Source: Desulfovibrio sp. Huiquan2017 (GTDB lineage Bacteria > Desulfobacterota > Desulfovibrionia > Desulfovibrionales > Desulfovibrionaceae). From it: a stretch of DNA of 64,000 nt. Below are positions 1 to 64,000 of this stretch, in pieces. The stretch lies in assembly GCF_017351175.1 (NCBI RefSeq), contig NZ_JAFMPN010000010.1, forward strand, positions 62,001-126,000. Direction: 5' to 3'. Position 1 is the first letter of the stretch; every line of letters starts with the position of its first letter. The notes beneath the pieces were generated by a model that was given only the letters and a program-made list of their open reading frames with translations, was not told the DNA's origin and did not search any database. Made by a program: the position numbers and the translations under genes.

Positions 1-210
1 ATCACCCGCAACGCCAAGGCGCGTCTGCTGCGCGACGGCGTGGTCATCTACACCGGCCAGGTCGCGTCCCTGCGCCGCGAAAAGGACGACGTCCGCGAAG
101 TGGCCAAGGGCTACGAATGCGGCATCGGCCTGGAGAAGTTCAACGACGTCAAGGTCGGCGATTCCATTGAAGTCTTCGAGACCAAGGAAGTCGCCCGCAC
201 CATCGACTAG
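1..210 (+). CDS. infB: translation initiation factor IF-2, C-terminal end (partial)
   Basis: The window opens inside this gene, and only the last 69 residues and the stop codon are visible. They match the C-terminal beta-barrel (domain IV) of IF-2, which binds the formylmethionyl end of the initiator tRNA. The visible features are the [18 protein letters not shown] stretch, the [19 protein letters not shown] stretch and a typical acidic ending. The GTPase domain lies outside the window. It is followed by DUF503, rbfA, an nrnA-like gene and truB, the order usual downstream of infB in many bacteria, which supports the call. No terminator is visible before the next gene, so it probably belongs to the same operon. 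Confidence 0.93.
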
Positions 211-282
211 CGCAACGGATCGAAAATCGCGGGCGGCTCATTGGACAATGGGCCGCCCGTGTTTATTTTTAAGGGGACCGGC

Positions 283-576
283 ATGATCATCGGCGTGCTC
301 CACCTCGAATTCAGGCTCCACGGCAACCGCTCCCTCAAGGGCAAACGCAAAGTATCCCTGAGCCTGAAGCAGAAGCTGCGAAACAAGTTCAATGTTTCCG
401 TTGCCGAAGTGGACGCCCTCGACGTACATGACAAGCTGGTCCTGGCCGTGGTGACCGCGGCCAATGAATCGACCCGAGTGGAGAGCACCCTGTCCAGGGC
501 CCTGGCCATGGTCGAGGCCATCTCCCCGGCGGAATTGACCCGCTGCAACACAGAAATTTTTTCGGATTCCGACTAG
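283..576 (+). CDS. DUF503 family protein (YlxP-like)
   Basis: A 97-residue protein of the DUF503 family, found next to infB and rbfA in many bacteria. The N-terminal MIIGVLHLEFRL strand and the following SLKGKRKVSLSLKQKLR segment are characteristic, and the NVSVAEVDALD strand follows. The function is not firmly known. The genomic position suggests a role in ribosome assembly or translation. I chose the ATG at 283 because AAGGGG lies 6 nt upstream and because family members begin at this point. An upstream TTG at 241 would add 14 residues without similarity. It ends 11 nt before rbfA and is likely cotranscribed. Confidence 0.85.
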   Translation: MIIGVLHLEFRLHGNRSLKGKRKVSLSLKQKLRNKFNVSVAEVDALDVHDKLVLAVVTAANESTRVESTLSRALAMVEAISPAELTRCNTEIFSDSD

Positions 577-587
577 AGGATACGGTT

Positions 588-929
588 ATGAAAGCTTCCA
601 CTTCCCGACGCGCCGTGCGCATGGGCGACCAGATCCTGCGCGAGGTCGGCACCCTCCTCGTGGAGGAGGCCGCGGACCCGCGCCTGAACCTCGTCACCCT
701 GTCCGGGGTTCGCATGAACTCCAACCTGCGCATCGCCGAGATCTTTTACACGGTGTCCGGCGACGCCGAGCACCGCAAGGAAGTCCAGGAAGGCCTGGAA
801 AAGGCTACCGGCTTCCTGCGTTCGCGGCTCGGGCGTATTCTCAAGCTGCAATACACCCCCGAACTGCGCTTCCAGTTCGACGAATTTCTTGAGGACGTGG
901 TCTATGGAAAGTCCCATCCGACGGATTAG
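588..929 (+). CDS. rbfA: 30S ribosome-binding factor RbfA
   Basis: A 113-residue RbfA, the cold-shock-associated factor that binds immature 30S subunits and helps process the 16S rRNA 5' end. It shows the KH-like core: RRAVRMGDQILREVGTLL at the N-terminus, then ADPRLNLVTLSGVRMNSNLR, then the AEIFYTVSGD strand and the LKLQYTPELRFQFDE segment. Length is normal for the family. An AGAGGA ribosome-binding site overlaps the end of the preceding gene. The last 26 nt overlap the start of the DHH phosphoesterase, suggesting translational coupling. Confidence 0.93.
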   Translation: MKASTSRRAVRMGDQILREVGTLLVEEAADPRLNLVTLSGVRMNSNLRIAEIFYTVSGDAEHRKEVQEGLEKATGFLRSRLGRILKLQYTPELRFQFDEFLEDVVYGKSHPTD

Positions 930-1872
930 CGAAATCATCGCGGGGCATGACGAATTCCTGATCGCCTCACACTATAGCCCAGACGGGGACGCCATCGGGT
1001 CCATCTGCGCCCTAGGCCACATCCTGGTCTCTCTGGGTAAAAGGGTCTCGCTGTACAACCCGTCTGGCATGCCCTCGCGCTACGCCTTCATCGGCCTGCC
1101 CGCCCCCATAAAGCGCGAGTTGCCCGCCGCCCTGCCCCCCTGGACCTTCGTCCTGGACTGCGGCAGCCGGGAGCGCATGGGGGAAGCACTGGCCACCCGC
1201 TCAAGCGAGACCGCGTTCGTCAACATCGACCACCACCTAGGCAACGACGAGTTCGGCGCAGTCAACTGGGTGGACGCGAAACAGCCCTCCGTGGGCAGCA
1301 TGGTCGCCCTGCTCGCCGATGCGCTCGACGTGCCTCTGACCGGTCCCCTGGCCGAGTGCATCTATTTGTCCGTGGCCACGGACACCGGTTTCTTCACCTA
1401 CGGCAACACCACTCCGGAATCCCTGGAGCTGGCCGCCGCGATGCTCCGCAACGGGCTCGACATAGCCCTCATGAACGAGCGCATCACCAAGCAGTGGTCC
1501 GAGAACCGCATGCGCCTCTGGACCGAAGCCATGGCCGCCATGGAGCTGTTCCTGGACAAACGCGTCAGCGCCACGGTGATCACCCGGGAAATGTTCGCGC
1601 GCACGGGTACGACCAACGCGGACACCGAGAACCTGATCAATTTCCTGCGGCGGTTGAAGACCGTTCGCGTGGCCGCCGTCCTGCGCGAGGAAGGTCCGGA
1701 CCTGTACAAGTTCAGCCTGCGCTCTTACGGCGACGACAACGTCCAGAAGGTAGCCGCCCGATTCGGCGGCGGCGGGCACAAAAACGCGGCGGGCGGGTCC
1801 ATCCAGGCTCCCCTGGCCGAAGCCAAGGCGCGGCTCATACAGGCCGTGGCCGACCAGTTGGAGATCGACTAG
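904..1872 (+). CDS. nrnA: DHH/DHHA1 family phosphoesterase, nanoRNase/pAp phosphatase-like
   Basis: A 322-residue bifunctional oligoribonuclease and pAp phosphatase-like protein of the DHH superfamily. It carries SHYSPDGDAIGS (metal-binding DxD) near residue 27, LDCGSRER, the diagnostic DHH triad in NIDHHLGND, and the glycine-rich FGGGGHKNAAGGS motif of the C-terminal DHHA1 domain. Members degrade 2-5 nt RNAs and recycle 3'-phosphoadenosine 5'-phosphate, which fits a sulfate-assimilating or sulfate-respiring cell. I chose the ATG at 904, which has GAGG upstream inside rbfA. A longer reading from 889 adds five residues. The gene abuts truB with no spacing. The nrnA symbol is by similarity only. 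Confidence 0.85.
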   Translation: MESPIRRISEIIAGHDEFLIASHYSPDGDAIGSICALGHILVSLGKRVSLYNPSGMPSRYAFIGLPAPIKRELPAALPPWTFVLDCGSRERMGEALATRSSETAFVNIDHHLGNDEFGAVNWVDAKQPSVGSMVALLADALDVPLTGPLAECIYLSVATDTGFFTYGNTTPESLELAAAMLRNGLDIALMNERITKQWSENRMRLWTEAMAAMELFLDKRVSATVITREMFARTGTTNADTENLINFLRRLKTVRVAAVLREEGPDLYKFSLRSYGDDNVQKVAARFGGGGHKNAAGGSIQAPLAEAKARLIQAVADQLEID

Positions 1873-2814
1873 ATGGGCCGACGACGCAACCAGCGCAGCC
1901 CGTTCCAGCTCGACGGCCTGCTGATCCTGAACAAACCTTCCGGGCCCACCTCGGCCGCCTGCCTGAACGACATCAAGCACCGCCTCAAGCAGTACAAGAT
2001 CGGCCACGGCGGCACCCTGGACCCCATGGCCGAAGGCGTGCTTCTGGTCCTGCTCGGCAACGGCACCAAGCTCGCGCCATACCTGACCGGCGGAACCAAG
2101 ACCTATTCCGGTACATTTCGTCTCGGAATAACCACCGATACGCTTGATATCCAAGGGGAAGTCCTCAAGGAAAGCCCGGTGGACGCCTCGCCCGACGATG
2201 TCGAACGCGAAATTTTATATTGGAAAGAGTTGACAGAGCAGGAGGTTCCTGCCTATTCGGCTGCCAAACACCAGGGCAAGCCGCTGTACGCCTTGGCTCG
2301 CGAGGGCCTGGAAACACCGGTCAAAATAAAGCCCATTGTTGTTTCTCATGTGGAAATGCTGGACGTGAATCCGCCCGAGGCGGCATTCAGGGTCAGTTGT
2401 TCCGCGGGCACCTACATACGATCCCTGGTCCACAGCTTGGGGACGCGAATGGGGTGCGGCGCGGCACTGACCAGCCTGGTCAGGGAAGCCAGCGAGCCGT
2501 TTCGGCTCGAACAGGCCTTTGACCTGGAGGACGTCCTGGAGCATCCGGAATTGTTTCCGGAACGGGTGATTCCGCTACGGGACACCCTGCCTCATTGGCC
2601 GAGGTTTCGGTTGACCGAACCGCTGGCCGGGCTCGTCATGAACGGGTCCTGGCTGCCGGTGGCCGACCAACCCGGCGCCCTGCTGGCGGGCAAACTCGGC
2701 GACCAGGCCATGCTGCTTGGTCCCGATGAAGCGCCCCTGGCATTGGTGGAGGCCAAGCTTCAAGACGGCAAGCCCCGATGGGCCATTCTCCGGGGACTCT
2801 GGAACCGGGACTGA
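1873..2814 (+). CDS. truB: tRNA pseudouridine(55) synthase TruB
   Basis: A 313-residue TruB that converts U55 to pseudouridine in the T-loop of tRNA. The catalytic motif GHGGTLDPMAEGVL places the nucleophilic aspartate at about residue 50. The KTYSGTFRLGITTDT strand, the PAYSAAKHQGKPLYALAR segment and the RVSCSAGTYIRSLVHSLG motif are all present. The C-terminal extension is PUA-like. The start codon follows the stop of the preceding gene immediately, so translation is probably coupled. It is followed after 63 nt by rpsO, the common truB-rpsO-pnp order. Confidence 0.95.
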   Translation: MGRRRNQRSPFQLDGLLILNKPSGPTSAACLNDIKHRLKQYKIGHGGTLDPMAEGVLLVLLGNGTKLAPYLTGGTKTYSGTFRLGITTDTLDIQGEVLKESPVDASPDDVEREILYWKELTEQEVPAYSAAKHQGKPLYALAREGLETPVKIKPIVVSHVEMLDVNPPEAAFRVSCSAGTYIRSLVHSLGTRMGCGAALTSLVREASEPFRLEQAFDLEDVLEHPELFPERVIPLRDTLPHWPRFRLTEPLAGLVMNGSWLPVADQPGALLAGKLGDQAMLLGPDEAPLALVEAKLQDGKPRWAILRGLWNRD

Positions 2815-2877
2815 ACCGCCGAGACAACACGTCCGGCAAAACGATACAAGCAACATCCAACTTAGGAGGATATCGCT

Positions 2878-3147
2878 GTGGTCATGACTGCTGAAGAAAA
2901 ACAGAAGATCATCGACGAGTACAAGACCTGTGAAGGCGACACCGGGTCCCCCGAGGTCCAGGTCGCGCTGTTGACCGCGCGCATCACCTACCTGGCCGAG
3001 CACTTCAAGACCCATAAGAAGGACCACCACTCCCGCACCGGCCTGCTGAAGCTGGTCGGCCAGCGCAGGAAACTGCTCAAGTACCTGCAAAACAAGGACA
3101 TCCAGCGCTACCGCGACCTCATCGGCCGCCTTGGTCTGCGCAAGTAG
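2878..3147 (+). CDS. rpsO: 30S ribosomal protein S15
   Basis: An 89-residue S15, which binds the central domain of 16S rRNA during 30S assembly. The sequence [14 protein letters not shown], the [17 protein letters not shown] segment and the [19 protein letters not shown] segment are standard. A GTG start at 2878 lies 7 nt after a strong AGGAGGA and gives the usual 89-residue length. An ATG at 2884 is the alternative but has longer spacing. It lies between truB and pnp. A stem-loop follows the gene. Confidence 0.95.
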
Positions 3148-3168
3148 TTCTTTGAAGAATTGATGTTC

Positions 3169-3190
3169 GGGGGAGGGTAACACCTCCCCC
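3169..3190 (+). promoter_or_regulatory. stem-loop between rpsO and pnp
   Basis: GGGGGAGG and CCTCCCCC form a perfect 8-bp stem around a 6-nt loop, 21 nt after the rpsO stop. No T-run follows, so it is not a clear intrinsic terminator. It may protect the rpsO mRNA end or act as a processing site ahead of pnp. In Escherichia coli the rpsO-pnp junction is an RNase III processing and PNPase autoregulation site. Whether that applies here is inference. Confidence 0.5.
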
Positions 3191-3402
3191 GTCACGTACG
3201 TCACTTTCTGCGTCGGAGCCGTCTTTTCAGACCCCGCTCCGAATCCTCACGCACAGTTTAGTTGGCTGCGGAAGGCGTTTTTGGGACCGACGGGTTCCAT
3301 TGCCCCAAAAGCTCCTCCCCAAGCCGGCTAACCCCACCCGAGGGATAATCGCAGAAAGTGATTCACCCTTATTGCCTTGCCCCGCAAGGCAGGAGAATCT
3401 CT

Positions 3403-5634
3403 ATGACGATGATTCCTTTCAGCGCCACCAGCGTAACAGCCAAGGTCGGCGATCTCGACATCACCATTGAAACCGGGAAATACGCCCGCCAGGCCTCGGG
3501 CGCCGTGACCATTTCGTCCGGCGACACCACCGTGCTGGTCACGGCCGTGACCCAGCCCCTGGCCGAAGACCGGGGCTTCTTCCCCCTGACCTGCAACTAT
3601 CAAGAAATGGCCTACGCCGCCGGCCGCGTGCCGGGCAACTACTTCCGCCGCGAAGTGGGCCGTCCGTCCGAGCGCGAGACCCTGGTCTCCCGGCTCATCG
3701 ACCGTCCCATCCGGCCCCTGTTCGCCAAGGGCTTCTCCGATGAGGTCCAGATCATCGCCACGGTCCTGTCCGCCGACAAGCACGTCAATCCGGACGTCCT
3801 GGCCCTGACCGGCGCTTCCGCCGCCTGCCACATCTCCAAGATGCCCTTCCTCGGCCCCATCGTCGGCGCCCGCGTGGGCTACGTGGACGGCCAGTTCGTC
3901 CTCTACCCCTCCTATAAGGGCATTGAGGAGCGCTCCTCCCTGAACCTGATCTTCGCGGCCACCCGCGACGCCATGGTCATGGTTGAAGGCGGCGGCGACT
4001 TCGTCTCCGAAGATCTGGTGGCCGACGCCCTGGCCTGGGGCCACGAGCAGGTCCGTCCGCTTTTCGATATCCAGGACGAGCTGCGCGAAAAGGTCGGCGT
4101 GCCCAAGATCGAGGTCACCCCGCCTCATCACGACGAGGAAGTGGCCGAATACCTGGGCGAGCTCCTCACCGACGACCTCAAGAAGGCCCTGACGACCCCC
4201 GAGAAGATGGTCCGCTACGCCGCCAAGGACGCCGCCAAGAAAAAGGCCAAGGAAGCCGTGGCCGAGAAGTTCCCCGACGATCCGGCCAAGCTGGCCGCCG
4301 TGGACGATGTCGTCGGCGACATGACCAAGAAAATCGTGCGTGAGCGCATCGTCAAGGAAGGACTGCGCATCGACGGCCGCGACACCTCGACCGTCCGCCC
4401 GCTGTCCATCGAAGTCGGCGTGCTCCAGCAGACCCACGGTTCCGCCCTGTTCCGTCGCGGCGAGACCTGCTCCCTGGCCACCGCCACCCTGGGCTCCACC
4501 CGGGACGAGCAGCGCTACGACTCCTTGCTCGGCGACGCCACCAAACGGTTCATGCTGCACTACAATTTCCCGCCCTACTGCGTCGGTGAAGCCCGCATGC
4601 TGCGCGGCCCCTCCCGCCGCGAGGTCGGTCACGGCGCTCTGGCCGAACGGGCTCTGACCCCGGTCATCCCCAATCCGGAGACCTTCCCGTTCACCATCCG
4701 CGTGGTCTCCGAGATCATGGAGTCCAACGGCTCCTCGTCCATGGCCAGCGTATGCGGCGCGACCCTGTCCCTGATGGATGCGGGCGTGCCCATCTCCGCC
4801 CCCGTGGCCGGTATCGCCATGGGCCTGTGCAAGGAAGGCGACCAGTACTTCGTTCTGACCGACATTCTCGGCGACGAGGACGCGCTGGGCGACATGGACT
4901 TCAAGGTCGCGGGTACCCGCGACGGCATCACCGCCATCCAGATGGACATCAAGATCGCGGGCATCCCGCAAGAGGTCCTCAAGAAGGCGTTGCAGCAGGC
5001 CAAGGAAGCACGCACCCACATCCTCGACCACATGACCGAGGTACTGGAAACCCCGCGCTCCGAACTGTCCACTCTGGCACCGCAGATGGACGTGGTCTAC
5101 ATTGATCCCGAGAAGATCCGTTCCGTCATCGGACCCGGCGGCAAGAACATCAAGGCCATCACCGCTGAGACCGAAGCGGACATCGACATCGAGGATTCCG
5201 GCAAGATTTCCATCTTCGCCCCGACCCTGGCGTCCATGGAAAAGGCCAAGGAAATGGTCCTCTACTACGACCAGAAGCCCGAACCCGGCAAGAACTACAA
5301 GGGCGTGGTGCGCAAGATTCTCGAAGTCGGTGCGCTGGTCGAGATCCTGCCCGGCCAGGAAGGTATGCTGCACATATCCCAGCTCGACTTCGACCGTGTG
5401 GAGCGTGTGGAAGACGTGGTCCAGCTCGGCCAGGAAGTCATGGTCAAGTGCATCTCGCTGGAGCCCGGTGGACGCATCCGCCTGTCCCGCAAGGCATGGC
5501 TCATGGAAGAAGCCGGCCAGGAAGTCAACCTGGACGAATTCAAGCGCCCTGCTCCGCGCGGCGGCGACCGTGACCGCGGCGGACGCCGCGACAGCCGCGA
5601 CAGCCGTGGCGGACGCGGACGCGACCGTCGCTAA
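3403..5634 (+). CDS. pnp: polyribonucleotide nucleotidyltransferase (PNPase)
   Basis: A 743-residue PNPase, the phosphorolytic 3'-5' exoribonuclease of RNA decay. The order is: first RNase PH domain, an all-helical region near residues 240-310, second RNase PH domain (IDGRDTSTVRPLSIEVG, then the phosphate-site FRRGETCSLATATLGS), a KH domain (IRSVIGPGGKNIKAITAET) and an S1 domain (VEILPGQEGMLHISQL). The last 25 or so residues are a basic tail of RGG, DRD and SRD repeats, unusual in composition and probably RNA-binding. I chose the ATG at 403 of this kilobase block (3403), preceded by AGGAGA. An upstream GTG at 3358 would add 15 unrelated residues. A strong terminator follows. Confidence 0.96.
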   Translation: MTMIPFSATSVTAKVGDLDITIETGKYARQASGAVTISSGDTTVLVTAVTQPLAEDRGFFPLTCNYQEMAYAAGRVPGNYFRREVGRPSERETLVSRLIDRPIRPLFAKGFSDEVQIIATVLSADKHVNPDVLALTGASAACHISKMPFLGPIVGARVGYVDGQFVLYPSYKGIEERSSLNLIFAATRDAMVMVEGGGDFVSEDLVADALAWGHEQVRPLFDIQDELREKVGVPKIEVTPPHHDEEVAEYLGELLTDDLKKALTTPEKMVRYAAKDAAKKKAKEAVAEKFPDDPAKLAAVDDVVGDMTKKIVRERIVKEGLRIDGRDTSTVRPLSIEVGVLQQTHGSALFRRGETCSLATATLGSTRDEQRYDSLLGDATKRFMLHYNFPPYCVGEARMLRGPSRREVGHGALAERALTPVIPNPETFPFTIRVVSEIMESNGSSSMASVCGATLSLMDAGVPISAPVAGIAMGLCKEGDQYFVLTDILGDEDALGDMDFKVAGTRDGITAIQMDIKIAGIPQEVLKKALQQAKEARTHILDHMTEVLETPRSELSTLAPQMDVVYIDPEKIRSVIGPGGKNIKAITAETEADIDIEDSGKISIFAPTLASMEKAKEMVLYYDQKPEPGKNYKGVVRKILEVGALVEILPGQEGMLHISQLDFDRVERVEDVVQLGQEVMVKCISLEPGGRIRLSRKAWLMEEAGQEVNLDEFKRPAPRGGDRDRGGRRDSRDSRGGRGRDRR

Positions 5635-5653
5635 GCCCATCCCAATGTAACTG

Positions 5654-5692
5654 AAACGCCCTGTCCGGCTACCGCCGGACAGGGCGTTTTTC
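5654..5692 (+). terminator. intrinsic terminator after pnp
   Basis: A 15-nt arm AAACGCCCTGTCCGG and its exact complement enclose a short loop, followed by a T-run. It lies about 20 nt after the pnp stop and should end the infB-rpsO-pnp transcript. Confidence 0.9.
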
Positions 5693-5822
5693 TTGCCGCC
5701 GCCAACCGAAAGGCCTCCTTCGAGAACGTTCCTGCCCTTCCTGCACCGCCGTTCTCATCGTTTCGCGGGGGTTGTGGGCGTATGGCCAGGGTGATATCTT
5801 GAGCAGTGAATGGGAGAAAGCG

Positions 5823-6035
5823 ATGAGTAAAATCGTCATTTATGGCAAATCGACATGCCCGCACACCAAGCGGGCCCTGGCCGCCCATCCGGAGGCGCGC
5901 TTCGTGGACATCCTGGCCTCGGAAGCCAACATGGAAGAGATGCTCAGGCTCTCCGGCGGACAGCGACGCATCCCGGTCATCGTCGAAGAGGGCAAGGCCT
6001 GCGTGGGCTTCAAGCGAGGCTCCTGACACGTCTGA
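5823..6035 (+). CDS. glutaredoxin-like UXX-star selenoprotein (UGA at 6024 read as selenocysteine)
   Basis: A tiny thioredoxin-fold protein with IVIYGKSTCPHTKRAL (Cys12 in a CPHT site), a VDILASEANMEEMLRLSGG helix and RRIPVIVEEGKACVGFKRGS. Conventional reading stops at the TGA at 6024, giving 67 residues. The frame continues TGA-CAC-GTC-TGA, which gives a Sec-His-Val-stop ending. This matches the ending that names the Uxx-star glutaredoxin-like selenoprotein family, as I recall it. A 17-nt stem-loop with a GGU loop begins 10 nt after the first TGA, the spacing expected of a bacterial SECIS. The start is ATG 5823 with GGGAGAAAG upstream. The gene is monocistronic, between two terminators. The exact redox role is unknown. 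If UGA is not recoded, the CDS ends at 6026. Confidence 0.75.
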
Positions 6036-6053
6036 TCCCGGCAGGTTGCCGGG
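6024..6053 (+). promoter_or_regulatory. predicted bacterial SECIS element
   Basis: UGA 6024-6026 is followed after 10 nt by a 7-bp stem, CCCGGCA (6037-6043) with TGCCGGG (6047-6053), closed by the loop GGT. The apical GCAGGUUGC closely resembles the upper part of the E. coli fdhF SECIS (GCAGGUCUGC), whose GGU loop is read by SelB. The element extends past the second stop codon, as expected when Sec lies two codons from the end. I did not fold it by software. Confidence 0.7.
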
Positions 6054-6060
6054 CCGCGAA

Positions 6061-6088
6061 AAAAGGCCATCCATCCGGATGGCCTTTT
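6061..6088. terminator. bidirectional intrinsic terminator
   Basis: AAAAGGCCATCC and GGATGGCCTTTT form a 12-bp stem with a 4-nt loop, flanked by A and T runs on both sides. It separates the rightward selenoprotein gene from the leftward Memo gene and can serve both. Confidence 0.85.
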
Positions 6089-6122
6089 GCTTCGCCCTGC
6101 CCGGCGGGCATGGACCGGCCGG

Positions 6123-6932
6123 TTAGCGGACCAGCACTCCCGCGTAGCCCACCACCTGCTCAAAATCGCCGGAGGCCTCGCCCGAGGTGGCGTAGGCAAC
6201 CAGTTCGGCGTGGGTCGCGCCGAGTTCCCTGGCCGCATACAGCCCAGCGGTCATGGGCAGGACCCCGCACATGGTGATGCCCTGGGAGCGCACGGTCTCG
6301 TAGAGCTTGGCCGGTTCCAGCGTCATCACCGGCTCCAGGGCCATACCGTCCATCTTCCGGGCATTTTCGTGGGATATGTAGTGGCTCATGTCCGAGCTGA
6401 CCACCAAGGACACGGGTTCGGGGAAATCCGCCAGCACCTTGCCCATGGCCCGTCCCACCCGTTCCAGGGACTCCAGGCCGGGCAAGGAGACGCAGACGGG
6501 CACAATGGTCGTGTCCGGGTTGAGTCGATGCAGAAACGGCAAGACCACCTCCAGGGAATGCTCGCCCATATGCGCGGCCGTGTCCGCCTTGATGCCCGGA
6601 TCGGCGGCCAGCAGCGCTTCGGCCAGCGCGGTGTTCACGGCCAGAGAGCCGCCGGGGACAAGCCAAGCCCCGTCAGGCCATAGGGCGAACCGTTCGCCCC
6701 GCCCCGTATGGTTGGGGCCGAGCAACACCACGATGGACGCGAGATTGGCCGCGCCCAAGGTGCGGCCGCAGACCTCCCCGGAAAAAACGTACCCGGCATG
6801 GGGGACCATAGCCAGCAGAGTCGGTTCTTGCTGCCGCTTCCCGGCCAAGCTGAGAAAACCGTCCACCACGGCGTGCAACCTATCAGGACGCGCATCGTAA
6901 AACCGTCCGGCAACGATGGGATGTCTATCCAT
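6123..6932 (-). CDS. AmmeMemoRadiSam system protein B (Memo family)
   Basis: A 269-residue Memo-like protein related to class III extradiol dioxygenases. Typical landmarks are MDRHPIVAGRFYDA at the start, VPHAGYVFSG, LLGPNHTGRG, MGEHSLEVVLPFL, VVSSDMSHYIS and TSGEASGD near the end. The histidines in HAGY, GPNH and GEHS are those expected to line the metal pocket. In prokaryotes this protein usually occurs with an AMMECR1 protein and a radical SAM enzyme. Neither is adjacent here. I chose the ATG at 6932, which has GGAGAGG upstream. A start at 6971 would add 13 unrelated residues. It ends against the bidirectional terminator. Confidence 0.9.
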   Translation of the reverse strand: MDRHPIVAGRFYDARPDRLHAVVDGFLSLAGKRQQEPTLLAMVPHAGYVFSGEVCGRTLGAANLASIVVLLGPNHTGRGERFALWPDGAWLVPGGSLAVNTALAEALLAADPGIKADTAAHMGEHSLEVVLPFLHRLNPDTTIVPVCVSLPGLESLERVGRAMGKVLADFPEPVSLVVSSDMSHYISHENARKMDGMALEPVMTLEPAKLYETVRSQGITMCGVLPMTAGLYAARELGATHAELVAYATSGEASGDFEQVVGYAGVLVR

Positions 6933-7060
6933 ATTGTCACCTCTCCAAACAAATGTTGCAGAATTCCACACCCCCCGTTTAGCACACTATCGGGCACAAC
7001 CAAACCCGCAAGACGGAAAAAAAGCGGAGGAAACGGACCATACAGGAAAGGGCCGAAACC

Positions 7061-10000
7061 CTACCCGGGATTGGGGGCGTACTGACTGGCCTTCTGTTCG
7101 AGGTCGTAGGTCTCCAGGGCGGACTTGGCGAGTTGGGCCTGAAGGGAGTCAGGCTTCTTGTCGATGATGTCCTGCAAAAGCTGCTTCCATTCATCCATGG
7201 CCCCGGCCTTGCGGTAGATACGGGCGAGCTTGAACCGGGTGGAGGCCCATTCCGGATTGTCCACCGAGATATACTTGTCGTACTCCTTGGCCCATTTGAG
7301 CGCCTCCTCGTAGCGGCCGGACCGCTCGGTGGCGTAGATGGACATGAGCACGGCGTCCTTGATCTTCTCGGGATCGCCATTGGTCTGCAACAACAGGGAC
7401 AGAGCCTCCTGCGAATAGACGAAGACACGGCGCAGGTCCTGACGCTCCATGGCGTCCTTGGCCATGTAGTACATGGCGTAGGCGCGGAAGGCCGGGTCCA
7501 CGGTGGTGTCCTTGGCCAGGTCGGCCCACAGGGTCACGGCCCGCTTGTCGTCGCCCAGATTCTGCAAGGCCATGGCCCGGGCGTATTGAAGCTGACGCTC
7601 CTGCTCGGGCTTGAGCTTCCAATGCTTGGAAGCCATGGAAACCAAGTCCGAAATGTCCTGCCAGGCGAGTTGATCGAGATAGATGTTCACGGCCAGCCCC
7701 AGGGCTTGGTCCGAGACGCCGGGAATCTGTTTCTCGACCAGGTACGGCTTAAGCATCTCCAAGGCCTTGTCCGGCTGGCCGATCTTCCAGTAGCTGGTGG
7801 CGATGGCGAGCTTGGTGGCGTCGTCAACCTTGGAGTCCTTCTTGCCGATGAAATCGTAGGTCTCCCAGTAGCGGATGATGCGACCGTAACGCTGTTCGGC
7901 CAGCATGCCGGGCACGGCACGGACAAAGACCGAGTCGCCCAGGGTCCGGGCTTTTTCCACCAGAGGGCTGTCAGGGTACTTCTCGATGAGGTCCTGGGCT
8001 GCGGTCAGCGCTTCGGGATATTTTTTGTTGAAGGCGTACCACATGGCCAGCTTGAGCTGGGCGATGGGCGCCAGCGGGCTATCCGGATGCTGCGAAACGA
8101 TCTCGGTATAAACCCGCTTGGGGTTGAGGTTGTACGGGCGGTTGAAGACATCGACCATCTCGTTCATGGCCGGATCGTCGTAAATGCCCTCCTCGGCCAG
8201 ACGCATCTTGGCGATGAGCCCACCCTCCTTGTCCGGATAGTCCTTGGCCGCCTTTTCATAGACCTGCTTGGCCGCGTCCTTCTCGTTCTTGCGCAGATAG
8301 ATATCCCCGATGCGGGCCAGGACCACGTCCGCGCCGTCCGCTTCGGGATTCAGGTTGTAGTAGGTGAAATAGTGGTTCTTGGCCTGGTCCCACTTCTTGA
8401 GCTGCATCTCCACGCCACCCGCCAACCGCAGAAAGTCCATGTTCTCCATGTAGTAATCGGGCCAGCGTTTGTCGATGTAGTCCACGATCTGGTAGGCTTG
8501 GTCCAGGTAGCCCAGGCGGTTCAGGGAATCCGCCAGATAGTAGGCGGCCTGCTTGGCCAACTGGTGCTCGGGGTAGGTCTGGATGAGATATTGGAACTGA
8601 TCGGCGGCCTTCTTGTAGTCGCCCTTGCGGTACCAGTATTCGCCCCAATAATAGCTGATGGACGGAATATTGTCGTCGTCCGGGTACTTGTCCTGCAAAA
8701 TCTTGAAATAGGCCCGGGCCTCGGGGAAGTTGCCCACCTGGAGGTTAAGCAGGCCGAGGTTGAGCAGGGCTCGCGGCACACGGCTGGAACGCAGGTTGGC
8801 GTTCATGGCCTGGATGTAAGCCTGGGCCACTTCGTCGAACTTGTTCGCCAGATCTTTGGAATCGAGCTGCTTCTTGATGTCGGCCACGGCATACAGGGTT
8901 TCCTCGCGTATGTCCTCCGGCAACTTAGGCTGCTTGAGGATGTCCTCGTACAACGGCAGCGCCTCTTCCAACGCACCGTTGAACATCAGGGACTGCGCCT
9001 CGTAGAGACTGTCGCGGAGGGCCTGGATGCGGGCCTTTTCCTTTTCGGCGGGCGACAACTCCTTCGCGGGCGCTCCTTCGGCGCCCGGCTGCACGTCGGC
9101 GGGCGCGGACGACTCGGCATCGGCCGTTTGTGCGGGCTGTTTCGGGGCCGGTTGGGCGGGTTGCTCCACGGCCGGAACGGGCGGCTCCGCAGGCGGGACG
9201 GGTTGCGTTGCCGTGGGGACCGGAGCGGGCGTCGCTTCGGGCGTGGCCGGAGGCGGCGAGACCGCACCACCGGCCTGTCCCGCGTCGGCCATCGGCGGCG
9301 GAGGCGGCGACACCGCACCACCCACCTGCCCCTGGCCCGATATTTCGGCCGGAGTCGGGGCCTCGGTTTTGCGCGTCTCGCCCGGCTCGGCCGACGGGGG
9401 CGGGCTCACGCTGCCGAGCACTTCGTTGCCGGGAGAGTCCTGCGCCGGGGCCGGAACTTCCGCAACCGGTTGCGGCTCGGCCCGAACAGGTTGCGGCGGC
9501 GGGGCCACGGTCTGACGCACGACCGGCTCAGCAGGAGAGCCAGTCTCGGGACGCGACCCGGGTTCGGCTGGCGCAACCACCGGGGAAGCGCCCCCCGCGT
9601 CACCGGCCAACTCCGCGAACTTCACGTCCTCGGCTGACTTGTTCACCGCCTTGAAACGCAACTCGCTGGCAGGCGGATAATCGCCGGTCACGGCACCGCC
9701 GGGGGCGGCTGGTGCCGGAGTTTCCGCGGCAGAGGTAGCAGTCCGGTCGCCGGGGGCTTGGACCTCGTCGCGCACGGAATAAGGCACGGCGAAAAACGGT
9801 TTGCGTCCGGCGGGCGGAGTCTCGGGAGGCAGATCCGTCTCGGACTGCACCGGGGCGGGCTGGTCTGGACGGACCGCGGACAGGTTGCGGGCCACGTCGG
9901 CGGCCGTGGGAGCTTTGGGCTCGGGCGCGGCGGCTTTGGCCACGGGCGTAGCGGCCCGGGATGGTGGGGTCTGCGTCGCGGCTGGTGCGGTCCGGGGAGC

Positions 10001-10441
10001 CTGAGCGGACCGGGCCGGAGGCGCGGCGGGCGACCGCCAGCGTGCGCCGATGGGATCGTTGTAGACCTGGAGAACAAATTCCGGTTTGCCCTGCTCGGGC
10101 ACACGGATGTAGCCGAAAGCGTCGGTCGAGGTGGTGATCTCTACCCCGTTGTCCGTGACGGCCATAGCCTTGACCAGCTTGCCAGGAAAGCTTCGGGATT
10201 CAGGCCGGGATTCCCGGCCCCAAATGCCCATGGGCAGCAGGATCTTCATGGACGTTTTGCCCGTCCTGGCCACCGTTGATTGGGGTAATATGCTGGAATC
10301 AAAAGCGAAAACAATTTTGTCTGAGTCACCCTGAGAAGAAAAGTCCACCCTCAGGGCTTGGGCGGGGTCAACCAAGACCAGTCCCAAGACAAGGGCGGCC
10401 GCCAGGGGCCAGGCTATGCTTTTGACATATTTCACAGTCAC
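7061..10441 (-). CDS. large exported TPR-repeat protein with proline-rich linker
   Basis: A 1126-residue protein. Residues 1-29 look like a signal peptide (SIAWPLAAALVLGLVLVDPAQA). Residues 30-130 form a beta-rich domain (LRVDFSSQGDSDKIVFAFDS onward) that resembles an AMIN-type cell-wall-binding domain. Residues of roughly 140-460 are a low-complexity linker very rich in Pro, Ala, Glu and Val, with repeated AVSPPPP-like words. The rest is a long array of tetratricopeptide-type helical repeats, for example ALPLYEDILKQP, GNFPEARAYFKILQDKYP and KGDYKKAADQFQYLIQTYP. The likely role is a periplasmic or envelope scaffold, possibly for peptidoglycan or motility. The start is uncertain: GTG at 10441 or GTG at 10435, neither with a good ribosome-binding site. 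It follows the sigma-54 activator in the same direction with 64 nt between them. Confidence 0.8.
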   Translation of the reverse strand: MTVKYVKSIAWPLAAALVLGLVLVDPAQALRVDFSSQGDSDKIVFAFDSSILPQSTVARTGKTSMKILLPMGIWGRESRPESRSFPGKLVKAMAVTDNGVEITTSTDAFGYIRVPEQGKPEFVLQVYNDPIGARWRSPAAPPARSAQAPRTAPAATQTPPSRAATPVAKAAAPEPKAPTAADVARNLSAVRPDQPAPVQSETDLPPETPPAGRKPFFAVPYSVRDEVQAPGDRTATSAAETPAPAAPGGAVTGDYPPASELRFKAVNKSAEDVKFAELAGDAGGASPVVAPAEPGSRPETGSPAEPVVRQTVAPPPQPVRAEPQPVAEVPAPAQDSPGNEVLGSVSPPPSAEPGETRKTEAPTPAEISGQGQVGGAVSPPPPPMADAGQAGGAVSPPPATPEATPAPVPTATQPVPPAEPPVPAVEQPAQPAPKQPAQTADAESSAPADVQPGAEGAPAKELSPAEKEKARIQALRDSLYEAQSLMFNGALEEALPLYEDILKQPKLPEDIREETLYAVADIKKQLDSKDLANKFDEVAQAYIQAMNANLRSSRVPRALLNLGLLNLQVGNFPEARAYFKILQDKYPDDDNIPSISYYWGEYWYRKGDYKKAADQFQYLIQTYPEHQLAKQAAYYLADSLNRLGYLDQAYQIVDYIDKRWPDYYMENMDFLRLAGGVEMQLKKWDQAKNHYFTYYNLNPEADGADVVLARIGDIYLRKNEKDAAKQVYEKAAKDYPDKEGGLIAKMRLAEEGIYDDPAMNEMVDVFNRPYNLNPKRVYTEIVSQHPDSPLAPIAQLKLAMWYAFNKKYPEALTAAQDLIEKYPDSPLVEKARTLGDSVFVRAVPGMLAEQRYGRIIRYWETYDFIGKKDSKVDDATKLAIATSYWKIGQPDKALEMLKPYLVEKQIPGVSDQALGLAVNIYLDQLAWQDISDLVSMASKHWKLKPEQERQLQYARAMALQNLGDDKRAVTLWADLAKDTTVDPAFRAYAMYYMAKDAMERQDLRRVFVYSQEALSLLLQTNGDPEKIKDAVLMSIYATERSGRYEEALKWAKEYDKYISVDNPEWASTRFKLARIYRKAGAMDEWKQLLQDIIDKKPDSLQAQLAKSALETYDLEQKASQYAPNPG

Positions 10442-10505
10442 GGCAAGCAGTTATGCAATTGTCGTGCTACCCGTAAAACGGGCAGCTCTTGCCCTACTCC
10501 GCAAG

Positions 10506-11522
<1,017 letters not shown>

Positions 11523-11599
11523 TTTTCCTCCCAATGCACATGGATACGCTACCAGCGGGACCCATTGCCCCGCAGCCATATCATTACTATACATCTTCT

Positions 11600-11624
11600 C
11601 TGTCAATTTACTGACAGCATGTCA
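11600..11624. promoter_or_regulatory. TGTCA inverted-repeat cluster upstream of the sigma-54 activator
   Basis: CTGTCA (11600), TGACAG (11612) and TGTCA (11620) form two overlapping inverted repeats: CTGTCA-N6-TGACAG and TGACA-N3-TGTCA. They lie 78-102 nt before the activator start. On the minus strand the half-sites overlap TTGACA hexamers that could be -35 elements. This suggests an operator. The binding protein is unknown. Confidence 0.4.
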
Positions 11625-11684
11625 ACGACTATAACCCCTTCACAAGAAGAAATTCTGGAAAATCACCCCCCTGCCCGTGAGCTG

Positions 11685-11910
11685 GAAAGGGAAGCCTCCG
11701 GCGGCCGGGGCGCTGCCCCGGACCCCGCTCAAGACCCTCTTGAAAGAGGTTCTTGAGAATCTCCAGAACTTCTTGTCGCCGCTTCGCGGAAGCCACGCGT
11801 TCGCACGCTCCGTGCTTCCTTCCGATCACATAACTCCCCGTAAAAAAATAAGCCTCTTCGCGAAGCGGCACCAAAAACAGTAAGGAGGATGGGGGCTGGG
11901 GGAAGGAGGC
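11685..11910. repeat. REP-like intergenic element, two inverted copies
   Basis: This 442-nt gap (11523-11964) holds no convincing gene. From 11694 it reads GCCTCCGGCGGC, then an imperfect hairpin around CTCTTGAAAGAG, then AACTTCTTGT followed by CGCCGCTTCGCGGA (ending 11790). From about 11846 to 11910 the reverse complement of a similar tail follows (GTGCCGCTTCGCGAAG and CCCCCAGCCCCCATCC). A close relative lies at 22389-22503. The repetition in separate intergenic gaps marks a dispersed palindromic element rather than a gene. Confidence 0.6.
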
Positions 11911-11944
11911 AAAAAAAAGGGCGCCGCATCAGCGGCGCCCTTTT
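11911..11944 (-). terminator. intrinsic terminator for the COG2509 flavoprotein gene
   Basis: GGGCGCCGC and GCGGCGCCC form a perfect stem with loop ATCA. Eight A residues on the plus strand become a T-run for the leftward gene ending at 11965. The stem is extended by AAAA and TTTT pairs, so it may work in both directions. Confidence 0.88.
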
Positions 11945-11964
11945 CGACTATCCTCGTTTCCCAA

Positions 11965-13359
11965 TCACAAGCGGCGGATGATTTCCTTGGCCGGGATGAG
12001 GGCGGTGGCGGCGGCACCGACGATGTTCCCGGCCACGCCGGGTCCGTCACCGGCCACGAAGAGGCCGTCCACGCTGGTTTCGAGATGCTCCCGGGTATCG
12101 ACCTGGGTGGCGAAGAACTTGATTTCCGGCGCGTAGAGCAGGGTCTCGTCATTGGACACGCCCGGGACAACATTGTTGAGCTGTTCGAGGCCGTCCATGA
12201 GGTTGGTCAGGATACGCTCGGGCAGGGCCATGGCGATGTCGCCGGGAACCACGTTGCGCAGGGTCGGCTCGATGTAGCCGCTGCCGATGCGGTCCCAGGT
12301 GGACCGACGGCCCCGACGCAGGTCGCCGAACCGCTGGAGAATGGGCTTGCCCCCGCCGATGAGGGTGGCCAGGCGGCCGATAGACTCGCCGTAGGCTTGG
12401 TTGTCCTCCACCGGATCGTTGAGCACCACCCTGGACAGGAAGGCGAAATTGGTGTTGTCGGACTTCTTGTGCATAAGCGCATGGCCGTTGACGCAGACGA
12501 AGTCCTGGTAGTTTTCGAGGGCCACGTAGCCGCCGTAATTGGTGCAGAAGGTCCGGGTCTGATCGTCGTACTTGTTCGTGCGCACGAAGAAGGTCGGGTC
12601 GTAGATGACCGAGCAGAGGTCCTGCATGATCTCGTTGTGCACTTCCACGCGCACGCCCACTTCGATGCCCCGCTGCGACACTTGGATGCCGTGCTTGCGC
12701 ACCTCTTGGGCGACCCATTCCGCGCCCACCCGGCCGGGGGCGAGGATGACGTTCCGGGCGGTGTACTCGTGCCGGTCGGTGATCACGCCCGCAACCTTGC
12801 CCTTGTTCACGACCACGTCGGTGACGGTCTCGGAGGTATGGAAAACCACACCCTTGTCGCGAATGTGATCGGCCATGCCCGCGATATGCCCGGGCAGATT
12901 GTCGCTGCCCAGATGCTTCTGCTTGATGACCAGCAGGTCGATGCCGTGCTTGCGGGCCTCTTTACGAATCTGCTTGGCCGTCTCCATATCGGTCGGGAAG
13001 ACCTTTCCATCCATATTGAATTTATTAAATATCGCCTCGGTTTCATCAATGAGTCGAAGGGCTTCCGAGGTGCCCACGAACTGGGTCAGGTCAGTCTTGC
13101 CGAGTTTATGGATGTAGTTGAGCTTGCCGTCGGAGAACAGCCCGGCCCCGCCCACGCCGCACAGGATGTTGCACGGGCGGCACTTGACGCACCCCTGGTC
13201 CCCGGAAATGGGACAGTTGCGCTTGAGGGAGCGCTTGCCCTTGTCGATGAGCAGCACGCTCAGATCGGAATGCTCGCTCAAATAATAAGCGGCGAACAGC
13301 CCGGCCGGGCCCGCGCCCACAATAATGACGTCGTAATCGGTATTCACGGTCTTGGTCAT
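11965..13359 (-). CDS. FAD-dependent dehydrogenase/oxidoreductase, COG2509 family
   Basis: A 464-residue flavoprotein. The N-terminal dinucleotide fold is YDVIIVGAGPAGLFAAYYL. A cysteine-rich segment follows: CPISGDQGCVKCRPCNILCG, then GVGGAGLFSDGKLNYI, the signature of the COG2509 uncharacterised FAD-dependent dehydrogenases. A second FAD-contact region is NVILAPGRVGAEWV and the C-terminus has GLFVAGDGPGVAGNIVGA. The Cys cluster could hold a metal centre, but this is not established. Substrate unknown. The start is ATG 13359 with GAGGAGAAC upstream. A longer frame to 13500 adds 47 unrelated residues. It appears monocistronic, with its own terminator. Confidence 0.88.
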   Translation of the reverse strand: MTKTVNTDYDVIIVGAGPAGLFAAYYLSEHSDLSVLLIDKGKRSLKRNCPISGDQGCVKCRPCNILCGVGGAGLFSDGKLNYIHKLGKTDLTQFVGTSEALRLIDETEAIFNKFNMDGKVFPTDMETAKQIRKEARKHGIDLLVIKQKHLGSDNLPGHIAGMADHIRDKGVVFHTSETVTDVVVNKGKVAGVITDRHEYTARNVILAPGRVGAEWVAQEVRKHGIQVSQRGIEVGVRVEVHNEIMQDLCSVIYDPTFFVRTNKYDDQTRTFCTNYGGYVALENYQDFVCVNGHALMHKKSDNTNFAFLSRVVLNDPVEDNQAYGESIGRLATLIGGGKPILQRFGDLRRGRRSTWDRIGSGYIEPTLRNVVPGDIAMALPERILTNLMDGLEQLNNVVPGVSNDETLLYAPEIKFFATQVDTREHLETSVDGLFVAGDGPGVAGNIVGAAATALIPAKEIIRRL

Positions 13360-13523
13360 GAGTTCTCCTCGTCTGTCGCAAGTATGGCCCGTACCGGCAG
13401 CTCCCCCGCAAAAAGGGGACGCGCACAGACGGGCCATAGTAGACCGTAAGACATGAATCGAGGGGATGTCAAGGCGGGGAACCCTGCGAAACGGCGGCAC
13501 GCCGAACGGCCGCTTACGCGGCG

Positions 13524-13850
13524 TCAGGCGATCATGTTCAGCAGGTGGCCGGTCATCTCCTCCGCCGCGCGGATGAAGGTGGTGTTGGCCTCGAAGGCGC
13601 GGCTAGTGATGGTCATATCGACCATCTCGCGGCCGATATCGGTGTTGGAGGTCTCCACGCCGTTGACCATGGAACCGGGCGTGGTGGACTGATTGATAGC
13701 CGCCACCTCGACGCCCTGGTCCCCCGGGCCGGACTCAAGCGCCACCGACGAAGACTTGAAGCCGTCGGTGTTCACGTTGGCGATGTTGTTGGCCGTGACC
13801 TCCTGCACCGTGGACAGTGCGGTCAGGGCCGAAATGTTGGCGTCGGACAT
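13524..13850 (-). CDS. small flagellar basal-body rod-type protein
   Basis: A 108-residue protein with the FlgB/FlgC/FlgF/FlgG family N-terminal signature, NIANVNTDGFKSSSVALES, preceded by the ALSTVQEVTA helix. The C-terminal helix is the flagellar rod C-terminal motif (REMVDMTITSRAFEANTTFIRAAEEM). It is shorter than FlgC (usually 135-150 residues) and stands alone rather than in a flgBC-fliE operon. It may be an accessory rod or hook-like protein or a degenerate FlgC. A promoter-like sequence lies upstream at 13894-13922. Confidence 0.8.
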   Translation of the reverse strand: MSDANISALTALSTVQEVTANNIANVNTDGFKSSSVALESGPGDQGVEVAAINQSTTPGSMVNGVETSNTDIGREMVDMTITSRAFEANTTFIRAAEEMTGHLLNMIA

Positions 13851-13893
13851 GGGTGATCACCCCCTCTCGGGGTTGGGGAAGCTACCGGAAACC

Positions 13894-13922
13894 AGTATAC
13901 CCGTTACGCGCCCGGGATGCAA
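13894..13922 (-). promoter_or_regulatory. putative sigma-70-type promoter of the rod-like gene
   Basis: On the minus strand TTGCAT and TATACT are separated by exactly 17 nt, about 44 nt upstream of the start at 13850. The -10 matches consensus at five of six positions. The -35 is weak beyond TTG. Confidence 0.4.
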
Positions 13923-13932
13923 ACGGGTGGTC

Positions 13933-14973
13933 TCAGTAGAAACAGGTATCCCGCGCGGCGTGGCGCTCCGCCTGCCTGAAGCCGGAATCCTTGCCCATGG
14001 TCCAAAGGTAATCCCCCAGCTCCTTGGCCCAGAACGCGCCGGTGGACAGCCGGACCACGGCCTCGGCGGCGCTCAGGGCCGCAGCCCGCAACAGCGCCTC
14101 TTCCCGGCCTGCCGGAAGCGGACGCCCTTCCGCAATGTCCCGTTCAAGGCCGGGGTCGAGCCGGAGGATACCCAGAGTCTTGAGCACACAGGGCAGGACA
14201 TTGTCGCAGGCCACGGTGAAGGTCGTGACGTCGCTAAAATCCACATGATCCGCCAGTTCTCCGCCGAGCTTCTGGTACAGCTCGGCCACCGCTATCTGGG
14301 CCTTCTTGAGGAACAGGACCTCTCTGCCGCTGCCCAGGGAACGACGGTCGTCGAAAGCCGGGAATTGCCCGGCCAGAAGCTCGACCAGCCCGGCGGCGGA
14401 CAACCGGCCACGCGCCGCGCGGTCGGCGATCATGTCGGCGAAGGACGGAAATCCCAGCTCGATGAGGCGGTTTCCCGTGGCGTGAGCCACCCGCAGGATC
14501 ATGTCCCGGAGCGGATCGAGTTCACCCGCCGCCCCGCCGGAAGGGAAGCCGAACAAGGCATCCACAGCCGACGGAGTGAGGGCCGCCAAAGTCGCGGCAT
14601 CAATCCCCCGCTCGCCGCAGGACGCGTGCAGTGCTTCAATCCCCCGCTTCATGGTCCGCCATGCTCCCTGCCCGCAGAGAGAGTGCAGAGGGTGACGATA
14701 TCCGTGCCCGAAATTGAACAGGTGGAGGTTGAGATGAAAATTGGTCGCCGCGCGCACGCTTCCAAAGGCGATGGGCACCGCCATAAGGTGACTCGACCGC
14801 TTGACAGCCCGGATGTCCAAAGACCTGGTGAACGCCCGGAGGCGTTGCTCGTCGATCCGGACCGGACTGTCCGGGAGCGCGGCTGCCTCGTCGCAGGAAC
14901 GACGCACGTTCTCCACCGTGGGGGGCACTCCCGTGCCTGCCGCCCTCTCAAGTTCGCGGTCCAGGTTGTCCAT
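13933..14973 (-). CDS. queuosine salvage (Qng1/DUF2419) family protein, divergent
   Basis: A 346-residue protein. The C-terminal half aligns by eye with the queuosine 5'-phosphate N-glycosylase family. FDDRRSLGSGREVLFLKKAQ corresponds to the family segment with FYKRAQ. FTVACDNVLPCVLKTLGIL corresponds to the TMFADYRVPQVLRHLGIL-type motif, with its aspartate conserved. The protein ends RHAARDTCFY, like the family's HHRTRTIYY ending. The N-terminal half has NFHLNLHLFNFGHGYRHPLHS in place of the usual DALNFCFW-type motif, so it is divergent. It starts 4 nt after folE2, whose product feeds the queuosine pathway, and this supports a 7-deazaguanine link. The substrate is not proven. Confidence 0.6.
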   Translation of the reverse strand: MDNLDRELERAAGTGVPPTVENVRRSCDEAAALPDSPVRIDEQRLRAFTRSLDIRAVKRSSHLMAVPIAFGSVRAATNFHLNLHLFNFGHGYRHPLHSLCGQGAWRTMKRGIEALHASCGERGIDAATLAALTPSAVDALFGFPSGGAAGELDPLRDMILRVAHATGNRLIELGFPSFADMIADRAARGRLSAAGLVELLAGQFPAFDDRRSLGSGREVLFLKKAQIAVAELYQKLGGELADHVDFSDVTTFTVACDNVLPCVLKTLGILRLDPGLERDIAEGRPLPAGREEALLRAAALSAAEAVVRLSTGAFWAKELGDYLWTMGKDSGFRQAERHAARDTCFY

Positions 14974-14977
14974 GGCC

Positions 14978-15748
14978 CTATCCGTCGCTCTCGATGACCG
15001 CAAACGCCGAGTGGTGGTGGATGGATTCGAAGGACTCCACTTCCACTTTATACCAGTGGACCTGCGGGTGTTCGTCCAGCCCCTTGGCGGCCTCGCGGAC
15101 CACATCCTCGACAAAGGTCGGGTTGGCGAAGGCGGTCTCGGTGACGTATTTTTCGTCCTCGCGCTTGAGCAAAGAATAGACAGGGCAGGACCCGGCGCGC
15201 TCACCGATCTCGATGAGGTCCTCCAGCCAGAGAAAGCCGTCGAAGCGTGTCAGGATGCGGACCTCGGTCCGCTGGGAATGGGCGCCTTCGTCGGAGATAG
15301 CCTTGGAACAAGGGCAGACGGTCATGACCGGCACGTCCGCGCCCAAGGTAAAGGTCAGTTTGCCGTCCTTTAAATTGCCGTCAACCCGGCAGGTGTAGTC
15401 CATCATGCCGTTGGCCCGGGAAACCGGCGACTTGCGGCGCAGGAAATAGGGGAACACGAAGCGTAGATGGGCGCTGCGCGCCTGAAGACGCTCCACTATG
15501 TCGTCGAGCAGGGAACGGAAGGAGTTGTAGTCCAGTGTCCCTTCCCAGTTTTCAAGCGCCTCCACGAAGCGGCTCATGTGCGTGCCCTTGAATCGGGCGG
15601 GCAGGTCCACGGACATGGACACCTGCGCCACGGTGTGCTGGACCCCGGACTCGCGGTCGCGGACGATGATCGGCAATCGCAGCCCTTTGACGCCCACCCG
15701 GTCGATGGGCATGGCGATGGGGGCTTGGCTCTGCTGTACGTCTTCCAT
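14978..15748 (-). CDS. folE2: GTP cyclohydrolase FolE2 (type IB)
   Basis: A 256-residue GTP cyclohydrolase of the FolE2 type, which makes 7,8-dihydroneopterin triphosphate, the precursor of both folate and queuosine. The visible motifs are [56 protein letters not shown] with the metal-site cysteine, and [14 protein letters not shown] near the end. FolE2 can use metals other than zinc. I chose the ATG at 15748 with GGGAGAG upstream. A start at 15784 would add 12 charged residues not typical of the family. The downstream gene is a queuosine-salvage-family protein. Confidence 0.93.
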
Positions 15749-15907
15749 ATTCTCTCCCTTCCTTTCCCCTTCGCGCCGCGTCACGCGCTCCCTCCCCTCC
15801 TCCCTCCCGCCAAACGGGAGAAAACGGGGCCGGGGGACCGGAAAAAGCGGGAAGCAAAGCCCGTCTTCAAGAGGGCGGCGTTCCTTCCCCGGTCGCCGAA
15901 GGCCCTC

Positions 15908-16327
15908 CTAAATCAAGTCTTTCCCCGTGGTTGTCAAGGCGAGGTTGCCGTGTTTGACGCCCTTGGTGGAAATGAGTTTCTGGCCGAGTTCCTTGATGAC
16001 CTCGGCATCGCCCTTGAGGATGATGACCTCCAGGCAGTTGAAGTGGTCCAGGTGGACGTGCAGCGAAGACTGGATGACGTGGTGCGCCTCATGCTGAATC
16101 TCGGTCAATTTCTGGGACAACCCGGACTTGTGGTGATCGTAGACCAGGGTCAGGGTCCCGGCCAGGTCGCCTTCGGCCTGTTCCCATTCGCGCTGGACCA
16201 GGGTGTTGCGGATGAGGTCACGGATAGCTTCGGAGCGGGTCTGATAGCTGCGCTCCTCGCAATGCTGATCGAATTTTTCAAGTAGGTCGGAGTCAAGAGA
16301 CACGCCGAATCGAATGGTCTTGCCCAT
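15908..16327 (-). CDS. nikR: nickel-responsive transcriptional regulator NikR
   Basis: A 139-residue ribbon-helix-helix repressor. The N-terminal DNA-binding part is [18 protein letters not shown]. The C-terminal ACT-like domain carries the nickel ligands His79, His90, His92 and Cys98 in [20 protein letters not shown], matching the His and Cys set of E. coli NikR. It normally represses nickel uptake genes when nickel is abundant, which matters for NiFe hydrogenases. No nik or hyd genes are adjacent. The start is ATG 16327 with GGAGG upstream. It lies 11 nt downstream of the methyltransferase gene, in the same direction. Confidence 0.93.
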
Positions 16328-16338
16328 AGTGTCCTCCA

Positions 16339-17037
16339 TTATCGGGGAATGGTGATTTCCCACAAGTTTACCGTGGCGTCCTGGCCGCACAGGGCGACCT
16401 TCTCCACGGTCAATTTCTCGGTTGCGAACCCCTCGGCCTCAAGCCGCTCCCAGACGGGCCGGGACACGGTGCGCACGGGCTCGCCGATCCAGATGCGTCC
16501 GCCCGGCGCGAGCGCGTGACGGAAGAGCCGGATCAGCGGATCGAAGAACCGCTTTTCATAAAGCACGTCTCCGCCCCAGATAAAATCGAAAGCGCCGGGC
16601 CTGACGGCGGGATGCCGCCAATCCATGAGCAGCCAGAGGGGCTGGGGCACGTTGTTGAGCGCCGCGTTGCGCCTGGCGAAGCGCACGGCGGGCCACTCGT
16701 AGTCGAAGGCCGCCACCCGCGCGCCGACGGAGGCCGCAATTATGCCGGTCAGACCGAGCCCGCAGCCGATGTCCAGGCAAGTCCGGCCACTCAAACGGTC
16801 CGCGTTGCGCAGGATGTGCCGTCCCAACAATACGCTGGCGGGCCAAACCTCGGCCCAGTAAGGCAGCCGCTCGTCCTCGTCCAGATCGCCCTCGTCCATG
16901 GCGTCCCAGAGCGCCTCCATGTCGGCGGCGCGGTCGAGCAGCCAAACGCGGCCGCCCACCGCCACCTCCACGCGGGAGCCGGGGTCGGGCTCGCCGAAGC
17001 GGCCCACAAGGGGGGATATGAACGAGGCATCACTCAT
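16339..17037 (-). CDS. class I SAM-dependent methyltransferase
   Basis: A 232-residue Rossmann-fold methyltransferase. Motif I is [18 protein letters not shown]. Motif II is the [11 protein letters not shown] segment, and motif IV is [16 protein letters not shown]. The upstream [16 protein letters not shown] segment is typical of the METTL21-like protein or small-molecule methyltransferases. The substrate cannot be told from sequence. It is followed directly by nikR and is probably cotranscribed with it. The spacing may only reflect shared transcription. Confidence 0.8.
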
Positions 17038-17266
17038 ACGCAGCGACGAGGATACCCCTGCTTCGTAACATGGTCAACCGCCATCGTAATACCTTTTATG
17101 CCGCTCATATAAAATAAGTATGACGTTACAAGATACGAGCTCTTGCTCAATCACCCGAAAACATGGGGCTATTTTGAACCGCGACAAACCGGGTTCGTCA
17201 GCTTTTTGGCGAAAAGGAACGTCCGTCGGTGATTAAGTGATCAAACCATGAAAGTGTCATTATTTT

Positions 17267-17283
17267 TACTGTTTTCAACAGTA
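17267..17283. promoter_or_regulatory. 17-bp inverted repeat upstream of gcvH, candidate operator
   Basis: TACTGTT-TTC-AACAGTA is a perfect 7-bp inverted repeat with a 3-nt spacer, 67 nt before the gcvH start. The surrounding 313-nt gap (17038-17350) is AT-rich for this genome and carries no gene that I can support. I looked for a glycine riboswitch and did not see its core. The repeat is the best candidate for regulation of the gcv operon. Confidence 0.45.
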
Positions 17284-17350
17284 TCATCCCATGGTAAAGA
17301 CAAGCGATCACAAACTTGAAAACCCCCTTTTCCAAGCTAAGGAGAGAGAT

Positions 17351-17731
17351 ATGATTCCCGAAGATCTGTTGTATGCAAAAACCCACGAGTGGGTCATGGT
17401 CGAGGGCGACATCGCCACCGTGGGCATCACCCAGTTCGCCCAGGAGCAGCTGGGTGACCTGACCTTCGTGGAGCTGCCCGAGGTGGGCGACACCTTCGAG
17501 GCGGGCGCGGAGATGGGTTCCGTCGAATCCGTCAAGGCCGCCAGCGAAATCTACGCCCCGGTCAGCGGCGAGGTCATCGAGGTCAACGCCGAGCTCGAAG
17601 ACGCGCCGGAAAAGGTCAACGAAGAACCCTATGGCGCGGGCTGGATGCTCAAGTTCCGGATCAAGGGCGACCCCGAGGGGTTGCTGGACGCCGAGGGATA
17701 CGCCGCTGTGGTCGAATCCGAGGCCCACTAG
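17351..17731 (+). CDS. gcvH: glycine cleavage system H protein
   Basis: A 126-residue lipoyl carrier protein that shuttles the aminomethyl group between the P, T and L proteins. The lipoylation site is Lys62 in [20 protein letters not shown]. The [19 protein letters not shown] beginning is typical. The start at ATG 17351 has GGAGAGAG upstream. An in-frame ATG at 17291 would add 20 residues unlike the family. It is the first gene of gcvH-gcvPA-gcvPB-lpd. Confidence 0.95.
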
Positions 17732-17806
17732 CTTTGACGCCGACGGGGCCGGGGCGCAGGTCTCGGCCCTTTTCTTTTTTCTCCTATTAACCGAGCAGGT
17801 TTCATC

Positions 17807-19141
17807 ATGCCGTTTGTACCGCATACCGAAGACGAAGTGCGCGAGATGCTCGCCACCATCGGCGTGGATTCCGTGGAGGATCTCTTTGCCGAGATCACCC
17901 CGGACATGCGCCCCAAGAGTTTCGACCTCCCCGAGGGGCTGAGCGAGATGGAGGTCCTCTCCAAGCTGGAGGGCCTGGCCGCCAAGAACGCCATCAACAG
18001 CGTCAGCTTTCTGGGCGCGGGTTTCTACGACCACTATATCCCGGCCGCCGTGGACGCCCTGACCATGCGCGGCGAGTTCTACACCGCCTACACCCCCTAC
18101 CAGCCCGAGGCGTCTCAAGGCACCCTGCAGGCCATCTTCGAGTACCAGACCGCCGTGACCCGGCTGCTGGGCATGGAGTGCGCCAACGCCTCGGTCTACG
18201 ACGGCGGCACCGCCCTGTACGAGGCGCTGATGATGGCCGTGCGCAAGACCAAACGGCGCAAGATCGTGGTCTCCGAGGCCCTCAACCCCATCTATCGGGT
18301 CATGCTCGGTTCCTACACCTCCAACCTGGATGTCGAGTTCGTCACCGTGCCCCACAAGGACGGCATGACCGACATCGAAGGGCTCAAGGCGGCGCTCGAC
18401 GACTCCATCGCCGCCGTACTGGTGCAGAACCCGAACTTCTTCGGCTCCATCAACGATTTCACTGAACTGTTCGCCGCCGCAAAAGCGGTCAAGGCCGTGT
18501 CCGTCGTGTCCGCCTACCCGGTGCTCCAGGCCCTGCTCAAGACGCCCGGGGCCATGGGCGCGGACGTCGCCGTAGCCGAAGGGCAGTCCCTGGGGCTGCC
18601 GCTCTCCTTCGGCGGGCCGTACCTGGGAATCATGACCTGCACCAAGCCCATGGTCCGCCAGATGCCCGGCCGCATCGTGGGCCGGACCACGGACACCGAG
18701 GGCCGCACGGGCTACGTGCTCACCCTTCAGGCCCGCGAGCAGCACATCCGCCGCCAAAAGGCCACGTCCAACATCTGCTCCAACCAGTCCCTGTGCGCCT
18801 TGCGCGCGCTGGTCCACCTGTGCGCCCTGGGCGAGCTCGGCCTCAAGCGCGCGGCGCGGGTATCGGTCGAACGCGCCCACATCTGCGCGGAAAAGCTGAC
18901 CGCCGTTCCCGGTGTGTCCCTGCTCACCAAGGGGGCCTTCGGCAACGAATTCGCCGTAACCCTGCCCGTCAACGCCTTCGAGGTCATCGCCAAGCTGACC
19001 GAGCGCGGCTATGTGCCGGGCTTCCCGCTGGGACGGTATTTCGAGGGGCTGGAAAACGGCCTGTTGGTGGCCTGCACGGAAAAGACCAGTGAAGAACAGA
19101 TCGGCATATTCGCCGAGATGCTGCGAGGTGCGCTGAAATGA
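17807..19141 (+). CDS. gcvPA: glycine dehydrogenase (decarboxylating) subunit 1
   Basis: A 444-residue N-terminal half of the split P protein. It has FVPHTEDEVREMLATIG at the start, SFLGAGFYDHYIPAAVDAL, FYTAYTPYQPEASQGTLQA, SVYDGGTALYEALMMA and SLGLPLSFGGPYLGIM. With subunit 2 it forms the PLP-dependent decarboxylase of the glycine cleavage complex in the cytoplasm. The stop overlaps the start of gcvPB by 4 nt (ATGA), so the two subunits are translationally coupled at a fixed ratio. Length is normal for the family. Confidence 0.95.
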   Translation: MPFVPHTEDEVREMLATIGVDSVEDLFAEITPDMRPKSFDLPEGLSEMEVLSKLEGLAAKNAINSVSFLGAGFYDHYIPAAVDALTMRGEFYTAYTPYQPEASQGTLQAIFEYQTAVTRLLGMECANASVYDGGTALYEALMMAVRKTKRRKIVVSEALNPIYRVMLGSYTSNLDVEFVTVPHKDGMTDIEGLKAALDDSIAAVLVQNPNFFGSINDFTELFAAAKAVKAVSVVSAYPVLQALLKTPGAMGADVAVAEGQSLGLPLSFGGPYLGIMTCTKPMVRQMPGRIVGRTTDTEGRTGYVLTLQAREQHIRRQKATSNICSNQSLCALRALVHLCALGELGLKRAARVSVERAHICAEKLTAVPGVSLLTKGAFGNEFAVTLPVNAFEVIAKLTERGYVPGFPLGRYFEGLENGLLVACTEKTSEEQIGIFAEMLRGALK

Positions 19142-20580
19142 AAACCATATTCCAAAAATCCGTAGCCGGACGCGAGGGCTGCTGGCCCTGCGAAGGCATA
19201 GCCGAAGAGGCCTACATTCCCAAGGAACTGCTGCGCGACGGCGAAGTCGGACTGCCTTCTGCCTCCGAGCTCGACGTGGTCCGCCACTTCACCCGGCTCT
19301 CCCAGCGCAACTACGGCGTGGACGGGAACTTCTACCCGCTCGGGTCGTGCACCATGAAGTACAACCCCAAATTCACCGAGGTGGTCGCGGCCATGCCCGG
19401 CTTCACCCGGCTGCACCCGGTCCTGCCCCAGCTTCGCGGCGCGGGCGGGCTGTGCCAGGGCGCGCTTGAGGTCATGTATGAGACCGAGGCCCTGCTCTCG
19501 GAGATCACCGGCATGGCCGCCTTCACCCTGCACCCCATGGCCGGGGCGCACGGCGAGTTGACCGGGACCATGCTCATGGCCGCCTACCACAAGGATCGCG
19601 GCAACAAGAAAACCAAGGTCATCGTGCCCGATTCGGCCCACGGCACCAACCCGGCGTCGGCCGCCATCGCGGGCTTCGACGTGGTTTCCGTGGAGTCGAA
19701 GGACGGCATCGTGGACCCGGCCGCCCTGGCCGAGGTTCTGGACGACGAGGTGGCGGGCATGATGATGACCTGCCCCAACACGCTCGGCCTGTTCGAGAAG
19801 AACCTGCCCGAGATTGTCAGGATGCTGCGCAAGGTGGACGCCCTGCTTTACTATGACGGGGCCAACTTGAACGCCATCATGGGCAAGATGCGCGTGGGCG
19901 ACGTGGGCTTCGACATCGTCCACCTCAATCTGCACAAAACCTTCGCCACCCCGCACGGCGGCGGCGGCCCGGGCTCCGGCCCGGTGGGCGTCAGCGAAAA
20001 AGTCGCGCCTTTCCTGCCCATCTCCCGCGTGGCCAAGCGCGAGGACGGCCGCTACTTCCTGGATTACGACCAGCCCAAGTCCATCGGCTACGTGGCCCCG
20101 TTCTACGGCAACTTCGGTGTGTACCTGAAGGCCTACGCCTACATCCTGCGCCTGGGCGGCAAGGGGTTGACCCGAGCCACCGAAAACGCGGTCCTGGCCG
20201 CCAACTACATGCGCAAGCGGTTGTGCGACCACTTCGAGGTCCCCTACAATCGCATCTGCATGCATGAATTCGTGGCCTCGGCTTCGGAACAGGCCAAGAA
20301 GGGCGTGCATGCGCTCGACTTTGCCAAGGGGCTGCTCGACAAGGGATACCACGCGCCCACGGTCTACTTCCCGCTCATCGTGCCCGAGGCGATCATGATC
20401 GAGCCCACCGAGACCGAGAACAAGGAAACCCTGGATCAATTCTGCGACGACCTCATCGAATTGGCCGGACTGGTGGACACCCACCCCGAAATCCTGACCT
20501 CGGCGCCGGTCACCCTGCCCGTAACCAGACTGGACGAAACCAAGGCCGCCCGCGCCATGGAGTTGACGGATGACCTTTGA
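19138..20580 (+). CDS. gcvPB: glycine dehydrogenase (decarboxylating) subunit 2
   Basis: A 480-residue C-terminal half of the P protein. The PLP lysine is Lys267 in VHLNLHKTFATPHGGGGPGS. SCTMKYNPKF, TLHPMAGAHGELTG, DSAHGTNPASAA and a KGYHAPTVYFPLIVPEAIMIEPTE segment are standard. It overlaps gcvPA at its start and the lpd gene by 11 nt at its end. The compact packing indicates a single transcript for the complex. Confidence 0.95.
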   Translation: MKTIFQKSVAGREGCWPCEGIAEEAYIPKELLRDGEVGLPSASELDVVRHFTRLSQRNYGVDGNFYPLGSCTMKYNPKFTEVVAAMPGFTRLHPVLPQLRGAGGLCQGALEVMYETEALLSEITGMAAFTLHPMAGAHGELTGTMLMAAYHKDRGNKKTKVIVPDSAHGTNPASAAIAGFDVVSVESKDGIVDPAALAEVLDDEVAGMMMTCPNTLGLFEKNLPEIVRMLRKVDALLYYDGANLNAIMGKMRVGDVGFDIVHLNLHKTFATPHGGGGPGSGPVGVSEKVAPFLPISRVAKREDGRYFLDYDQPKSIGYVAPFYGNFGVYLKAYAYILRLGGKGLTRATENAVLAANYMRKRLCDHFEVPYNRICMHEFVASASEQAKKGVHALDFAKGLLDKGYHAPTVYFPLIVPEAIMIEPTETENKETLDQFCDDLIELAGLVDTHPEILTSAPVTLPVTRLDETKAARAMELTDDL

Positions 20581-21934
20581 TCTCGTGGTGATAGGAGCAG
20601 GCCCCGGCGGATTCGACGCGGCCGTGGAAGCGGCCGGACTCGGCTTGTCCGTAGCCCTGGTGGAAAAGGACTTCCTGGGCGGCACCTGTCTGAACCGGGG
20701 GTGCATCCCGACCAAACTCTGGCTGGGGGCGACCTCGGCCATCGAGGAGCTGCACAACCAGGCCCGCATGAAGGTCGCCTCGGGCGAGGTGACTGTGGAC
20801 TTCGCCGGGTTGCAGAACCGGGTGCAGAAGCACCTGGCGGGCACCCGCAAGGCCATGGGCCTACAACTCAAGAAGCTCGGCGTGGAACTCGTCGAAGGAA
20901 CGGGCCGACTGTCCGGCGACCACCAGGTGACGGTGGCCGCGGCCGACGGCGAACGAATCCTCGACTACAAAAAGCTCGTGGTCGCCACCGGATCCCGGCC
21001 CATCTTCTTCCCCGGCCTGGAACCGGACGGGCAATGCGTGCTCGACTCCGACATGTTCTTGTCCATGGAAACCATGCCCGAATCCATGATCGTGGTCGGC
21101 GCGGGCTTCATCGGCCTGGAAATGGCCCAGGTAGCCCACCGCTTCGGCTGCAAGATCACCGTAGTGGACGCAATGGACCGCGTGGCCCCGCTGGAGGACC
21201 CCGAAGTATCCCGGGCCTTGGCGGGCGTGTTCAAGCGTTGGAAATGGGACATCCGCCTGGAAGAGCGCGTGGCCGGGGTCCTGACCAGGGACGGCCGCGC
21301 CGAACTGACCTTCCAGTCCGGCGACAAGCTGTTCGCGGACAAGGCCCTGGTGGCCGTGGGGCGCGGTCCCGTAACCCAGTCCATCGGCCTGGAGGCGGCG
21401 GGCATCGAGCTGTTCCTCAACCAGATCAAGGTGGACGACTACCTCATGGCCGCTCCGGACATCTACGCCATCGGCGACGCCAACGGACACATCCAACTGG
21501 CCCACGCGGCCTCGCACCAGGCCCATTACGTGGCTCTGCACGCGGCCGGGAAAACCGACGGTCCCTACGTCTGCCCCCCGGTACCGAGCGTACTCTACGG
21601 CGCGCCCGAAGCCATGCGCGTGGGCATGATGGAAAACGAGGCCTTCCTGACCGACTACGACACCACCGAGACCTCCGTGGCCCAGCTCGCCGCCAATCCC
21701 ATGGCCCAGGCCCACGCAGCCACCCAGGGGTTCGTCAAGGTGGTCTGGTCCGGAGGCCAGGTGGTCGGCGTCACCGCCGTGGGGCACGACGTCTCCCGCC
21801 TGGTCACCCCGGCGGCCATGATTGTGAGCCAAGGCTGGACGGCCGACGATGTCCGCTCCATCATCTTCCCGCACCCGTCCCTGGACGAGTCCCTGCTCAT
21901 GGCCCTCACGGCCGAAAGGAGAAAAGTGCAATGA
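20570..21934 (+). CDS. lpd: dihydrolipoyl dehydrogenase
   Basis: A 454-residue pyridine nucleotide-disulfide oxidoreductase. The FAD-binding N-terminus is DLVVIGAGPGGFDAAVEA. The redox cysteines are Cys40 and Cys45 in GGTCLNRGCIPTK. The NAD-binding fold is MIVVGAGFIGLEMAQVAHRFG. The C-terminal active-site motif is FPHPSLDESLL. Its location right after gcvPB indicates that it is the L protein of this glycine cleavage complex, reoxidising GcvH. It overlaps gcvPB by 11 nt and the YhcH gene by 4 nt. Confidence 0.93.
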   Translation: MTFDLVVIGAGPGGFDAAVEAAGLGLSVALVEKDFLGGTCLNRGCIPTKLWLGATSAIEELHNQARMKVASGEVTVDFAGLQNRVQKHLAGTRKAMGLQLKKLGVELVEGTGRLSGDHQVTVAAADGERILDYKKLVVATGSRPIFFPGLEPDGQCVLDSDMFLSMETMPESMIVVGAGFIGLEMAQVAHRFGCKITVVDAMDRVAPLEDPEVSRALAGVFKRWKWDIRLEERVAGVLTRDGRAELTFQSGDKLFADKALVAVGRGPVTQSIGLEAAGIELFLNQIKVDDYLMAAPDIYAIGDANGHIQLAHAASHQAHYVALHAAGKTDGPYVCPPVPSVLYGAPEAMRVGMMENEAFLTDYDTTETSVAQLAANPMAQAHAATQGFVKVVWSGGQVVGVTAVGHDVSRLVTPAAMIVSQGWTADDVRSIIFPHPSLDESLLMALTAERRKVQ

Positions 21935-22374
21935 TCCTGGATGTTCTCGACAACGCCGATCGCTATACGGCCCTCAATCCCCGCTTCCCCGCCGCCTTCG
22001 CCTTCCTGCGCAGGCCGGATCTGGCCGACCTTCCCGTCGGCCGAATCGACCTTGAGGACGGCCTGTACGCGGTGGTGGCCAAGGGACCGGGCCGCAATCC
22101 CGAGGACGCGCTCATCGAGACCCATGACCACTACATCGACCTGGCCTACGTCATCTCCGGCACGGACTCCATCGGCTGGAAGGCGCGGCGCGACCTCGGA
22201 CCGGCCGTGGAGGCGTCCGACCCGCGTTCCGACGTAACCTTCTACGCGGACCGACCCACCCACTGGGCCGACGTTGCGCCCGGCATGATCGCCGCCTACT
22301 TCCCCGAAGACGCGCACATGCCCATGATCTCGGACAGCGAGATCCACAAGATCATCATGAAAGTCCGCGTCTAG
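21931..22374 (+). CDS. YhcH/YjgK/YiaL family protein (DUF386)
   Basis: A 147-residue cupin-like protein of the YhcH/YjgK/YiaL family, related to EbgC. The family segments are IETHDHYIDLAYVISGTDSIGW and IAAYFPEDAHMPMI, with His and Glu residues that would bind a metal in the beta-barrel. Relatives act on sugar or sialic acid metabolism, though most are uncharacterised. Here it overlaps lpd by 4 nt at the end of a glycine cleavage operon, an unusual context. I cannot say whether it affects glycine metabolism. Confidence 0.8.
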   Translation: MILDVLDNADRYTALNPRFPAAFAFLRRPDLADLPVGRIDLEDGLYAVVAKGPGRNPEDALIETHDHYIDLAYVISGTDSIGWKARRDLGPAVEASDPRSDVTFYADRPTHWADVAPGMIAAYFPEDAHMPMISDSEIHKIIMKVRV

Positions 22375-22388
22375 GCGCGGACCTTTTT

Positions 22389-22503
22389 GCCTCCGGCGGC
22401 TGGGGGAAGGGGAAGGAAAACCCTTTGAAAAGGGCTTTTCCTTCCCCTTCCCCCAGGCCCCCATCCCCATCCTTTCCTAAACTTTTTGTGCCGCTTCGCG
22501 GGA
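22389..22503. repeat. REP-like intergenic element, second location
   Basis: GCCTCCGGCGGC is followed by a long imperfect hairpin, with arms around GGGGGAAGGGGAAGGAAAA (22402-22420) and TTTTCCTTCCCCTTCCCCC (22436-22454). Then come CCCCCATCC, AACTTTTTGTGCCGC and TTCGCGGGA. The same words in the same order occur at 11685-11910. The 350-nt gap (22375-22724) holds this element, a terminator at 22571 and no gene that I can support. Confidence 0.6.
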
Positions 22504-22570
22504 TGTGAACGCCTGGGTTCGGGGTATCCGAATGGGGAACGCGAAAATTGCGGCCGATCCGTCGCATGGA

Positions 22571-22607
22571 AAAACCCGGTGGACCGCAATGGTCCGCCGG
22601 GCTTTTT
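22571..22607. terminator. intrinsic terminator
   Basis: AAAACCCGG and CCGGGCTTTTT flank a stem extended by GGACC and GGTCC, with loop GCAAT and a single T/G-type mismatch. It ends in a T-run rightward, and A-residues on the other side allow leftward use. It may end the gcv transcript or the leftward gene at 22725. Confidence 0.75.
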
Positions 22608-22724
22608 CGTCATTCCGCCGTGGGCGCGGTGCAAGGTTCGCAGCCGCCAACGACGGCCAGGGCGTGAAAACGGATGCCCAGTCATATCCCGGGGCCATGT
22701 GGCCGCCCCGGACCGGCCGAGAGG

Positions 22725-23246
22725 TTAATGCAGGGCGCGCCCCTCGGGCTCCAGGGCGAAGAAGCCCCCTTCCTGGTGCGGCACCTCCAGGGCCAGCAGC
22801 CCCTCCTTGGACAGGTCCGGGCCGACCCACAGGTTGCCGGACAGCCGGAAACCCCGGGCGATGCGTTTGGCGTGGTCCAGGGCGATGGACACCTGCTGGA
22901 GGTAGAGGTCCTTGGGGAAGATGAACTCGGCCTCGTGTTCCCAGTCGGGCCGAGGCTCGTCCGGTGGCCAGGAGATGGGATTCGTCAGCCGCCAGACGAC
23001 CGTATCCGGAGTGTGGGCAACCATGACCCCGTCATCGATGCCCTGGCAGGCCGGATTGCCGCAGTCGCAGGTATAGATGAAGAACTCGCCGGACATGGTC
23101 GCCGAGGTGACCAGGTCCACGGGATCGACGTACACGCCGACCTCGTGCAGGTATTGTCCGTCCACGGACAGGTTGAAGTCGATGTAGCCGTCCTCGGGAT
23201 ATTTCTCGTCCAGGGACAGGGTCACGGAAATACGGATGTCGTTCAT
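22725..23246 (-). CDS. hypothetical protein with CxCGNPxC motif
   Basis: A 173-residue protein that I do not recognise. After an N-terminal beta-rich part (NDIRISVTLSLDEKYPEDGY) it has FFIYTCDCGNPACQGIDDGV near residues 55-74. That compact three-cysteine motif could bind zinc. A later region contains WEHEAEFIFPKDLYLQQVSIALDHAK. There is no signal peptide or membrane segment. The start is ATG 23246, with GAGG upstream at slightly long spacing. A start at 23333 would add 29 residues without family support. It lies downstream of the ClC channel gene on the same strand but 105 nt away. Confidence 0.7.
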   Translation of the reverse strand: MNDIRISVTLSLDEKYPEDGYIDFNLSVDGQYLHEVGVYVDPVDLVTSATMSGEFFIYTCDCGNPACQGIDDGVMVAHTPDTVVWRLTNPISWPPDEPRPDWEHEAEFIFPKDLYLQQVSIALDHAKRIARGFRLSGNLWVGPDLSKEGLLALEVPHQEGGFFALEPEGRALH

Positions 23247-23351
23247 TGCGGTCAGTTCCTCGAAATGCGATTGCCCGGCCTGGCCGACCGGTGCCCGGAA
23301 GCTAGCACAAAGGACGGCGGGCCTCAACGGCAATGACGCCCCGGCCAGGGC

Positions 23352-25115
23352 TTAGGACGCCTTGCGTCCCTGGTCCTCGGCAATCTCCGCCTTGACTGTG
23401 GCCGAATTGTAGGCCGCGTCGATGGCCAGCTCGGTCAGGGTGCCCACCAGCCTCGGCTCCCGGCCGGTCGAGAGCACCGGCAATTGGGACACGCCCCGGT
23501 CCGTGATCAGATCCAGAGCATCCTGCAAGGTATCGTCCGTGGTCACGGTCACCGGGTTGCGCGTGGCCAGGTCGTGGGCGATAAGCAGGTCGCCCAACCC
23601 GTCCTCGTTGAGCACGGCCCGCAGGTCCCGGAAGGAGATGATCCCGGTCAGCCGGTCCTCCTCGTCCACCACATGCAGATAGGGCGCGTTCTGGGTCTTG
23701 AAGGTCCAGATGATGCTCGTCAGGCTCATGGTCTGAGGAATGGTCACGAAATCGCGCACCATGACCTCCTTGACCAGCATGTGGGAGAGCAGGTGCCGCT
23801 CCCGGCCCGCCTCGATGTCGATACCGCGCCGCAGGAGCTTGGTGGTGTATATGGAGGCCCGCTGGATGGTCGAGTTCATGACCGTGGCCGTGATGCAGGT
23901 CAGCATGAGCGGGAGGATGATGGAGTAGTCCGAGGTCATTTCGAAAATGATCAGAATGGCGGTAATGGGCGCATAGGTGGTGCCCGCCACCAGGCCGCCC
24001 ATGGCCACCAGGGCATAGGCTCCGGGCGTGGCCGTATAGGCGGGCAGCAGCCAGTGGACCACATGGCCGAAGGCTCCGCCGACCATGCAGCCCATAAACA
24101 GGCTCGGCGCGAAGATACCACCCGAACCGCCCGAGCCGAGAGTCACGCTGGAGGCCGCTATCTTGACGAAAACGAGCACGAACATGAGCAAAAACGGGGT
24201 CTGGTTGACCAAGGCCGCGTTCATGGCGCCGTACCCGACGCCGAAGACCTGCGGCCAGACCGCGAAGATACCGCCCAGCACCGCGCCGCCCATGGCGGGT
24301 TTGCTCCACTCCGGGACGGGCAATGCGTCGAAACGGTCCTCCAGCCAGTACAGGGAATTGGTGAAGGCCAGGGCCACCAGCCCCGTGATCACGCCGAGCA
24401 CCGGATAGAAAAGGTATTCCCACAGGGAGACGATGGAATAGGCCGGGATGTCGAAATGCGGGAAGTCGCCGAAATAGTAGCGGGAAATGGCTGTGGCCAT
24501 GACAGAGGACAGGACCACGGGCGAAAACTGCATGACCCCGAAGTCGCCGATGATGATTTCGAGCGCGAAGAGCACTCCCGCTATGGGCGCGTTGAAGGTG
24601 GCGGCGATGCCCGCCGCGGCCCCGCAACCGACCATGGTCTTCATATGCACCCGGGGAATCTTGAATATCTGGCCCACGGAAGAACCGATGGACGCGCCGA
24701 TCTGGACCATGGGCCCTTCGCGGCCCACGGAACCGCCCGAGCCGATAGTCACGGCCGAGGCGAAAATCTTGGCGGCGGCCACCCGTTTGCGGATGCGCCC
24801 GCCCCGAAGCGCGATGGCCTGCATGACCTCGGGCACGCCGTGTCCCTTGGCCTCGGACGCAAAAAAGCTGACCACCAGTCCGACCACCAGCCCGCCCAGG
24901 ACGGGCATGGCGATCTTCATCCACAGCGGCACGGCATCGGCGAAGGTCAGCCAGTCGCCGGTGTTCCGGTAGAAGACCCACTGCATGTACTTGAGGATCA
25001 ACTTGAACAGGACCGCCCCATAACCGGCCAATCCACCGATGATGATGGCCAGAAACAGGAATCGGATGTTGGGTCGTCTGAGCTTGAGAAAGAGCGGTTC
25101 ACTTCGGTCGGCCAT
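23352..25115 (-). CDS. ClC family chloride channel/antiporter with CBS domains
   Basis: A 587-residue integral membrane protein with about 10-12 hydrophobic segments in residues 20-430. The selectivity-filter motifs are GSGGSVGREGPMVQIG (the gating glutamate is present) and GSGGSGGIFAPSLFMG. The C-terminal cytoplasmic part has two CBS domains (VKEVMVRDFVTIPQTMSLTS, then ATRNPVTVTTDDTLQDALDL), which often sense adenine nucleotides. It could be a Cl-/H+ exchanger or a channel. The start is ATG 25115 with GGAG upstream. It is transcribed leftward, divergent from the cysteine desulfidase operon. Confidence 0.9.
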   Translation of the reverse strand: MADRSEPLFLKLRRPNIRFLFLAIIIGGLAGYGAVLFKLILKYMQWVFYRNTGDWLTFADAVPLWMKIAMPVLGGLVVGLVVSFFASEAKGHGVPEVMQAIALRGGRIRKRVAAAKIFASAVTIGSGGSVGREGPMVQIGASIGSSVGQIFKIPRVHMKTMVGCGAAAGIAATFNAPIAGVLFALEIIIGDFGVMQFSPVVLSSVMATAISRYYFGDFPHFDIPAYSIVSLWEYLFYPVLGVITGLVALAFTNSLYWLEDRFDALPVPEWSKPAMGGAVLGGIFAVWPQVFGVGYGAMNAALVNQTPFLLMFVLVFVKIAASSVTLGSGGSGGIFAPSLFMGCMVGGAFGHVVHWLLPAYTATPGAYALVAMGGLVAGTTYAPITAILIIFEMTSDYSIILPLMLTCITATVMNSTIQRASIYTTKLLRRGIDIEAGRERHLLSHMLVKEVMVRDFVTIPQTMSLTSIIWTFKTQNAPYLHVVDEEDRLTGIISFRDLRAVLNEDGLGDLLIAHDLATRNPVTVTTDDTLQDALDLITDRGVSQLPVLSTGREPRLVGTLTELAIDAAYNSATVKAEIAEDQGRKAS

Positions 25116-25303
25116 TGAATCTCCAGATCGCTCCGCGGGGTGCGGTGTTGACAACGCAGGACCGGGCCTGTTTTCCTTGGCTTGGATACTAACCCCACTT
25201 CCCGCCCAAGCGCAACGAATTGACCGGAAAACTTGAGCGCAACCGGGAAAAAGGGTAAGCAAAGCCTCCCCAACGTACTCAATCCCCTTCACGGAGAATC
25301 GAC

Positions 25304-25825
25304 ATGGCGAAATACGACATCACCCCCCTGACCCCGACCCCCGAATTCGACATGATGTACTTCATGGAAGTCGCGGGCGAAACCCGCATCGAAGGCGACA
25401 TCCTCGAAGAATTCGAGACCTTCTGGGACAAGTGGTCCGCCGAGAGCCTCAAGGCCTATGAACTGAAAAACACCGAAGGCGACGGCAAGTTCGTGCTCAT
25501 CTTCCTGGATCAGGCCGCCGAGGACACCGTGGAGGGCATCTGGCAGGATTCCCCCACCCACGGGCTGCTCTTCCACGCCCTGGCCATCACCATGGTCATG
25601 AGCTCGGCCCAAGGGTTCGTGCCCGAACTGCAGCAGGGCAAATGCGCGCCCCTGCCCCGGCCTGGCCAGGGCATCCTCGACGCCTTCGAGACCCTCGGCC
25701 TGACCTGGAACGAGGAAGGCTCGGTCAACCGCAAGTACGCGGTCCTGACCCCCTACCCCTACACCGGCGGCTGCGAGGTCTGCCACCTCAGCGCCAACTG
25801 TCCCAAAAGCACGGTAAGGAACTGA
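25304..25825 (+). CDS. hypothetical protein with C-terminal Cys cluster
   Basis: A 173-residue acidic soluble protein that I do not recognise. The N-terminal half is rich in Asp and Glu. The C-terminus has YPYTGGCEVCHLSANCPKST, three cysteines in a CxxC-x5-C arrangement that could bind an iron-sulfur cluster or zinc. The start is ATG 25304 with GGAG upstream. It ends 4 nt before the cysteine desulfidase gene, so the two are almost certainly one operon. That suggests a linked role in cysteine or sulfur metabolism, which is inference. Confidence 0.75.
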   Translation: MAKYDITPLTPTPEFDMMYFMEVAGETRIEGDILEEFETFWDKWSAESLKAYELKNTEGDGKFVLIFLDQAAEDTVEGIWQDSPTHGLLFHALAITMVMSSAQGFVPELQQGKCAPLPRPGQGILDAFETLGLTWNEEGSVNRKYAVLTPYPYTGGCEVCHLSANCPKSTVRN

Positions 25826-25829
25826 CGCC

Positions 25830-27146
25830 ATGAGCTTCACGGTCAAGGACGTACTCTCCATCCAGGTCGCCCCGGCGCTCGGCTGCACCGAGCCCGTGGC
25901 CATCGCCCTGGGCGCGGCCGCCGCCGTGTCCCTGCTCCCGGACAAACGGTTCGAGTCCCTCGAAGTGGCCGTGGACCCCAACGTCTACAAAAACGGCCTG
26001 GCTGTTTCCATCCCCGGTGCGGGCGGACTGTCCGGCCTGGACACCGCCGCGGCCCTGGGCGCGGCGGGCGGCGATCCGTCCCTGCGACTGGAAGTGCTCC
26101 AAACCGTGACCGACGAGGACGTCAAGACCGCGAAAAAAGCCCTGGCCGAAGGCCGGGTGGACGTCGCCCTGATCAGGGACCACCAGGGATTGCTCATCCG
26201 CTCCAAAGCCGTGTCCGGCGGCATGGTCGCCGAATCGGTCATCGAAGGGTTGCACGACAACATCGTTTCCCTAACCCTGAACGGAAAGCCCGTGGAAAGC
26301 CCGCTCATCCGCACCCGGCCCGACGGCGCGCCCTCCCCGGTGGCCGCCATGGAGGCATGGCTCAAGACCCTGACGCTCAACGAGCTCATGGCCCTGACCG
26401 ACGAACTGGACGCGGACGACTACGCCTTTCTCAAGGAGGGCGTGGACGTAAATATGCGCCTGGCCGAACAGGGCCTCAAGTACGGCCTCGGCCTGGGCGT
26501 GGGCAAGACTCTGGAACGGCTCTGCCGCCAAGGCCTCATCAAGAAGGACATGATGCTCGCCGCGCGCATCCTGGCTTCGGCCGCCGCCGACGCGCGCATG
26601 TCCGGCGCATCCCTGCCCGCCATGTCCTCGGCCGGGTCCGGCAACCACGGCCTGACCGCCATCCTGCCCATCTGGGCGGTCAAGGACTACGTGGAGGGCG
26701 TGCAGACCAAGGACGTGCTCGAAGCCGTGGCCCTCTCTCACATCGTCACTGCCTTCGTCAAAGCGCACACCGGCCGCCTGTCCGCCATCTGCGGCTGCTC
26801 CGTGGCCGCCGGGGCCGGGGCCACGGCAGGTATCACCTTCCTGCTCGGCGGCGACGCCCACCACATCGCCGGGGCCATCAAGAACCTTCTGGAAGACCTG
26901 GCCGGAATCATCTGCGACGGCGCCAAAACCGGCTGCGCCCTCAAGCTGGCCACGGCGGCGGGCACCGCGGTCCAGGCCGCCCTCTTCTCCCTCCAGGGCG
27001 TCAACGTCCACCATACCGACGGCATCGTCGGCCTGTCCTCCGAGGACACCATGCGCAACATCGGCACCCTGGCCGTGGACGGCATGATCCAGACCGACCA
27101 GACCATCCTTCAAATCATGCTGGATAAACGGTTCTCGGACATCTAG
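25830..27146 (+). CDS. L-cysteine desulfidase/UPF0597 (CyuA/YhaM) family protein
   Basis: A 438-residue member of the UPF0597 family, which includes the iron-sulfur L-cysteine desulfidase CdsB and E. coli CyuA. The cysteines expected to hold a 4Fe-4S cluster occur in APALGCTEPVAIALGAAAA, SAICGCSVAAGAGATAGITF and GIICDGAKTGCALKLA. SAGSGNHGLTAILPI is typical. The reaction is cleavage of L-cysteine to pyruvate, ammonia and sulfide. An iron-sulfur serine dehydratase-like activity is the alternative. Upstream is a Cys-cluster protein, and a terminator follows. Confidence 0.85.
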   Translation: MSFTVKDVLSIQVAPALGCTEPVAIALGAAAAVSLLPDKRFESLEVAVDPNVYKNGLAVSIPGAGGLSGLDTAAALGAAGGDPSLRLEVLQTVTDEDVKTAKKALAEGRVDVALIRDHQGLLIRSKAVSGGMVAESVIEGLHDNIVSLTLNGKPVESPLIRTRPDGAPSPVAAMEAWLKTLTLNELMALTDELDADDYAFLKEGVDVNMRLAEQGLKYGLGLGVGKTLERLCRQGLIKKDMMLAARILASAAADARMSGASLPAMSSAGSGNHGLTAILPIWAVKDYVEGVQTKDVLEAVALSHIVTAFVKAHTGRLSAICGCSVAAGAGATAGITFLLGGDAHHIAGAIKNLLEDLAGIICDGAKTGCALKLATAAGTAVQAALFSLQGVNVHHTDGIVGLSSEDTMRNIGTLAVDGMIQTDQTILQIMLDKRFSDI

Positions 27147-27210
27147 CGGCTTCCGATAACGGCGGACTGGGCCGCCGAGGTGCTGCGCTCCCAATCGTTC
27201 CCCAAAGGGA

Positions 27211-27244
27211 AAAGCCCTTGGTCCACTCATGGTCCAAGGGCTTT
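27211..27244 (+). terminator. intrinsic terminator after the desulfidase gene
   Basis: AAAGCCCTTGG and CCAAGGGCTTT form an 11-bp stem around a 12-nt loop, 65 nt after the stop at 27146. It can also form leftward because the arms end in AAA and TTT. Confidence 0.75.
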
Positions 27245-27257
27245 CGCATGCGCGCAC

Positions 27258-27296
27258 GCCTCGCGGAACGGAAACAAAAAATTCAGGAGGGATAAA
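27258..27296 (-). repeat. degenerate copy of the intergenic REP-like tail
   Basis: Read on the minus strand this stretch is ATCCCTCCTGAATTTTTTGT followed by TTCCGTTCCGCGAGG. It parallels the element at 22469-22503 (ATCCTTTCCTAAACTTTTTGT, then GCCGCTTCGCGGG) with scattered substitutions. The match is weaker than that between the other two locations. Confidence 0.35.
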
Positions 27297-27317
27297 AAAA
27301 TGGGCGGCCCGTGGGCA

Positions 27318-27785
27318 TCAGAAATACGCCAGCCCCTGGGGCGGGGTTTTGTCTTCGAAAAGCGCTTCGACGCGGTCGCGGTCGGCAGCGGAAATCTTGA
27401 GATCCGAGACGTTGAGGATGGTGCCGAACCCGCCATAGGTCTTGACGGCGCGGTCGATGAAGTCGGCATCCACAAAAGCGCCGGTCAGGGTGACGGCGCG
27501 GGCTCCCCAACTGACGGTCAGGGCAAGGCGCGGATCGCGCTCCGGATGTCGGGTGATGAGATTGCCGGTCCTGACCAAGGTTTCCAGGACCTGATCCGGA
27601 AACATGCCGCCCAACCGGCCGAGGGTTTCGAGAAAGCCGGGCATGACCGCCAGATAATAATATTGGTCGATCTTGCAGGCCACGGACCGTCCCGGCATAT
27701 TCAGCAGCCAAGGCTCGTCCGCAAAGGCCCTGCCCAGAGCCCGTTGCAGGTGGTTCACGCTCGCCGTGTAGTCCGCCAACGCCAT
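27318..27785 (-). CDS. hypothetical protein, 155 residues
   Basis: A 155-residue soluble protein that I do not recognise. It has ADYTASVNHLQRALGRAFADE, a YYYLAVMPGFLETLGRLGGM segment, PRLALTVSWGARAVTLTGAF and VKTYGGFGTILNVSDLKIS. There is no signal peptide, membrane segment or catalytic motif. GGGAGGG lies upstream of the ATG at 27785, and codon use matches the neighbours, so it is probably a real gene. It is leftward, downstream of the lipoprotein gene but separated from it by that gene's terminator. Confidence 0.65.
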   Translation of the reverse strand: MALADYTASVNHLQRALGRAFADEPWLLNMPGRSVACKIDQYYYLAVMPGFLETLGRLGGMFPDQVLETLVRTGNLITRHPERDPRLALTVSWGARAVTLTGAFVDADFIDRAVKTYGGFGTILNVSDLKISAADRDRVEALFEDKTPPQGLAYF

Positions 27786-27820
27786 GTCGCCCTCCCCGGT
27801 TGAAAGGATGCGCCACGAAA

Positions 27821-27842
27821 AACGCCCCGCAAGGCGGGGCGT
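27821..27842 (-). terminator. intrinsic terminator for the lipoprotein gene
   Basis: AACGCCCCGC and GCGGGGCGTT form a 10-bp stem with loop AA-like spacing of 2 nt. AAAA on the plus strand just left of it gives a T-run for leftward transcription from the gene ending at 27852. Confidence 0.85.
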
Positions 27843-27851
27843 TCGGCTATG

Positions 27852-28322
27852 CTAGTTCAGACGCTTTTCAAATTGCTTGAGGTAGTCGGCCTTGAGGATG
27901 CCGTTGACCTCGCCCTCGATGCGTTCTATCGCCGCCGGGTCGTCGATCTTGGCCGACAGGGCTTCGAGCTTCGCGGGGATGATCCGCTCGCAGTAATCGC
28001 TGCGGGCGTAAGTGTCCAGGTTGACGTGGGTCTGGCGGCTGACCACGTAGCAGGCCACGACCTTGGCCGCGTAGTAGTTCTTGTAGGCCGTCTTGTTGTC
28101 GGCGGCCCCTTCCGCGCATTTCCCCTTGAGGAAATAAGCGTAGGCCAGATCCACGGCGCTGTCGGGCTGGGCAATGGTGTTGTCCAGATAGACTTGGGCC
28201 CCGGCGCAATCGCCCTGTTTGAGCATGGCGAAGCCCTGATCGAGGTCATTTTTCTGTGCGCCGCAGGCGGCAAGCAAGGAAACCATGGCCGTCATGGCCG
28301 CAACAAGTAGAAATCGTTTCAT
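27852..28322 (-). CDS. hypothetical lipoprotein
   Basis: A 156-residue lipoprotein. The signal peptide MKRFLLVAAMTAMVSLLAAC ends in a lipobox with the lipidated cysteine at position 20. The mature part is helical and TPR-like: LDQGFAMLKQGDCAGAQVYL, then AYAYFLKGKCAEGAADNKTA, with several extra cysteines (about positions 39, 70, 91 and 111) that could form periplasmic disulfides. The function is unknown. It is transcribed alone and has its own terminator. It stands leftward of RNase J with an AT-rich gap between them. Confidence 0.75.
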   Translation of the reverse strand: MKRFLLVAAMTAMVSLLAACGAQKNDLDQGFAMLKQGDCAGAQVYLDNTIAQPDSAVDLAYAYFLKGKCAEGAADNKTAYKNYYAAKVVACYVVSRQTHVNLDTYARSDYCERIIPAKLEALSAKIDDPAAIERIEGEVNGILKADYLKQFEKRLN

Positions 28323-28401
28323 GTCGGATATCCTCTCGGAAAAAGCATCTCTCTCGGTTTATTGAATTATCTAGCCCAACATCGGGCCGAAGTCTACCCT
28401 C

Positions 28402-30057
28402 TTAGATGGAAATGACCAGGGGAACGACCACCGGGTCGCGGCCAAGCACCTTGCGGAAAAACCGGCGCAGGGCCGAGCGGATGCGCTCCTTGAGCTTGGC
28501 CGTGTCGCCGGGCGCGATATTCTCGTGCACGTCCAGGACGATACACTTGGCGTCGTCGAGCAAGTGCATGTATTGCTGCTCGAAGACGAATCCCTTGCTC
28601 ATGATGTCCGGGCCCATGGAGATCTCGCCCGAGGCCTCGTCCACCACCAGAACCACGATGACCATGCCCTCGCCCGCCAGGAGCTGACGCTCCTTGAGCA
28701 CGCTTTGTCCCACGTCGCCCACGCCCTTGCCGTCCACCAGGATCTTGTCCGCCGCAATGCGCGGCAACAGTTCCATGGAGCCGTCCGCATGAAAGGTCAC
28801 GGGCTGGCCGTTCTCCATCACCAAGGCCTTGTTCTCGTCCACGCCGCAGTCGATGGCCAGCCGCCGGTGCTTGACCAGGTGGCGGTATTCGCCGTGCACC
28901 GGGATGAAATATTCGGGCCGCACGGTCTGGAGCATGAGGGTCAGTTCGCCCGCGTGGGCATGGCCCGAGGCGTGGATGCCGTGCATCTTCTCGTACAGGA
29001 CCTCGGCCCCGAGGCGATAGAGATTGTTGATGACCCGGTTGATGGCCTTGACGTTGCCGGGGATGAACCGCGAGGAGAGGATGAACAGGTCGTCGGGCCG
29101 CACGGACAACTGCCGATGCTCGCCCATGGCGATGCGCGACAGGGCCGCCAACGGTTCGCCCTGGCTGCCGGTAACCAACAGAACCAATTGGGAATCGCCG
29201 TACTCGTCCAGGGAATCCAGCTCCACGAATGTGCCTTTGGGCACTTTAAGATGCCCCAGTTCCCGGGCCAGTTCGATGTTGCGGTGCAGGGACTTGCCGG
29301 ACACGGCCACCTTGCGGCCCTCGGCGTCGGCTAGGTCGAATATCTCCTGGATGCGCTGGATGTGGCTGGAAAACAGGGAGACCAGGATGCGCCCCTTGGC
29401 CGTGTTGAAAATCTCGCGCAGGGAGACCTTGATCTCCCGCTCGGTCAGGGCGAACCCCTCGTTGCCGATATTGGTGGAATCCGAAAGCATGAGGCGCACG
29501 CCCTCATCCGAGAACTTGCGGAACGCGCCCAGGTCCGTGGCGTGGCCGCCCAACGGATTGCGGTCGATCTTGAAGTCGCCGGTATGCACCACCCGGCCTG
29601 CCGGGGTCTCGATGCCCAGGCCGAACCCCTCGATGATGGAATGGCAGACCGGGAAAAAATTGAAGCGGAAATCACCGAGCAGGAGACGGTCGTAGGGGCG
29701 CACGGGGCGCAGATCGGCCCAACGGTCCAGGTCGTGCTCCCTGAGCTTGCTCTCGACCAGCCCCAGGGTGAACTCCGAGCCGTAGACCGGCACGTCCACG
29801 TTCTGCAACAACCAGGGCAGCGCGCCTATATGGTCCTCGTGACCGTGGGTCAGGACAATGCCGTTGAGGCGGCTCTTGTTGCGCAGAACGTAATCGAAGC
29901 AAGGAATGACCACATCCACGCCGAAGTGGTAGTCCTCCGGGAACATGAGCCCGCAGTCCACCATGACCAGGGATTTCTCGGTCCGGTAGAGCATGCAGTT
30001 CATGCCGATCTCGCCGAGCCCGCCCAGCGGATAAATGGTGAAGGACGTTTCGGCCAT
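28402..30057 (-). CDS. rnj: ribonuclease J
   Basis: A 551-residue metallo-beta-lactamase/beta-CASP ribonuclease with 5'-exo and endonuclease roles in RNA processing and decay. It has YPLGGLGEIGMNC, the zinc motif LTHGHEDHIGALPWLL, then the PVCHSIIEGFGLGIETPAG segment, HTGDFKID, LFSSHIQRIQEIFDLA and the beta-CASP motif IHASGHAHAGELTLML. A C-terminal domain follows (about residues 450-551). The length matches RNase J. It begins 5 nt after plsC, so the two are cotranscribed. Confidence 0.93.
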   Translation of the reverse strand: MAETSFTIYPLGGLGEIGMNCMLYRTEKSLVMVDCGLMFPEDYHFGVDVVIPCFDYVLRNKSRLNGIVLTHGHEDHIGALPWLLQNVDVPVYGSEFTLGLVESKLREHDLDRWADLRPVRPYDRLLLGDFRFNFFPVCHSIIEGFGLGIETPAGRVVHTGDFKIDRNPLGGHATDLGAFRKFSDEGVRLMLSDSTNIGNEGFALTEREIKVSLREIFNTAKGRILVSLFSSHIQRIQEIFDLADAEGRKVAVSGKSLHRNIELARELGHLKVPKGTFVELDSLDEYGDSQLVLLVTGSQGEPLAALSRIAMGEHRQLSVRPDDLFILSSRFIPGNVKAINRVINNLYRLGAEVLYEKMHGIHASGHAHAGELTLMLQTVRPEYFIPVHGEYRHLVKHRRLAIDCGVDENKALVMENGQPVTFHADGSMELLPRIAADKILVDGKGVGDVGQSVLKERQLLAGEGMVIVVLVVDEASGEISMGPDIMSKGFVFEQQYMHLLDDAKCIVLDVHENIAPGDTAKLKERIRSALRRFFRKVLGRDPVVVPLVISI

Positions 30058-30062
30058 CGCGC

Positions 30063-30785
30063 CTATCCCTCCGCCAGCAGTTCCTGATAGGCCTTGTTCA
30101 TCATGGCGTACAGGTCTTCCTTGAAGCGCTCGCGCTCCTTGAGGGTGTATTGGGACGGGTCTATGATCGGCAGCGCCTTGAACCGGACCACGGGCCGGTT
30201 GTCGATGAAAAACTGGCCCTTGCCCATGACCCGCCCGGTGTTGGTCATGACGAACGGCACCACGGGCAGGCCCGCCTTGAGCGCCAGGACCATGGCCCCG
30301 ATCTTGAATTCCATGAGTTCACTCAGATGCGTGTTGCGCGTGCCCTCCGGGAAGATGACCGGAGAGATGCCGCCCTGGGCGACCGCCACGGCATCGTTCA
30401 AGGACTGCATGGCCGCCCGCCGGTTGTCCCGGTCGATGCAGATGTGGCCAGCATGTCCGAGCGCCTTGCCGTACAGCGGGATATCGAACAGGGATTTCTT
30501 GGCCACGAACCGGATGCGGTTGCCCGCAAGCACCTTGAACAGGACAGGAATATCCAGATTGGACTGATGGTTCCCGATGAACACGTAGTGCCCATCGGGG
30601 GCCGCCTCACCCATATCCGCCTCGATGCGGATACCGGACAGCTTCACGGCGGCCGCGCCCCAGGCCAGTCCCCAGCGGTCATATTCCTCGGGAGTCGCCG
30701 TCTCCGGGTCCACCTTGAGCATCTTGAGAGAGTACCAAATGGTCACCGGCACGAGCAGAATGATAAAAAACAATCGTCGAAACAT
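30063..30785 (-). CDS. plsC: 1-acyl-sn-glycerol-3-phosphate acyltransferase
   Basis: A 240-residue membrane-associated acyltransferase that makes phosphatidic acid. It has an N-terminal hydrophobic helix (LFFIILLVPVTIWYSLKML), the catalytic HX4D motif in IGNHQSNLDIPVLF, the glycerophosphate-binding FPEGTRN and the VPFVMTNTGRVM segment. The start is ATG 30785 with AAGGACGG upstream. A start at 30839 would add 18 residues. It is followed by rnj at a 5-nt distance. Confidence 0.9.
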   Translation of the reverse strand: MFRRLFFIILLVPVTIWYSLKMLKVDPETATPEEYDRWGLAWGAAAVKLSGIRIEADMGEAAPDGHYVFIGNHQSNLDIPVLFKVLAGNRIRFVAKKSLFDIPLYGKALGHAGHICIDRDNRRAAMQSLNDAVAVAQGGISPVIFPEGTRNTHLSELMEFKIGAMVLALKAGLPVVPFVMTNTGRVMGKGQFFIDNRPVVRFKALPIIDPSQYTLKERERFKEDLYAMMNKAYQELLAEG

Positions 30786-30890
30786 GATCCGTCCTTGTTC
30801 AGCAAACTCTCCCGTAACTAAACCAAAACACAGCAGCAAACAAGAAAAGAAACGACTTGCGCGAATGCGCCGGACCGGGAAGGGACGAAA

Positions 30891-30919
30891 AAGGGGCGGC
30901 CGCGAAACGGCCGCCCCTT
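30891..30919 (-). terminator. intrinsic terminator after the EF-G-like gene
   Basis: AAGGGGCGGCCG and CGGCCGCCCCTT form a 12-bp stem with loop CGAAA. AAAA on the plus strand to the left gives a T-run for the leftward EF-G-like transcript. Confidence 0.88.
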
Positions 30920-30941
30920 GCTGGGGACATTTGATGTGGTG

Positions 30942-33002
30942 CTATTCGCCGTCGTTCTTCTTGTGCGCGGCAATGACCTTTTCGGTTTCCTGAGGCGGGC
31001 ATTCCTCGTAGGAGGCGAATTCCATGAAGAAGGTGCCCTGGCCGCCGGTCATGGAGTTGAGGTCCGGGGCGTAGCGGAGCATCTCGGCCATGGGCACGTT
31101 GGCCTTGACCTCGGTGATGCCCGCCTGAGAATCGGAACCGAGCACTTTGCCGCGCCGCGACGACAGATCGCCGATGACGTCGCCCATGAAGGCGTCGGGC
31201 ACGGCCACGGTGACGAGCATGATCGGTTCCAGCAGGGCCATCTTGGCCTTTTCACAGGCCTTTTTGAAGGCCAGCGAACCGGCCACCTTGAAGGCCATTT
31301 CCGAAGAGTCCACGTTGTGGTAGCTGCCGTCGTACAGGGTCACCTGGAAGTCGATAACCGGGAACCCGGCGAGCACGCCGCGCGCGGCGGTCTCCTGGAC
31401 GCCCTTGTCCACGGCCGGGATGAACTGGCGCGGGATGGAACCGCCGACGATCTGATCGACGAACTCGTATCCCTCGCCGGACGCCCGGGGAGCTACGTGG
31501 ATCCAGCAGTCGCCGAACTGGCCGCGCCCGCCGGACTGTTTCTTGTGGCGGCCCTGGATTTCGCGGGCGCCGGTCTTGAAGGTCTCGCGGTACGGAACCT
31601 TGGGAGTCTTGAGCACGATGGCGGTCTTGTAGCGGCGCTTGGCCTTCTCGACCGAGATTTCAATGTGGTTCTGGCCCATGCCCGAAAGCAGGATATCACC
31701 GGACTCCTCATCGCGGCCAAGCGTCAGGGTGATGTCTTCGTCGAGCAGTTTGGCCACGGCGGCATAGACCTTGTCCTCCTCGCCCTTGACCTCGGGGGCC
31801 AGGGCGAAGGTGATCAATTGCGGAGCCAGTTCGGGCTTGACCAGCTTGAACTGGCCCTTCTCCACCAAGGTGTCGCCGGTGCGGGTGTTCTTGAGTTTGG
31901 CCAGGGTGACGATGGCGCCCGGGCCCATGGGGGTCTTGATCGGGGCCTGTTCCTTGCCGTTCATGACCAGAAGCTGGCCCACGCGCTCCTTCTCGCCGTT
32001 GCCGGTATTGAGCAATTGGGAGTCAGGGGAAAGCTGGCCCGCCAGGACGCGGACCACGGTGAGCTGGCCCGCAAAAGGGTCGGCCTGGGTCTTGAACACG
32101 AAGCAGGCCAGGGGTTCGTCCGGAGAGCTGGCCAGCTCGGACCCGTCCTCGCCCTGCCACGGCTTGTGGTCCAGAGGACCGGGCAGCAGATTCTGCACGG
32201 TGTCGAGGATCATCTGACCGCCCTGGCAATTGAGGGCGGCGGAAACCACCACCGGAACCAATTCGCCGGAGGCCACGCCCGACTGAAGGCCCTTGGTGAT
32301 GTCTTCGGGAGAAAGTTCGCCTTCCTCGAAGTATTTTTCCATGAGCTCCTCATCGCTTTCGGCGATGTTCTCGATCATGGTCTCGCGCAGGGTCTCGACC
32401 TCGTCGGCGATGTCGCCGGGGACCTCGCCCTCGGTGACCGCGCCGTCCTCGCCGAACAGGAGCGCCTTGCCGGACATCATGTCCACTACGCCCTTGAAAT
32501 TTTCTTTGGAACCGATGGGATAATACAACAGGACCGGGCGGGCGCCCAGGGCTTCGGAAATGCCGTGGAAGGCCATGTCGAAGTCGGCCCGGTCACGATC
32601 CATCTTGTTGATGACGATCATGGCGGGAAGGCCCATGTCCTGGACCAGGGCCCAGACCTTGCGGGTCAGCGGCTTGACGCCATCCACGGCGTCGATGACC
32701 ATGACCACGCCATCCGCGGCGGTGAGGGAGTAGGAGAGATCACCTGCGAAATTGGAATCGCCGGGAGTGTCGATGAGAAAATGGTCGTTCTTGTTCCACT
32801 TGTAGCTGGCGAAACCGGGCTGGACCGAACCGCGACGCTTGATTTCCTCGGGCTCGAAGTCGAGGACGGTGCTCCCCTCTTCGACTTTGCCGAGGCGGTT
32901 TACAACTCCCGAGTTGAAAAGCAGCATCTCGGCGACGGTGGTTTTGCCGCTACCGCCGTGACCGACGAGTGCATACGTTCTTTGGGTCTTGAGGTCAGGC
33001 AT
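30942..33002 (-). CDS. elongation factor G-like GTPase (non-canonical paralogue)
   Basis: A 686-residue EF-G-like translational GTPase with all five EF-G domains by length. The P-loop is TYALVGHGGSGKTTVAEMLL. The G3 motif is DTPGDSNFAGDLSYS, where the catalytic histidine of EF-G (DTPGHVDF) is replaced by Asp. The G2 region reads RRGSVQPGF instead of ERGITI. The G4 motif NKMDRDRADF is standard. Domain IV contains GSGYEF-like and SGGRGQFGDCWIH segments. These features fit the second EF-G-like family found beside true EF-G in many bacteria, whose role is unclear. It has its own promoter and terminator. Confidence 0.88.
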   Translation of the reverse strand: MPDLKTQRTYALVGHGGSGKTTVAEMLLFNSGVVNRLGKVEEGSTVLDFEPEEIKRRGSVQPGFASYKWNKNDHFLIDTPGDSNFAGDLSYSLTAADGVVMVIDAVDGVKPLTRKVWALVQDMGLPAMIVINKMDRDRADFDMAFHGISEALGARPVLLYYPIGSKENFKGVVDMMSGKALLFGEDGAVTEGEVPGDIADEVETLRETMIENIAESDEELMEKYFEEGELSPEDITKGLQSGVASGELVPVVVSAALNCQGGQMILDTVQNLLPGPLDHKPWQGEDGSELASSPDEPLACFVFKTQADPFAGQLTVVRVLAGQLSPDSQLLNTGNGEKERVGQLLVMNGKEQAPIKTPMGPGAIVTLAKLKNTRTGDTLVEKGQFKLVKPELAPQLITFALAPEVKGEEDKVYAAVAKLLDEDITLTLGRDEESGDILLSGMGQNHIEISVEKAKRRYKTAIVLKTPKVPYRETFKTGAREIQGRHKKQSGGRGQFGDCWIHVAPRASGEGYEFVDQIVGGSIPRQFIPAVDKGVQETAARGVLAGFPVIDFQVTLYDGSYHNVDSSEMAFKVAGSLAFKKACEKAKMALLEPIMLVTVAVPDAFMGDVIGDLSSRRGKVLGSDSQAGITEVKANVPMAEMLRYAPDLNSMTGGQGTFFMEFASYEECPPQETEKVIAAHKKNDGE

Positions 33003-33097
33003 ACTTCACTCCACATCGTTTCTGGTTGTCCTTATCGGTGTCGCGGAGCCGTTTTACCCCGCGAAAAGCACAGCACTTGGTTTTTAACGGGTTTAGT

Positions 33098-33127
33098 CCT
33101 ATAGGAAGACCAACGCGAGAATGTCAA
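33098..33127 (-). promoter_or_regulatory. sigma-70-type promoter of the EF-G-like gene
   Basis: On the minus strand TTGACA (33127-33122) and TATAGG (33103-33098) are separated by 18 nt. The -35 is a perfect consensus and the -10 matches at four of six positions. It lies about 96 nt upstream of the start at 33002, in an AT-rich gap (33003-33266). Confidence 0.55.
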
Positions 33128-33266
33128 GTCGCTGAGCACTCTACAACTTTACGCCATCTGCTTGAAATAAAAATATTTTTTTACAAGCTTGACCTTAAAA
33201 TACCCTCTTTCGCAAACAATATCAATCCGTTGAAGCGACATTGAGAGAAACTTTCAGGAGCCCGCA

Positions 33267-34229
33267 TTGCAGCTTACAAGCGAGATTTTCACGACCGACC
33301 CGGCGGCTATCCACGCCCACGGCGACCACCTCTTCTGGACCGGCAGCATCCCGGAATCGCTGACGAATTCCATAGCCGAATTCGGCCAATCCGCCCCGGT
33401 GCTCGTGTTCGAGAGAAGCGGCGCTCTGGAACTGGCCGCGGGCGCGGCGCGACTGGCCGTGCTGACCAGTCTCGGCAAGCCGGTCCTGGCCCGCCTGATC
33501 ACGGGCGCGGACGCCCTTTCCCTGGGGTTGCTCTATCTGGCGGACAACGCCCACCGGCAACCCAACGACGCCATGCGTTTCCAGGCGCTGCAGTATTTCG
33601 CCCCGCTCATGGACCGGACAGCCCTGGAAGCGGACATCCTGCCCCGGCTCGGGGTCCGGGCCAAATCCAAGGATGCCCGTCTGCTCCTGGACTGGCTCGG
33701 GCTGCCCGCCCGCTGGCAGGCGCTGCTCGGCGACGGCTCGGTTCCCCTGGCCGCGGGCATGGTTCTCGGACGCATGAGCGAGACCGACCGCGACGCCCTG
33801 CTGCCTCTGTTCACCGGCATGTCCTGGTCCCGATCCAACGCGGTCAATGCCCTGACCTGGCTCTTCGAAGCAGCCCGAGTGGCGGGGCGTCCCGTGGCCG
33901 AGGTCATGGCCGAGGCCGGAATGAACGACCTGCTCGGGCAGGGCTTGTCGCCCAAGGACGCCATCGCCCGGCTGTGCGCCGCGGCCCGGCAGGTGCGTCA
34001 TCCCGAATTGACCAGGCTGCGCGAACGCTTCGACGCGGCGGCCCGGACCGTAACCGCCGGGACCGACTGGCGGCTGGCCCAACCCGACAACTTCGAGACC
34101 GACGGCGCCGAACTCTCCGTGTGGATCAAGGATCGGGACCAACTCGCCGGGGCCGTCGAAGCGCTGCGCGCCATGGCCGACAATCCGGCCTGGGAAACCG
34201 TATTTCGTCCGGGCGGTGAACATGACTAG
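33267..34229 (+). CDS. ParB-like N-terminal domain protein
   Basis: A 320-residue protein with a degenerate ParB/Spo0J-type fold at the N-terminus. SIPESLTNSIAEFGQSAPVLV corresponds to the ParB strand-helix unit. LELAAGAARLAVL replaces the usual GERR box. YLADNAHRQPNDAMRFQALQYF corresponds to the ParB box II ENxxR region. The rest looks helical and could bind DNA. The start is TTG 33267, placed 6 nt after CAGGAG. It overlaps the next gene, a spore photoproduct lyase-like radical SAM enzyme, by 8 nt, suggesting a joint function. It is not adjacent to parA, so it is not the chromosome segregation ParB. Confidence 0.75.
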   Translation: MQLTSEIFTTDPAAIHAHGDHLFWTGSIPESLTNSIAEFGQSAPVLVFERSGALELAAGAARLAVLTSLGKPVLARLITGADALSLGLLYLADNAHRQPNDAMRFQALQYFAPLMDRTALEADILPRLGVRAKSKDARLLLDWLGLPARWQALLGDGSVPLAAGMVLGRMSETDRDALLPLFTGMSWSRSNAVNALTWLFEAARVAGRPVAEVMAEAGMNDLLGQGLSPKDAIARLCAAARQVRHPELTRLRERFDAAARTVTAGTDWRLAQPDNFETDGAELSVWIKDRDQLAGAVEALRAMADNPAWETVFRPGGEHD

Positions 34230-35331
34230 CCTGCCCGCCCACCTGCGCCGGATCGGCCACGTCTTCGTGGACGAATCCATGACCGACACCCCCGTCGCCC
34301 GCCGGGTGCGAGAACACCTCGACGCGGCTGGCCGGGGAGACATCCCCTGGACCGTGGTCCCGCCGGACGCCGACCGCGTGACCTTCGACCAAGGCGAGAC
34401 CCAGGCCATATACCTCAAAGAATACAAGGGGCGTTTCCTGCGCTTCTGCCCCGGCACCCGCGCATACCACTGCTGCGGCTACCGGATCATCCACATCGGC
34501 GAGAACTGTCCCATGGCCTGCTCCTACTGCATCCTCCAAGCCTATTTCCAGGACCGGGTACTCAAGATCTGGGCCAACCAGGACGCCTTGTTCCGCGAGC
34601 TGGCCGACGGCTTCGGCGCGGACAGCTCCGCCCGCTTCCGGGTAGGTACCGGCGAATTCACCGACTCCCTCGCCCTGGAGCACCTGACCGCCTACAGTCG
34701 CGACCTGGTCCATTTTCTGGAAGACTACGACAACGTGGTCCTGGAGCTGAAATCCAAAGTGGTGGACCTCTCCTGGATGGACGGGACCACGCGCACGGAC
34801 CGCGTCCTGCCCGCCTGGTCCCTGAACGCCCCGTTCATCAACGAGCACGAGGAATTCGGCGTATCCACCCTGACCGAACGGCTGGAGGCGGCACGCACTT
34901 GCACCGAGGCGGGCTTCAAGGTCTGCCTGCACTTCGACCCGATCATTCGTTTCGAAGGCTGGCGCGAGGGATACGGCGAGATCATCGACCGCATCTTCGA
35001 CTACGTACGGCCGGAGCAGATCGCTTACATGTCCCTGGGCTCCTTCCGGTGCATGCCCCAGTTGACCCCGATCATCGAAGACAAGTTCCCGGAGGCCACC
35101 TACATCTATAATGAATTCGTGCCCGGCCTGGACGGCAAGGCCCGGCTGCTCCGCCCCTTGCGCGTGGAGCAGTTCCGGTTCATGGTCGACCGGCTGCGCG
35201 CCCACGGCATGGAGGAACAGCTCTACTTCTGCATGGAGTCCACCCAGGTCTGGAAAGAAGTCTTCGGCTACGCGCCCCGGGACTTCGGCGGCCTGGGCAA
35301 ACGGCTCATGGCCCGGGCCTTCGGCGAATGA
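34222..35331 (+). CDS. spore photoproduct lyase (SPL)-family radical SAM protein
   Basis: A 369-residue radical SAM enzyme. The 4Fe-4S ligands are Cys96, Cys100 and Cys103 in ENCPMACSYCILQAYF, a CX3CX2C motif like SPL. IPWTVVPPDADRVTFDQGET and VCLHFDPIIRFEGW fit the family. SPL repairs the thymine dimer of bacterial spores, but this organism type does not sporulate. The segment aligning with the SPL catalytic Cys141 region appears here as GTGEFTDSLALEHLT, without the cysteine. I use ATG 34222; a GTG at 34216 is possible. It overlaps the ParB-like gene, and a broken methyltransferase follows. A DNA-lesion or nucleic-acid substrate is plausible but unproven. Confidence 0.75.
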   Translation: MTSLPAHLRRIGHVFVDESMTDTPVARRVREHLDAAGRGDIPWTVVPPDADRVTFDQGETQAIYLKEYKGRFLRFCPGTRAYHCCGYRIIHIGENCPMACSYCILQAYFQDRVLKIWANQDALFRELADGFGADSSARFRVGTGEFTDSLALEHLTAYSRDLVHFLEDYDNVVLELKSKVVDLSWMDGTTRTDRVLPAWSLNAPFINEHEEFGVSTLTERLEAARTCTEAGFKVCLHFDPIIRFEGWREGYGEIIDRIFDYVRPEQIAYMSLGSFRCMPQLTPIIEDKFPEATYIYNEFVPGLDGKARLLRPLRVEQFRFMVDRLRAHGMEEQLYFCMESTQVWKEVFGYAPRDFGGLGKRLMARAFGE

Positions 35332-35356
35332 CCAGCCAAACGACACGGAGGACACC

Positions 35357-35850
35357 ATGCCCGACGAGCCAGAAAACCCCCTCTATGCGACCCACTTCGA
35401 CCGGTTCCAGCGGTTCCGCGCCGTGGCCGATCTGCTCCAGCCCGTGCGGGCCTCCGGACCAAACGGACTGCTCATCCTGGACGTAGGCAGCTTCGACGTA
35501 GTTGTGGCCCTCGACGTCCTGAAGCATGTCCCGCCGGAAGAGCGCGCGCGTTCTTCCTTGCGGAAACGGCCCGCCTGGCGCACCAGACGCTCGTCGTCTC
35601 GTTTCCAGTCAGCGAATCGCCCCATGTGGAAAGGATTCTCGACGGGCTCGGGCTTGAGTACGAGCGGCACCCGAACGCCTGCCGGGCATCATGGATGGCC
35701 ATGCACCGCTTGCGGGAGGACCTGAAGAAGGAGGTCAGCGGATTCTTCAACCGGCACTACTTCGAATTGGAAAACCGGGAGCCGGCCTACCGGGCCATCT
35801 ATTTCTGCCGCCCGAAGGACGGACCGGCAAACCGGCCGGGCCGCCTGTAA
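35357..35850 (+). pseudogene. broken class I methyltransferase gene (frameshift and internal deletion)
   Basis: Frame 1 reads MPDEPENPLYATHFDRFQRF, then GLLILDVGSFDVVVALDVLKH up to PPEERAR at about 35550. The reading then continues in a different frame as FFLAETARLAHQTLVVSF, ERILDGLGLEYERH and SGFFNRHYFELENREPAYR, ending at 35850. Restoring one T near 35550 joins them as EERARFFLAETARL. The SAM-binding region is also gutted. LDVG runs straight into FDVVVALDVLKH, which normally lies about 40-60 residues further on. Both lesions together indicate a pseudogene rather than a sequencing error. It follows the SPL-like gene after 25 nt and was probably in its operon. Confidence 0.75.
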
Positions 35851-35906
35851 GCGGTGCGGATTCGGGCCGCAAGTCGGCGAAACATCGTTTTTACTCCTTG
35901 CCAAGT

Positions 35907-35939
35907 GCGCAATCATGCGTTAGATACCCCCCGACTTTA
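35907..35939 (+). promoter_or_regulatory. putative promoter region of rpsB
   Basis: TTGCCA-like and TTAGAT-like hexamers, 16 nt apart, lie about 100 nt upstream of rpsB. The -10 is poor. The 182-nt gap (35851-36032) holds no gene. I record it only because rpsB-tsf must have a promoter here. Confidence 0.25.
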
Positions 35940-36032
35940 AATTCACACATCCCGCCCATAACTCCGGGTGGTCCGTGATGGCACGGGCTCCTTATTGGAC
36001 CGCGGGATGGACGAAAAACCCAGGAGATTATC

Positions 36033-36830
36033 ATGGCTTACGTTACTATGAAGCAGATGCTGGAGACCGGCGTCCACTTCGGCCACCAGACCCGCCGTTG
36101 GAACCCCAAAATGCGCCCGTACATCTTCGGCGCCCGCAACGGCATCCACATCATGGACCTGCAGCAGACCGTCAAGATGTTCGCTACCGCCCATGATTTC
36201 ATCACCAATACCGTGGCCAAGGGCGGCAAGGTCCTGTTCATCGGCACCAAGCGCCAGGCTCAGGAATCCGTCAAGGCCGAGGCCGAACGCTCCGGTATGT
36301 ACTACGTCACCCACCGCTGGATGGGCGGCACCCTGACCAACTTCCAGACCATCAAGAAGTCCATCGACCGCCTCAAGACCCTCGAACAGATGTTCGAGGA
36401 CGGCTCCATCTCCCGGTACACCAAGAAGGAAGCCGTGGGCATGAACCGCGAGGTCAAGAAGCTCAATCTGGCGCTCGGCGGCATCAAGGACATGACCGAG
36501 GCCCCGCAGGCCGCTTTCGTCATCGATCCCAAGCGCGAACAGATCGCCATCCAGGAATGCCGCAAGCTCGGCATCCCGGTCGTGGCCGTGGTCGACTCCA
36601 ATTGCGACCCGGACATGGTGGACTACATTATCCCCGGCAATGACGACGCCATCCGCGCCATCAAGCTGTTCGCCACCCACATGGCCGATGCCTGCCTTGA
36701 AGGCGCCGCCATGCAGAAGGACTACGAGGCCAACGCTAAAGCCGAAGCCAAGGCCGCTGCCGCCGCCAAGGAAACCGAAACCGAAGAGAAGGCCGAGGCT
36801 CCTGCCGAGGCCGCTGCCGAGGAGAAGTAA
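36033..36830 (+). CDS. rpsB: 30S ribosomal protein S2
   Basis: A 265-residue S2, needed for late 30S assembly and for S1 binding. [51 protein letters not shown] and [21 protein letters not shown] are standard. The C-terminal 30 residues are an Ala/Glu/Lys-rich tail. The start is ATG 36033 after CAGGAG. Two nucleotides separate it from tsf, the common rpsB-tsf operon. Confidence 0.96.
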
Positions 36831-36832
36831 TA

Positions 36833-37642
36833 ATGTCGATCACCGCCGCACAAGTGAAAACCCTGCGCGAAAAAACCGGCGCAGGCATGATGGATTGCAA
36901 GAAAGCCCTGGCCGAGTCCGGAGGGGACGAGGAAAAGGCCGTCATGTACCTCCGCGAGAAAGGGCTGTCCAAGGCCGCCAAAAAGGCCGGACGCGCCACC
37001 TCCGAGGGTCTGGTCACTCCCTACGTTTCCGAGGACGGCAAGACCGCCGTCATCGCCGAGCTTCTCTGCGAGACCGACTTCGTCGCCAAGGGTGACGACT
37101 TCCAGGCCTTTGCCGCCGCCCTGCCCGGCAAGATCGCCGAGCTGGACGTGACCACCGGCACCGCCGACGACCTGCCCAAGGAAGTCGCCGACGTGACCGA
37201 CCTGATCGCCAAGCTGGGCGAAAACATGGCCGTGGGCCGCTTCGCCAAGATCGTCACCGACGGCGTCATCGGCGTCTACATCCATTCCAACAACAAGCTG
37301 GGCGTCATCGTCGAGCTGACCGGCACCGACGACGTCGAGGTCGCCAAGGATGTGGCCATGCACGTGGCCGCCATGAACCCGGCCTGCATCTCCCCCGCGG
37401 AGCTGCCCGCCGAGACCCTGGAAAAGGAAAAGGTCCTGTACCTCAAGCAGGCCATGGACGAGGGCAAGCCCGAAGCCATCGCCGAAAAGATCGTCACCGG
37501 CCGCCTGAACAAGTTCTACAAGGACGTCTGCCTGCTCGAACAAGCCTTCATCAAGGACGACAAGCAGACCATCAAGCAGATTCTCAAGGGCGGCACCGTA
37601 GCCAGCTTCCACCGGCTGGCGCTCGGAGAAAAGGCCGAGTAA
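36833..37642 (+). CDS. tsf: elongation factor Ts
   Basis: A 269-residue EF-Ts, the guanine nucleotide exchange factor for EF-Tu. The N-terminal UBA-like domain has [20 protein letters not shown], and the core has [18 protein letters not shown] and the [13 protein letters not shown] segment. Near the C-terminus is [20 protein letters not shown]. It begins 2 nt after the rpsB stop, so the genes are coupled. A strong terminator follows before pyrH. Confidence 0.96.
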
Positions 37643-37661
37643 TCCGACTGCCGAAAAAATG

Positions 37662-37689
37662 AAAACGGGCCGCACGGCCCGTTTTTTTT
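37662..37689 (+). terminator. intrinsic terminator after tsf
   Basis: AAAACGGGCC and GGCCCGTTTT form a stem with loop GCAC, followed by a run of T. It lies 20 nt after the tsf stop. Confidence 0.92.
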
Positions 37690-37757
37690 GTCCGGAAAAC
37701 ATGCTATCGCCTTGGGGCGAGATCGTAACGCAACCAATCATACACGCAGGGGTATCC

Positions 37758-38477
37758 ATGACGAAGACGCGTTATTCGCGGATTTTATTGAAATTAAGCG
37801 GCGAAGCCTTGGCCGGAGACCAGCAGTTTGGCATCCACCCGGAGGCCATCGGCCAGTTCGCCAAGGAGATCGCGGAAGTAGCCGCCACCGGCCTGCAGAT
37901 GGCCCTGGTCATCGGCGGCGGCAACATCTTTCGTGGCATGGCCGCCTCGGCCAAGGGCATGGACCGCGCCCAGGGCGACTACATGGGCATGCTGGCCACG
38001 GTCATGAACGCCCTGGCCGTCCAGGACGCGCTCGAAAAGAACGGCTGCGACACCCGGGTCATGACCGCCCTGTCCATGGCCGACGTGGCCGAGCCGTACA
38101 TCCGCCGCCGGGCGCTGCGGCACATGGACAAGGGCCGCGTGGTCATCTGCGCCGCCGGTACCGGCAACCCCTACTTCACCACCGACTCGGCCGCCGCCCT
38201 GCGCGCACTCGAACTCAAGTGCGATGCCATCTTCAAGGCCACCAAGGTGGACGGCGTGTATGACAAGGACCCGGTCAAATACGCCGACGCGGTCAAGTTC
38301 GACACGGTCTCGTACATGGAAACCCTGGAAAAGCGGCTCGGCGTCATGGACTCCACGGCCATTTCCATGGCCCGGGACAACAACCTGCCGATCATCGTCT
38401 TCAACCTGTACAAGGAAGGCAATATCCGCAGGGCCGCCAACGGCGAAAACATCGGAACGACTGTTCAAGGAGACTAA
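37758..38477 (+). CDS. pyrH: UMP kinase
   Basis: A 239-residue bacterial UMP kinase that makes UDP, allosterically activated by GTP in relatives. [63 protein letters not shown] and [13 protein letters not shown] are standard. The start is ATG 37758 after CAGGGG. It begins the group pyrH-frr-uppS-cdsA-dxr-rseP-tsaB, seen in many bacteria. Confidence 0.95.
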
Positions 38478-38478
38478 T

Positions 38479-39033
38479 ATGCAAACCGTACTCGACGACG
38501 GCAAGAAAAGAATGAACGGAGCCCTCGGTTCCCTGGACAAGGAATTCGGCAAGCTGCGCACGGGCCGGGCCACCACCGCCCTGGTGGACTCCATCCAGGT
38601 GGATTACTACGGCACGCCCACGCCCATCAGCCAGCTCTCCTCCGTATCCGTGCCCGATTCCAAGACCATCACCATCCAGCCCTGGGACAAGGGCGCTTTC
38701 GGTGCGGTGGAAAAGGCCATCCAGACCTCGGACCTGGGCCTGAATCCGGTCAACGACGGCAAGATCATCCGCATCTCCATTCCGCCCCTGACCGAGGAAC
38801 GCCGCAAGGAGTTGGTCAAGGTCGCCAAGAAGTACACCGAGGACGCCAAGATCGCCATCCGCAACGTGCGCCGCGACATGAACGACGTGCTGAAGAAGAT
38901 GGAAAAGGACAAGACGATATCCGAGGACGACCTGCACCGAGGTGAAGGCGACGTCCAGAAGATGACCGACGAATACGTCAAGAAGGCCGACGAGGCCATG
39001 GCCGCCAAGGAAAAAGAGATTCTCGAAATCTAG
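38479..39033 (+). CDS. frr: ribosome recycling factor
   Basis: A 184-residue RRF that with EF-G splits post-termination ribosomes. [58 protein letters not shown] and [17 protein letters not shown] are diagnostic. The start is ATG 38479, just after the pyrH stop, with AAGGAG upstream. It is compactly packed in the pyrH operon. Confidence 0.96.
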
Positions 39034-39042
39034 GGCCCATTC

Positions 39043-39759
39043 TTGAGCAACATGCAAATTCCCACCCACATAGCCGTCATCATGGACGGCAACGGCAGGT
39101 GGGCCAAACAGCGCGGGCTGCCCCGATCCGACGGCCATCGGGCCGGAACCGAGGCGGCTCGCGCCGTGGTCACCCACTGCCGCGAACTCGGTGTGCGTTT
39201 CCTGACCCTGTACACCTTTTCCAAGGAAAACTGGTCACGGCCCAAGGACGAGATCGGGACCCTGTTCGACCTGTTGACCACCTTCCTCAAACGCGAGGAA
39301 AAAAGTCTCAAGGAGCAGGGCATCCGCCTCAATATCCTGGGCGAGATCGACGCCATGCCCCTGGCCGTACGCCAGGTGCTCCGACATGTCATGCGCCAGA
39401 CGGCCCAGTGCGAGGACATGACCCTCAATCTGGCCCTGAGCTACTCGGGCCGTGATGAGATCGTCCGCGCGGCCAGAGCCCTGGTCGCCAAGGGCGTGCC
39501 CCCGGAAGCGGTCACCGAGGAGGCCTTCGCCGCCGAACTATGGACCGCGGGCCAGCCCGACCCGGACCTGATCATCCGCACCAGCGGGGAACTCCGGTTG
39601 TCCAACTACCTCCTGTTCCAATGCGCCTACGCGGAACTCCACTTCACGGACATCTACTGGCCGGACTTTACCCCGGCGGAACTGGACAAGGCCATCAAGG
39701 ACCTGAACAGCCGCCAGCGCCGCTTCGGCAAAACCGGCGAACAACTGGACCACGCATAG
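39043..39759 (+). CDS. uppS: undecaprenyl diphosphate synthase
   Basis: A 238-residue cis-prenyltransferase that makes the C55 carrier for peptidoglycan. HIAVIMDGNGRWAKQRGL carries the catalytic Asp. YTFSKENWSRP, LNLALSYSGRDEIVRAA and PDLIIRTSGELRLSNYLLFQ follow. I give the TTG at 39043 as start; an ATG at 39052 is the alternative and gives MQIPTHIAVIMDG. Neither has a strong ribosome-binding site. It lies 9 nt after frr. Confidence 0.93.
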   Translation: MSNMQIPTHIAVIMDGNGRWAKQRGLPRSDGHRAGTEAARAVVTHCRELGVRFLTLYTFSKENWSRPKDEIGTLFDLLTTFLKREEKSLKEQGIRLNILGEIDAMPLAVRQVLRHVMRQTAQCEDMTLNLALSYSGRDEIVRAARALVAKGVPPEAVTEEAFAAELWTAGQPDPDLIIRTSGELRLSNYLLFQCAYAELHFTDIYWPDFTPAELDKAIKDLNSRQRRFGKTGEQLDHA

Positions 39760-39866
39760 GATGCCCGGCCTTCAATCGGGCCGGCGTGTTGCCCCCGCCC
39801 GGCAAATAGCGTAAAGGGGACAAATTCACGAGACTCCCGGAATCACCACTAACCGCTGAAATCACC

Positions 39867-40676
39867 ATGGATATCTCCCCACACAAGCAACGAATCGCCA
39901 CCAGCGCTGTCCTGGCCATCCTTCCGACTCTGGCACTGATATTCCAGGGGTGGGTCCTGTTCGCGGTTCTCGCCCTGTTCAGTGTCCTGACCCTGTGGGA
40001 GTTCTACTCCATGTTCCGGCCGGTGCAGTCCATGACCGCCTTCAAATCCCTGGGAGCGGCCTTCACCTTTCTGCTCATGGGCGCCTACACCACCGGCGAT
40101 CTCCGCTACCCCGGCGTCATCCTGGCTCTGGCCTTCTGGGCGTCGGCCATGGTTTTCCTGCTGCGCTACAACCGGGACGTAACCGCGTCCTACCGACATG
40201 CCGCCATCTTCCTGGCCGGACTCTTCTACATCCCGATGAATTTCCATTTCCTCCTGTCCTACGACAGGCTGGAACTCCTGCTCGTCCTGGGCGCGGCCGT
40301 CATCTCGGACACCGCCGCCTTCTATGTGGGCACCTGGCTCGGCAAAAAGAAAATCTGGCCGCGCATCAGCCCCAAAAAATCCTGGGCCGGGTCCCTGGGC
40401 GGACTGACCGCCTGCACCGCCGCCACTTTCGCCTGGGGCTTCGCCTTCGGCCTGCCCGAGGTGGTCTGGTGGAAATGGCTGCTGCTCGGCGCGGCCCTGA
40501 ACATGGCCGCCCAATTCGGCGACTTCTTCGAGTCGGCGCTGAAGCGCTCCCTGGACATCAAGGACTCCGGGATCATCCTGCCCGGCCACGGCGGCCTGCT
40601 CGACCGCGTGGACAGCCTGCTTCTGGTCATCCCCTGTTACGGGCTCTTCTCCATGTTCCAGCCCTTCTTCCCCTAA
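39867..40676 (+). CDS. cdsA: phosphatidate cytidylyltransferase
   Basis: A 269-residue multi-pass membrane enzyme that makes CDP-diacylglycerol for phospholipid synthesis. The C-terminal signature SALKRSLDIKDSGIILPGHG followed by GLLDR fits the CDP-DAG synthase pattern (S-x-K-R-x4-K-D-x-G). There are about 7 hydrophobic segments. The ribosome-binding site before ATG 39867 is weak. It sits 107 nt after uppS, in the lipid and isoprenoid block. Confidence 0.93.
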   Translation: MDISPHKQRIATSAVLAILPTLALIFQGWVLFAVLALFSVLTLWEFYSMFRPVQSMTAFKSLGAAFTFLLMGAYTTGDLRYPGVILALAFWASAMVFLLRYNRDVTASYRHAAIFLAGLFYIPMNFHFLLSYDRLELLLVLGAAVISDTAAFYVGTWLGKKKIWPRISPKKSWAGSLGGLTACTAATFAWGFAFGLPEVVWWKWLLLGAALNMAAQFGDFFESALKRSLDIKDSGIILPGHGGLLDRVDSLLLVIPCYGLFSMFQPFFP

Positions 40677-40687
40677 GGCGCACCGCC

Positions 40688-41890
40688 ATGAAAACCTATA
40701 TTTCCACCTGGCCCGCCACGGTGCCCAGTCCGCCCTTCCCGCGCCGGCTGGTCATCCTCGGGGCCACCGGCTCCATTGGCGACTCGGCCCTGAAGGTGGT
40801 CGCCAAGCATCCCGAGCGGTTCACCGTCACAGCCCTGGCGGGCGGACACAACGGCCGGAAGCTGGCCGCGCTCTGCGCCCGGTTCAAGCCGAAGTACGCC
40901 GCCGTGCTCAACGACACAGCGCGCACGGAATTTCTCGACAACCTGCCGGACGGCCCCGGCCCCGAGCTTCTCGTCGGGCCCGACGCCTATGTGCGCCTCG
41001 CCGCGCTGGATGAAGCGGACCTGATCCTCTCCGCCATCGTGGGAGCCGCGGGCTTTGCGCCCACCCTGGCCGCCGCCCGGGCGGGCAAGATGATCGGTTT
41101 GGCCAACAAGGAATCCCTGGTTTTAGGCGGCCATCTCATCCGCGCCGCATGCCGGGCATCCGGGGCCGTGGTCCTGCCCGTGGATTCTGAGCACAATGCC
41201 CTGTTTCAGGGCCTGGCCGGGCACGGCAAGGACGAGGAGATAGAGCGCCTCATCCTGACCGCCTCGGGCGGTCCCTTCCGGGGCAAGGATCGGGCGTTTC
41301 TCCAAACCGTCACCCGCGAACAGGCCCTGGCCCATCCCAACTGGCGTATGGGCGCCAAGATTTCCATCGATTCCGCCACGCTGATGAACAAGGGGCTCGA
41401 ACTCATCGAGGCCTGCCACCTCTACGGGCTGCCGCCGGATCGGATCGACGTGGTGGTCCATCCCCAGTCCATCGTCCACTCCCTGGTGGAATACGTGGAC
41501 GGCTCGCAACTGGGCCATCTGAGCAACCCGGACATGCAGGTGCCCATCGCCCACTGCCTGTGCTTTCCCGAACGCGTCACCGTGGACGTGCCGAGGCTCC
41601 GCCTGGCCGAAGCGGGCTCCCTGACCTTCGAAGCGCCCGACCTGGCCGCCTTCCCCTGTCTGCGCCTGGCGCGCGAGGCCTTCGACGCCGGGCCGAGCCA
41701 CCCCATCGTGCTCAACGCAATCAACGAAATCGCCGTGGATGCCTTCCTTCATGAACGCATCGGCTTCACCGACATCCCGGACATAATCGAAGCCGGACTT
41801 GACCGCCATACCGCCGTGGACGTATCCACGCCCGAGGCGGTCCTGGCCCTGGACCGCGAGATCCGAAGGGAAACCGAGGCCAGCCTCTAG
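40688..41890 (+). CDS. dxr: 1-deoxy-D-xylulose-5-phosphate reductoisomerase
   Basis: A 400-residue enzyme of the MEP isoprenoid pathway. The NADPH fold is LVILGATGSIGDSALKVV. LANKESLVLGG, LPVDSEHNALFQGL, LTASGGPFRGK, ISIDSATLMNKGLELIEACH and VVVHPQSIVHSLVEYVDGS follow. The start is ATG 40688, 11 nt after cdsA. It feeds undecaprenyl and quinone synthesis together with uppS. Confidence 0.95.
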   Translation: MKTYISTWPATVPSPPFPRRLVILGATGSIGDSALKVVAKHPERFTVTALAGGHNGRKLAALCARFKPKYAAVLNDTARTEFLDNLPDGPGPELLVGPDAYVRLAALDEADLILSAIVGAAGFAPTLAAARAGKMIGLANKESLVLGGHLIRAACRASGAVVLPVDSEHNALFQGLAGHGKDEEIERLILTASGGPFRGKDRAFLQTVTREQALAHPNWRMGAKISIDSATLMNKGLELIEACHLYGLPPDRIDVVVHPQSIVHSLVEYVDGSQLGHLSNPDMQVPIAHCLCFPERVTVDVPRLRLAEAGSLTFEAPDLAAFPCLRLAREAFDAGPSHPIVLNAINEIAVDAFLHERIGFTDIPDIIEAGLDRHTAVDVSTPEAVLALDREIRRETEASL

Positions 41891-41963
41891 CCAATCATCC
41901 GAGGATGGTTATAGTTATCCGAGCCGCACGCTTTTTTTACCAACGCGGCGACACGAGGAATAC

Positions 41964-43022
41964 ATGATCACGAGCACCATCGCCATTGTCCTGGTACTGG
42001 GCGGACTTATCTTCTTCCATGAACTGGGGCACTTCACCGTGGCCCGAATCTTCGGCATGGGAGTCAAAGCGTTTTCGCTGGGCTTCGGGCCCAAACTGGT
42101 CGGCTTCACCTCCGGCAGGACCAACTACAAGATATCCCTGATCCCCCTGGGCGGCTATGTGGCCTTGGCGGGCGAACAGGGCGAGGAAGAAACCGACTTC
42201 CCGCCCGACAAACTCTTTTCCAACCGCCCGGCCTGGCAGCGCCTGTGCGTGGTGGCCGCCGGTCCTTTCTTCAACTTCCTGCTCGCCTTCCTGATCTACT
42301 GGTTCCTGGCACTGGCCCAAGGCCAAGCCGTGGTCCTGCCCCTGGTGGGCGGAGTCCTGCCCGACTCCCCGGCCGCAGCGGCCGGATTCGTCAAGGGGGA
42401 CATGGTCACGGCCATAGACGGCGCGTCCGTGGACTCCTGGACCCAGATGGTCGAGACCATCCGGGCCGCCGAAGGCGAACCGCTCCAGGTGGTCGTGGAC
42501 AGGTCCGGCGAGAAGCTGACCCTGACCGTCACCCCCAAAGTGAATACCTTCAAGGACCTGTTCGGCGAAGAGGTCACCGTGCCTATGGTCGGCATCAACC
42601 AGGCCGGGCAGGTGCGCTACGAGCCCATCGAAGGTCTGGGCATCTGGCCTGCGGCCCAGCAGACCTGGTACATGTCCGCAGTGGTGGTCAAAGGCTTCCT
42701 GTCCATCATCGAACGGCTCATCCCGGTGGAATCCGTAGGCGGCCCGATCATGCTCGCCCAGTTGGTCCATGAGTCCGCCCAAAGCGGCTTCTACTCCCTG
42801 CTCGCCATGATGGCGGTCATCTCCATCAACCTGGCGATCATCAACCTCCTGCCCATCCCGGTCCTGGACGGCGGCCACATTCTCTTCTTCGGCCTGGAGA
42901 TCGTCTTCCGCAGGCCGCTCAACGACCGTTGGAAGGCCATGTCCATGCGCGTCGGCCTGCTCCTTCTGCTCCTGCTCATGAGCCTGGCCATCTTCAACGA
43001 CGTGCGCCGGCTCCTGGGCTAG
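41964..43022 (+). CDS. rseP: RIP metalloprotease RseP (site-2 protease)
   Basis: A 352-residue intramembrane zinc protease. The zinc motif HELGH lies in LIFFHELGHFTVARIFGM within the first membrane helix. A PDZ domain follows (residues of roughly 115-180, PDSPAAAAGFVKGDMVTAIDG). The second motif NLLPIPVLDGGHI holds the third ligand. It cleaves anti-sigma factors in relatives. The start is ATG 41964 with GAGGA upstream. Confidence 0.93.
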   Translation: MITSTIAIVLVLGGLIFFHELGHFTVARIFGMGVKAFSLGFGPKLVGFTSGRTNYKISLIPLGGYVALAGEQGEEETDFPPDKLFSNRPAWQRLCVVAAGPFFNFLLAFLIYWFLALAQGQAVVLPLVGGVLPDSPAAAAGFVKGDMVTAIDGASVDSWTQMVETIRAAEGEPLQVVVDRSGEKLTLTVTPKVNTFKDLFGEEVTVPMVGINQAGQVRYEPIEGLGIWPAAQQTWYMSAVVVKGFLSIIERLIPVESVGGPIMLAQLVHESAQSGFYSLLAMMAVISINLAIINLLPIPVLDGGHILFFGLEIVFRRPLNDRWKAMSMRVGLLLLLLLMSLAIFNDVRRLLG

Positions 43023-43029
43023 GTCCACC

Positions 43030-43818
43030 ATGGCGATGCCCAAGCCCATCCGCCCGCACGACCTGACCCTGGTCCTGTCCGGACCGGAGGAACGGCTCCA
43101 GCTCGTTCTGGGCCAGCCCGGCCCGGACGGTCTCGGGCTGCTCGCCTCGCGCCAGTGGACCGTGCCCGGCCAGTCCGTTCGCTTTCTGGCGCCGGGCCTC
43201 CAGGCCGCGCTTGACGAATTCGGTCTGGATGCCTCGGTGCTTGCGCGCATCGCCTGCGTGCGCGGCCCCGGCAGCTTTACGGGTCTGCGACTGGTTCTGG
43301 CCGCCGCCGAAGGCGTGGCTGCGGGCCTGTCCCTACCCCTGGCCGGACTCGATTACCTGCCGCTGCTGGCCGCCGGTCCCGGCCCGCTGCTGGCCGGCCC
43401 GCTGCACGTTCTGACCTACGCCCGGCGCGGCCTGGTCTACACGCAATCCTTCGACTGCCCTAGCCTGACCGAAATCGCGCCCCTGGACGCCCTGCCCCTA
43501 GAGCAGGCCGCGGCGCGCATGGCCGAATTCGGGCCCGCAGCGCACCTCATGGGCACCGGCCTGCGCAAGAACCCAGATTTTTTCACCAAACTGGCCAAAG
43601 CCAATCCCGGCTACACCCTGCTGAGTGCCGCCTTCGACAACCCCACGCCGGAACATCTGCTGACCTCGGCCGACCAGGCCCTGTTCACCGGTGAATCCAT
43701 CGAGCCCATCTACGTGCGTCCTTCCGACGCCGAGGCCAACCTGGACCAGATTGCGGCCAAGCGCGGCCTGGATCCGGACGAGGCCCGCCAAAAGCTCGAA
43801 AGCCTGCGCCGGGCCTAG
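43030..43818 (+). CDS. tsaB: tRNA threonylcarbamoyladenosine biosynthesis protein TsaB
   Basis: A 262-residue TsaB, an ASKHA-fold partner of TsaD in t6A37 modification of tRNA. The key segment is IACVRGPGSFTGLRLVLAAA, which is typical. The N-terminus is divergent (DLTLVLSGPEERLQLVLG). The C-terminal part has IYVRPSDAEANLDQIAAKRG. It follows rseP after 7 nt. The low similarity in the N-terminal half is usual for TsaB. Confidence 0.82.
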   Translation: MAMPKPIRPHDLTLVLSGPEERLQLVLGQPGPDGLGLLASRQWTVPGQSVRFLAPGLQAALDEFGLDASVLARIACVRGPGSFTGLRLVLAAAEGVAAGLSLPLAGLDYLPLLAAGPGPLLAGPLHVLTYARRGLVYTQSFDCPSLTEIAPLDALPLEQAAARMAEFGPAAHLMGTGLRKNPDFFTKLAKANPGYTLLSAAFDNPTPEHLLTSADQALFTGESIEPIYVRPSDAEANLDQIAAKRGLDPDEARQKLESLRRA

Positions 43819-44019
43819 CCTCCGAGACGACCGGATCGCGCGCCCCGGCGCATGCTCCTCTCCGGGAAGAACCGATCCCACCGCCATGCACGGCAACCAT
43901 CCGGACCGGACGGACCGATCGACCGCTCCAACGCCGGAGAGTTGCTACACTCCGGCCATGCTAACGCCCTACGGCTGTAACCTGCCGAGGATAGAGCATT
44001 CCCTATAAGGAGCTGTTCC

Positions 44020-44448
44020 ATGGACCCCATACGCGTACTTTTCGTCTGCCCGCACAACAGCGGCCGAAGCCTTATGGCCGAGGCCTTCCTGCAACGCCTC
44101 GGCCAGGGACGGTTCGCGGCAAGAAGTGCCGGGACCGCTCCCACCACCGTGGCTCCCCTGGTCCGGGAGGTCATGCGCGAAGCCAATTTTGAATTCCGGG
44201 ATCACGGCACCGCCGACATCCGCGACCTGCTGAGGGAAAAACCGCCCTACCACTACGTCATCACCACCTCCGGCCCGGACGAGCTCCGGGACATGCCGCC
44301 CCTGCCCGGCCAGACCGTCCGCCTGAATTGGCCCTTTCCCGACCCCGAACGGGTCACCGGCTCTCCGGAGGAACGTCTGGCCGCCGCCCGCGCCATCCGC
44401 GACGACATCCGCACCCAGGTTATCCGCTTTTTGCACGACCTCGCATAG
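44020..44448 (+). CDS. ArsC/low-molecular-weight phosphatase-like protein
   Basis: A 142-residue protein of the low-molecular-weight tyrosine phosphatase/arsenate reductase superfamily. The P-loop CX5R motif is VLFVCPHNSGRSLMAEAF, with Cys10 and Arg16. ARSAGTAPTTVAPLV and WPFPDPERVTGSPEERLAAA fit the thioredoxin-coupled arsenate reductases. The two resolving cysteines of those enzymes are missing: the region reads HYVITTSGPDELRDMP. Thioredoxin-linked arsenate reduction by the usual three-cysteine path is therefore unlikely. It could be a phosphatase or use an external thiol. It stands alone between tsaB and dnaA, with AAGGAG upstream. Confidence 0.75.
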   Translation: MDPIRVLFVCPHNSGRSLMAEAFLQRLGQGRFAARSAGTAPTTVAPLVREVMREANFEFRDHGTADIRDLLREKPPYHYVITTSGPDELRDMPPLPGQTVRLNWPFPDPERVTGSPEERLAAARAIRDDIRTQVIRFLHDLA

Positions 44449-44510
44449 GGCCTTCCCCTCCCCCAAATGCCGGGCCGCGCTCCACCAGGGGGCCCGCACT
44501 ATCCCGCAAA

Positions 44511-44541
44511 AAAAGGCCGATCTGACGATCGGCCTAAAAAA
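44511..44541. terminator. bidirectional intrinsic terminator between ArsC-like and dnaA
   Basis: AGGCCGATC and GATCGGCCT form a 9-bp stem with loop TGAC. A-runs lie on both sides, giving T-runs for the leftward dnaA transcript and pairing extensions. It probably ends dnaA. Confidence 0.8.
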
Positions 44542-44595
44542 ATCTCCTGGAGCGCACCGGTGTGGCGACTCCGGGAGAACATGCGGGGGGCTGGG

Positions 44596-45957
44596 TTAGG
44601 GGGTGAGCCGATGGGTGGTGTTTTCAATCTGCCGTCCCAGTGGGGTCTGCAGGGAAATTTCCCGCTCCACCTTGGTGATGCCCTTAAGTACGGTGGAATG
44701 TTTTCGGCCAAGACGTTCCCCAATAGACTTGAGGGATAGCTCGGTGTGCTTGCGGGCCAGATAAAAGGCGGTGTTGCGGGCCAGGACCACGTCGCGCTTG
44801 CGGCTCTTGGAACGCAATACATCTTCGGACAGCTCATAGCACTTGCAGATGAACTCGATGATGTGGGCGAAATCCGGAGAGGAATTCTGCACGGCGTAGT
44901 TTTCCAGCACCTCCCAGGCCAGGTTCATGGTCACATCGCGGTTGAGCAGACGGGCCTTGAGGACCAGGTTGTTTAGGCAGCTTTCCAACTGGCGGATGTC
45001 GGTGGTGATACGCTCGGCCAAAAGTTCGGAGACCTCCACCGGCACGGAAATCTGCATGCGGCGGGCCTTTTCGAGGATGATCCGGCGGCGGGTCTCCATG
45101 TCCGGACGATTGATGTGGGCCAGAAATCCGGAACAGAACCGGGAGACCAGACGGTCATCCACCTTGGAAAATTCCTTGGGCATGAAGGAGCTGGTCAGGA
45201 CCGCCTTGCAACCGCGCTCGCGCAGGGCGGTCAGGGTGCAGAGCAGTTCTTCCTGCATCTTCTCTTTGCCCTGAAAGAAATGCACGTCTTCAAGGAGCAG
45301 AACGTCGATGGCTTCGCGGAACTGGGCCTTGAACTGGTCCACCTGGCCGGACTTGAAGGCCAGCACCCATCGGGTGGCAAACTCTTCGGAGGACAGGCAG
45401 GCAACCTTGAGGTGCTTGCGGTTGGAGGTGCGGCACAGTTCGTTGCCCACGGACCGGAGCAGATGGGTCTTGCCCAGGCCCGGACCGGAGCTGAGGAACA
45501 GATGGTCGGAGTTGAAGGCGGTGGACCCGATGGACTTGCTGGCCGCGCAGGCCAGTTCGTTGGACGGTCCCACGACGAAATCGTCGAAGGAAAATCGCCA
45601 GTTCGAGACCGTCACGGGCTTGATGGTCTGCCCCAGGGGCAAGCCCATATGCCGGGGAGCGCGCTCCGCGACCGCCGTTTTCCTGCCGACGGCGGGGGCC
45701 GCCTTGACGTCGGGCTTGCGCGCGGCAATGGTGATGGTGATGCGGGGTTCCGCGCCGAGAATCTCGGCGGCGGACTCGCGGATGACCTGGAGCAGGCGGT
45801 CGCGGACCCAGTTGGCCACGAACTCGTTGGGCGCGGTCAGAGTCAGGCGATTACCGTCCACGCGACCTTGAAGGGGCTTTATCCAGACAGTGAAGAGACC
45901 AGGGTTGAGGCTCTTTTCGAGCGAGAAGAGTATTTGCTTCCAGGCAGTGTCAATCAT
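44596..45957 (-). CDS. dnaA: chromosomal replication initiator protein DnaA
   Basis: A 453-residue DnaA. Domain I is DTAWKQILFSLEKSLNPGLF. The AAA+ domain has LSSGPGLGKTHLLRSVGNEL (Walker A, near residue 160) and VLLLEDVHFFQGKEKMQEEL (Walker B, with ED in place of the usual DD). The C-terminal domain IV reads SIGERLGRKHSTVLKGITKV. Canonical DnaA has a D-H-[ST]-T-V motif here, and the Asp that contacts the DnaA box is Lys in this protein. No dnaN follows. I use ATG 45957; TTG 45993 is possible. It is either the main DnaA or a second DnaA, as annotated in some Desulfovibrio genomes. Confidence 0.88.
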   Translation of the reverse strand: MIDTAWKQILFSLEKSLNPGLFTVWIKPLQGRVDGNRLTLTAPNEFVANWVRDRLLQVIRESAAEILGAEPRITITIAARKPDVKAAPAVGRKTAVAERAPRHMGLPLGQTIKPVTVSNWRFSFDDFVVGPSNELACAASKSIGSTAFNSDHLFLSSGPGLGKTHLLRSVGNELCRTSNRKHLKVACLSSEEFATRWVLAFKSGQVDQFKAQFREAIDVLLLEDVHFFQGKEKMQEELLCTLTALRERGCKAVLTSSFMPKEFSKVDDRLVSRFCSGFLAHINRPDMETRRRIILEKARRMQISVPVEVSELLAERITTDIRQLESCLNNLVLKARLLNRDVTMNLAWEVLENYAVQNSSPDFAHIIEFICKCYELSEDVLRSKSRKRDVVLARNTAFYLARKHTELSLKSIGERLGRKHSTVLKGITKVEREISLQTPLGRQIENTTHRLTP

Positions 45958-46031
45958 GTTGTGTGGGATAGTGTATCGAGTGGGAATGGACAATTCGCGT
46001 TATTCAATGAAACGGCAAAGACAGGAACAGA

Positions 46032-46209
46032 TTATCGACAGCGCGCCAAGCCGTCAACCATTTGTAATTTATTTATTTATTTTAAAACCCACAGTGCGCC
46101 GACGTTTTCAGCCGGATCAGTTTGAAACATCGGTGTAACAAGGGTTTTCTGGGTCTTGATTTTTTCTAGATGAACACATTATCAACAGTTGTTGAAAATC
46201 TTTTCCACA
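46032..46209. promoter_or_regulatory. AT-rich region with DnaA-box-like sites upstream of dnaA
   Basis: The 610-nt gap between dnaA and thyX (45958-46567) is AT-rich and holds no gene that I can support. DnaA-box-like 9-mers are TTATCGACA (46032), TTATCAACA (46179), TTTTCAACA (minus strand, 46198-46190) and TTTTCCACA (46201). The last three lie within 31 nt. AT-rich tracts lie at 46061-46086 and 46336-46385. This could be a replication origin or the autoregulated dnaA promoter. Gene orientation argues that it is not a typical oriC. Confidence 0.55.
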
Positions 46210-46413
46210 GTATAAAATGTAAATTTCGACAAATTCTTCATGATTACACTCTTTTTCTTGTCCGTCATTTCCGATTTGTGACAATCTGTTTCCTACGCAA
46301 TCGGGAGTATTTTGACGGCGCCAATCGTAATGCATTGAAATAAAAAGACATTAAAAATAAACAACTATTTCTATACAAAACATTCGTCTAGGTCCGTACC
46401 CCGAATATTCCGC

Positions 46414-46443
46414 AAAACCCCCGCAGCCCAAGGGCTGCGGGGG
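46414..46443 (-). terminator. intrinsic terminator after thyX
   Basis: CCCCCGCAGCCC and GGGCTGCGGGGG form a 12-bp stem with a 2-nt loop. AAAA on the plus strand at 46414 gives a short T-run for leftward transcription from thyX. The T-run is only four long. Confidence 0.65.
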
Positions 46444-46567
46444 AACAGGCGGTTAGGAACAAGTGCAATACATCGAATTAAAAGATAAAAAAATAATCGC
46501 GACCGAAAGACCAGGGAGGACAAGGGGTCTCGGAGGCGGGAAAAAATCCCAGTCTATGGAAAATTAA

Positions 46568-47302
46568 TTAGCCCAGCTCCTGGCGGGTCGGATATTTTCC
46601 GCAGGCGAATTTCGGTGATTCCGGGCAATATCCGAGCTGTTCGCAACGCGCTCCGCCGTTGGCGAAAATGGCGGGCAGCTTCTCCTTACAGATGTCCAGC
46701 ATCCCGTTGGCCATGGCCCGGACTTCCCATTGGGCCCGGTTGCAGCAGCGCAGGTGAAAGAAGTGGTGCAGACTGCGGCAGTTCATGGTCATGACGATCT
46801 TGGTCTCGGCCGCCTGGGGCAGGACGAAGCGCGCATCCTCGTTCGCCTTGGACTGGCGGCCGTGGGCCACCAGGATGTCGCGCAGGTCGGAGTAGGCGGA
46901 CTGCACCTCGGCCATGAACGACTCGAAGCGCTCACGCGCTTCGGGAATCTTGGCGATGGCCGGAGGCAGGATATAGTCCATGTCGTTCTCGGCCACGTAG
47001 CGCTGGCTCTGCTGGGAATAGGAGGCGATGCGGTGCCGGACGACCTGGTGGGAGCAGGCCCGGGAGATGCCCTCCACGGCGAAGGTCATGGACACGTGCT
47101 CGACGGGGCTGTCATGGCCCGACTCCATGGTCTTGGCCACGAAGTCCGCCTGGACCTGCGGGTCGATTTCGCCGGAGAGCAGCTTTGGCCACATGTCGGC
47201 CACGAACCCGGCATGGTAGCACTGCCGAAACGCGGCATAAATGAGGGACAGGGCGTCGGGGGTCATGGTCAAAAGTTCGACCCTGAGTTGCTTTTCCGGC
47301 AT
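46568..47302 (-). CDS. thyX: flavin-dependent thymidylate synthase ThyX
   Basis: A 244-residue FAD-dependent thymidylate synthase, an alternative to ThyA that makes dTMP using methylene-tetrahydrofolate and reduced flavin. The ThyX motif RHRIASYSQQSQRYVAEND is present. SGHDSPVEHVSMTFAVEGI and LHHFFHLRCCNRAQWEVRAM fit the family. The C-terminus has a Cys-containing segment, FANGGARCEQLGYCPESPKF. The start is ATG 47302. It lies leftward next to the dnaA upstream region. Confidence 0.95.
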   Translation of the reverse strand: MPEKQLRVELLTMTPDALSLIYAAFRQCYHAGFVADMWPKLLSGEIDPQVQADFVAKTMESGHDSPVEHVSMTFAVEGISRACSHQVVRHRIASYSQQSQRYVAENDMDYILPPAIAKIPEARERFESFMAEVQSAYSDLRDILVAHGRQSKANEDARFVLPQAAETKIVMTMNCRSLHHFFHLRCCNRAQWEVRAMANGMLDICKEKLPAIFANGGARCEQLGYCPESPKFACGKYPTRQELG

Positions 47303-47392
47303 GTATCGAGCTCCAATTCTATTCTATATGTAGGGTGAAAGGTTTTCTGCTTACCGCAAACCGGCCGGGCTGTCATCCGGCCCGGACCTCGG

Positions 47393-47920
47393 CTAGTAGC
47401 CTATCTTCTCCAGCGCGTCGTCCATCAGTTCGCCCGGCGTCCGTGTTCCTTGCAGGATAAAGTGGAGCACACTGTAGAAGATCGGCTCCACCTCGGCCAA
47501 CCGGGCCGAGAGCTCCCGCCACAGGGCGTCCGTGTCCGCCACGCCGTCACGCTCGGCCACCCGGCCCGCGAGCAGACGGGTATCGGCCATAAGGTAGAAG
47601 ACCTTGCCCGCCCCATGGATGAGCGGCCGGACATCGGGGTGATCCGCCAGCCGGTCGGGCAGAACGATGATGGCGCCGCGCCCCGCCAGGGCTTCGGCGG
47701 CCGCCCCCGGAGCCTCGGGCGAGAGCACGGGCTTGCCGGTGCGCTCGGCCAGCAATCGGGCCAGTTCCGACCGGCCCGAGCCGGGCAGGCCGAGAAGGAC
47801 CACGTTGCCCGTCTCCCGCCACGGGTCGGCGTAATCCTCGCGCCGTTCGCCCCGGGCGTACCCCTTGGCCGCCCCGGCATCTTCCACATCGTATTCCTCA
47901 TTAATGAGATATTTGACCAT
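47393..47920 (-). CDS. shikimate kinase-like P-loop protein (Walker A Lys to Arg)
   Basis: A 175-residue protein with a shikimate kinase-like fold. VVLLGLPGSGRSELARLLAE is the P-loop, but the invariant Lys of GxxGxGK[ST] is Arg. GAIIVLPDRLADHPDVR and VFYLMADTRLLAGRVAERD parallel the shikimate kinase lid and nucleotide regions. The first 30 residues form an acidic extension (INEEYDVEDAGAAKGYARGE). Loss of the lysine suggests reduced or altered ATP use. It may be a degenerate paralogue or a non-kinase. The start is ATG 47920 with a weak ribosome-binding site. It is divergent from the phospholipase-like gene. Confidence 0.65.
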   Translation of the reverse strand: MVKYLINEEYDVEDAGAAKGYARGERREDYADPWRETGNVVLLGLPGSGRSELARLLAERTGKPVLSPEAPGAAAEALAGRGAIIVLPDRLADHPDVRPLIHGAGKVFYLMADTRLLAGRVAERDGVADTDALWRELSARLAEVEPIFYSVLHFILQGTRTPGELMDDALEKIGY

Positions 47921-48005
47921 ACGTCTCTCGCTGGTTGCAAGTTTGTGTTGCCAAGTGGAAGGTATCAAGTAGGATGGCCGAAAGGCAAATCCAAAACCGA
48001 CCGCC

Positions 48006-48992
48006 ATGCCCAAGGAACTGATCCACTTCAAAACCGCCGAAATGACCGCCGCCCGGCTGGCCGACACCCGTTTCGCCTCCGGCCTGGCCGCCCGGCCTCA
48101 AGGTGTGCTCCTCGGAGCCGTGTTCCACGACGCGCTGTTCTTCGGGGCCATGCCCCGTGCCCTGCCCATGGCCAAGCTGGCCCACCGCCTCCACGGAGCC
48201 CGGGGCGAGGACACCTACGCCCTGCTCCGGCTCCAGGCGCGCCACGCGGCCGGGACGCCGGACCGGGATCTGGCCGCAGCCCTGCTGGTGGGCATGGCCT
48301 CGCATCTGTGGGCGGACACGGTCATGCACCCCATGGTCTGGCATCTGACCGGCGATTACTACGCCGATTCCCGACGCGAAAAATCCCTGGCCCGCCAGCG
48401 CCACCGCGCCCTGGAATCGCTCATGGATATGATCGCCTGCCCGGAGATGATCGACCGCCCCCTGTACCGCATCCGCAATCTCCTCGCTTCTCTGGGCCCG
48501 CTCCTGTTCGAGGCCCTGCCCATGAAAGGACTGGCGAACCTGGCGAATGTGAGACCCGGACGGGCGGTCCCGGCACTGGCCTCGGCCTTCGGGCTGTTCG
48601 CCCGCTTCCAGGCCCTGTTCCCGCGGACCGGGCTGGCCAGGACCCTGCATGCGGCCGCGCCCTGGTTGCCGGACACGGCTCGGGAACTCGCCGCCCTGTT
48701 CTACGCTCCCCAATGGCTCGACCAGGCCGGACGCATCAATGAAGTCATCCGCTACCACGACCCGGTATCCGACGCGGTCCGCGAGGAAAGCCTGGCCCGC
48801 CTCATGGACCGGGCGGCGGATCGGGCCGCCGCCCTCTGCCGCCGCCTGGAACCGGCGGTCTTCGACGGAACCGGGCCCGTCCTGCCCGAGACCGGGCCGT
48901 CCCTGGATTCCGGCAGGCGGGGCGCAGGAACCGGCGACATGCGCCACATGGCCGACGACCTGTTCCCAAAGCTTCCGCAACATTCCCGCTAG
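48006..48992 (+). CDS. zinc-dependent phospholipase C-like protein
   Basis: A 328-residue protein that resembles the zinc-dependent phospholipase C/S1-P1 nuclease-like fold. The histidine and aspartate residues of the metal site appear in PKELIHFKTAEMTAARLAD, LLGAVFHDALFFGAMP and LLVGMASHLWADTVMHPMV. It lacks a signal peptide, unlike secreted phospholipases C. A lipid or nucleotide phosphodiester substrate is possible but not shown. The rest is helical and rich in Ala, Leu and Arg. It is divergent from the shikimate kinase-like gene and just upstream of the AsmA-like gene. Confidence 0.65.
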   Translation: MPKELIHFKTAEMTAARLADTRFASGLAARPQGVLLGAVFHDALFFGAMPRALPMAKLAHRLHGARGEDTYALLRLQARHAAGTPDRDLAAALLVGMASHLWADTVMHPMVWHLTGDYYADSRREKSLARQRHRALESLMDMIACPEMIDRPLYRIRNLLASLGPLLFEALPMKGLANLANVRPGRAVPALASAFGLFARFQALFPRTGLARTLHAAAPWLPDTARELAALFYAPQWLDQAGRINEVIRYHDPVSDAVREESLARLMDRAADRAAALCRRLEPAVFDGTGPVLPETGPSLDSGRRGAGTGDMRHMADDLFPKLPQHSR

Positions 48993-49060
48993 CATGTTGC
49001 TCCGACAACGCAAATGCCGTATTGTTTCCCCGTAGTCCCCACCCTCAACCAGGAGCCATC

Positions 49061-49858
49061 ATGAAAAAATACATCTTCATCGGCGCAGGCGTCATCCTCG
49101 CGGGCATCATCACCGCCATCGTGCTCGTCATCCTCAACCTCGGCGACTTGATCAAAACCGCCGTGGAGGAATTCGGGCCGCCCATCACCAAAACGGAGGT
49201 CCGTCTCGGTTCCGCCGACATCTCCGTCCTGTCCGGAGCCGGAACCCTGACCAATTTCTACCTGGGCAACCCCCGGGGATTCAAAATGCCCAGCGCCATG
49301 GAGTGCGGAACCATCCGGATCAAGGTGGACACCAAGTCCCTGACCTCGGATAAGATCATCATAGAGGAAATCTACATCGACGGCCCGGTCATCAGCTATG
49401 AGAAGCGGGGCAACACCGACAACTTCCAGACTATCGTCAACAACATCAAGAAGACCGTGGCCGGAGAAAAGAAACAAACGGCCAAGGGGACCGAGGGAAA
49501 GACGTCCGAGACCGGCTCCGAGAAAAAGATCCAGATCAACGACTTCATCGTCAAGAACGGCAAGATCAACCTGGGCGGTTCGTTGCTCGACGCCTTCGGC
49601 GACCAGGGCATGGGCATCAACCTGCCCGACATTCACCTGAAGGACATCGGCAAGGACTCGGAAACCACCCCTGCCGAGGCGTTTGCCCAAATTCTCGGCG
49701 AGATGACCGGCGATGTGACCGGTACGGTCACCCAGGTAACCAAGCAACTCAAGGAAGCCGTGGGCAAGGCCGTGGAGGGCGCGATGGAAGGCGCGGGCAA
49801 AGCCGGCGATTCCGTGGGCGGAGCCATCAAGGGGCTGTTCGGCGGCTCTTCCGAATAA
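49061..49858 (+). CDS. AsmA-like/DUF748 envelope protein
   Basis: A 265-residue protein anchored by one N-terminal membrane helix ([20 protein letters not shown]). The soluble part has [39 protein letters not shown] and a [19 protein letters not shown] segment, typical of AsmA and DUF748 proteins that carry lipids or shape the outer membrane. A Lys/Thr-rich insert lies in the middle, and the C-terminus is helical and glycine-rich. The start is ATG 49061 with AGGAG upstream. It resembles the short AsmA proteins found in delta-proteobacteria. Confidence 0.7.
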
Positions 49859-49878
49859 CTGTTTCTCGACAGAAAACC

Positions 49879-49914
49879 AGGGGCCGTTCCGGGATTCGCC
49901 GGGGCGGCCCCTTT
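49879..49914 (+). terminator. putative terminator after the AsmA-like gene
   Basis: AGGGGCCG and CGGCCCCT close a longer imperfect hairpin. Only three T residues follow. It lies 20 nt after the stop at 49858. Confidence 0.5.
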
Positions 49915-49967
49915 CGTGTGCGCCCGCCCTTGCCGTCCACGCACCGAATGCAGTACAGGTCCAGGAT

Positions 49968-51641
49968 ATGAGCGCCACCCCGTACACCGCCGAAGCGGTC
50001 CTCGACCACGACTCCCTGACGGACCTGCGCGTCCGCGTCCAGGGCAAGACCTGGCACCTGTGGGGCCGCAAGGGGCGGGAGCGGGAGACCGAGCTGGCCG
50101 ACGCCGTGCCGGACGACGGCCTGCCCGTACTCCTGGGAGCGGGACTGGGACACGCCCTGGACCTCCTGTTGGCGCGCGGCCTGCCCGTGGCCGTGGCGGA
50201 TCGGGAGAGCGGACTGCTCGGGCTGACCGGGGCCCTCGACGGGCGTTCCGCCGAAACCTGTCTGCACCTGGACGACCCGGACCCGGCCGAAGCCCTGAAA
50301 CGGCTGGCCCGGTGGAGCGAGAAGCACGGCGGACGCACGCCGATTCCGGTGATCCTGCCCCTGTACCAGCGACTGAACCGCGACTGGTACGGCACCCTGG
50401 CCCAGACCCTCAAGGCGGACGCGGCCACGGGCTTCTGGTCCCTGGCCCGCTATCCCAAATTCCGTGCGGCGGCCCCGCGCGTGCTCTTCTTTGACTCGGA
50501 CTATTTCCTGTGCCGGGAGATCCTGGCGGCCCTGGACCGCCTCGGCGTGGCCCACCGCACCCTGCCGCTGAACGACCGCGAGACCGGCTCGGGCGCGTTC
50601 ATCGAGGGGTTGCTCAAGGCCGTGATCGCCTTCCGCCCGGACATGGTGCTGACCGTCAACCATTTTGGGCTGGACCGCGAAGGCAAGCTGGCCGGGCTGC
50701 TTGCGGATCTCGGCCTGCCCCTGGCCTCCTGGTTCGTGGACAATCCACGTCTGATCCTCTTCGACTACGACCACCCCGGCACGGACAACACGGTCATCTT
50801 TTCTTTCGACGCGGGCAATCTGGACGAGATGCGCGACAGGGGGTTTGAACACGTCCATTACCTGCCGCTTGCCACCGACCCGCATCGTTTCCGGCCGCGC
50901 GCGGGCGGGGCCCCATCCGCCTGGACGGCCCCCTTATCCTTTGTGGGCAGCTCCATGACCCGGCCCGTGGCCAAATCCCTGGCCCTGGCGGGGTTGCCCG
51001 CTCCCCTGGCCGGGGAATATGAAGCCGTGGCCGGAGTCTTCGGACGCTCGGGCGAGACCTCCGTGACCAAGTTTCTTGAAGCCGAACGGCCGGACTGGCT
51101 GGCCGCCGTCCGGGGGCTGGAGTCGCGCGAACAACGGCTGGCCGCCGAATCTTTGCTCACCTGGGAGGCCACCCGGCAGTACCGACTGGCCTGCGTGCGG
51201 GCCACCCTGCCCTTCTCCCCGCTCGTGGTGGGCGACAAAGGCTGGACCGGACTCCTGGGCAGCGCAAAGGCGCGGTTCCTGCCTCCTCTCGACTACTATG
51301 CGGACCTGCCCCGCTTTTACCCTCGATCCACGATCAACTTCAATTGCACCAGCCGCCAGATGAAGGGCGCGGTCAACCAACGGGTCTTCGACGTTCCGGC
51401 CTGCGGGGGCTTCCTGCTGACCGACCACCGCGAGCAGATGGAACAACTCTTCGACCTGGACCGCGAAGCGGCGGTTTATCGAAACGTGGAGGAAATCCCC
51501 GGCCTGGTGGAACGGTTCTCGGCCGATCCGACGGCACGCGAAAAGATCGTCCAGGCCGCCGCCCGGCGCATCCTGGCCGAACATACCTACGAACACCGCC
51601 TACAAAGGCTTCTTGAAATCCTGCGCGAAACCTTCGCCTGA
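49968..51641 (+). CDS. CgeB-like glycosyltransferase
   Basis: A 557-residue glycosyltransferase related to the CgeB/DUF3880 family. The N-terminal 170 residues are of unknown type. Then come [20 protein letters not shown] and [21 protein letters not shown], a GT-B N-terminal fold, and [20 protein letters not shown]. The C-terminal fold has [40 protein letters not shown] and [11 protein letters not shown]. Relatives near flagellin genes modify flagellin. It lies directly upstream of fliC in the same direction, so flagellin glycosylation is a reasonable guess. Confidence 0.78.
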
Positions 51642-51797
51642 ACCGGCCGGACCGCCGGTACGGGTTTCAGACCGACAACGCCGGTAGATGCGGCAAATCC
51701 GGCCGCCCATCCGGTAGCCCGGCCGCGTTCGGCGCGCCCCGGACCGGGCCATTTTCTTCCGACAGATTCACCGACATAAAAAAGCATTCATTCGACC

Positions 51798-51824
51798 TAA
51801 AGTTTTCTCCACGCCAGTCGATGA
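51798..51824 (+). promoter_or_regulatory. sigma-28 (FliA) type promoter of fliC
   Basis: TAAA (51798) and GTCGATGA (51817) are separated by 15 nt, close to the sigma-28 consensus TAAA-N15-GCCGATAA with two mismatches in the -10. It lies 93 nt upstream of the fliC start, in a 276-nt gap with no other gene. Confidence 0.7.
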
Positions 51825-51917
51825 AGTGGTCAACAAAAGAAAGGTTTGTCCGGCGGAACGTGATTCGTCGGAATGCTACCTAGGCATGGAAGCCAAAACA
51901 ATTTCAAGGAGGAAATT

Positions 51918-52805
51918 ATGTCCCTGGTTATCAACCACAACTTGATGGCGATGAACGCTTCGCGCAACTTGGGCGTGTCCTACGGCAACCTGGAAACGTC
52001 CACCCGTCGCCTGTCCTCGGGTCTTCGCATCACCCAGTCGTCCGACGACGCCGCCGGTCTGGCCGTTCGCGAACTGATGCGTTCCGACGTCAAGTCCCTG
52101 CAGCAGGGCATCCGTAACGCCAACGACGGCATCTCCCTCATCCAGACGGCTGACGGCGCGCTCGGCGTTATCGATGAAAAGCTGATCCGCATGAAGGAAC
52201 TGGCCATGCAGGCCTCCACGGGTACCTACAACTCCGACCAGCGCCTGATCATCGACTCCGAGTATCAGGCCATGGCTTCGGAAATCACCCGTATCGCCAA
52301 CTCCACGGACTTCAACGGCATCTACCTGCTCAACGGCAACCTGTCCGGCGCGACCCACGACGGTTCCGGAGTCAAGGCCTCGGGCAAGCTGAAGGTCCAC
52401 TTCGGTACCGGCAACGATTGCTCCGAAGACTACTACTACATCCAGATCGGCACGGCCACGGCCTCCTCTCTGGGTGTCGGCTACGGCGCAACCGGCAGCG
52501 CGGGACGCTCCATCTCCACTCAGGAGCTGGCGCAGCAGGCCCTGGAGGTCCTGGACAAGGCCATCATCTCCAAGGATAAGATCCGCGCCAACCTCGGAGC
52601 CCTGCAGAACCGCCTGGAAAACACCGTTACCGTTCTGGAAGTCCAGGCCGAGAACATCCAGGCCGCCGAATCCCGCATCTCCGACGTCGATGTGGCCACC
52701 GAGATGACCGAATTCGTGCGCAACCAGATTCTGACCCAGTCGGGTATCTCCATGCTGGCCCAGGCCAACAGCATGCCGAGAATGGCCCTGTCCCTGCTCG
52801 GCTAG
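51918..52805 (+). CDS. fliC: flagellin
   Basis: A 295-residue flagellin, the filament subunit exported by the flagellar type III system. The N-terminal D0/D1 region is SLVINHNLMAMNASRNLGVS and LSSGLRITQSSDDAAGLAVR. The C-terminal D1/D0 region is ESRISDVDVATEMTEFVRNQ and MLAQANSMPRMALSLLG. The middle (residues of roughly 155-205) is short, so D2 and D3 are minimal. The start has a strong AAGGAGGAA. A sigma-28 promoter precedes it and a terminator follows. Confidence 0.96.
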   Translation: MSLVINHNLMAMNASRNLGVSYGNLETSTRRLSSGLRITQSSDDAAGLAVRELMRSDVKSLQQGIRNANDGISLIQTADGALGVIDEKLIRMKELAMQASTGTYNSDQRLIIDSEYQAMASEITRIANSTDFNGIYLLNGNLSGATHDGSGVKASGKLKVHFGTGNDCSEDYYYIQIGTATASSLGVGYGATGSAGRSISTQELAQQALEVLDKAIISKDKIRANLGALQNRLENTVTVLEVQAENIQAAESRISDVDVATEMTEFVRNQILTQSGISMLAQANSMPRMALSLLG

Positions 52806-52835
52806 GCAGCAATCGCATCGCTTTAAGCGACTTTC

Positions 52836-52870
52836 GGGTCGGGCTCATTCTGAGCCCGGCCCATTGTTTT
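52836..52870 (+). terminator. intrinsic terminator after fliC
   Basis: GGGTCGGGCTCA and TGAGCCCGGCCC form a 12-bp stem (one G-T pair) with loop TTC, followed by a T-rich tail. It separates fliC from fliD. Confidence 0.85.
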
Positions 52871-52896
52871 TATTGGACATCTCCCACCTCCTCCCA

Positions 52897-52912
52897 TGGC
52901 ACCATGATTGCA
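52897..52912 (+). promoter_or_regulatory. sigma-54 promoter of fliD
   Basis: TGGCACC-ATGA-TTGCA matches the sigma-54 consensus TGGCACG-N4-TTGCA at all but one base, with the correct GG to GC spacing. It lies 54 nt before the fliD start, so the expected transcript begins about 40 nt upstream of fliD. Confidence 0.75.
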
Positions 52913-52965
52913 AGCCATTTCATACCTAATGGAATGGGAAAAAACTTCCGATCAAGGATATAACC

Positions 52966-54660
52966 ATGGAAGACAGCACGTACACATCGGGTTCCATCAA
53001 CTTCACCGGCCTGGGCAACGGGACGGACTTCAACACGCTCATCGAAGGGTTTGTGAAGGTGGAACAGGCCCGAGTCACGCGACTGGAAAAATGGAAGGCC
53101 TCCTGGGAGGACAAGAATACTCAATTCAAGGCGCTGAACACCCAGTTGCTCAGCCTGAAGACCACCTTGGAGGGCATGGACACCCTCGATGAATTCATGA
53201 CCAAAAGCGTGGAGAGCTCCAATACCAACCTGCTCACGGCCTCGGCCAAAGCGGGAGCTCTGGAGTCGACCCACTCCGTGATCGTCAACCAGTTGGCCAC
53301 CAACGACATCCTGACCACCGGAACCGGAACCGAATCCCTGAAAACCGTCATCGCCCCGTCGGCTACCTCGTTCCAATTTTCTTATGCCGGCAACTCCATC
53401 ACACTCGATGACATTCCGGCGGGCACCACTCTTCAGGGATTCGTGGATATGATCAACAACCACCCGGATACCCGGGGGATCATCCAGGCCACAACCCTCT
53501 ACGACGGCACTTCGTACCACCTCCAATTGTCGGGAAAGGGGCTGGGCGCGAACAACCAACTGGTCATCTCCAACGCGGGCTCGTTGATGTTCGGCGCAAG
53601 CAACTTCAACGAAACCCAGAACGCCCAGAACAGCCAGATTCGAGTGGACGGCTTCCCCGGCGGCAGCACCTGGATCGAACGCGACTCCAACTCCATAAGT
53701 GACATCATCGACGGCGTGACCCTCAACCTCAAGTCGGTCAATCCGTTCACAGCCGTCACCCTGACCGTTAACACGGAGACCGATGGCATCGTGGAGAACA
53801 TCGCCTCCTTCGTGGACGCGGTCAACGCCATCCGGTCTCAGATCCTCACCCTGACCCAGGTGGACGAGGAGGGCAAGGGGGCCATCCTGACCGGCAACTA
53901 CGGCATCGACATCGTCTCGCAGAACCTGAAGAACATCACGGCCAGCATGGGGCAGGGTTTCAAACTCCGGAACCTAAAGACCGGAGAGGGGGACATATAT
54001 TCGGCCCTGTCCCAACTCGGCATCCTGACCGACGCCGAGCAGGGCTCGCCCACCTACGGACTGCTGACCATCGACTACGACAAGCTCAAAGAGGCTTTGC
54101 TGGCGGACCCCAAGGCCGTGTCCGAGATCTTCGCCCTGGAACCTACCGGGGTCAGCCGGACCACGGATTTTACCTTCAACTCCTTCATCGAAGGCACAAC
54201 CAAGCCGGGCGAATACGACGTCAAGGTGGTCAGCGACGGCACCCAAATCATCAGCGCAACCATCAATGGCGAGGAGGCCACGGTATCGGGATGGGAGATC
54301 ACCGGCCAGAGCGGCTCCGCCAAGGGTATGGCGCTTCGCCTGAACAACACGGCGGCGGGGACGTACTCGGGCAAGGTGGCGATCAAAGAAGGCAAAGCCT
54401 CGGAGATGATCGACGCGTTGACCGCGCTGACCAAGCCGTACAACAAATTCACCTATGAAGGCGGCCCGCTGGCGGTCCTGCAAAACAACTACAAAGATAT
54501 CATGGATTCCATCGATGAAAAGATCGATTGGGAGAAGAACAGAATCGATAAACTGGAACGGAATATGCGTTTAAAATACGCCCGGCTCGATGCCCTGCTC
54601 GGCCAGTACCAACTGAGGCAGGGGCAACTTGAAGCGGCATTGTCGCAGCTTTCACAGTAA
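52966..54660 (+). CDS. fliD: flagellar filament capping protein FliD (HAP2)
   Basis: A 564-residue FliD, the cap that guides flagellin assembly at the filament tip. The N-terminal region has GSINFTGLGNGTDFNTLIEG and VEQARVTRLEKWKASWEDKN. The middle has SSYHLQLSGKGLGANNQLVI-type D2/D3 repeats, and the C-terminal coiled coil is DSIDEKIDWEKNRIDKLERN. The start is ATG 52966 with AAGGA upstream. It is cotranscribed with fliS from a sigma-54 promoter. Confidence 0.92.
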   Translation: MEDSTYTSGSINFTGLGNGTDFNTLIEGFVKVEQARVTRLEKWKASWEDKNTQFKALNTQLLSLKTTLEGMDTLDEFMTKSVESSNTNLLTASAKAGALESTHSVIVNQLATNDILTTGTGTESLKTVIAPSATSFQFSYAGNSITLDDIPAGTTLQGFVDMINNHPDTRGIIQATTLYDGTSYHLQLSGKGLGANNQLVISNAGSLMFGASNFNETQNAQNSQIRVDGFPGGSTWIERDSNSISDIIDGVTLNLKSVNPFTAVTLTVNTETDGIVENIASFVDAVNAIRSQILTLTQVDEEGKGAILTGNYGIDIVSQNLKNITASMGQGFKLRNLKTGEGDIYSALSQLGILTDAEQGSPTYGLLTIDYDKLKEALLADPKAVSEIFALEPTGVSRTTDFTFNSFIEGTTKPGEYDVKVVSDGTQIISATINGEEATVSGWEITGQSGSAKGMALRLNNTAAGTYSGKVAIKEGKASEMIDALTALTKPYNKFTYEGGPLAVLQNNYKDIMDSIDEKIDWEKNRIDKLERNMRLKYARLDALLGQYQLRQGQLEAALSQLSQ

Positions 54661-54670
54661 GGAGTAATGA

Positions 54671-55270
54671 ATGGCCAACCCAGCAAAGGCATATCTGACG
54701 ACTCAGGTCGAAACCACCACCCAGGGGGAACTCCTCCTCATGCTCTACGAGGCGGCGATCAAGTTCCTCAAACAGGCGAAGCGGGAAATCGACAACAGAG
54801 ACTATGCCAAGAAGGGCATCTACATATCCAAGGCCATGGCGATCATCCATGAGTTGTCCGAAAGCCTGAACAAGGAAAAAGGTGGGGACATCACCCCCAA
54901 ACTCGGACAGTTGTACATGTTCTGCACCACGCAGTTGGTCAAGGCCAACATCCGCCTGGACAACAGGATGATCGACGACGTCATCAAAATCCTGGATGGA
55001 TTGCGCTCGGCCTATGCCCAGATCGTCCCCATCCACGACGGCAAGGCGGCTCCGGGCGACACGGCGACCACCAGTGCGACCAGGCCTCCGGCCCCCCCGG
55101 CACCTCCGGTCATGCCCGTGCAGACATCCCCGCGAGCGGCCCAAAAGGCCGCAGCCAAGCAGGCGGCCCAACCCGCGCCCAAACCCGACGCGCCGTCCAA
55201 TCCGCTACGCACTGCGGCGACAGCGGCCAAATTCCGCGCGGCCAACGCCTACAACAACGCCAACCGATGA
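54671..55270 (+). CDS. fliS: flagellin chaperone FliS with C-terminal extension
   Basis: A 199-residue FliS that binds flagellin and prevents premature polymerisation. The first 120 residues match FliS: AYLTTQVETTTQGELLLMLY, KFLKQAKREIDNRDYAKKG and QLYMFCTTQLVKANIRLDNR. Residues 125-199 form an Ala/Pro-rich tail with a PPAPPAPPVMPVQ stretch, longer than usual FliS (about 130). The tail may be a flexible linker. The start is ATG 54671 with AGGAG upstream, 10 nt after fliD. Confidence 0.88.
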   Translation: MANPAKAYLTTQVETTTQGELLLMLYEAAIKFLKQAKREIDNRDYAKKGIYISKAMAIIHELSESLNKEKGGDITPKLGQLYMFCTTQLVKANIRLDNRMIDDVIKILDGLRSAYAQIVPIHDGKAAPGDTATTSATRPPAPPAPPVMPVQTSPRAAQKAAAKQAAQPAPKPDAPSNPLRTAATAAKFRAANAYNNANR

Positions 55271-55318
55271 ACGAACCTACTTCGCGGGGAGCGGTCATCC
55301 GCTCCATTGCCGCGAGAA

Positions 55319-55366
55319 TTCGGGGCCGTCGTGAGATCAATACCACGCGACGGTCCCGAACTTTTC
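55319..55366 (+). terminator. intrinsic terminator after fliS
   Basis: TTCGGGGCCGTCG and CGACGGTCCCGAA form a 13-bp stem (one G-T pair), followed by CTTTTC. It ends the fliD-fliS transcript. The tail is only four T. Confidence 0.65.
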
Positions 55367-55481
55367 CCGCACCCGGCAAACCGGATCATGCAGGCACGCC
55401 CCGCGGGGAGACGGTTTCATATTCCGGGCAGCGCCCGGTCCCCAGCGACGCATAGACGGTCATTTACAACACATTCGGCAT

Positions 55482-56573
55482 ATGTCACTTTGCCGCCATA
55501 TGGTTGACTCCCCAGTGCGCGTGCTCCACGTGATCAAATCCCTGGGCCTGGGCGGCACGGAAAAGGTCATGCAGTTGTTCGTGACCAACCTCGACCCGAC
55601 CCGCTTCACCACGGCGGCATACAGCCCGACGGACGGCGTGCGCGCCGCGCAGATCCGCGCGGCGAACGTCGATACCTTCATCGGCGGCGACCTGCTCGCC
55701 ATACTCGACCATTTCCGGCCTCATATCGCGCATGTGCACCGCGCCGGGTGGCCCGAGCCGGACCTGCTCGTGCCGCTCAAACGTGCCCGGGTGCCCGTGG
55801 TGGTGGAGACCAACGTCTTCGGCCGCCACGACCCCAGCCCTCTGGGAGCGATCATCGACCATACCCTGTTCGTTTCGCATTTCTGCCTGGATAGGTTTTC
55901 CCGAACCACGGGCATCGCCCCCAATCCCGAACGCTACAGCTACCTGTACAACCCGGTGAACACGGATTTCTTTGCCCGGGCAGCTCGGACGGACCGGGAC
56001 TTTTCCCGCCCGGCCGCCGGGCGCATCTCCCGGCCCGACCCCGGCAAGTGGTCCCGGCTGGCCCTGGATTTCCTGCCCGGTATAGTGCGCGACCTGCCGG
56101 ACTTCCGCTACCATATCATCGGGGCCATTCCCGAGGCCGTGGATTTCGTCCGCACCCACGACCTGGAGAAGAACGTCCGCTTCCACGCCCCGGTGGAGAC
56201 CGACGCTCAAATCGCCGCCTTCCTGGACGGCGTCTCGGTCCTGGCCCACGCCAACGACACGGGCGAATCCTTCGGGCTGGTCATCGCCGAGGCCATGGCC
56301 TGCGGCCTGCCCGTCATCACCCATCCAAGCCAGGGACTGCGCGACAACGGACAACTCGAACTGGTGGAGCACGGCGTCACCGGACTTGTGGCCCGCAACG
56401 CGGAAGAGTATGCAGGAGCCCTCAAGTACTTGTTTTCCCACCCGGACGAAGCCGAACGTATGGGACGGGCAGGAAGGGACAAGGCCACGCGTCTGTTCCG
56501 CATGCAAACCGTCGCCCGCAAGCTCGAAACCACGTACCTGGAACTGCTCCGGCGCAAAGGAATCCTGCAATGA
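55482..56573 (+). CDS. glycosyltransferase family 4 protein
   Basis: A 363-residue GT-B glycosyltransferase. The N-terminal fold has VRVLHVIKSLGLGGTEKVMQ, and the C-terminal fold has ESFGLVIAEAMACGLPVITH, the EX7E motif of family 4. GATPEAV-like nucleotide-sugar loops are visible as YHIIGAIPEAVDFV. Two ATG starts are possible (55482 and 55500), neither with a good ribosome-binding site. It overlaps the GT2 gene by 4 nt and sits 212 nt after fliS, so it may add sugars to flagellin or surface glycans. Confidence 0.8.
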   Translation: MSLCRHMVDSPVRVLHVIKSLGLGGTEKVMQLFVTNLDPTRFTTAAYSPTDGVRAAQIRAANVDTFIGGDLLAILDHFRPHIAHVHRAGWPEPDLLVPLKRARVPVVVETNVFGRHDPSPLGAIIDHTLFVSHFCLDRFSRTTGIAPNPERYSYLYNPVNTDFFARAARTDRDFSRPAAGRISRPDPGKWSRLALDFLPGIVRDLPDFRYHIIGAIPEAVDFVRTHDLEKNVRFHAPVETDAQIAAFLDGVSVLAHANDTGESFGLVIAEAMACGLPVITHPSQGLRDNGQLELVEHGVTGLVARNAEEYAGALKYLFSHPDEAERMGRAGRDKATRLFRMQTVARKLETTYLELLRRKGILQ

Positions 56574-57778
56574 ATAACGACTTGATCAAGAAATATACCG
56601 CCGCCGTCCTGGAATTCGCCTTTCGGGGCCACGCCGCCGCACCGGCCGATTTCCCGGCCCCGAACGACACGGCGTCCTTTGCCGAACGCTCCCTGCGCAT
56701 CCTGGACAAAAGCGGGAACGAAACCCTGGTCCTGTTCGGCCTGGGGAGCGGCGAGCACGCCCTGGCCCTGGCCGCCGGATTGCCCGGATCGGCCCGGCTG
56801 ATCGTCTGCGAGACCGACCCGGAGACGGCGCGCGCCTTCCTGACCACCCGCCCCGAATGGAATGGACCCGATTCGCGGACCCTGGTGTTGGCCGATACCT
56901 CGCCATGGGCGCACCTCTACCTCCTGGCCATGAGCGGAGTCCGTCCGGACAACGCCGCCCTGGCCCTGAACCCGTCCCTGGCCGAGGATGAACGCGCCCG
57001 GTACCGCAACCTCCAGCGCCTGTTCATGAGAGCGAAACCGCACCAGGCCCTGAACAGCTCGTACCTGAGCCACGTGGGCGTCCAGGCCCCGGACCTGTCG
57101 GTGGGCGTGATCCTGTCCCCGGACGAGCCCGGACTCGATGAATTCTTTGCCCAGTTCCCGGACTGGACCCGCGAAGTGATCGTGGTCTGGGACGCAAAAA
57201 CCCCGCCCGAACGCGACTTTGCCTGCGCCGCGCCGGTCCGCCACCTGGCCCGCCCCCTGGACGACTTCGCCTCCCAACGCAACCACGCGCTCGCCGAATG
57301 CGCGGGCGATTGGGTGCTGTTCCTGGACGGCGACGAACGATTCAGCGAGGATGTCTGGGGCCTGCTCACGGCCTGCATGCTGGTGAAACGGCTCGAAGCC
57401 TGCTGGTTCCCGCGCATGACCCTGTACCCGGACGAAACCCGGTGCAAGGCGGGCTACGGGCTGTGGCCCGACCTGCAACTACGCCTCTTCCGCAACCAGG
57501 ACGGTGTGCGCTTCACCCGGCCCGTGCATGAACGACTGACCGGCTTGACCGGCCGCACGGCCCTGGTCCTAGACGCGCCCATCCTGCATTACAGCCGCCT
57601 GACCAAATCCCCGGACACGCTGGCGGCCAAGCTCAAACGATTCGACGCGGCCTCGGACGGACACGTCCGGCACATGCTCAACGACGATTATCCGACCATC
57701 CCGCGCGCCCTGTTGTCCGAAGCGACCTTCCTGGTGGGTTCCCTGTCCATGTTGCTGTTGGAGGAAAACCCGGCCTGA
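56570..57778 (+). CDS. glycosyltransferase family 2 protein with N-terminal extension
   Basis: A 402-residue protein. Residues 1-170 form a domain I do not recognise, with LVLFGLGSGEHALALAAGLP and LIVCETDPETARAFLTTRPE that could be a Rossmann-like fold. Residues from about 175 form a GT-A glycosyltransferase, with LSVGVILSPDEPGLDEFFAQ and the DxD region in DWVLFLDGDERFSEDVWGLL. The start overlaps the GT4 gene. The pair probably builds one glycan, possibly on flagellin. Confidence 0.75.
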   Translation: MNNDLIKKYTAAVLEFAFRGHAAAPADFPAPNDTASFAERSLRILDKSGNETLVLFGLGSGEHALALAAGLPGSARLIVCETDPETARAFLTTRPEWNGPDSRTLVLADTSPWAHLYLLAMSGVRPDNAALALNPSLAEDERARYRNLQRLFMRAKPHQALNSSYLSHVGVQAPDLSVGVILSPDEPGLDEFFAQFPDWTREVIVVWDAKTPPERDFACAAPVRHLARPLDDFASQRNHALAECAGDWVLFLDGDERFSEDVWGLLTACMLVKRLEACWFPRMTLYPDETRCKAGYGLWPDLQLRLFRNQDGVRFTRPVHERLTGLTGRTALVLDAPILHYSRLTKSPDTLAAKLKRFDAASDGHVRHMLNDDYPTIPRALLSEATFLVGSLSMLLLEENPA

Positions 57779-57868
57779 CGGTGCAGTCCATTGCAGACAG
57801 CTTGATTCTGACCTACAAAATGTATACGACCGATCATCGATGATATTCATGTCCTTCAAGGAACCACG

Positions 57869-59011
57869 ATGCAAATAACATGTCCCGAATGCAGATTCAC
57901 CCGCGAGGTAGACGAGAACAAGATTCCCGCCCGCTCGCAGGTGGCTACTTGTCCGAAATGCCAGACAAAATTCAAATTCCGCAACCTGCCGGAAGAAGAA
58001 TTTCTCATTGAGGAACCCGAACCGGCCACCCAGCCCAAGGCCGCTGCCGAGACCCCGCCCGCGACCGAAGAGGCGCCCCGCGGCGAACCGCTTTCCCGGC
58101 CCGAGCCCGAAGACAAAGCCTTCCCGGACCTGCCTGCGGCGGAGGACGACGACGAGCTGTGGCGGCGTCTACACACCATGACCCCGCCCGACAAGCCCCG
58201 CACCGCGCGAAGCGAACCCGCCGACGAGCACTACGACGAGCCCCTCGAAGGAATCGGCGACCAGCCGGAACCGCCCCAACAGGAGCAACAGCCCGTGCCC
58301 GGCTGGACCGGCGAATTCAACGAGGACTTCCCCGATCCCATGCAGGGGGAATTCCAGGACGACGAGAACGACGAGACGCCCATGCAGGTGCCGCCGCCCT
58401 TCGAACAGCTGGACCGCTACGGCTTCTTCCATGGCCTGTTTCTGACCCTGAAGCTGGTCCTGTTCTCGCCGCGCCTGTTCTTTTCGGTCATGCCCGTGGG
58501 CAACGGATTGTCCAAGCCGTTGACCTTCGCCATCCTGATCTCCCTGATCCAGACCGTGGCCCAGTACGCCTGGGGCGTGGCCGGGCTGACCCCGGGCGTG
58601 GACGTCACCGGACAGGGCTTCCAGACCGTGCCCTACGACGCCACCAACGGCCTGTTCGAGTTGTTGCTCACCCCGGCCTTCGTGGCCCTGTCCCTGTTCG
58701 TCATCGCCGGTTTCTACCACGCCATTCTCAACGCGCTCAAGGCTGGCAACAAGGGGTTCGAGGGGTCGTTCCGGGCCGTGGCCTACGCCTACGCGCCCAT
58801 GATGACCGGGATCATCCCCATGTTCACCGTGGGATTCATGGCGGCCTGGATGTTCCTCTACGCCCTGTGGGGGTTGGTCCTGACCGCCATCGGCCTGAAA
58901 TACATCCACAAGACAAGCTACACGAAGGTCATCCCCGTGCTCCTGCTGCCTCTGCTGTTGGGCATGATCATGGCCCTGCTCATGCTCAAGGGGCAGATGC
59001 CGACCGTCTAG
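57869..59011 (+). CDS. YIP1 family membrane protein with zinc-ribbon N-terminus
   Basis: A 380-residue protein. The N-terminal MJ0042-type zinc ribbon has Cys5, Cys8, Cys28 and Cys31 (MQITCPECRF, then ATCPKCQTKFKF). A long acidic Pro/Glu-rich linker follows (residues of roughly 45-185). The C-terminal part has about five membrane segments of the Yip1 domain, including LKLVLFSPRLFFSVMP and GIIPMFTVGFMAAWMFLYAL. The function is unknown. The start is ATG 57869 with AAGGAACC upstream. Confidence 0.8.
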   Translation: MQITCPECRFTREVDENKIPARSQVATCPKCQTKFKFRNLPEEEFLIEEPEPATQPKAAAETPPATEEAPRGEPLSRPEPEDKAFPDLPAAEDDDELWRRLHTMTPPDKPRTARSEPADEHYDEPLEGIGDQPEPPQQEQQPVPGWTGEFNEDFPDPMQGEFQDDENDETPMQVPPPFEQLDRYGFFHGLFLTLKLVLFSPRLFFSVMPVGNGLSKPLTFAILISLIQTVAQYAWGVAGLTPGVDVTGQGFQTVPYDATNGLFELLLTPAFVALSLFVIAGFYHAILNALKAGNKGFEGSFRAVAYAYAPMMTGIIPMFTVGFMAAWMFLYALWGLVLTAIGLKYIHKTSYTKVIPVLLLPLLLGMIMALLMLKGQMPTV

Positions 59012-59024
59012 GGGAGGAGGGCTC

Positions 59025-59360
59025 ATGACCGGCTGGTTCAAACGCAGAATCGAGACATGGAAGGCCCAGCGCAAGCTGGCCCGCCAGACCGACCCGCGCA
59101 CATTCAAAAAAATGGCCATGGAAATCCGCGACCTGGCCTTGCTCGCCTCCCAACTCAACCCGCGCGAGCCCGACATACACAAGCTCATCCGCAGCGTCAT
59201 CGTCGAGATGGAGCGGCTTTCGGATCTGGCCGACCGGCCCGAATTCCGAAAGCTCTCCACCGGCAAGAAACTGCTCCTCAGACAAGGACTCCAGGAGTCG
59301 CGCGAGCAACTCCTGGAGTCCATCGAGTCCGCGCCTTCCCCCACCCAGACCCTCCAATAG
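59025..59360 (+). CDS. hypothetical protein, 111 residues
   Basis: A 111-residue basic, helical protein that I do not recognise. It has KRRIETWKAQRKLARQTDPR and RTFKKMAMEIRDLALLASQL, with an amphipathic pattern. There is no signal peptide or metal motif. GGGGAGGAGGGC lies upstream of ATG 59025, and it lies 13 nt after the Yip1 gene, so it is probably in that operon. It could be a small adaptor. Confidence 0.65.
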   Translation: MTGWFKRRIETWKAQRKLARQTDPRTFKKMAMEIRDLALLASQLNPREPDIHKLIRSVIVEMERLSDLADRPEFRKLSTGKKLLLRQGLQESREQLLESIESAPSPTQTLQ

Positions 59361-59462
59361 CATCACCGGCACACATATTGCTTTAATTCCATCGAGTATT
59401 CCGGCCCCGCCGCAACCCCGGCGGGAAGCCCGGACGATTTCAACCATCAGCCGGTGAACGAT

Positions 59463-60644
59463 ATGAAAAAAACTTTTCTTTTCAGCTTATTGCTGCTTAT
59501 TTCCGCGTGTTCTCACGTGGACCTGTCCCTGACCGACCAGACCAAGGTCTACACCGACGCGCCCGTCAGGAAATCGGCGCTCCAGGTGGCGGTCCACCCC
59601 CGGGGCAAGCAGTACACGCCCCTGACCGCCTACTTCCACCCCTTCATCATCCAGCAGGAAAATGCGGACCACACCGCCCTGTCCACCTCCTTCACGCAGA
59701 TATTCTTCAACGCCTGGACCGAGGAACGCCTTTTCTCGACCATGGAACTGGCCCCGGGCTACGGCTACCAGGGATATTCCTCGGCCCTGGAATCGGCCCG
59801 CCGGCGGGGCGCGGACCTGCTGGTCATGGGCCGGGTCCCCTATTTTTATGACGGCACGACCCTGGACGACTCGGCCGTGACCATCCAGGTGGACATTTAC
59901 GCCGCAGGCAGCGGGACCTTGCTCTGGACCATGCTCCAATCCGCGCGCATCGAGCAGCGCAATCCCGAGGACTACATCTATTTCGTTCACGAAACGCGCA
60001 TGTCCCACAGCCCCTTCAACCAGATCGTCCGGGCCATAGCCAAGGACATGACCATCCCGCTCAAGGCGTGGCTGCCCGACCCCGACGCGAACTACCCCTA
60101 TGTCTCCACCCCCGAAGCGGTAAAGACCGAGCTCTCGGCGGACCCGGTCATCGGCGTGCAGGAACGAAATCTCCCGCCCGAAACGGGCGCGGCACCCCAG
60201 GCCGCCGGGCAATCCAAGAAAACCGGCACCCGGACCCCGGCCGCCAAAACCGGACAGGACGGAGAGGAAACACCCCGGCCGGCCATCTCGGGCGTGGACC
60301 TGAACATCCGATTCGACTTCGACAAGGCGACCATCAAGCCCGAGTCCAGCGGCGTGCTCGACGCCCTGGGCGAAACCCTGAACTCGCCCGAGTTCAAAGG
60401 ACGCAGCATCGTGGTGGGCGGACATACCGACGCCTCAGGCGACGCCGCATACAACCTGACCCTTTCCAAAAAACGGGCCGAAGCGGTCAAAACCTATCTG
60501 GTGGACAAGTGGCACATCAACCCGGACCTCATTGAGGCCGTGGGCTTCGGCAATTCCCGTCCCCTGACCTCCGGAGCCACGCCCGAAGATCGGCAACGAA
60601 ACCGCCGAGTTGAAATCCGGATGGCGAATCAGGCCCGGCAATGA
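59463..60644 (+). CDS. OmpA-family lipoprotein
   Basis: A 393-residue lipoprotein. The signal peptide MKKTFLFSLLLLISAC ends in a lipobox with Cys16. The middle has a domain of unknown type (VRKSALQVAVHPRGKQYTPL onward). The C-terminal OmpA domain binds peptidoglycan: GVDLNIRFDFDKATIKPESS, VVGGHTDASGDAAYNLTLSK, then AVGFGNSRPL and NRRVEIRM. I chose ATG 59463; a GTG at 59454 adds three residues. It anchors the outer membrane to the wall. Confidence 0.85.
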   Translation: MKKTFLFSLLLLISACSHVDLSLTDQTKVYTDAPVRKSALQVAVHPRGKQYTPLTAYFHPFIIQQENADHTALSTSFTQIFFNAWTEERLFSTMELAPGYGYQGYSSALESARRRGADLLVMGRVPYFYDGTTLDDSAVTIQVDIYAAGSGTLLWTMLQSARIEQRNPEDYIYFVHETRMSHSPFNQIVRAIAKDMTIPLKAWLPDPDANYPYVSTPEAVKTELSADPVIGVQERNLPPETGAAPQAAGQSKKTGTRTPAAKTGQDGEETPRPAISGVDLNIRFDFDKATIKPESSGVLDALGETLNSPEFKGRSIVVGGHTDASGDAAYNLTLSKKRAEAVKTYLVDKWHINPDLIEAVGFGNSRPLTSGATPEDRQRNRRVEIRMANQARQ

Positions 60645-60648
60645 CCGC

Positions 60649-60676
60649 TTGACTTATTGGCAATAATTCTTATCTT
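60649..60676 (+). promoter_or_regulatory. promoter with embedded palindrome upstream of ahbC
   Basis: TTGACT (60649) and TATCTT (60671), 16 nt apart, form a moderate promoter about 112 nt upstream of ahbC. Between them TTATTGGCAATAA (60654-60666) is a perfect palindrome around its central base. AATAAT-T-CTTATC (60662-60674) resembles a Fur box, matching GATAAT-N-ATTATC at 10 of 12 positions. These could be operators for iron or heme control. Confidence 0.4.
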
Positions 60677-60787
60677 CAACCTCGAACACGCGACAAGGGG
60701 CCATGCCTGGCCTCTTTTTTCGTCTTTTACACCGCGCATTTTGTGTGCTACCTGAGAGACCTTCATTTCACCTGAGAGGTATATTTA

Positions 60788-61981
60788 ATGATAGGCATTT
60801 CCAAATTGTATTGCGGCGCCGTGGAAGCTTCCGACGCCTTGCGTTACAACCGCGAATCCGGGCAGCTGCCGTCCCATCTGCTTCAATTTTCCAAAGACAA
60901 GAAGCCCGTCGTGGTCTGGAACATGACCCAGCGGTGCAACCTCAAATGTGTCCACTGCTACGCCCAGGCCATCGACCCGAGCGGGCACAAGGACCCCATC
61001 TCCACGGACCAGGCCAAGGAAATGATCGACGACCTGGCCCAGTTCGGCGCTCCGGTCCTGCTCTTCTCCGGCGGCGAACCCCTCGTCCGCGAGGATCTGG
61101 TGGACCTGGCCAAGTACGCCACGGCCCAAGGCATGCGCGCGGTCATCTCGACCAACGGCACCCTGATCACCAAGTCCAAGGCCCGCGAGCTCAAGGAAGT
61201 CGGCCTGTCCTACGTGGGCATCTCCATCGATGGCAACGAGGAGGTCCACGACAAGTTCCGGGGCGTCAAGGGCTCCTACAAAAAAGCCCTTCAGGGCGTG
61301 GAAAACTGTAAGGCCGAAGGCCTCAAGGTCGGCCTGCGCTTCACCATCAACAAGCGCAACGCCGTGGAGATTCCCCACCTGTTCGACCTCATCGAGCAAA
61401 TGGACATCCCGCGCATCTGTTTTTACCATCTGGTCTATTCCGGCCGGGGCTCCGAACTGATCAAGGAAGACCTGGATCACCAGGAGACCCGCGACGTGGT
61501 CAACCTGATCATGGACCGCACCCGCGCCCTGTTCGACAAGGGATTGCCCAAGGAAGTCCTGACCGTGGACAACCACGCCGACGGCCCCCTGGTCTACTAT
61601 CGACTGCTCAAAGAAGACCCCGAACGCGCCAAGGAAGTGCTCGAACTGCTCAAGTGGAACGAGGGTAATTCCTCCGGGCGCGGCATCGGCTGTATCTCCT
61701 GGGACGGCAAGGTTCACGCCGACCAGTTCATGCGTCACCACACCTTCGGCAACGTCCTGGAACGCCCCTTCTCCGAGATCTGGACCGATCCGAACATCGA
61801 ACTGCTCCACAAGCTCAAGGACAAGCGCCCGCATGTGGGCGGCCGCTGCGCCGGGTGCCGCTTCCTGAACATCTGCGGCGGCAACTTCCGCGCCCGGGCC
61901 GAAGCCTACTACGGCGATTTCTGGGCCCAGGACCCCGCCTGCTATCTCTCCGACGAAGAAATCACCGGCGAGAAGCTGTAA
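60788..61981 (+). CDS. ahbC: 12,18-didecarboxysiroheme deacetylase AhbC (radical SAM)
   Basis: A 397-residue radical SAM enzyme of the alternative heme pathway. The cluster ligands are Cys50, Cys54 and Cys57 in WNMTQRCNLKCVHCYAQAID. KLYCGAVEASDALRYNRESG and LPSHLLQFSKDKKPVVVWNM are typical of AhbC. A C-terminal Cys-rich region (RCAGCRFLNICGGNFRARA) resembles SPASM and may hold a second cluster. It removes two acetate side chains from 12,18-didecarboxysiroheme to form iron-coproporphyrin III. It lies upstream of hemB and ahbD. Confidence 0.9.
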   Translation: MIGISKLYCGAVEASDALRYNRESGQLPSHLLQFSKDKKPVVVWNMTQRCNLKCVHCYAQAIDPSGHKDPISTDQAKEMIDDLAQFGAPVLLFSGGEPLVREDLVDLAKYATAQGMRAVISTNGTLITKSKARELKEVGLSYVGISIDGNEEVHDKFRGVKGSYKKALQGVENCKAEGLKVGLRFTINKRNAVEIPHLFDLIEQMDIPRICFYHLVYSGRGSELIKEDLDHQETRDVVNLIMDRTRALFDKGLPKEVLTVDNHADGPLVYYRLLKEDPERAKEVLELLKWNEGNSSGRGIGCISWDGKVHADQFMRHHTFGNVLERPFSEIWTDPNIELLHKLKDKRPHVGGRCAGCRFLNICGGNFRARAEAYYGDFWAQDPACYLSDEEITGEKL

Positions 61982-61996
61982 CCAATCCATCCCAAG

Positions 61997-62037
61997 GCCG
62001 GGGGAATCCTGAGAAAGGATTTTCCCGGCTTTTTTTC
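61997..62037 (+). terminator. intrinsic terminator after ahbC
   Basis: GCCGGGGGAATCCT and AGGATTTTCCCGGC form a 14-bp stem (with one G-T pair) and loop GAGAA, followed by TTTTTTT. It separates ahbC from hemB. Confidence 0.88.
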
Positions 62038-62145
62038 CGGACGCTCCCCTACCCGCGATTTCGAGCGCATTGTTGCACCTCCTTGCGGGATAGGTGTGGA
62101 CCGGTGTAGAACGAATCAAACTGAATCTCTTTCCTGGAGCGAATC

Positions 62146-63126
62146 ATGATACCCACGGATTTCTATCGCGGACGCAGGCTACGGACTTCGCCCGCCATGC
62201 GCGAACTGGTGCGGGAGCATGCGGTCACTGCCAACGACCTGGTCATGCTCTACTTCGTCATCGACACCGAGGACGAGAATTTCAAGAAGGAAATCCCGTC
62301 CATGCCCGGCCAATACCAGCTCTCCCTCAAGCAGTTGGAGCTCAAGGTGGCCGAGGCCGTGGACAACGGCCTCAAGGCGCTGATGCTCTTCGGCATTCCG
62401 AAGACCAAGGACGAACTGGGCTCCGGGGCCTACGACGATAACGGCATCATCCAGAAGGCCACCCGCATGATCAAGACGCGTTGGCCCGAGCTAATCATCA
62501 TGGCCGACACCTGCCTGTGCGAGTACACCTCCCACGGCCACTGCGGCGTGGTCAAAAACGAATACGTCCAGAACGACCCCACCCTGAACCTGCTGGCGCG
62601 GACCGCCGTGTCCCAGGCCCGGGCCGGGGCGGACATGATCGCCCCGTCCGACATGATGGACGGCCGCGTGGCCGCCATCCGCGCCGCCCTGGACGAAGAG
62701 GGATTCATCAACGTCCCGATCGTGTCCTATGCGGTCAAATACGCTTCGGCCTTCTACGGTCCCTTCCGCGAAGCCGCCGAGGGCGCGCCCAAGTTCGGCG
62801 ACCGCAAGACCTACCAGATGGATCCGCCCAACGCACGTGAGGCCATGCGCGAAGCCGCCGCCGACCTGGAGGAAGGCGCGGACATCCTCATGGTCAAGCC
62901 CGGCCAGCCCTACCTGGACATCATCCGGCTGGTCCGCGACAATTTCGACACCCCGGTGGCCGCCTACCAGGTCAGCGGGGAGTATGCCATGATCAAGGCC
63001 GCCGCCCTGAACGGCTGGGTGGACGAACAGGCCATCGTCATGGAATCCCTGGTCGCCTTCAAGCGGGCCGGGGCGGATTTGATCCTCTCCTACTTCACCG
63101 AAGACGTTCTCAAGGTATTGAAATAA
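62146..63126 (+). CDS. hemB: porphobilinogen synthase (delta-aminolevulinate dehydratase)
   Basis: A 326-residue ALA dehydratase that condenses two 5-aminolevulinates to porphobilinogen. The zinc-binding cysteines are in [19 protein letters not shown]. Active-site lysines are in [16 protein letters not shown] and [36 protein letters not shown] is typical. The start is ATG 62146 with GGAG upstream. It is followed by ahbD after 1 nt, so they share a transcript. Confidence 0.95.
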
Positions 63127-63127
63127 T

Positions 63128-64000
63128 ATGAGCGAACACCAGAATCACCCCGGCGGTCCCATGACCGGCTGTCCGCCCGAAGGCCATCCCGGCGGACATC
63201 CCGGCGGCAAACATCCCGGCGCGGAGCACGCCCCCAAGAAATACCTGGACGACGGCGTTACGCCTATCTGCCGACTCATCGCCTGGGAAGTGACCCGGTC
63301 CTGCAACCTGGCCTGCAAACACTGCCGGGCCGAGGCGCACCCCGAGCCCTACGAAGGCGAGCTGTCAACGGCCGAGGCCAAGGCGCTCATCGACACCTTC
63401 CCGGACGTGGGCTCCCCGATTATCATCTTCACCGGCGGCGAGCCCATGATGCGGCACGACGTCTACGAACTCATCGCCTACGCCAAGGACAAGGGCATGC
63501 GCTGCGTCATGGCCCCCAACGGCACATTGATCACCCCCGAGACCGCGCAAGAAATGAAGAAAGCGGGAATCGAACGCTGCTCCATCTCCATTGATGCTCC
63601 CGAGTCCGTCCAGCACGACGAGTTCCGGGGCGAGGTCGGGGCCTTCGACGCCTCCATGCGCGGCATCCAGTACCTCAAGGACGCGGGCATCGAATTCCAG
63701 ATCAACACCACGGTGACCAAGCACAACCTCCATCTGTTCAAGGACATCTTCCATCTCTGCGAACGGATCGGCGCGGCCGCCTGGCATATCTTCCTGCTCG
63801 TGCCCACGGGCCGGGCCGTCGAACTCGGCGCCGAGATCATCTCCGCCGAGGAATACGAAGACGTGCTCAACTGGTTCTACGACTTCCGCAAGACCACGAA
63901 CATGCAGCTCAAGGCCACCTGCGCGCCCCACTACCACCGTATCCTGCGCCAGCGGGCCAAAGAGGAAGGCGTCCCGGTCGATTTCGAGCACTTCGGCCTG
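63128..64000 (+). CDS. ahbD: AhbD heme b synthase (radical SAM), partial
   Basis: The first 291 residues of a radical SAM enzyme truncated by the window edge. The cluster ligands are Cys59, Cys63 and Cys66 in WEVTRSCNLACKHCRAEAHP. The N-terminus is rich in His and Gly (PPEGHPGGHPGGKHPGAEH). IIFTGGEPMMRHDVYELIAY and IERCSISIDAPESVQHDEF follow. It oxidatively decarboxylates iron-coproporphyrin III to heme b, the last step of the siroheme-dependent route. It is translated from ATG 63128 right after hemB. Confidence 0.88.
   Translation, partial: MSEHQNHPGGPMTGCPPEGHPGGHPGGKHPGAEHAPKKYLDDGVTPICRLIAWEVTRSCNLACKHCRAEAHPEPYEGELSTAEAKALIDTFPDVGSPIIIFTGGEPMMRHDVYELIAYAKDKGMRCVMAPNGTLITPETAQEMKKAGIERCSISIDAPESVQHDEFRGEVGAFDASMRGIQYLKDAGIEFQINTTVTKHNLHLFKDIFHLCERIGAAAWHIFLLVPTGRAVELGAEIISAEEYEDVLNWFYDFRKTTNMQLKATCAPHYHRILRQRAKEEGVPVDFEHFGL

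Follow-up and report, generated by a model that had tools for sequence, protein, structure and literature searches.

Selenocysteine predicted at an in-frame UGA of a glutaredoxin-like UXX-star gene in Desulfovibrio sp. Huiquan2017

In Desulfovibrio sp. Huiquan2017, the UGA codon at position 6024 of a glutaredoxin-like gene almost certainly encodes selenocysteine (Sec) and extends the product by three residues, making the gene a single-Sec member of a named selenoprotein family. The complete reading is that of a 70-residue selenoprotein of glutaredoxin fold, in which UGA 6024 would be read as Sec via SelB and the hairpin at 6037-6053, and the TGA at 6033 would serve as stop codon; its probability is estimated at roughly 0.93. 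The reading frame, the family, the conservation, the covariation of the hairpin and the Sec machinery were observed computationally. The protein family itself is already known and this gene is an additional member of it. One gene is corrected and one more selenoprotein is predicted for this organism.

The gene lies in a stretch of 64,000 nucleotides, here called the window (Table 1). On its forward strand the frame opens with the ATG at 5823, reaches the TGA at 6024-6026 and continues with CAC GTC TGA at 6027-6035. Translation of 5823-6035 with the first TGA as U yields MSKIVIYGKSTCPHTKRALAAHPEARFVDILASEANMEEMLRLSGGQRRIPVIVEEGKACVGFKRGS-U-HV, a protein of 70 amino acids which ends in G-S-U-H-V-stop. 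This continuation had been proposed in the initial annotation, and its coordinates proved exact to the base. In line with the expectation that standard gene calling would cut the protein by three residues, a mechanical listing of open reading frames stops at TGA 6024; the 70-residue reading adds U-H-V. Among the 317 TGA-ended open stretches of at least 60 codons in the window, the combination of a stop three codons on and a hairpin is unique to this gene.

Table 1. Features of the UXX-star gene and its surroundings (positions in the window).
Feature	Position	Strand	Basis
Likely ribosome-binding site, GGGAGAAA, upstream of the ATG at 5823	5812..5819	+	read by eye
UXX-star family 1 selenoprotein gene (predicted), 70 codons and stop, Sec68 = TGA	5823..6035	+	translation and NF041114 match
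C12-P-H-T glutaredoxin active-site motif; this Cys is Sec in many relatives	5856..5867	+	translation, relatives
TGA codon 68, predicted selenocysteine	6024..6026	+	UGA in 173/174 distinct relatives
H69 and V70 codons, two residues past Sec	6027..6032	+	+2 is V/I/L/C in 132/132 rows
TGA, true stop codon in the Sec reading	6033..6035	+	stop here in 119/132 rows
SECIS-like hairpin with a stem of 7 bp and the loop GGU (apex A-G-G-U-U), located entirely past the stop codon	6037..6053	+	hairpin rule, RNAfold
Inverted repeat GGCCATCC-ATCC-GGATGGCC, A-run on one side and T-run on the other; possible terminator common to the facing gene	6065..6084		by eye

The protein matches the NCBIfam profile NF041114, "UXX-star selenoprotein family 1", with 96.7 bits when the tail is included and 88.3 bits without it, both above the cut-off of 72. 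The earlier proposal that the Sec-X-X-stop ending belongs to a known family of glutaredoxin-like selenoproteins is therefore supported by a curated profile. The name UXX-star presumably denotes a Sec codon third from the end, followed by two residues and a stop, and TGA CAC GTC TGA at 6024-6035 displays exactly this arrangement. The Pfam profile Glutaredoxin is matched as well, with 29.1 bits against a cut-off of 22.9. The row for NF041114 in PMC13188914 describes a 'Distant Grx-like protein 1 (UXX-star selenoprotein family 1)' with the motif UxxT and two Sec residues, and the corresponding list entry in PMC9312934 gives 'Distant Grx-like protein 1' with the motif UxxT. In contrast to that row, the protein described here carries CPHT instead of UxxT, with Cys as its first residue of the motif, and thus only one Sec; the two-Sec trait is a listing in this row of PMC13188914 and not a part of the NF041114 cut-off. 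The profiles of UXX-star families 2 and 3 (NF041211 and NF047338) and of the subfamily NF041212 also align along most of the protein, but their scores stay below the respective cut-offs (37.4/100, 34.3/97 and 56.1/66 bits).

The strongest argument comes from the relatives. A tail UGA is present in 173 of the 174 distinct relatives scoring at least 60 bits, the remaining one (L180) being cut by the end of its contig; the set was merged from overlapping sets in which UGA-less proteins would have been listed, so that this count does not arise by construction, and the UGA counted was the first in-frame TGA near the tail or, for tails with an insertion, one within the pattern G-[GR]-[TSA]-U, which favours finding U. 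The initial annotation had suggested examining whether homologues carry Cys or UGA at this position. The UGA half of this check turned out positive, and a Cys-ended homologue does not occur in this sample.

Within the taxonomic family, a homologue was found in 31 of 149 genomes, own genome included. All 30 homologues that were fetched carry TGA at the tail, and in 29 a stop follows exactly three codons later (L040 runs on). On the level of the phylum, NF041114 is matched above the cut-off in 100 of 395 genomes, and in 207 at an E-value of 0.001. Thirty loci from this search were read, along with 80 additional stretches, of which 71 exceed the cut-off. Combined with the family set, this amounts to 142 matches; 134 of them end in the UGA tail, corresponding to 132 distinct rows plus two duplicates. 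Ten matches were dropped, namely two duplicates with UGA (L077, L138), one edge fragment (L077) and seven tail-less CxxC redoxins (L149-L154, L156). The 132 rows were kept for having a tail UGA, which makes their 132/132 TGA a matter of construction, and four of them score below 60 bits. At the second residue after the UGA these rows have Val (109), Ile (19), Leu (2) or Cys (2), and the third codon is a stop in 119 (TGA 63, TAA 29, TAG 27) and a sense codon in 13.

Among named relatives, which by title include Desulfovibrionaceae, Pelotomaculum, Anaeromyxobacter, Planctomycetes and Acidobacteria, the UGA tail is present in 37 of 38 loci and the last one is cut by the contig end; the pattern by which this sample was drawn demands an N-terminal Cys. 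For the phylum to which Anaeromyxobacter oryzae belongs, a search at an E-value of 1e-9 gave matches in 28 of 195 genomes (21 over the cut-off). A UGA tail was found in 22 of the 28; six lack it and are ordinary CxxC redoxins. Altogether, none of the 13 ordinary CxxC matches (L149-L154, L156; L223-L228) ends in a tail with UGA or with Cys.

These data bear directly on the alternative that UGA 6024 is a real stop and that HV-TGA and the hairpin follow it by chance. The mechanical ORF listing does end at this codon, and the free energy of the hairpin is ordinary for its composition. A chance ending is nevertheless extremely improbable given the near-complete conservation of the UGA, a Val or Ile codon with free third base at +2 in most relatives, the +3 stop shared by 119 of the 132 rows, a hairpin that covaries (see below) and a profile score that rises from 88.3 to 96.7 bits when the tail is added.

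The tails of the relatives also vary. In L127, L129, L135-L140 and L147, inserted residues precede the tail (...FAG..LFGGTU and similar) and the UGA comes later; several of these have no stop at +3. The frame stays open beyond residue +2 in L040, L076, L142, L143 and L146; the tail is then longer, or translation would enter the hairpin region.

Ten bases separate the UGA from the inverted repeat CCCGGCA-GGT-TGCCGGG (6037-6053), and RNAfold returns the same 7-bp stem with the GGU loop, exactly as it had been described beforehand. According to PMC13188914, bacterial SECIS elements have a loop of 3-9 nt with G in its first two places, a stem of 4-16 bp and a distance of 16-37 nt from UGA to loop. 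The hairpin falls within these bounds with a stem of 7 bp and the loop GGU 17 nt after the UGA. Its fold energy is ordinary (z -0.71; 48 of 200 shuffles of this G+C-rich stretch fold at least as well) and was dropped as evidence for a SECIS. Hairpins were also scored with an own fixed rule, which demands one G near the start of the loop. By this score, 24 of 5000 dinucleotide shuffles contain an equally good hairpin with its loop 16-25 nt past the UGA, and 4 of the 317 TGA-ended open stretches of at least 60 codons in the window have one. A search against Rfam gave seven matches, every one under its gathering score, and no SECIS among them. The strong evidence for the Sec reading is the conservation across relatives.

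A hairpin of bacterial SECIS geometry is present in 102 of the 132 tails, compared to a mean of 3.3 (0-8) in shuffles; the remaining 30 tails have no hairpin of the set quality. When the arms were swapped between relatives, 12.75 of 127 (10-19) passed, in contrast to 102 for the true pairs, which indicates that the arms covary. In 83 distinct cores with a 5-nt apex, position 2 is G in all 83 and position 3 is G or U in all 83; the presence of an apex G is partly built in by the scoring rule, its fixed place and the following G or U are not. In 87 of 88 cores, the 5-nt apex follows the UGA at a distance of 16-22 nt. Since a per-pair table of the cores contains only those preselected for a good stem and excludes 14 whose loops measure 4 or 7 nt, the pairing percentages in it are biased, and the argument is based on the shuffle and arm-swap tests instead.

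In most relatives the hairpin lies past the stop codon, being placed so by the stop at +3. This is the usual place of a terminator, and a second inverted repeat is present further on at 6065-6084. It is nonetheless highly unlikely that the SECIS-like hairpin (6037-6053) acts as a terminator of transcription or forms another structure of the mRNA end instead of a SECIS. No T-run follows it, and the relatives keep both the apex distance (87 of 88 cores) and the G and G/U at apex positions 2 and 3 (83 cores). Terminators are not known to follow such a rule. The apex pattern N-G-[GU]-N-N resembles that of the bacterial SECIS of formate dehydrogenase and, by eye, also of fdnG and selD in the own genome. 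Furthermore, it fits the bSECIS model as given in PMC13188914.

In the preferred Sec reading, SelB would bind the hairpin just downstream of UGA 6024 and, together with Sec-tRNA, would decode this codon as selenocysteine. After Sec68, His and Val would be added before termination at TGA 6033. The family provides about a hundred naturally varied SECIS candidates, mostly outside coding sequence, so that constraint on the RNA alone should be visible in their base changes. If the reading is true, these SECIS elements, which do not have to encode protein as well, would lend themselves to studies of recognition by SelB.

The initial annotation had suggested checking the genome for selABCD and had named a lack of selB or selC as a refutation. 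All four were found over their curated cut-offs (selA 615.3, selB 386.2, selD 329.7 and selC, the tRNA-Sec, 79.6 bits). The own genome also contains fdnG (1494.7 bits) with one in-frame TGA, and selD likewise contains one. The two, selD and fdnG (L158, L160), are selenoprotein genes themselves, with SECIS-like hairpins after sites which we take to be their Sec sites from the sequence context. The apices there, TGGCA for fdnG and GGGAC for selD, are of the type N-G-[GU]-N-N when read by eye.

Within the phylum, selB exceeds its cut-off in 353 of 395 genomes, so that its co-occurrence with the UXX-star gene is uninformative and was discarded as evidence (92 of 100 carriers vs. 261 of 295 non-carriers, searches compared by hand). 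In the taxonomic family, 29 of 31 carriers have selB. Eight of eight named carriers tested, mostly from other phyla by title, have selB over the cut-off. For the ten carriers without an over-cut-off selB, the tRNA-Sec exceeds its own cut-off in seven; in three carrier genomes (G022, G308, G340) neither of the two does. Here, G340 is rated 100% complete and its UXX-star gene (L091) has two UGAs; an assembly gap is the only explanation we can suggest. In two other genomes the UXX-star gene is located close to selB, once within about 0.3 kb (G194:C54, selB 6470-8356, UXX-star 8701-8904) and once at about 0.9 kb (G229:C215, selB 9800-11686, UXX-star 12635-12838).

Structurally, the protein appears as a thioredoxin-like fold with a CPxx motif, in agreement between Pfam, model and fold matches. 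The AlphaFold2 model, calculated with Cys in place of Sec, has a mean pLDDT of 94.0 and a pTM of 0.82, with 63 of 70 residues at 90 or above. The top fold matches in the PDB are mostly glutaredoxins, and a search of solved structures gave glutaredoxin-type chains only. Fold and N-terminal CPxx motif are shared with Glutaredoxin 3 and NrdH, but the C-terminal helix into which ordinary glutaredoxins extend is absent. In the model, the protein seems to end where ordinary glutaredoxins enter this last helix. The last ten residues have a pLDDT of 91 with short strand assignments. Because of this confident tail and the ending at the place where the helix would begin, the tail is taken as an ordered arm carrying the predicted Sec. 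The Cys is kept at the usual glutaredoxin site (CPHT), and the protein would end in a short tail with Sec.

The hidden tail residue Sec68 is probably the functional one. Most likely, we infer, Cys12 and Sec68 act together, either as a relay for thiol/selenol exchange or in joint binding of a soft metal or metalloid. A tail serving chiefly as ligand for metals or metalloids (mercury, arsenic, copper), rather than in a redox relay, is a plausible though less likely alternative. The review PMC13188914 mentions that UXX-star Sec may bind metal or other unknown substrates, and ArsD entries occur among the weaker fold matches (ranks 26, 49 and 50). On the other hand, the fold matches are dominated by glutaredoxins, and metal genes are not among the immediate neighbours; the neighbours of the relatives were compared and are mostly unnamed.

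The least expected result is an asymmetry between the two sites, the tail being without Cys in this sample and the N-terminal site switching. Of the 132 rows, 101 carry Sec at the N-terminal site and 29 carry Cys (own gene included); one has Gly and one was not parsed. For the 174 proteins the numbers are Sec 113, Cys 60 and Gly 1, with Cys over-sampled by the pattern demanding it. On a rough tree of about 70 columns, in which Sec was masked but the column of the N-terminal site was retained, this site requires a minimum of 26 switches from Cys to Sec or back; 20 sets of shuffled labels need 46-54. Cys was found at the tail Sec site in none of the 173 distinct proteins, some of them from other phyla, and the search profile, written with Cys for U, would favour Cys tails. 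In one genome two UXX-star genes lie in tandem, both with a double UGA (G503:C16:100071-100271 and 100496-100696).

Nearly all selenoproteins have Cys homologues, and the tail of UXX-star family 1, as sampled here, would be the reverse of this usual case. Since the N-terminal residue swaps freely and the tail residue is never Cys in 173 proteins, the tail Sec might be an obligate selenium position with a chemistry impossible for sulfur, a proposal that we put forward tentatively and at slightly less than even odds. If so, selenium handling, a low-potential diselenide or selenenylsulfide switch, or the binding of very soft metals would be possible functions.

Upstream of the gene and on the same strand lie rpsO and pnp, and a gene for an AmmeMemoRadiSam B protein faces it downstream. 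By eye, an inverted repeat with a T-run is visible at 5657-5691 between pnp and the gene. A terminator scan reported neither this repeat nor the one at 6065-6084, and a promoter was also not found by it. The claim that the gene is monocistronic is consistent with the flanking repeats and the facing downstream gene, the scan lending it no terminator; from the sequence, the arrangement would fit a single-gene transcript. In the loci of 97 relatives that were compared, most with only about 1.5 kb of flank, no recurring operon was recognised, and a relative of the AmmeMemoRadiSam B gene is nearby in 8 of the 97.
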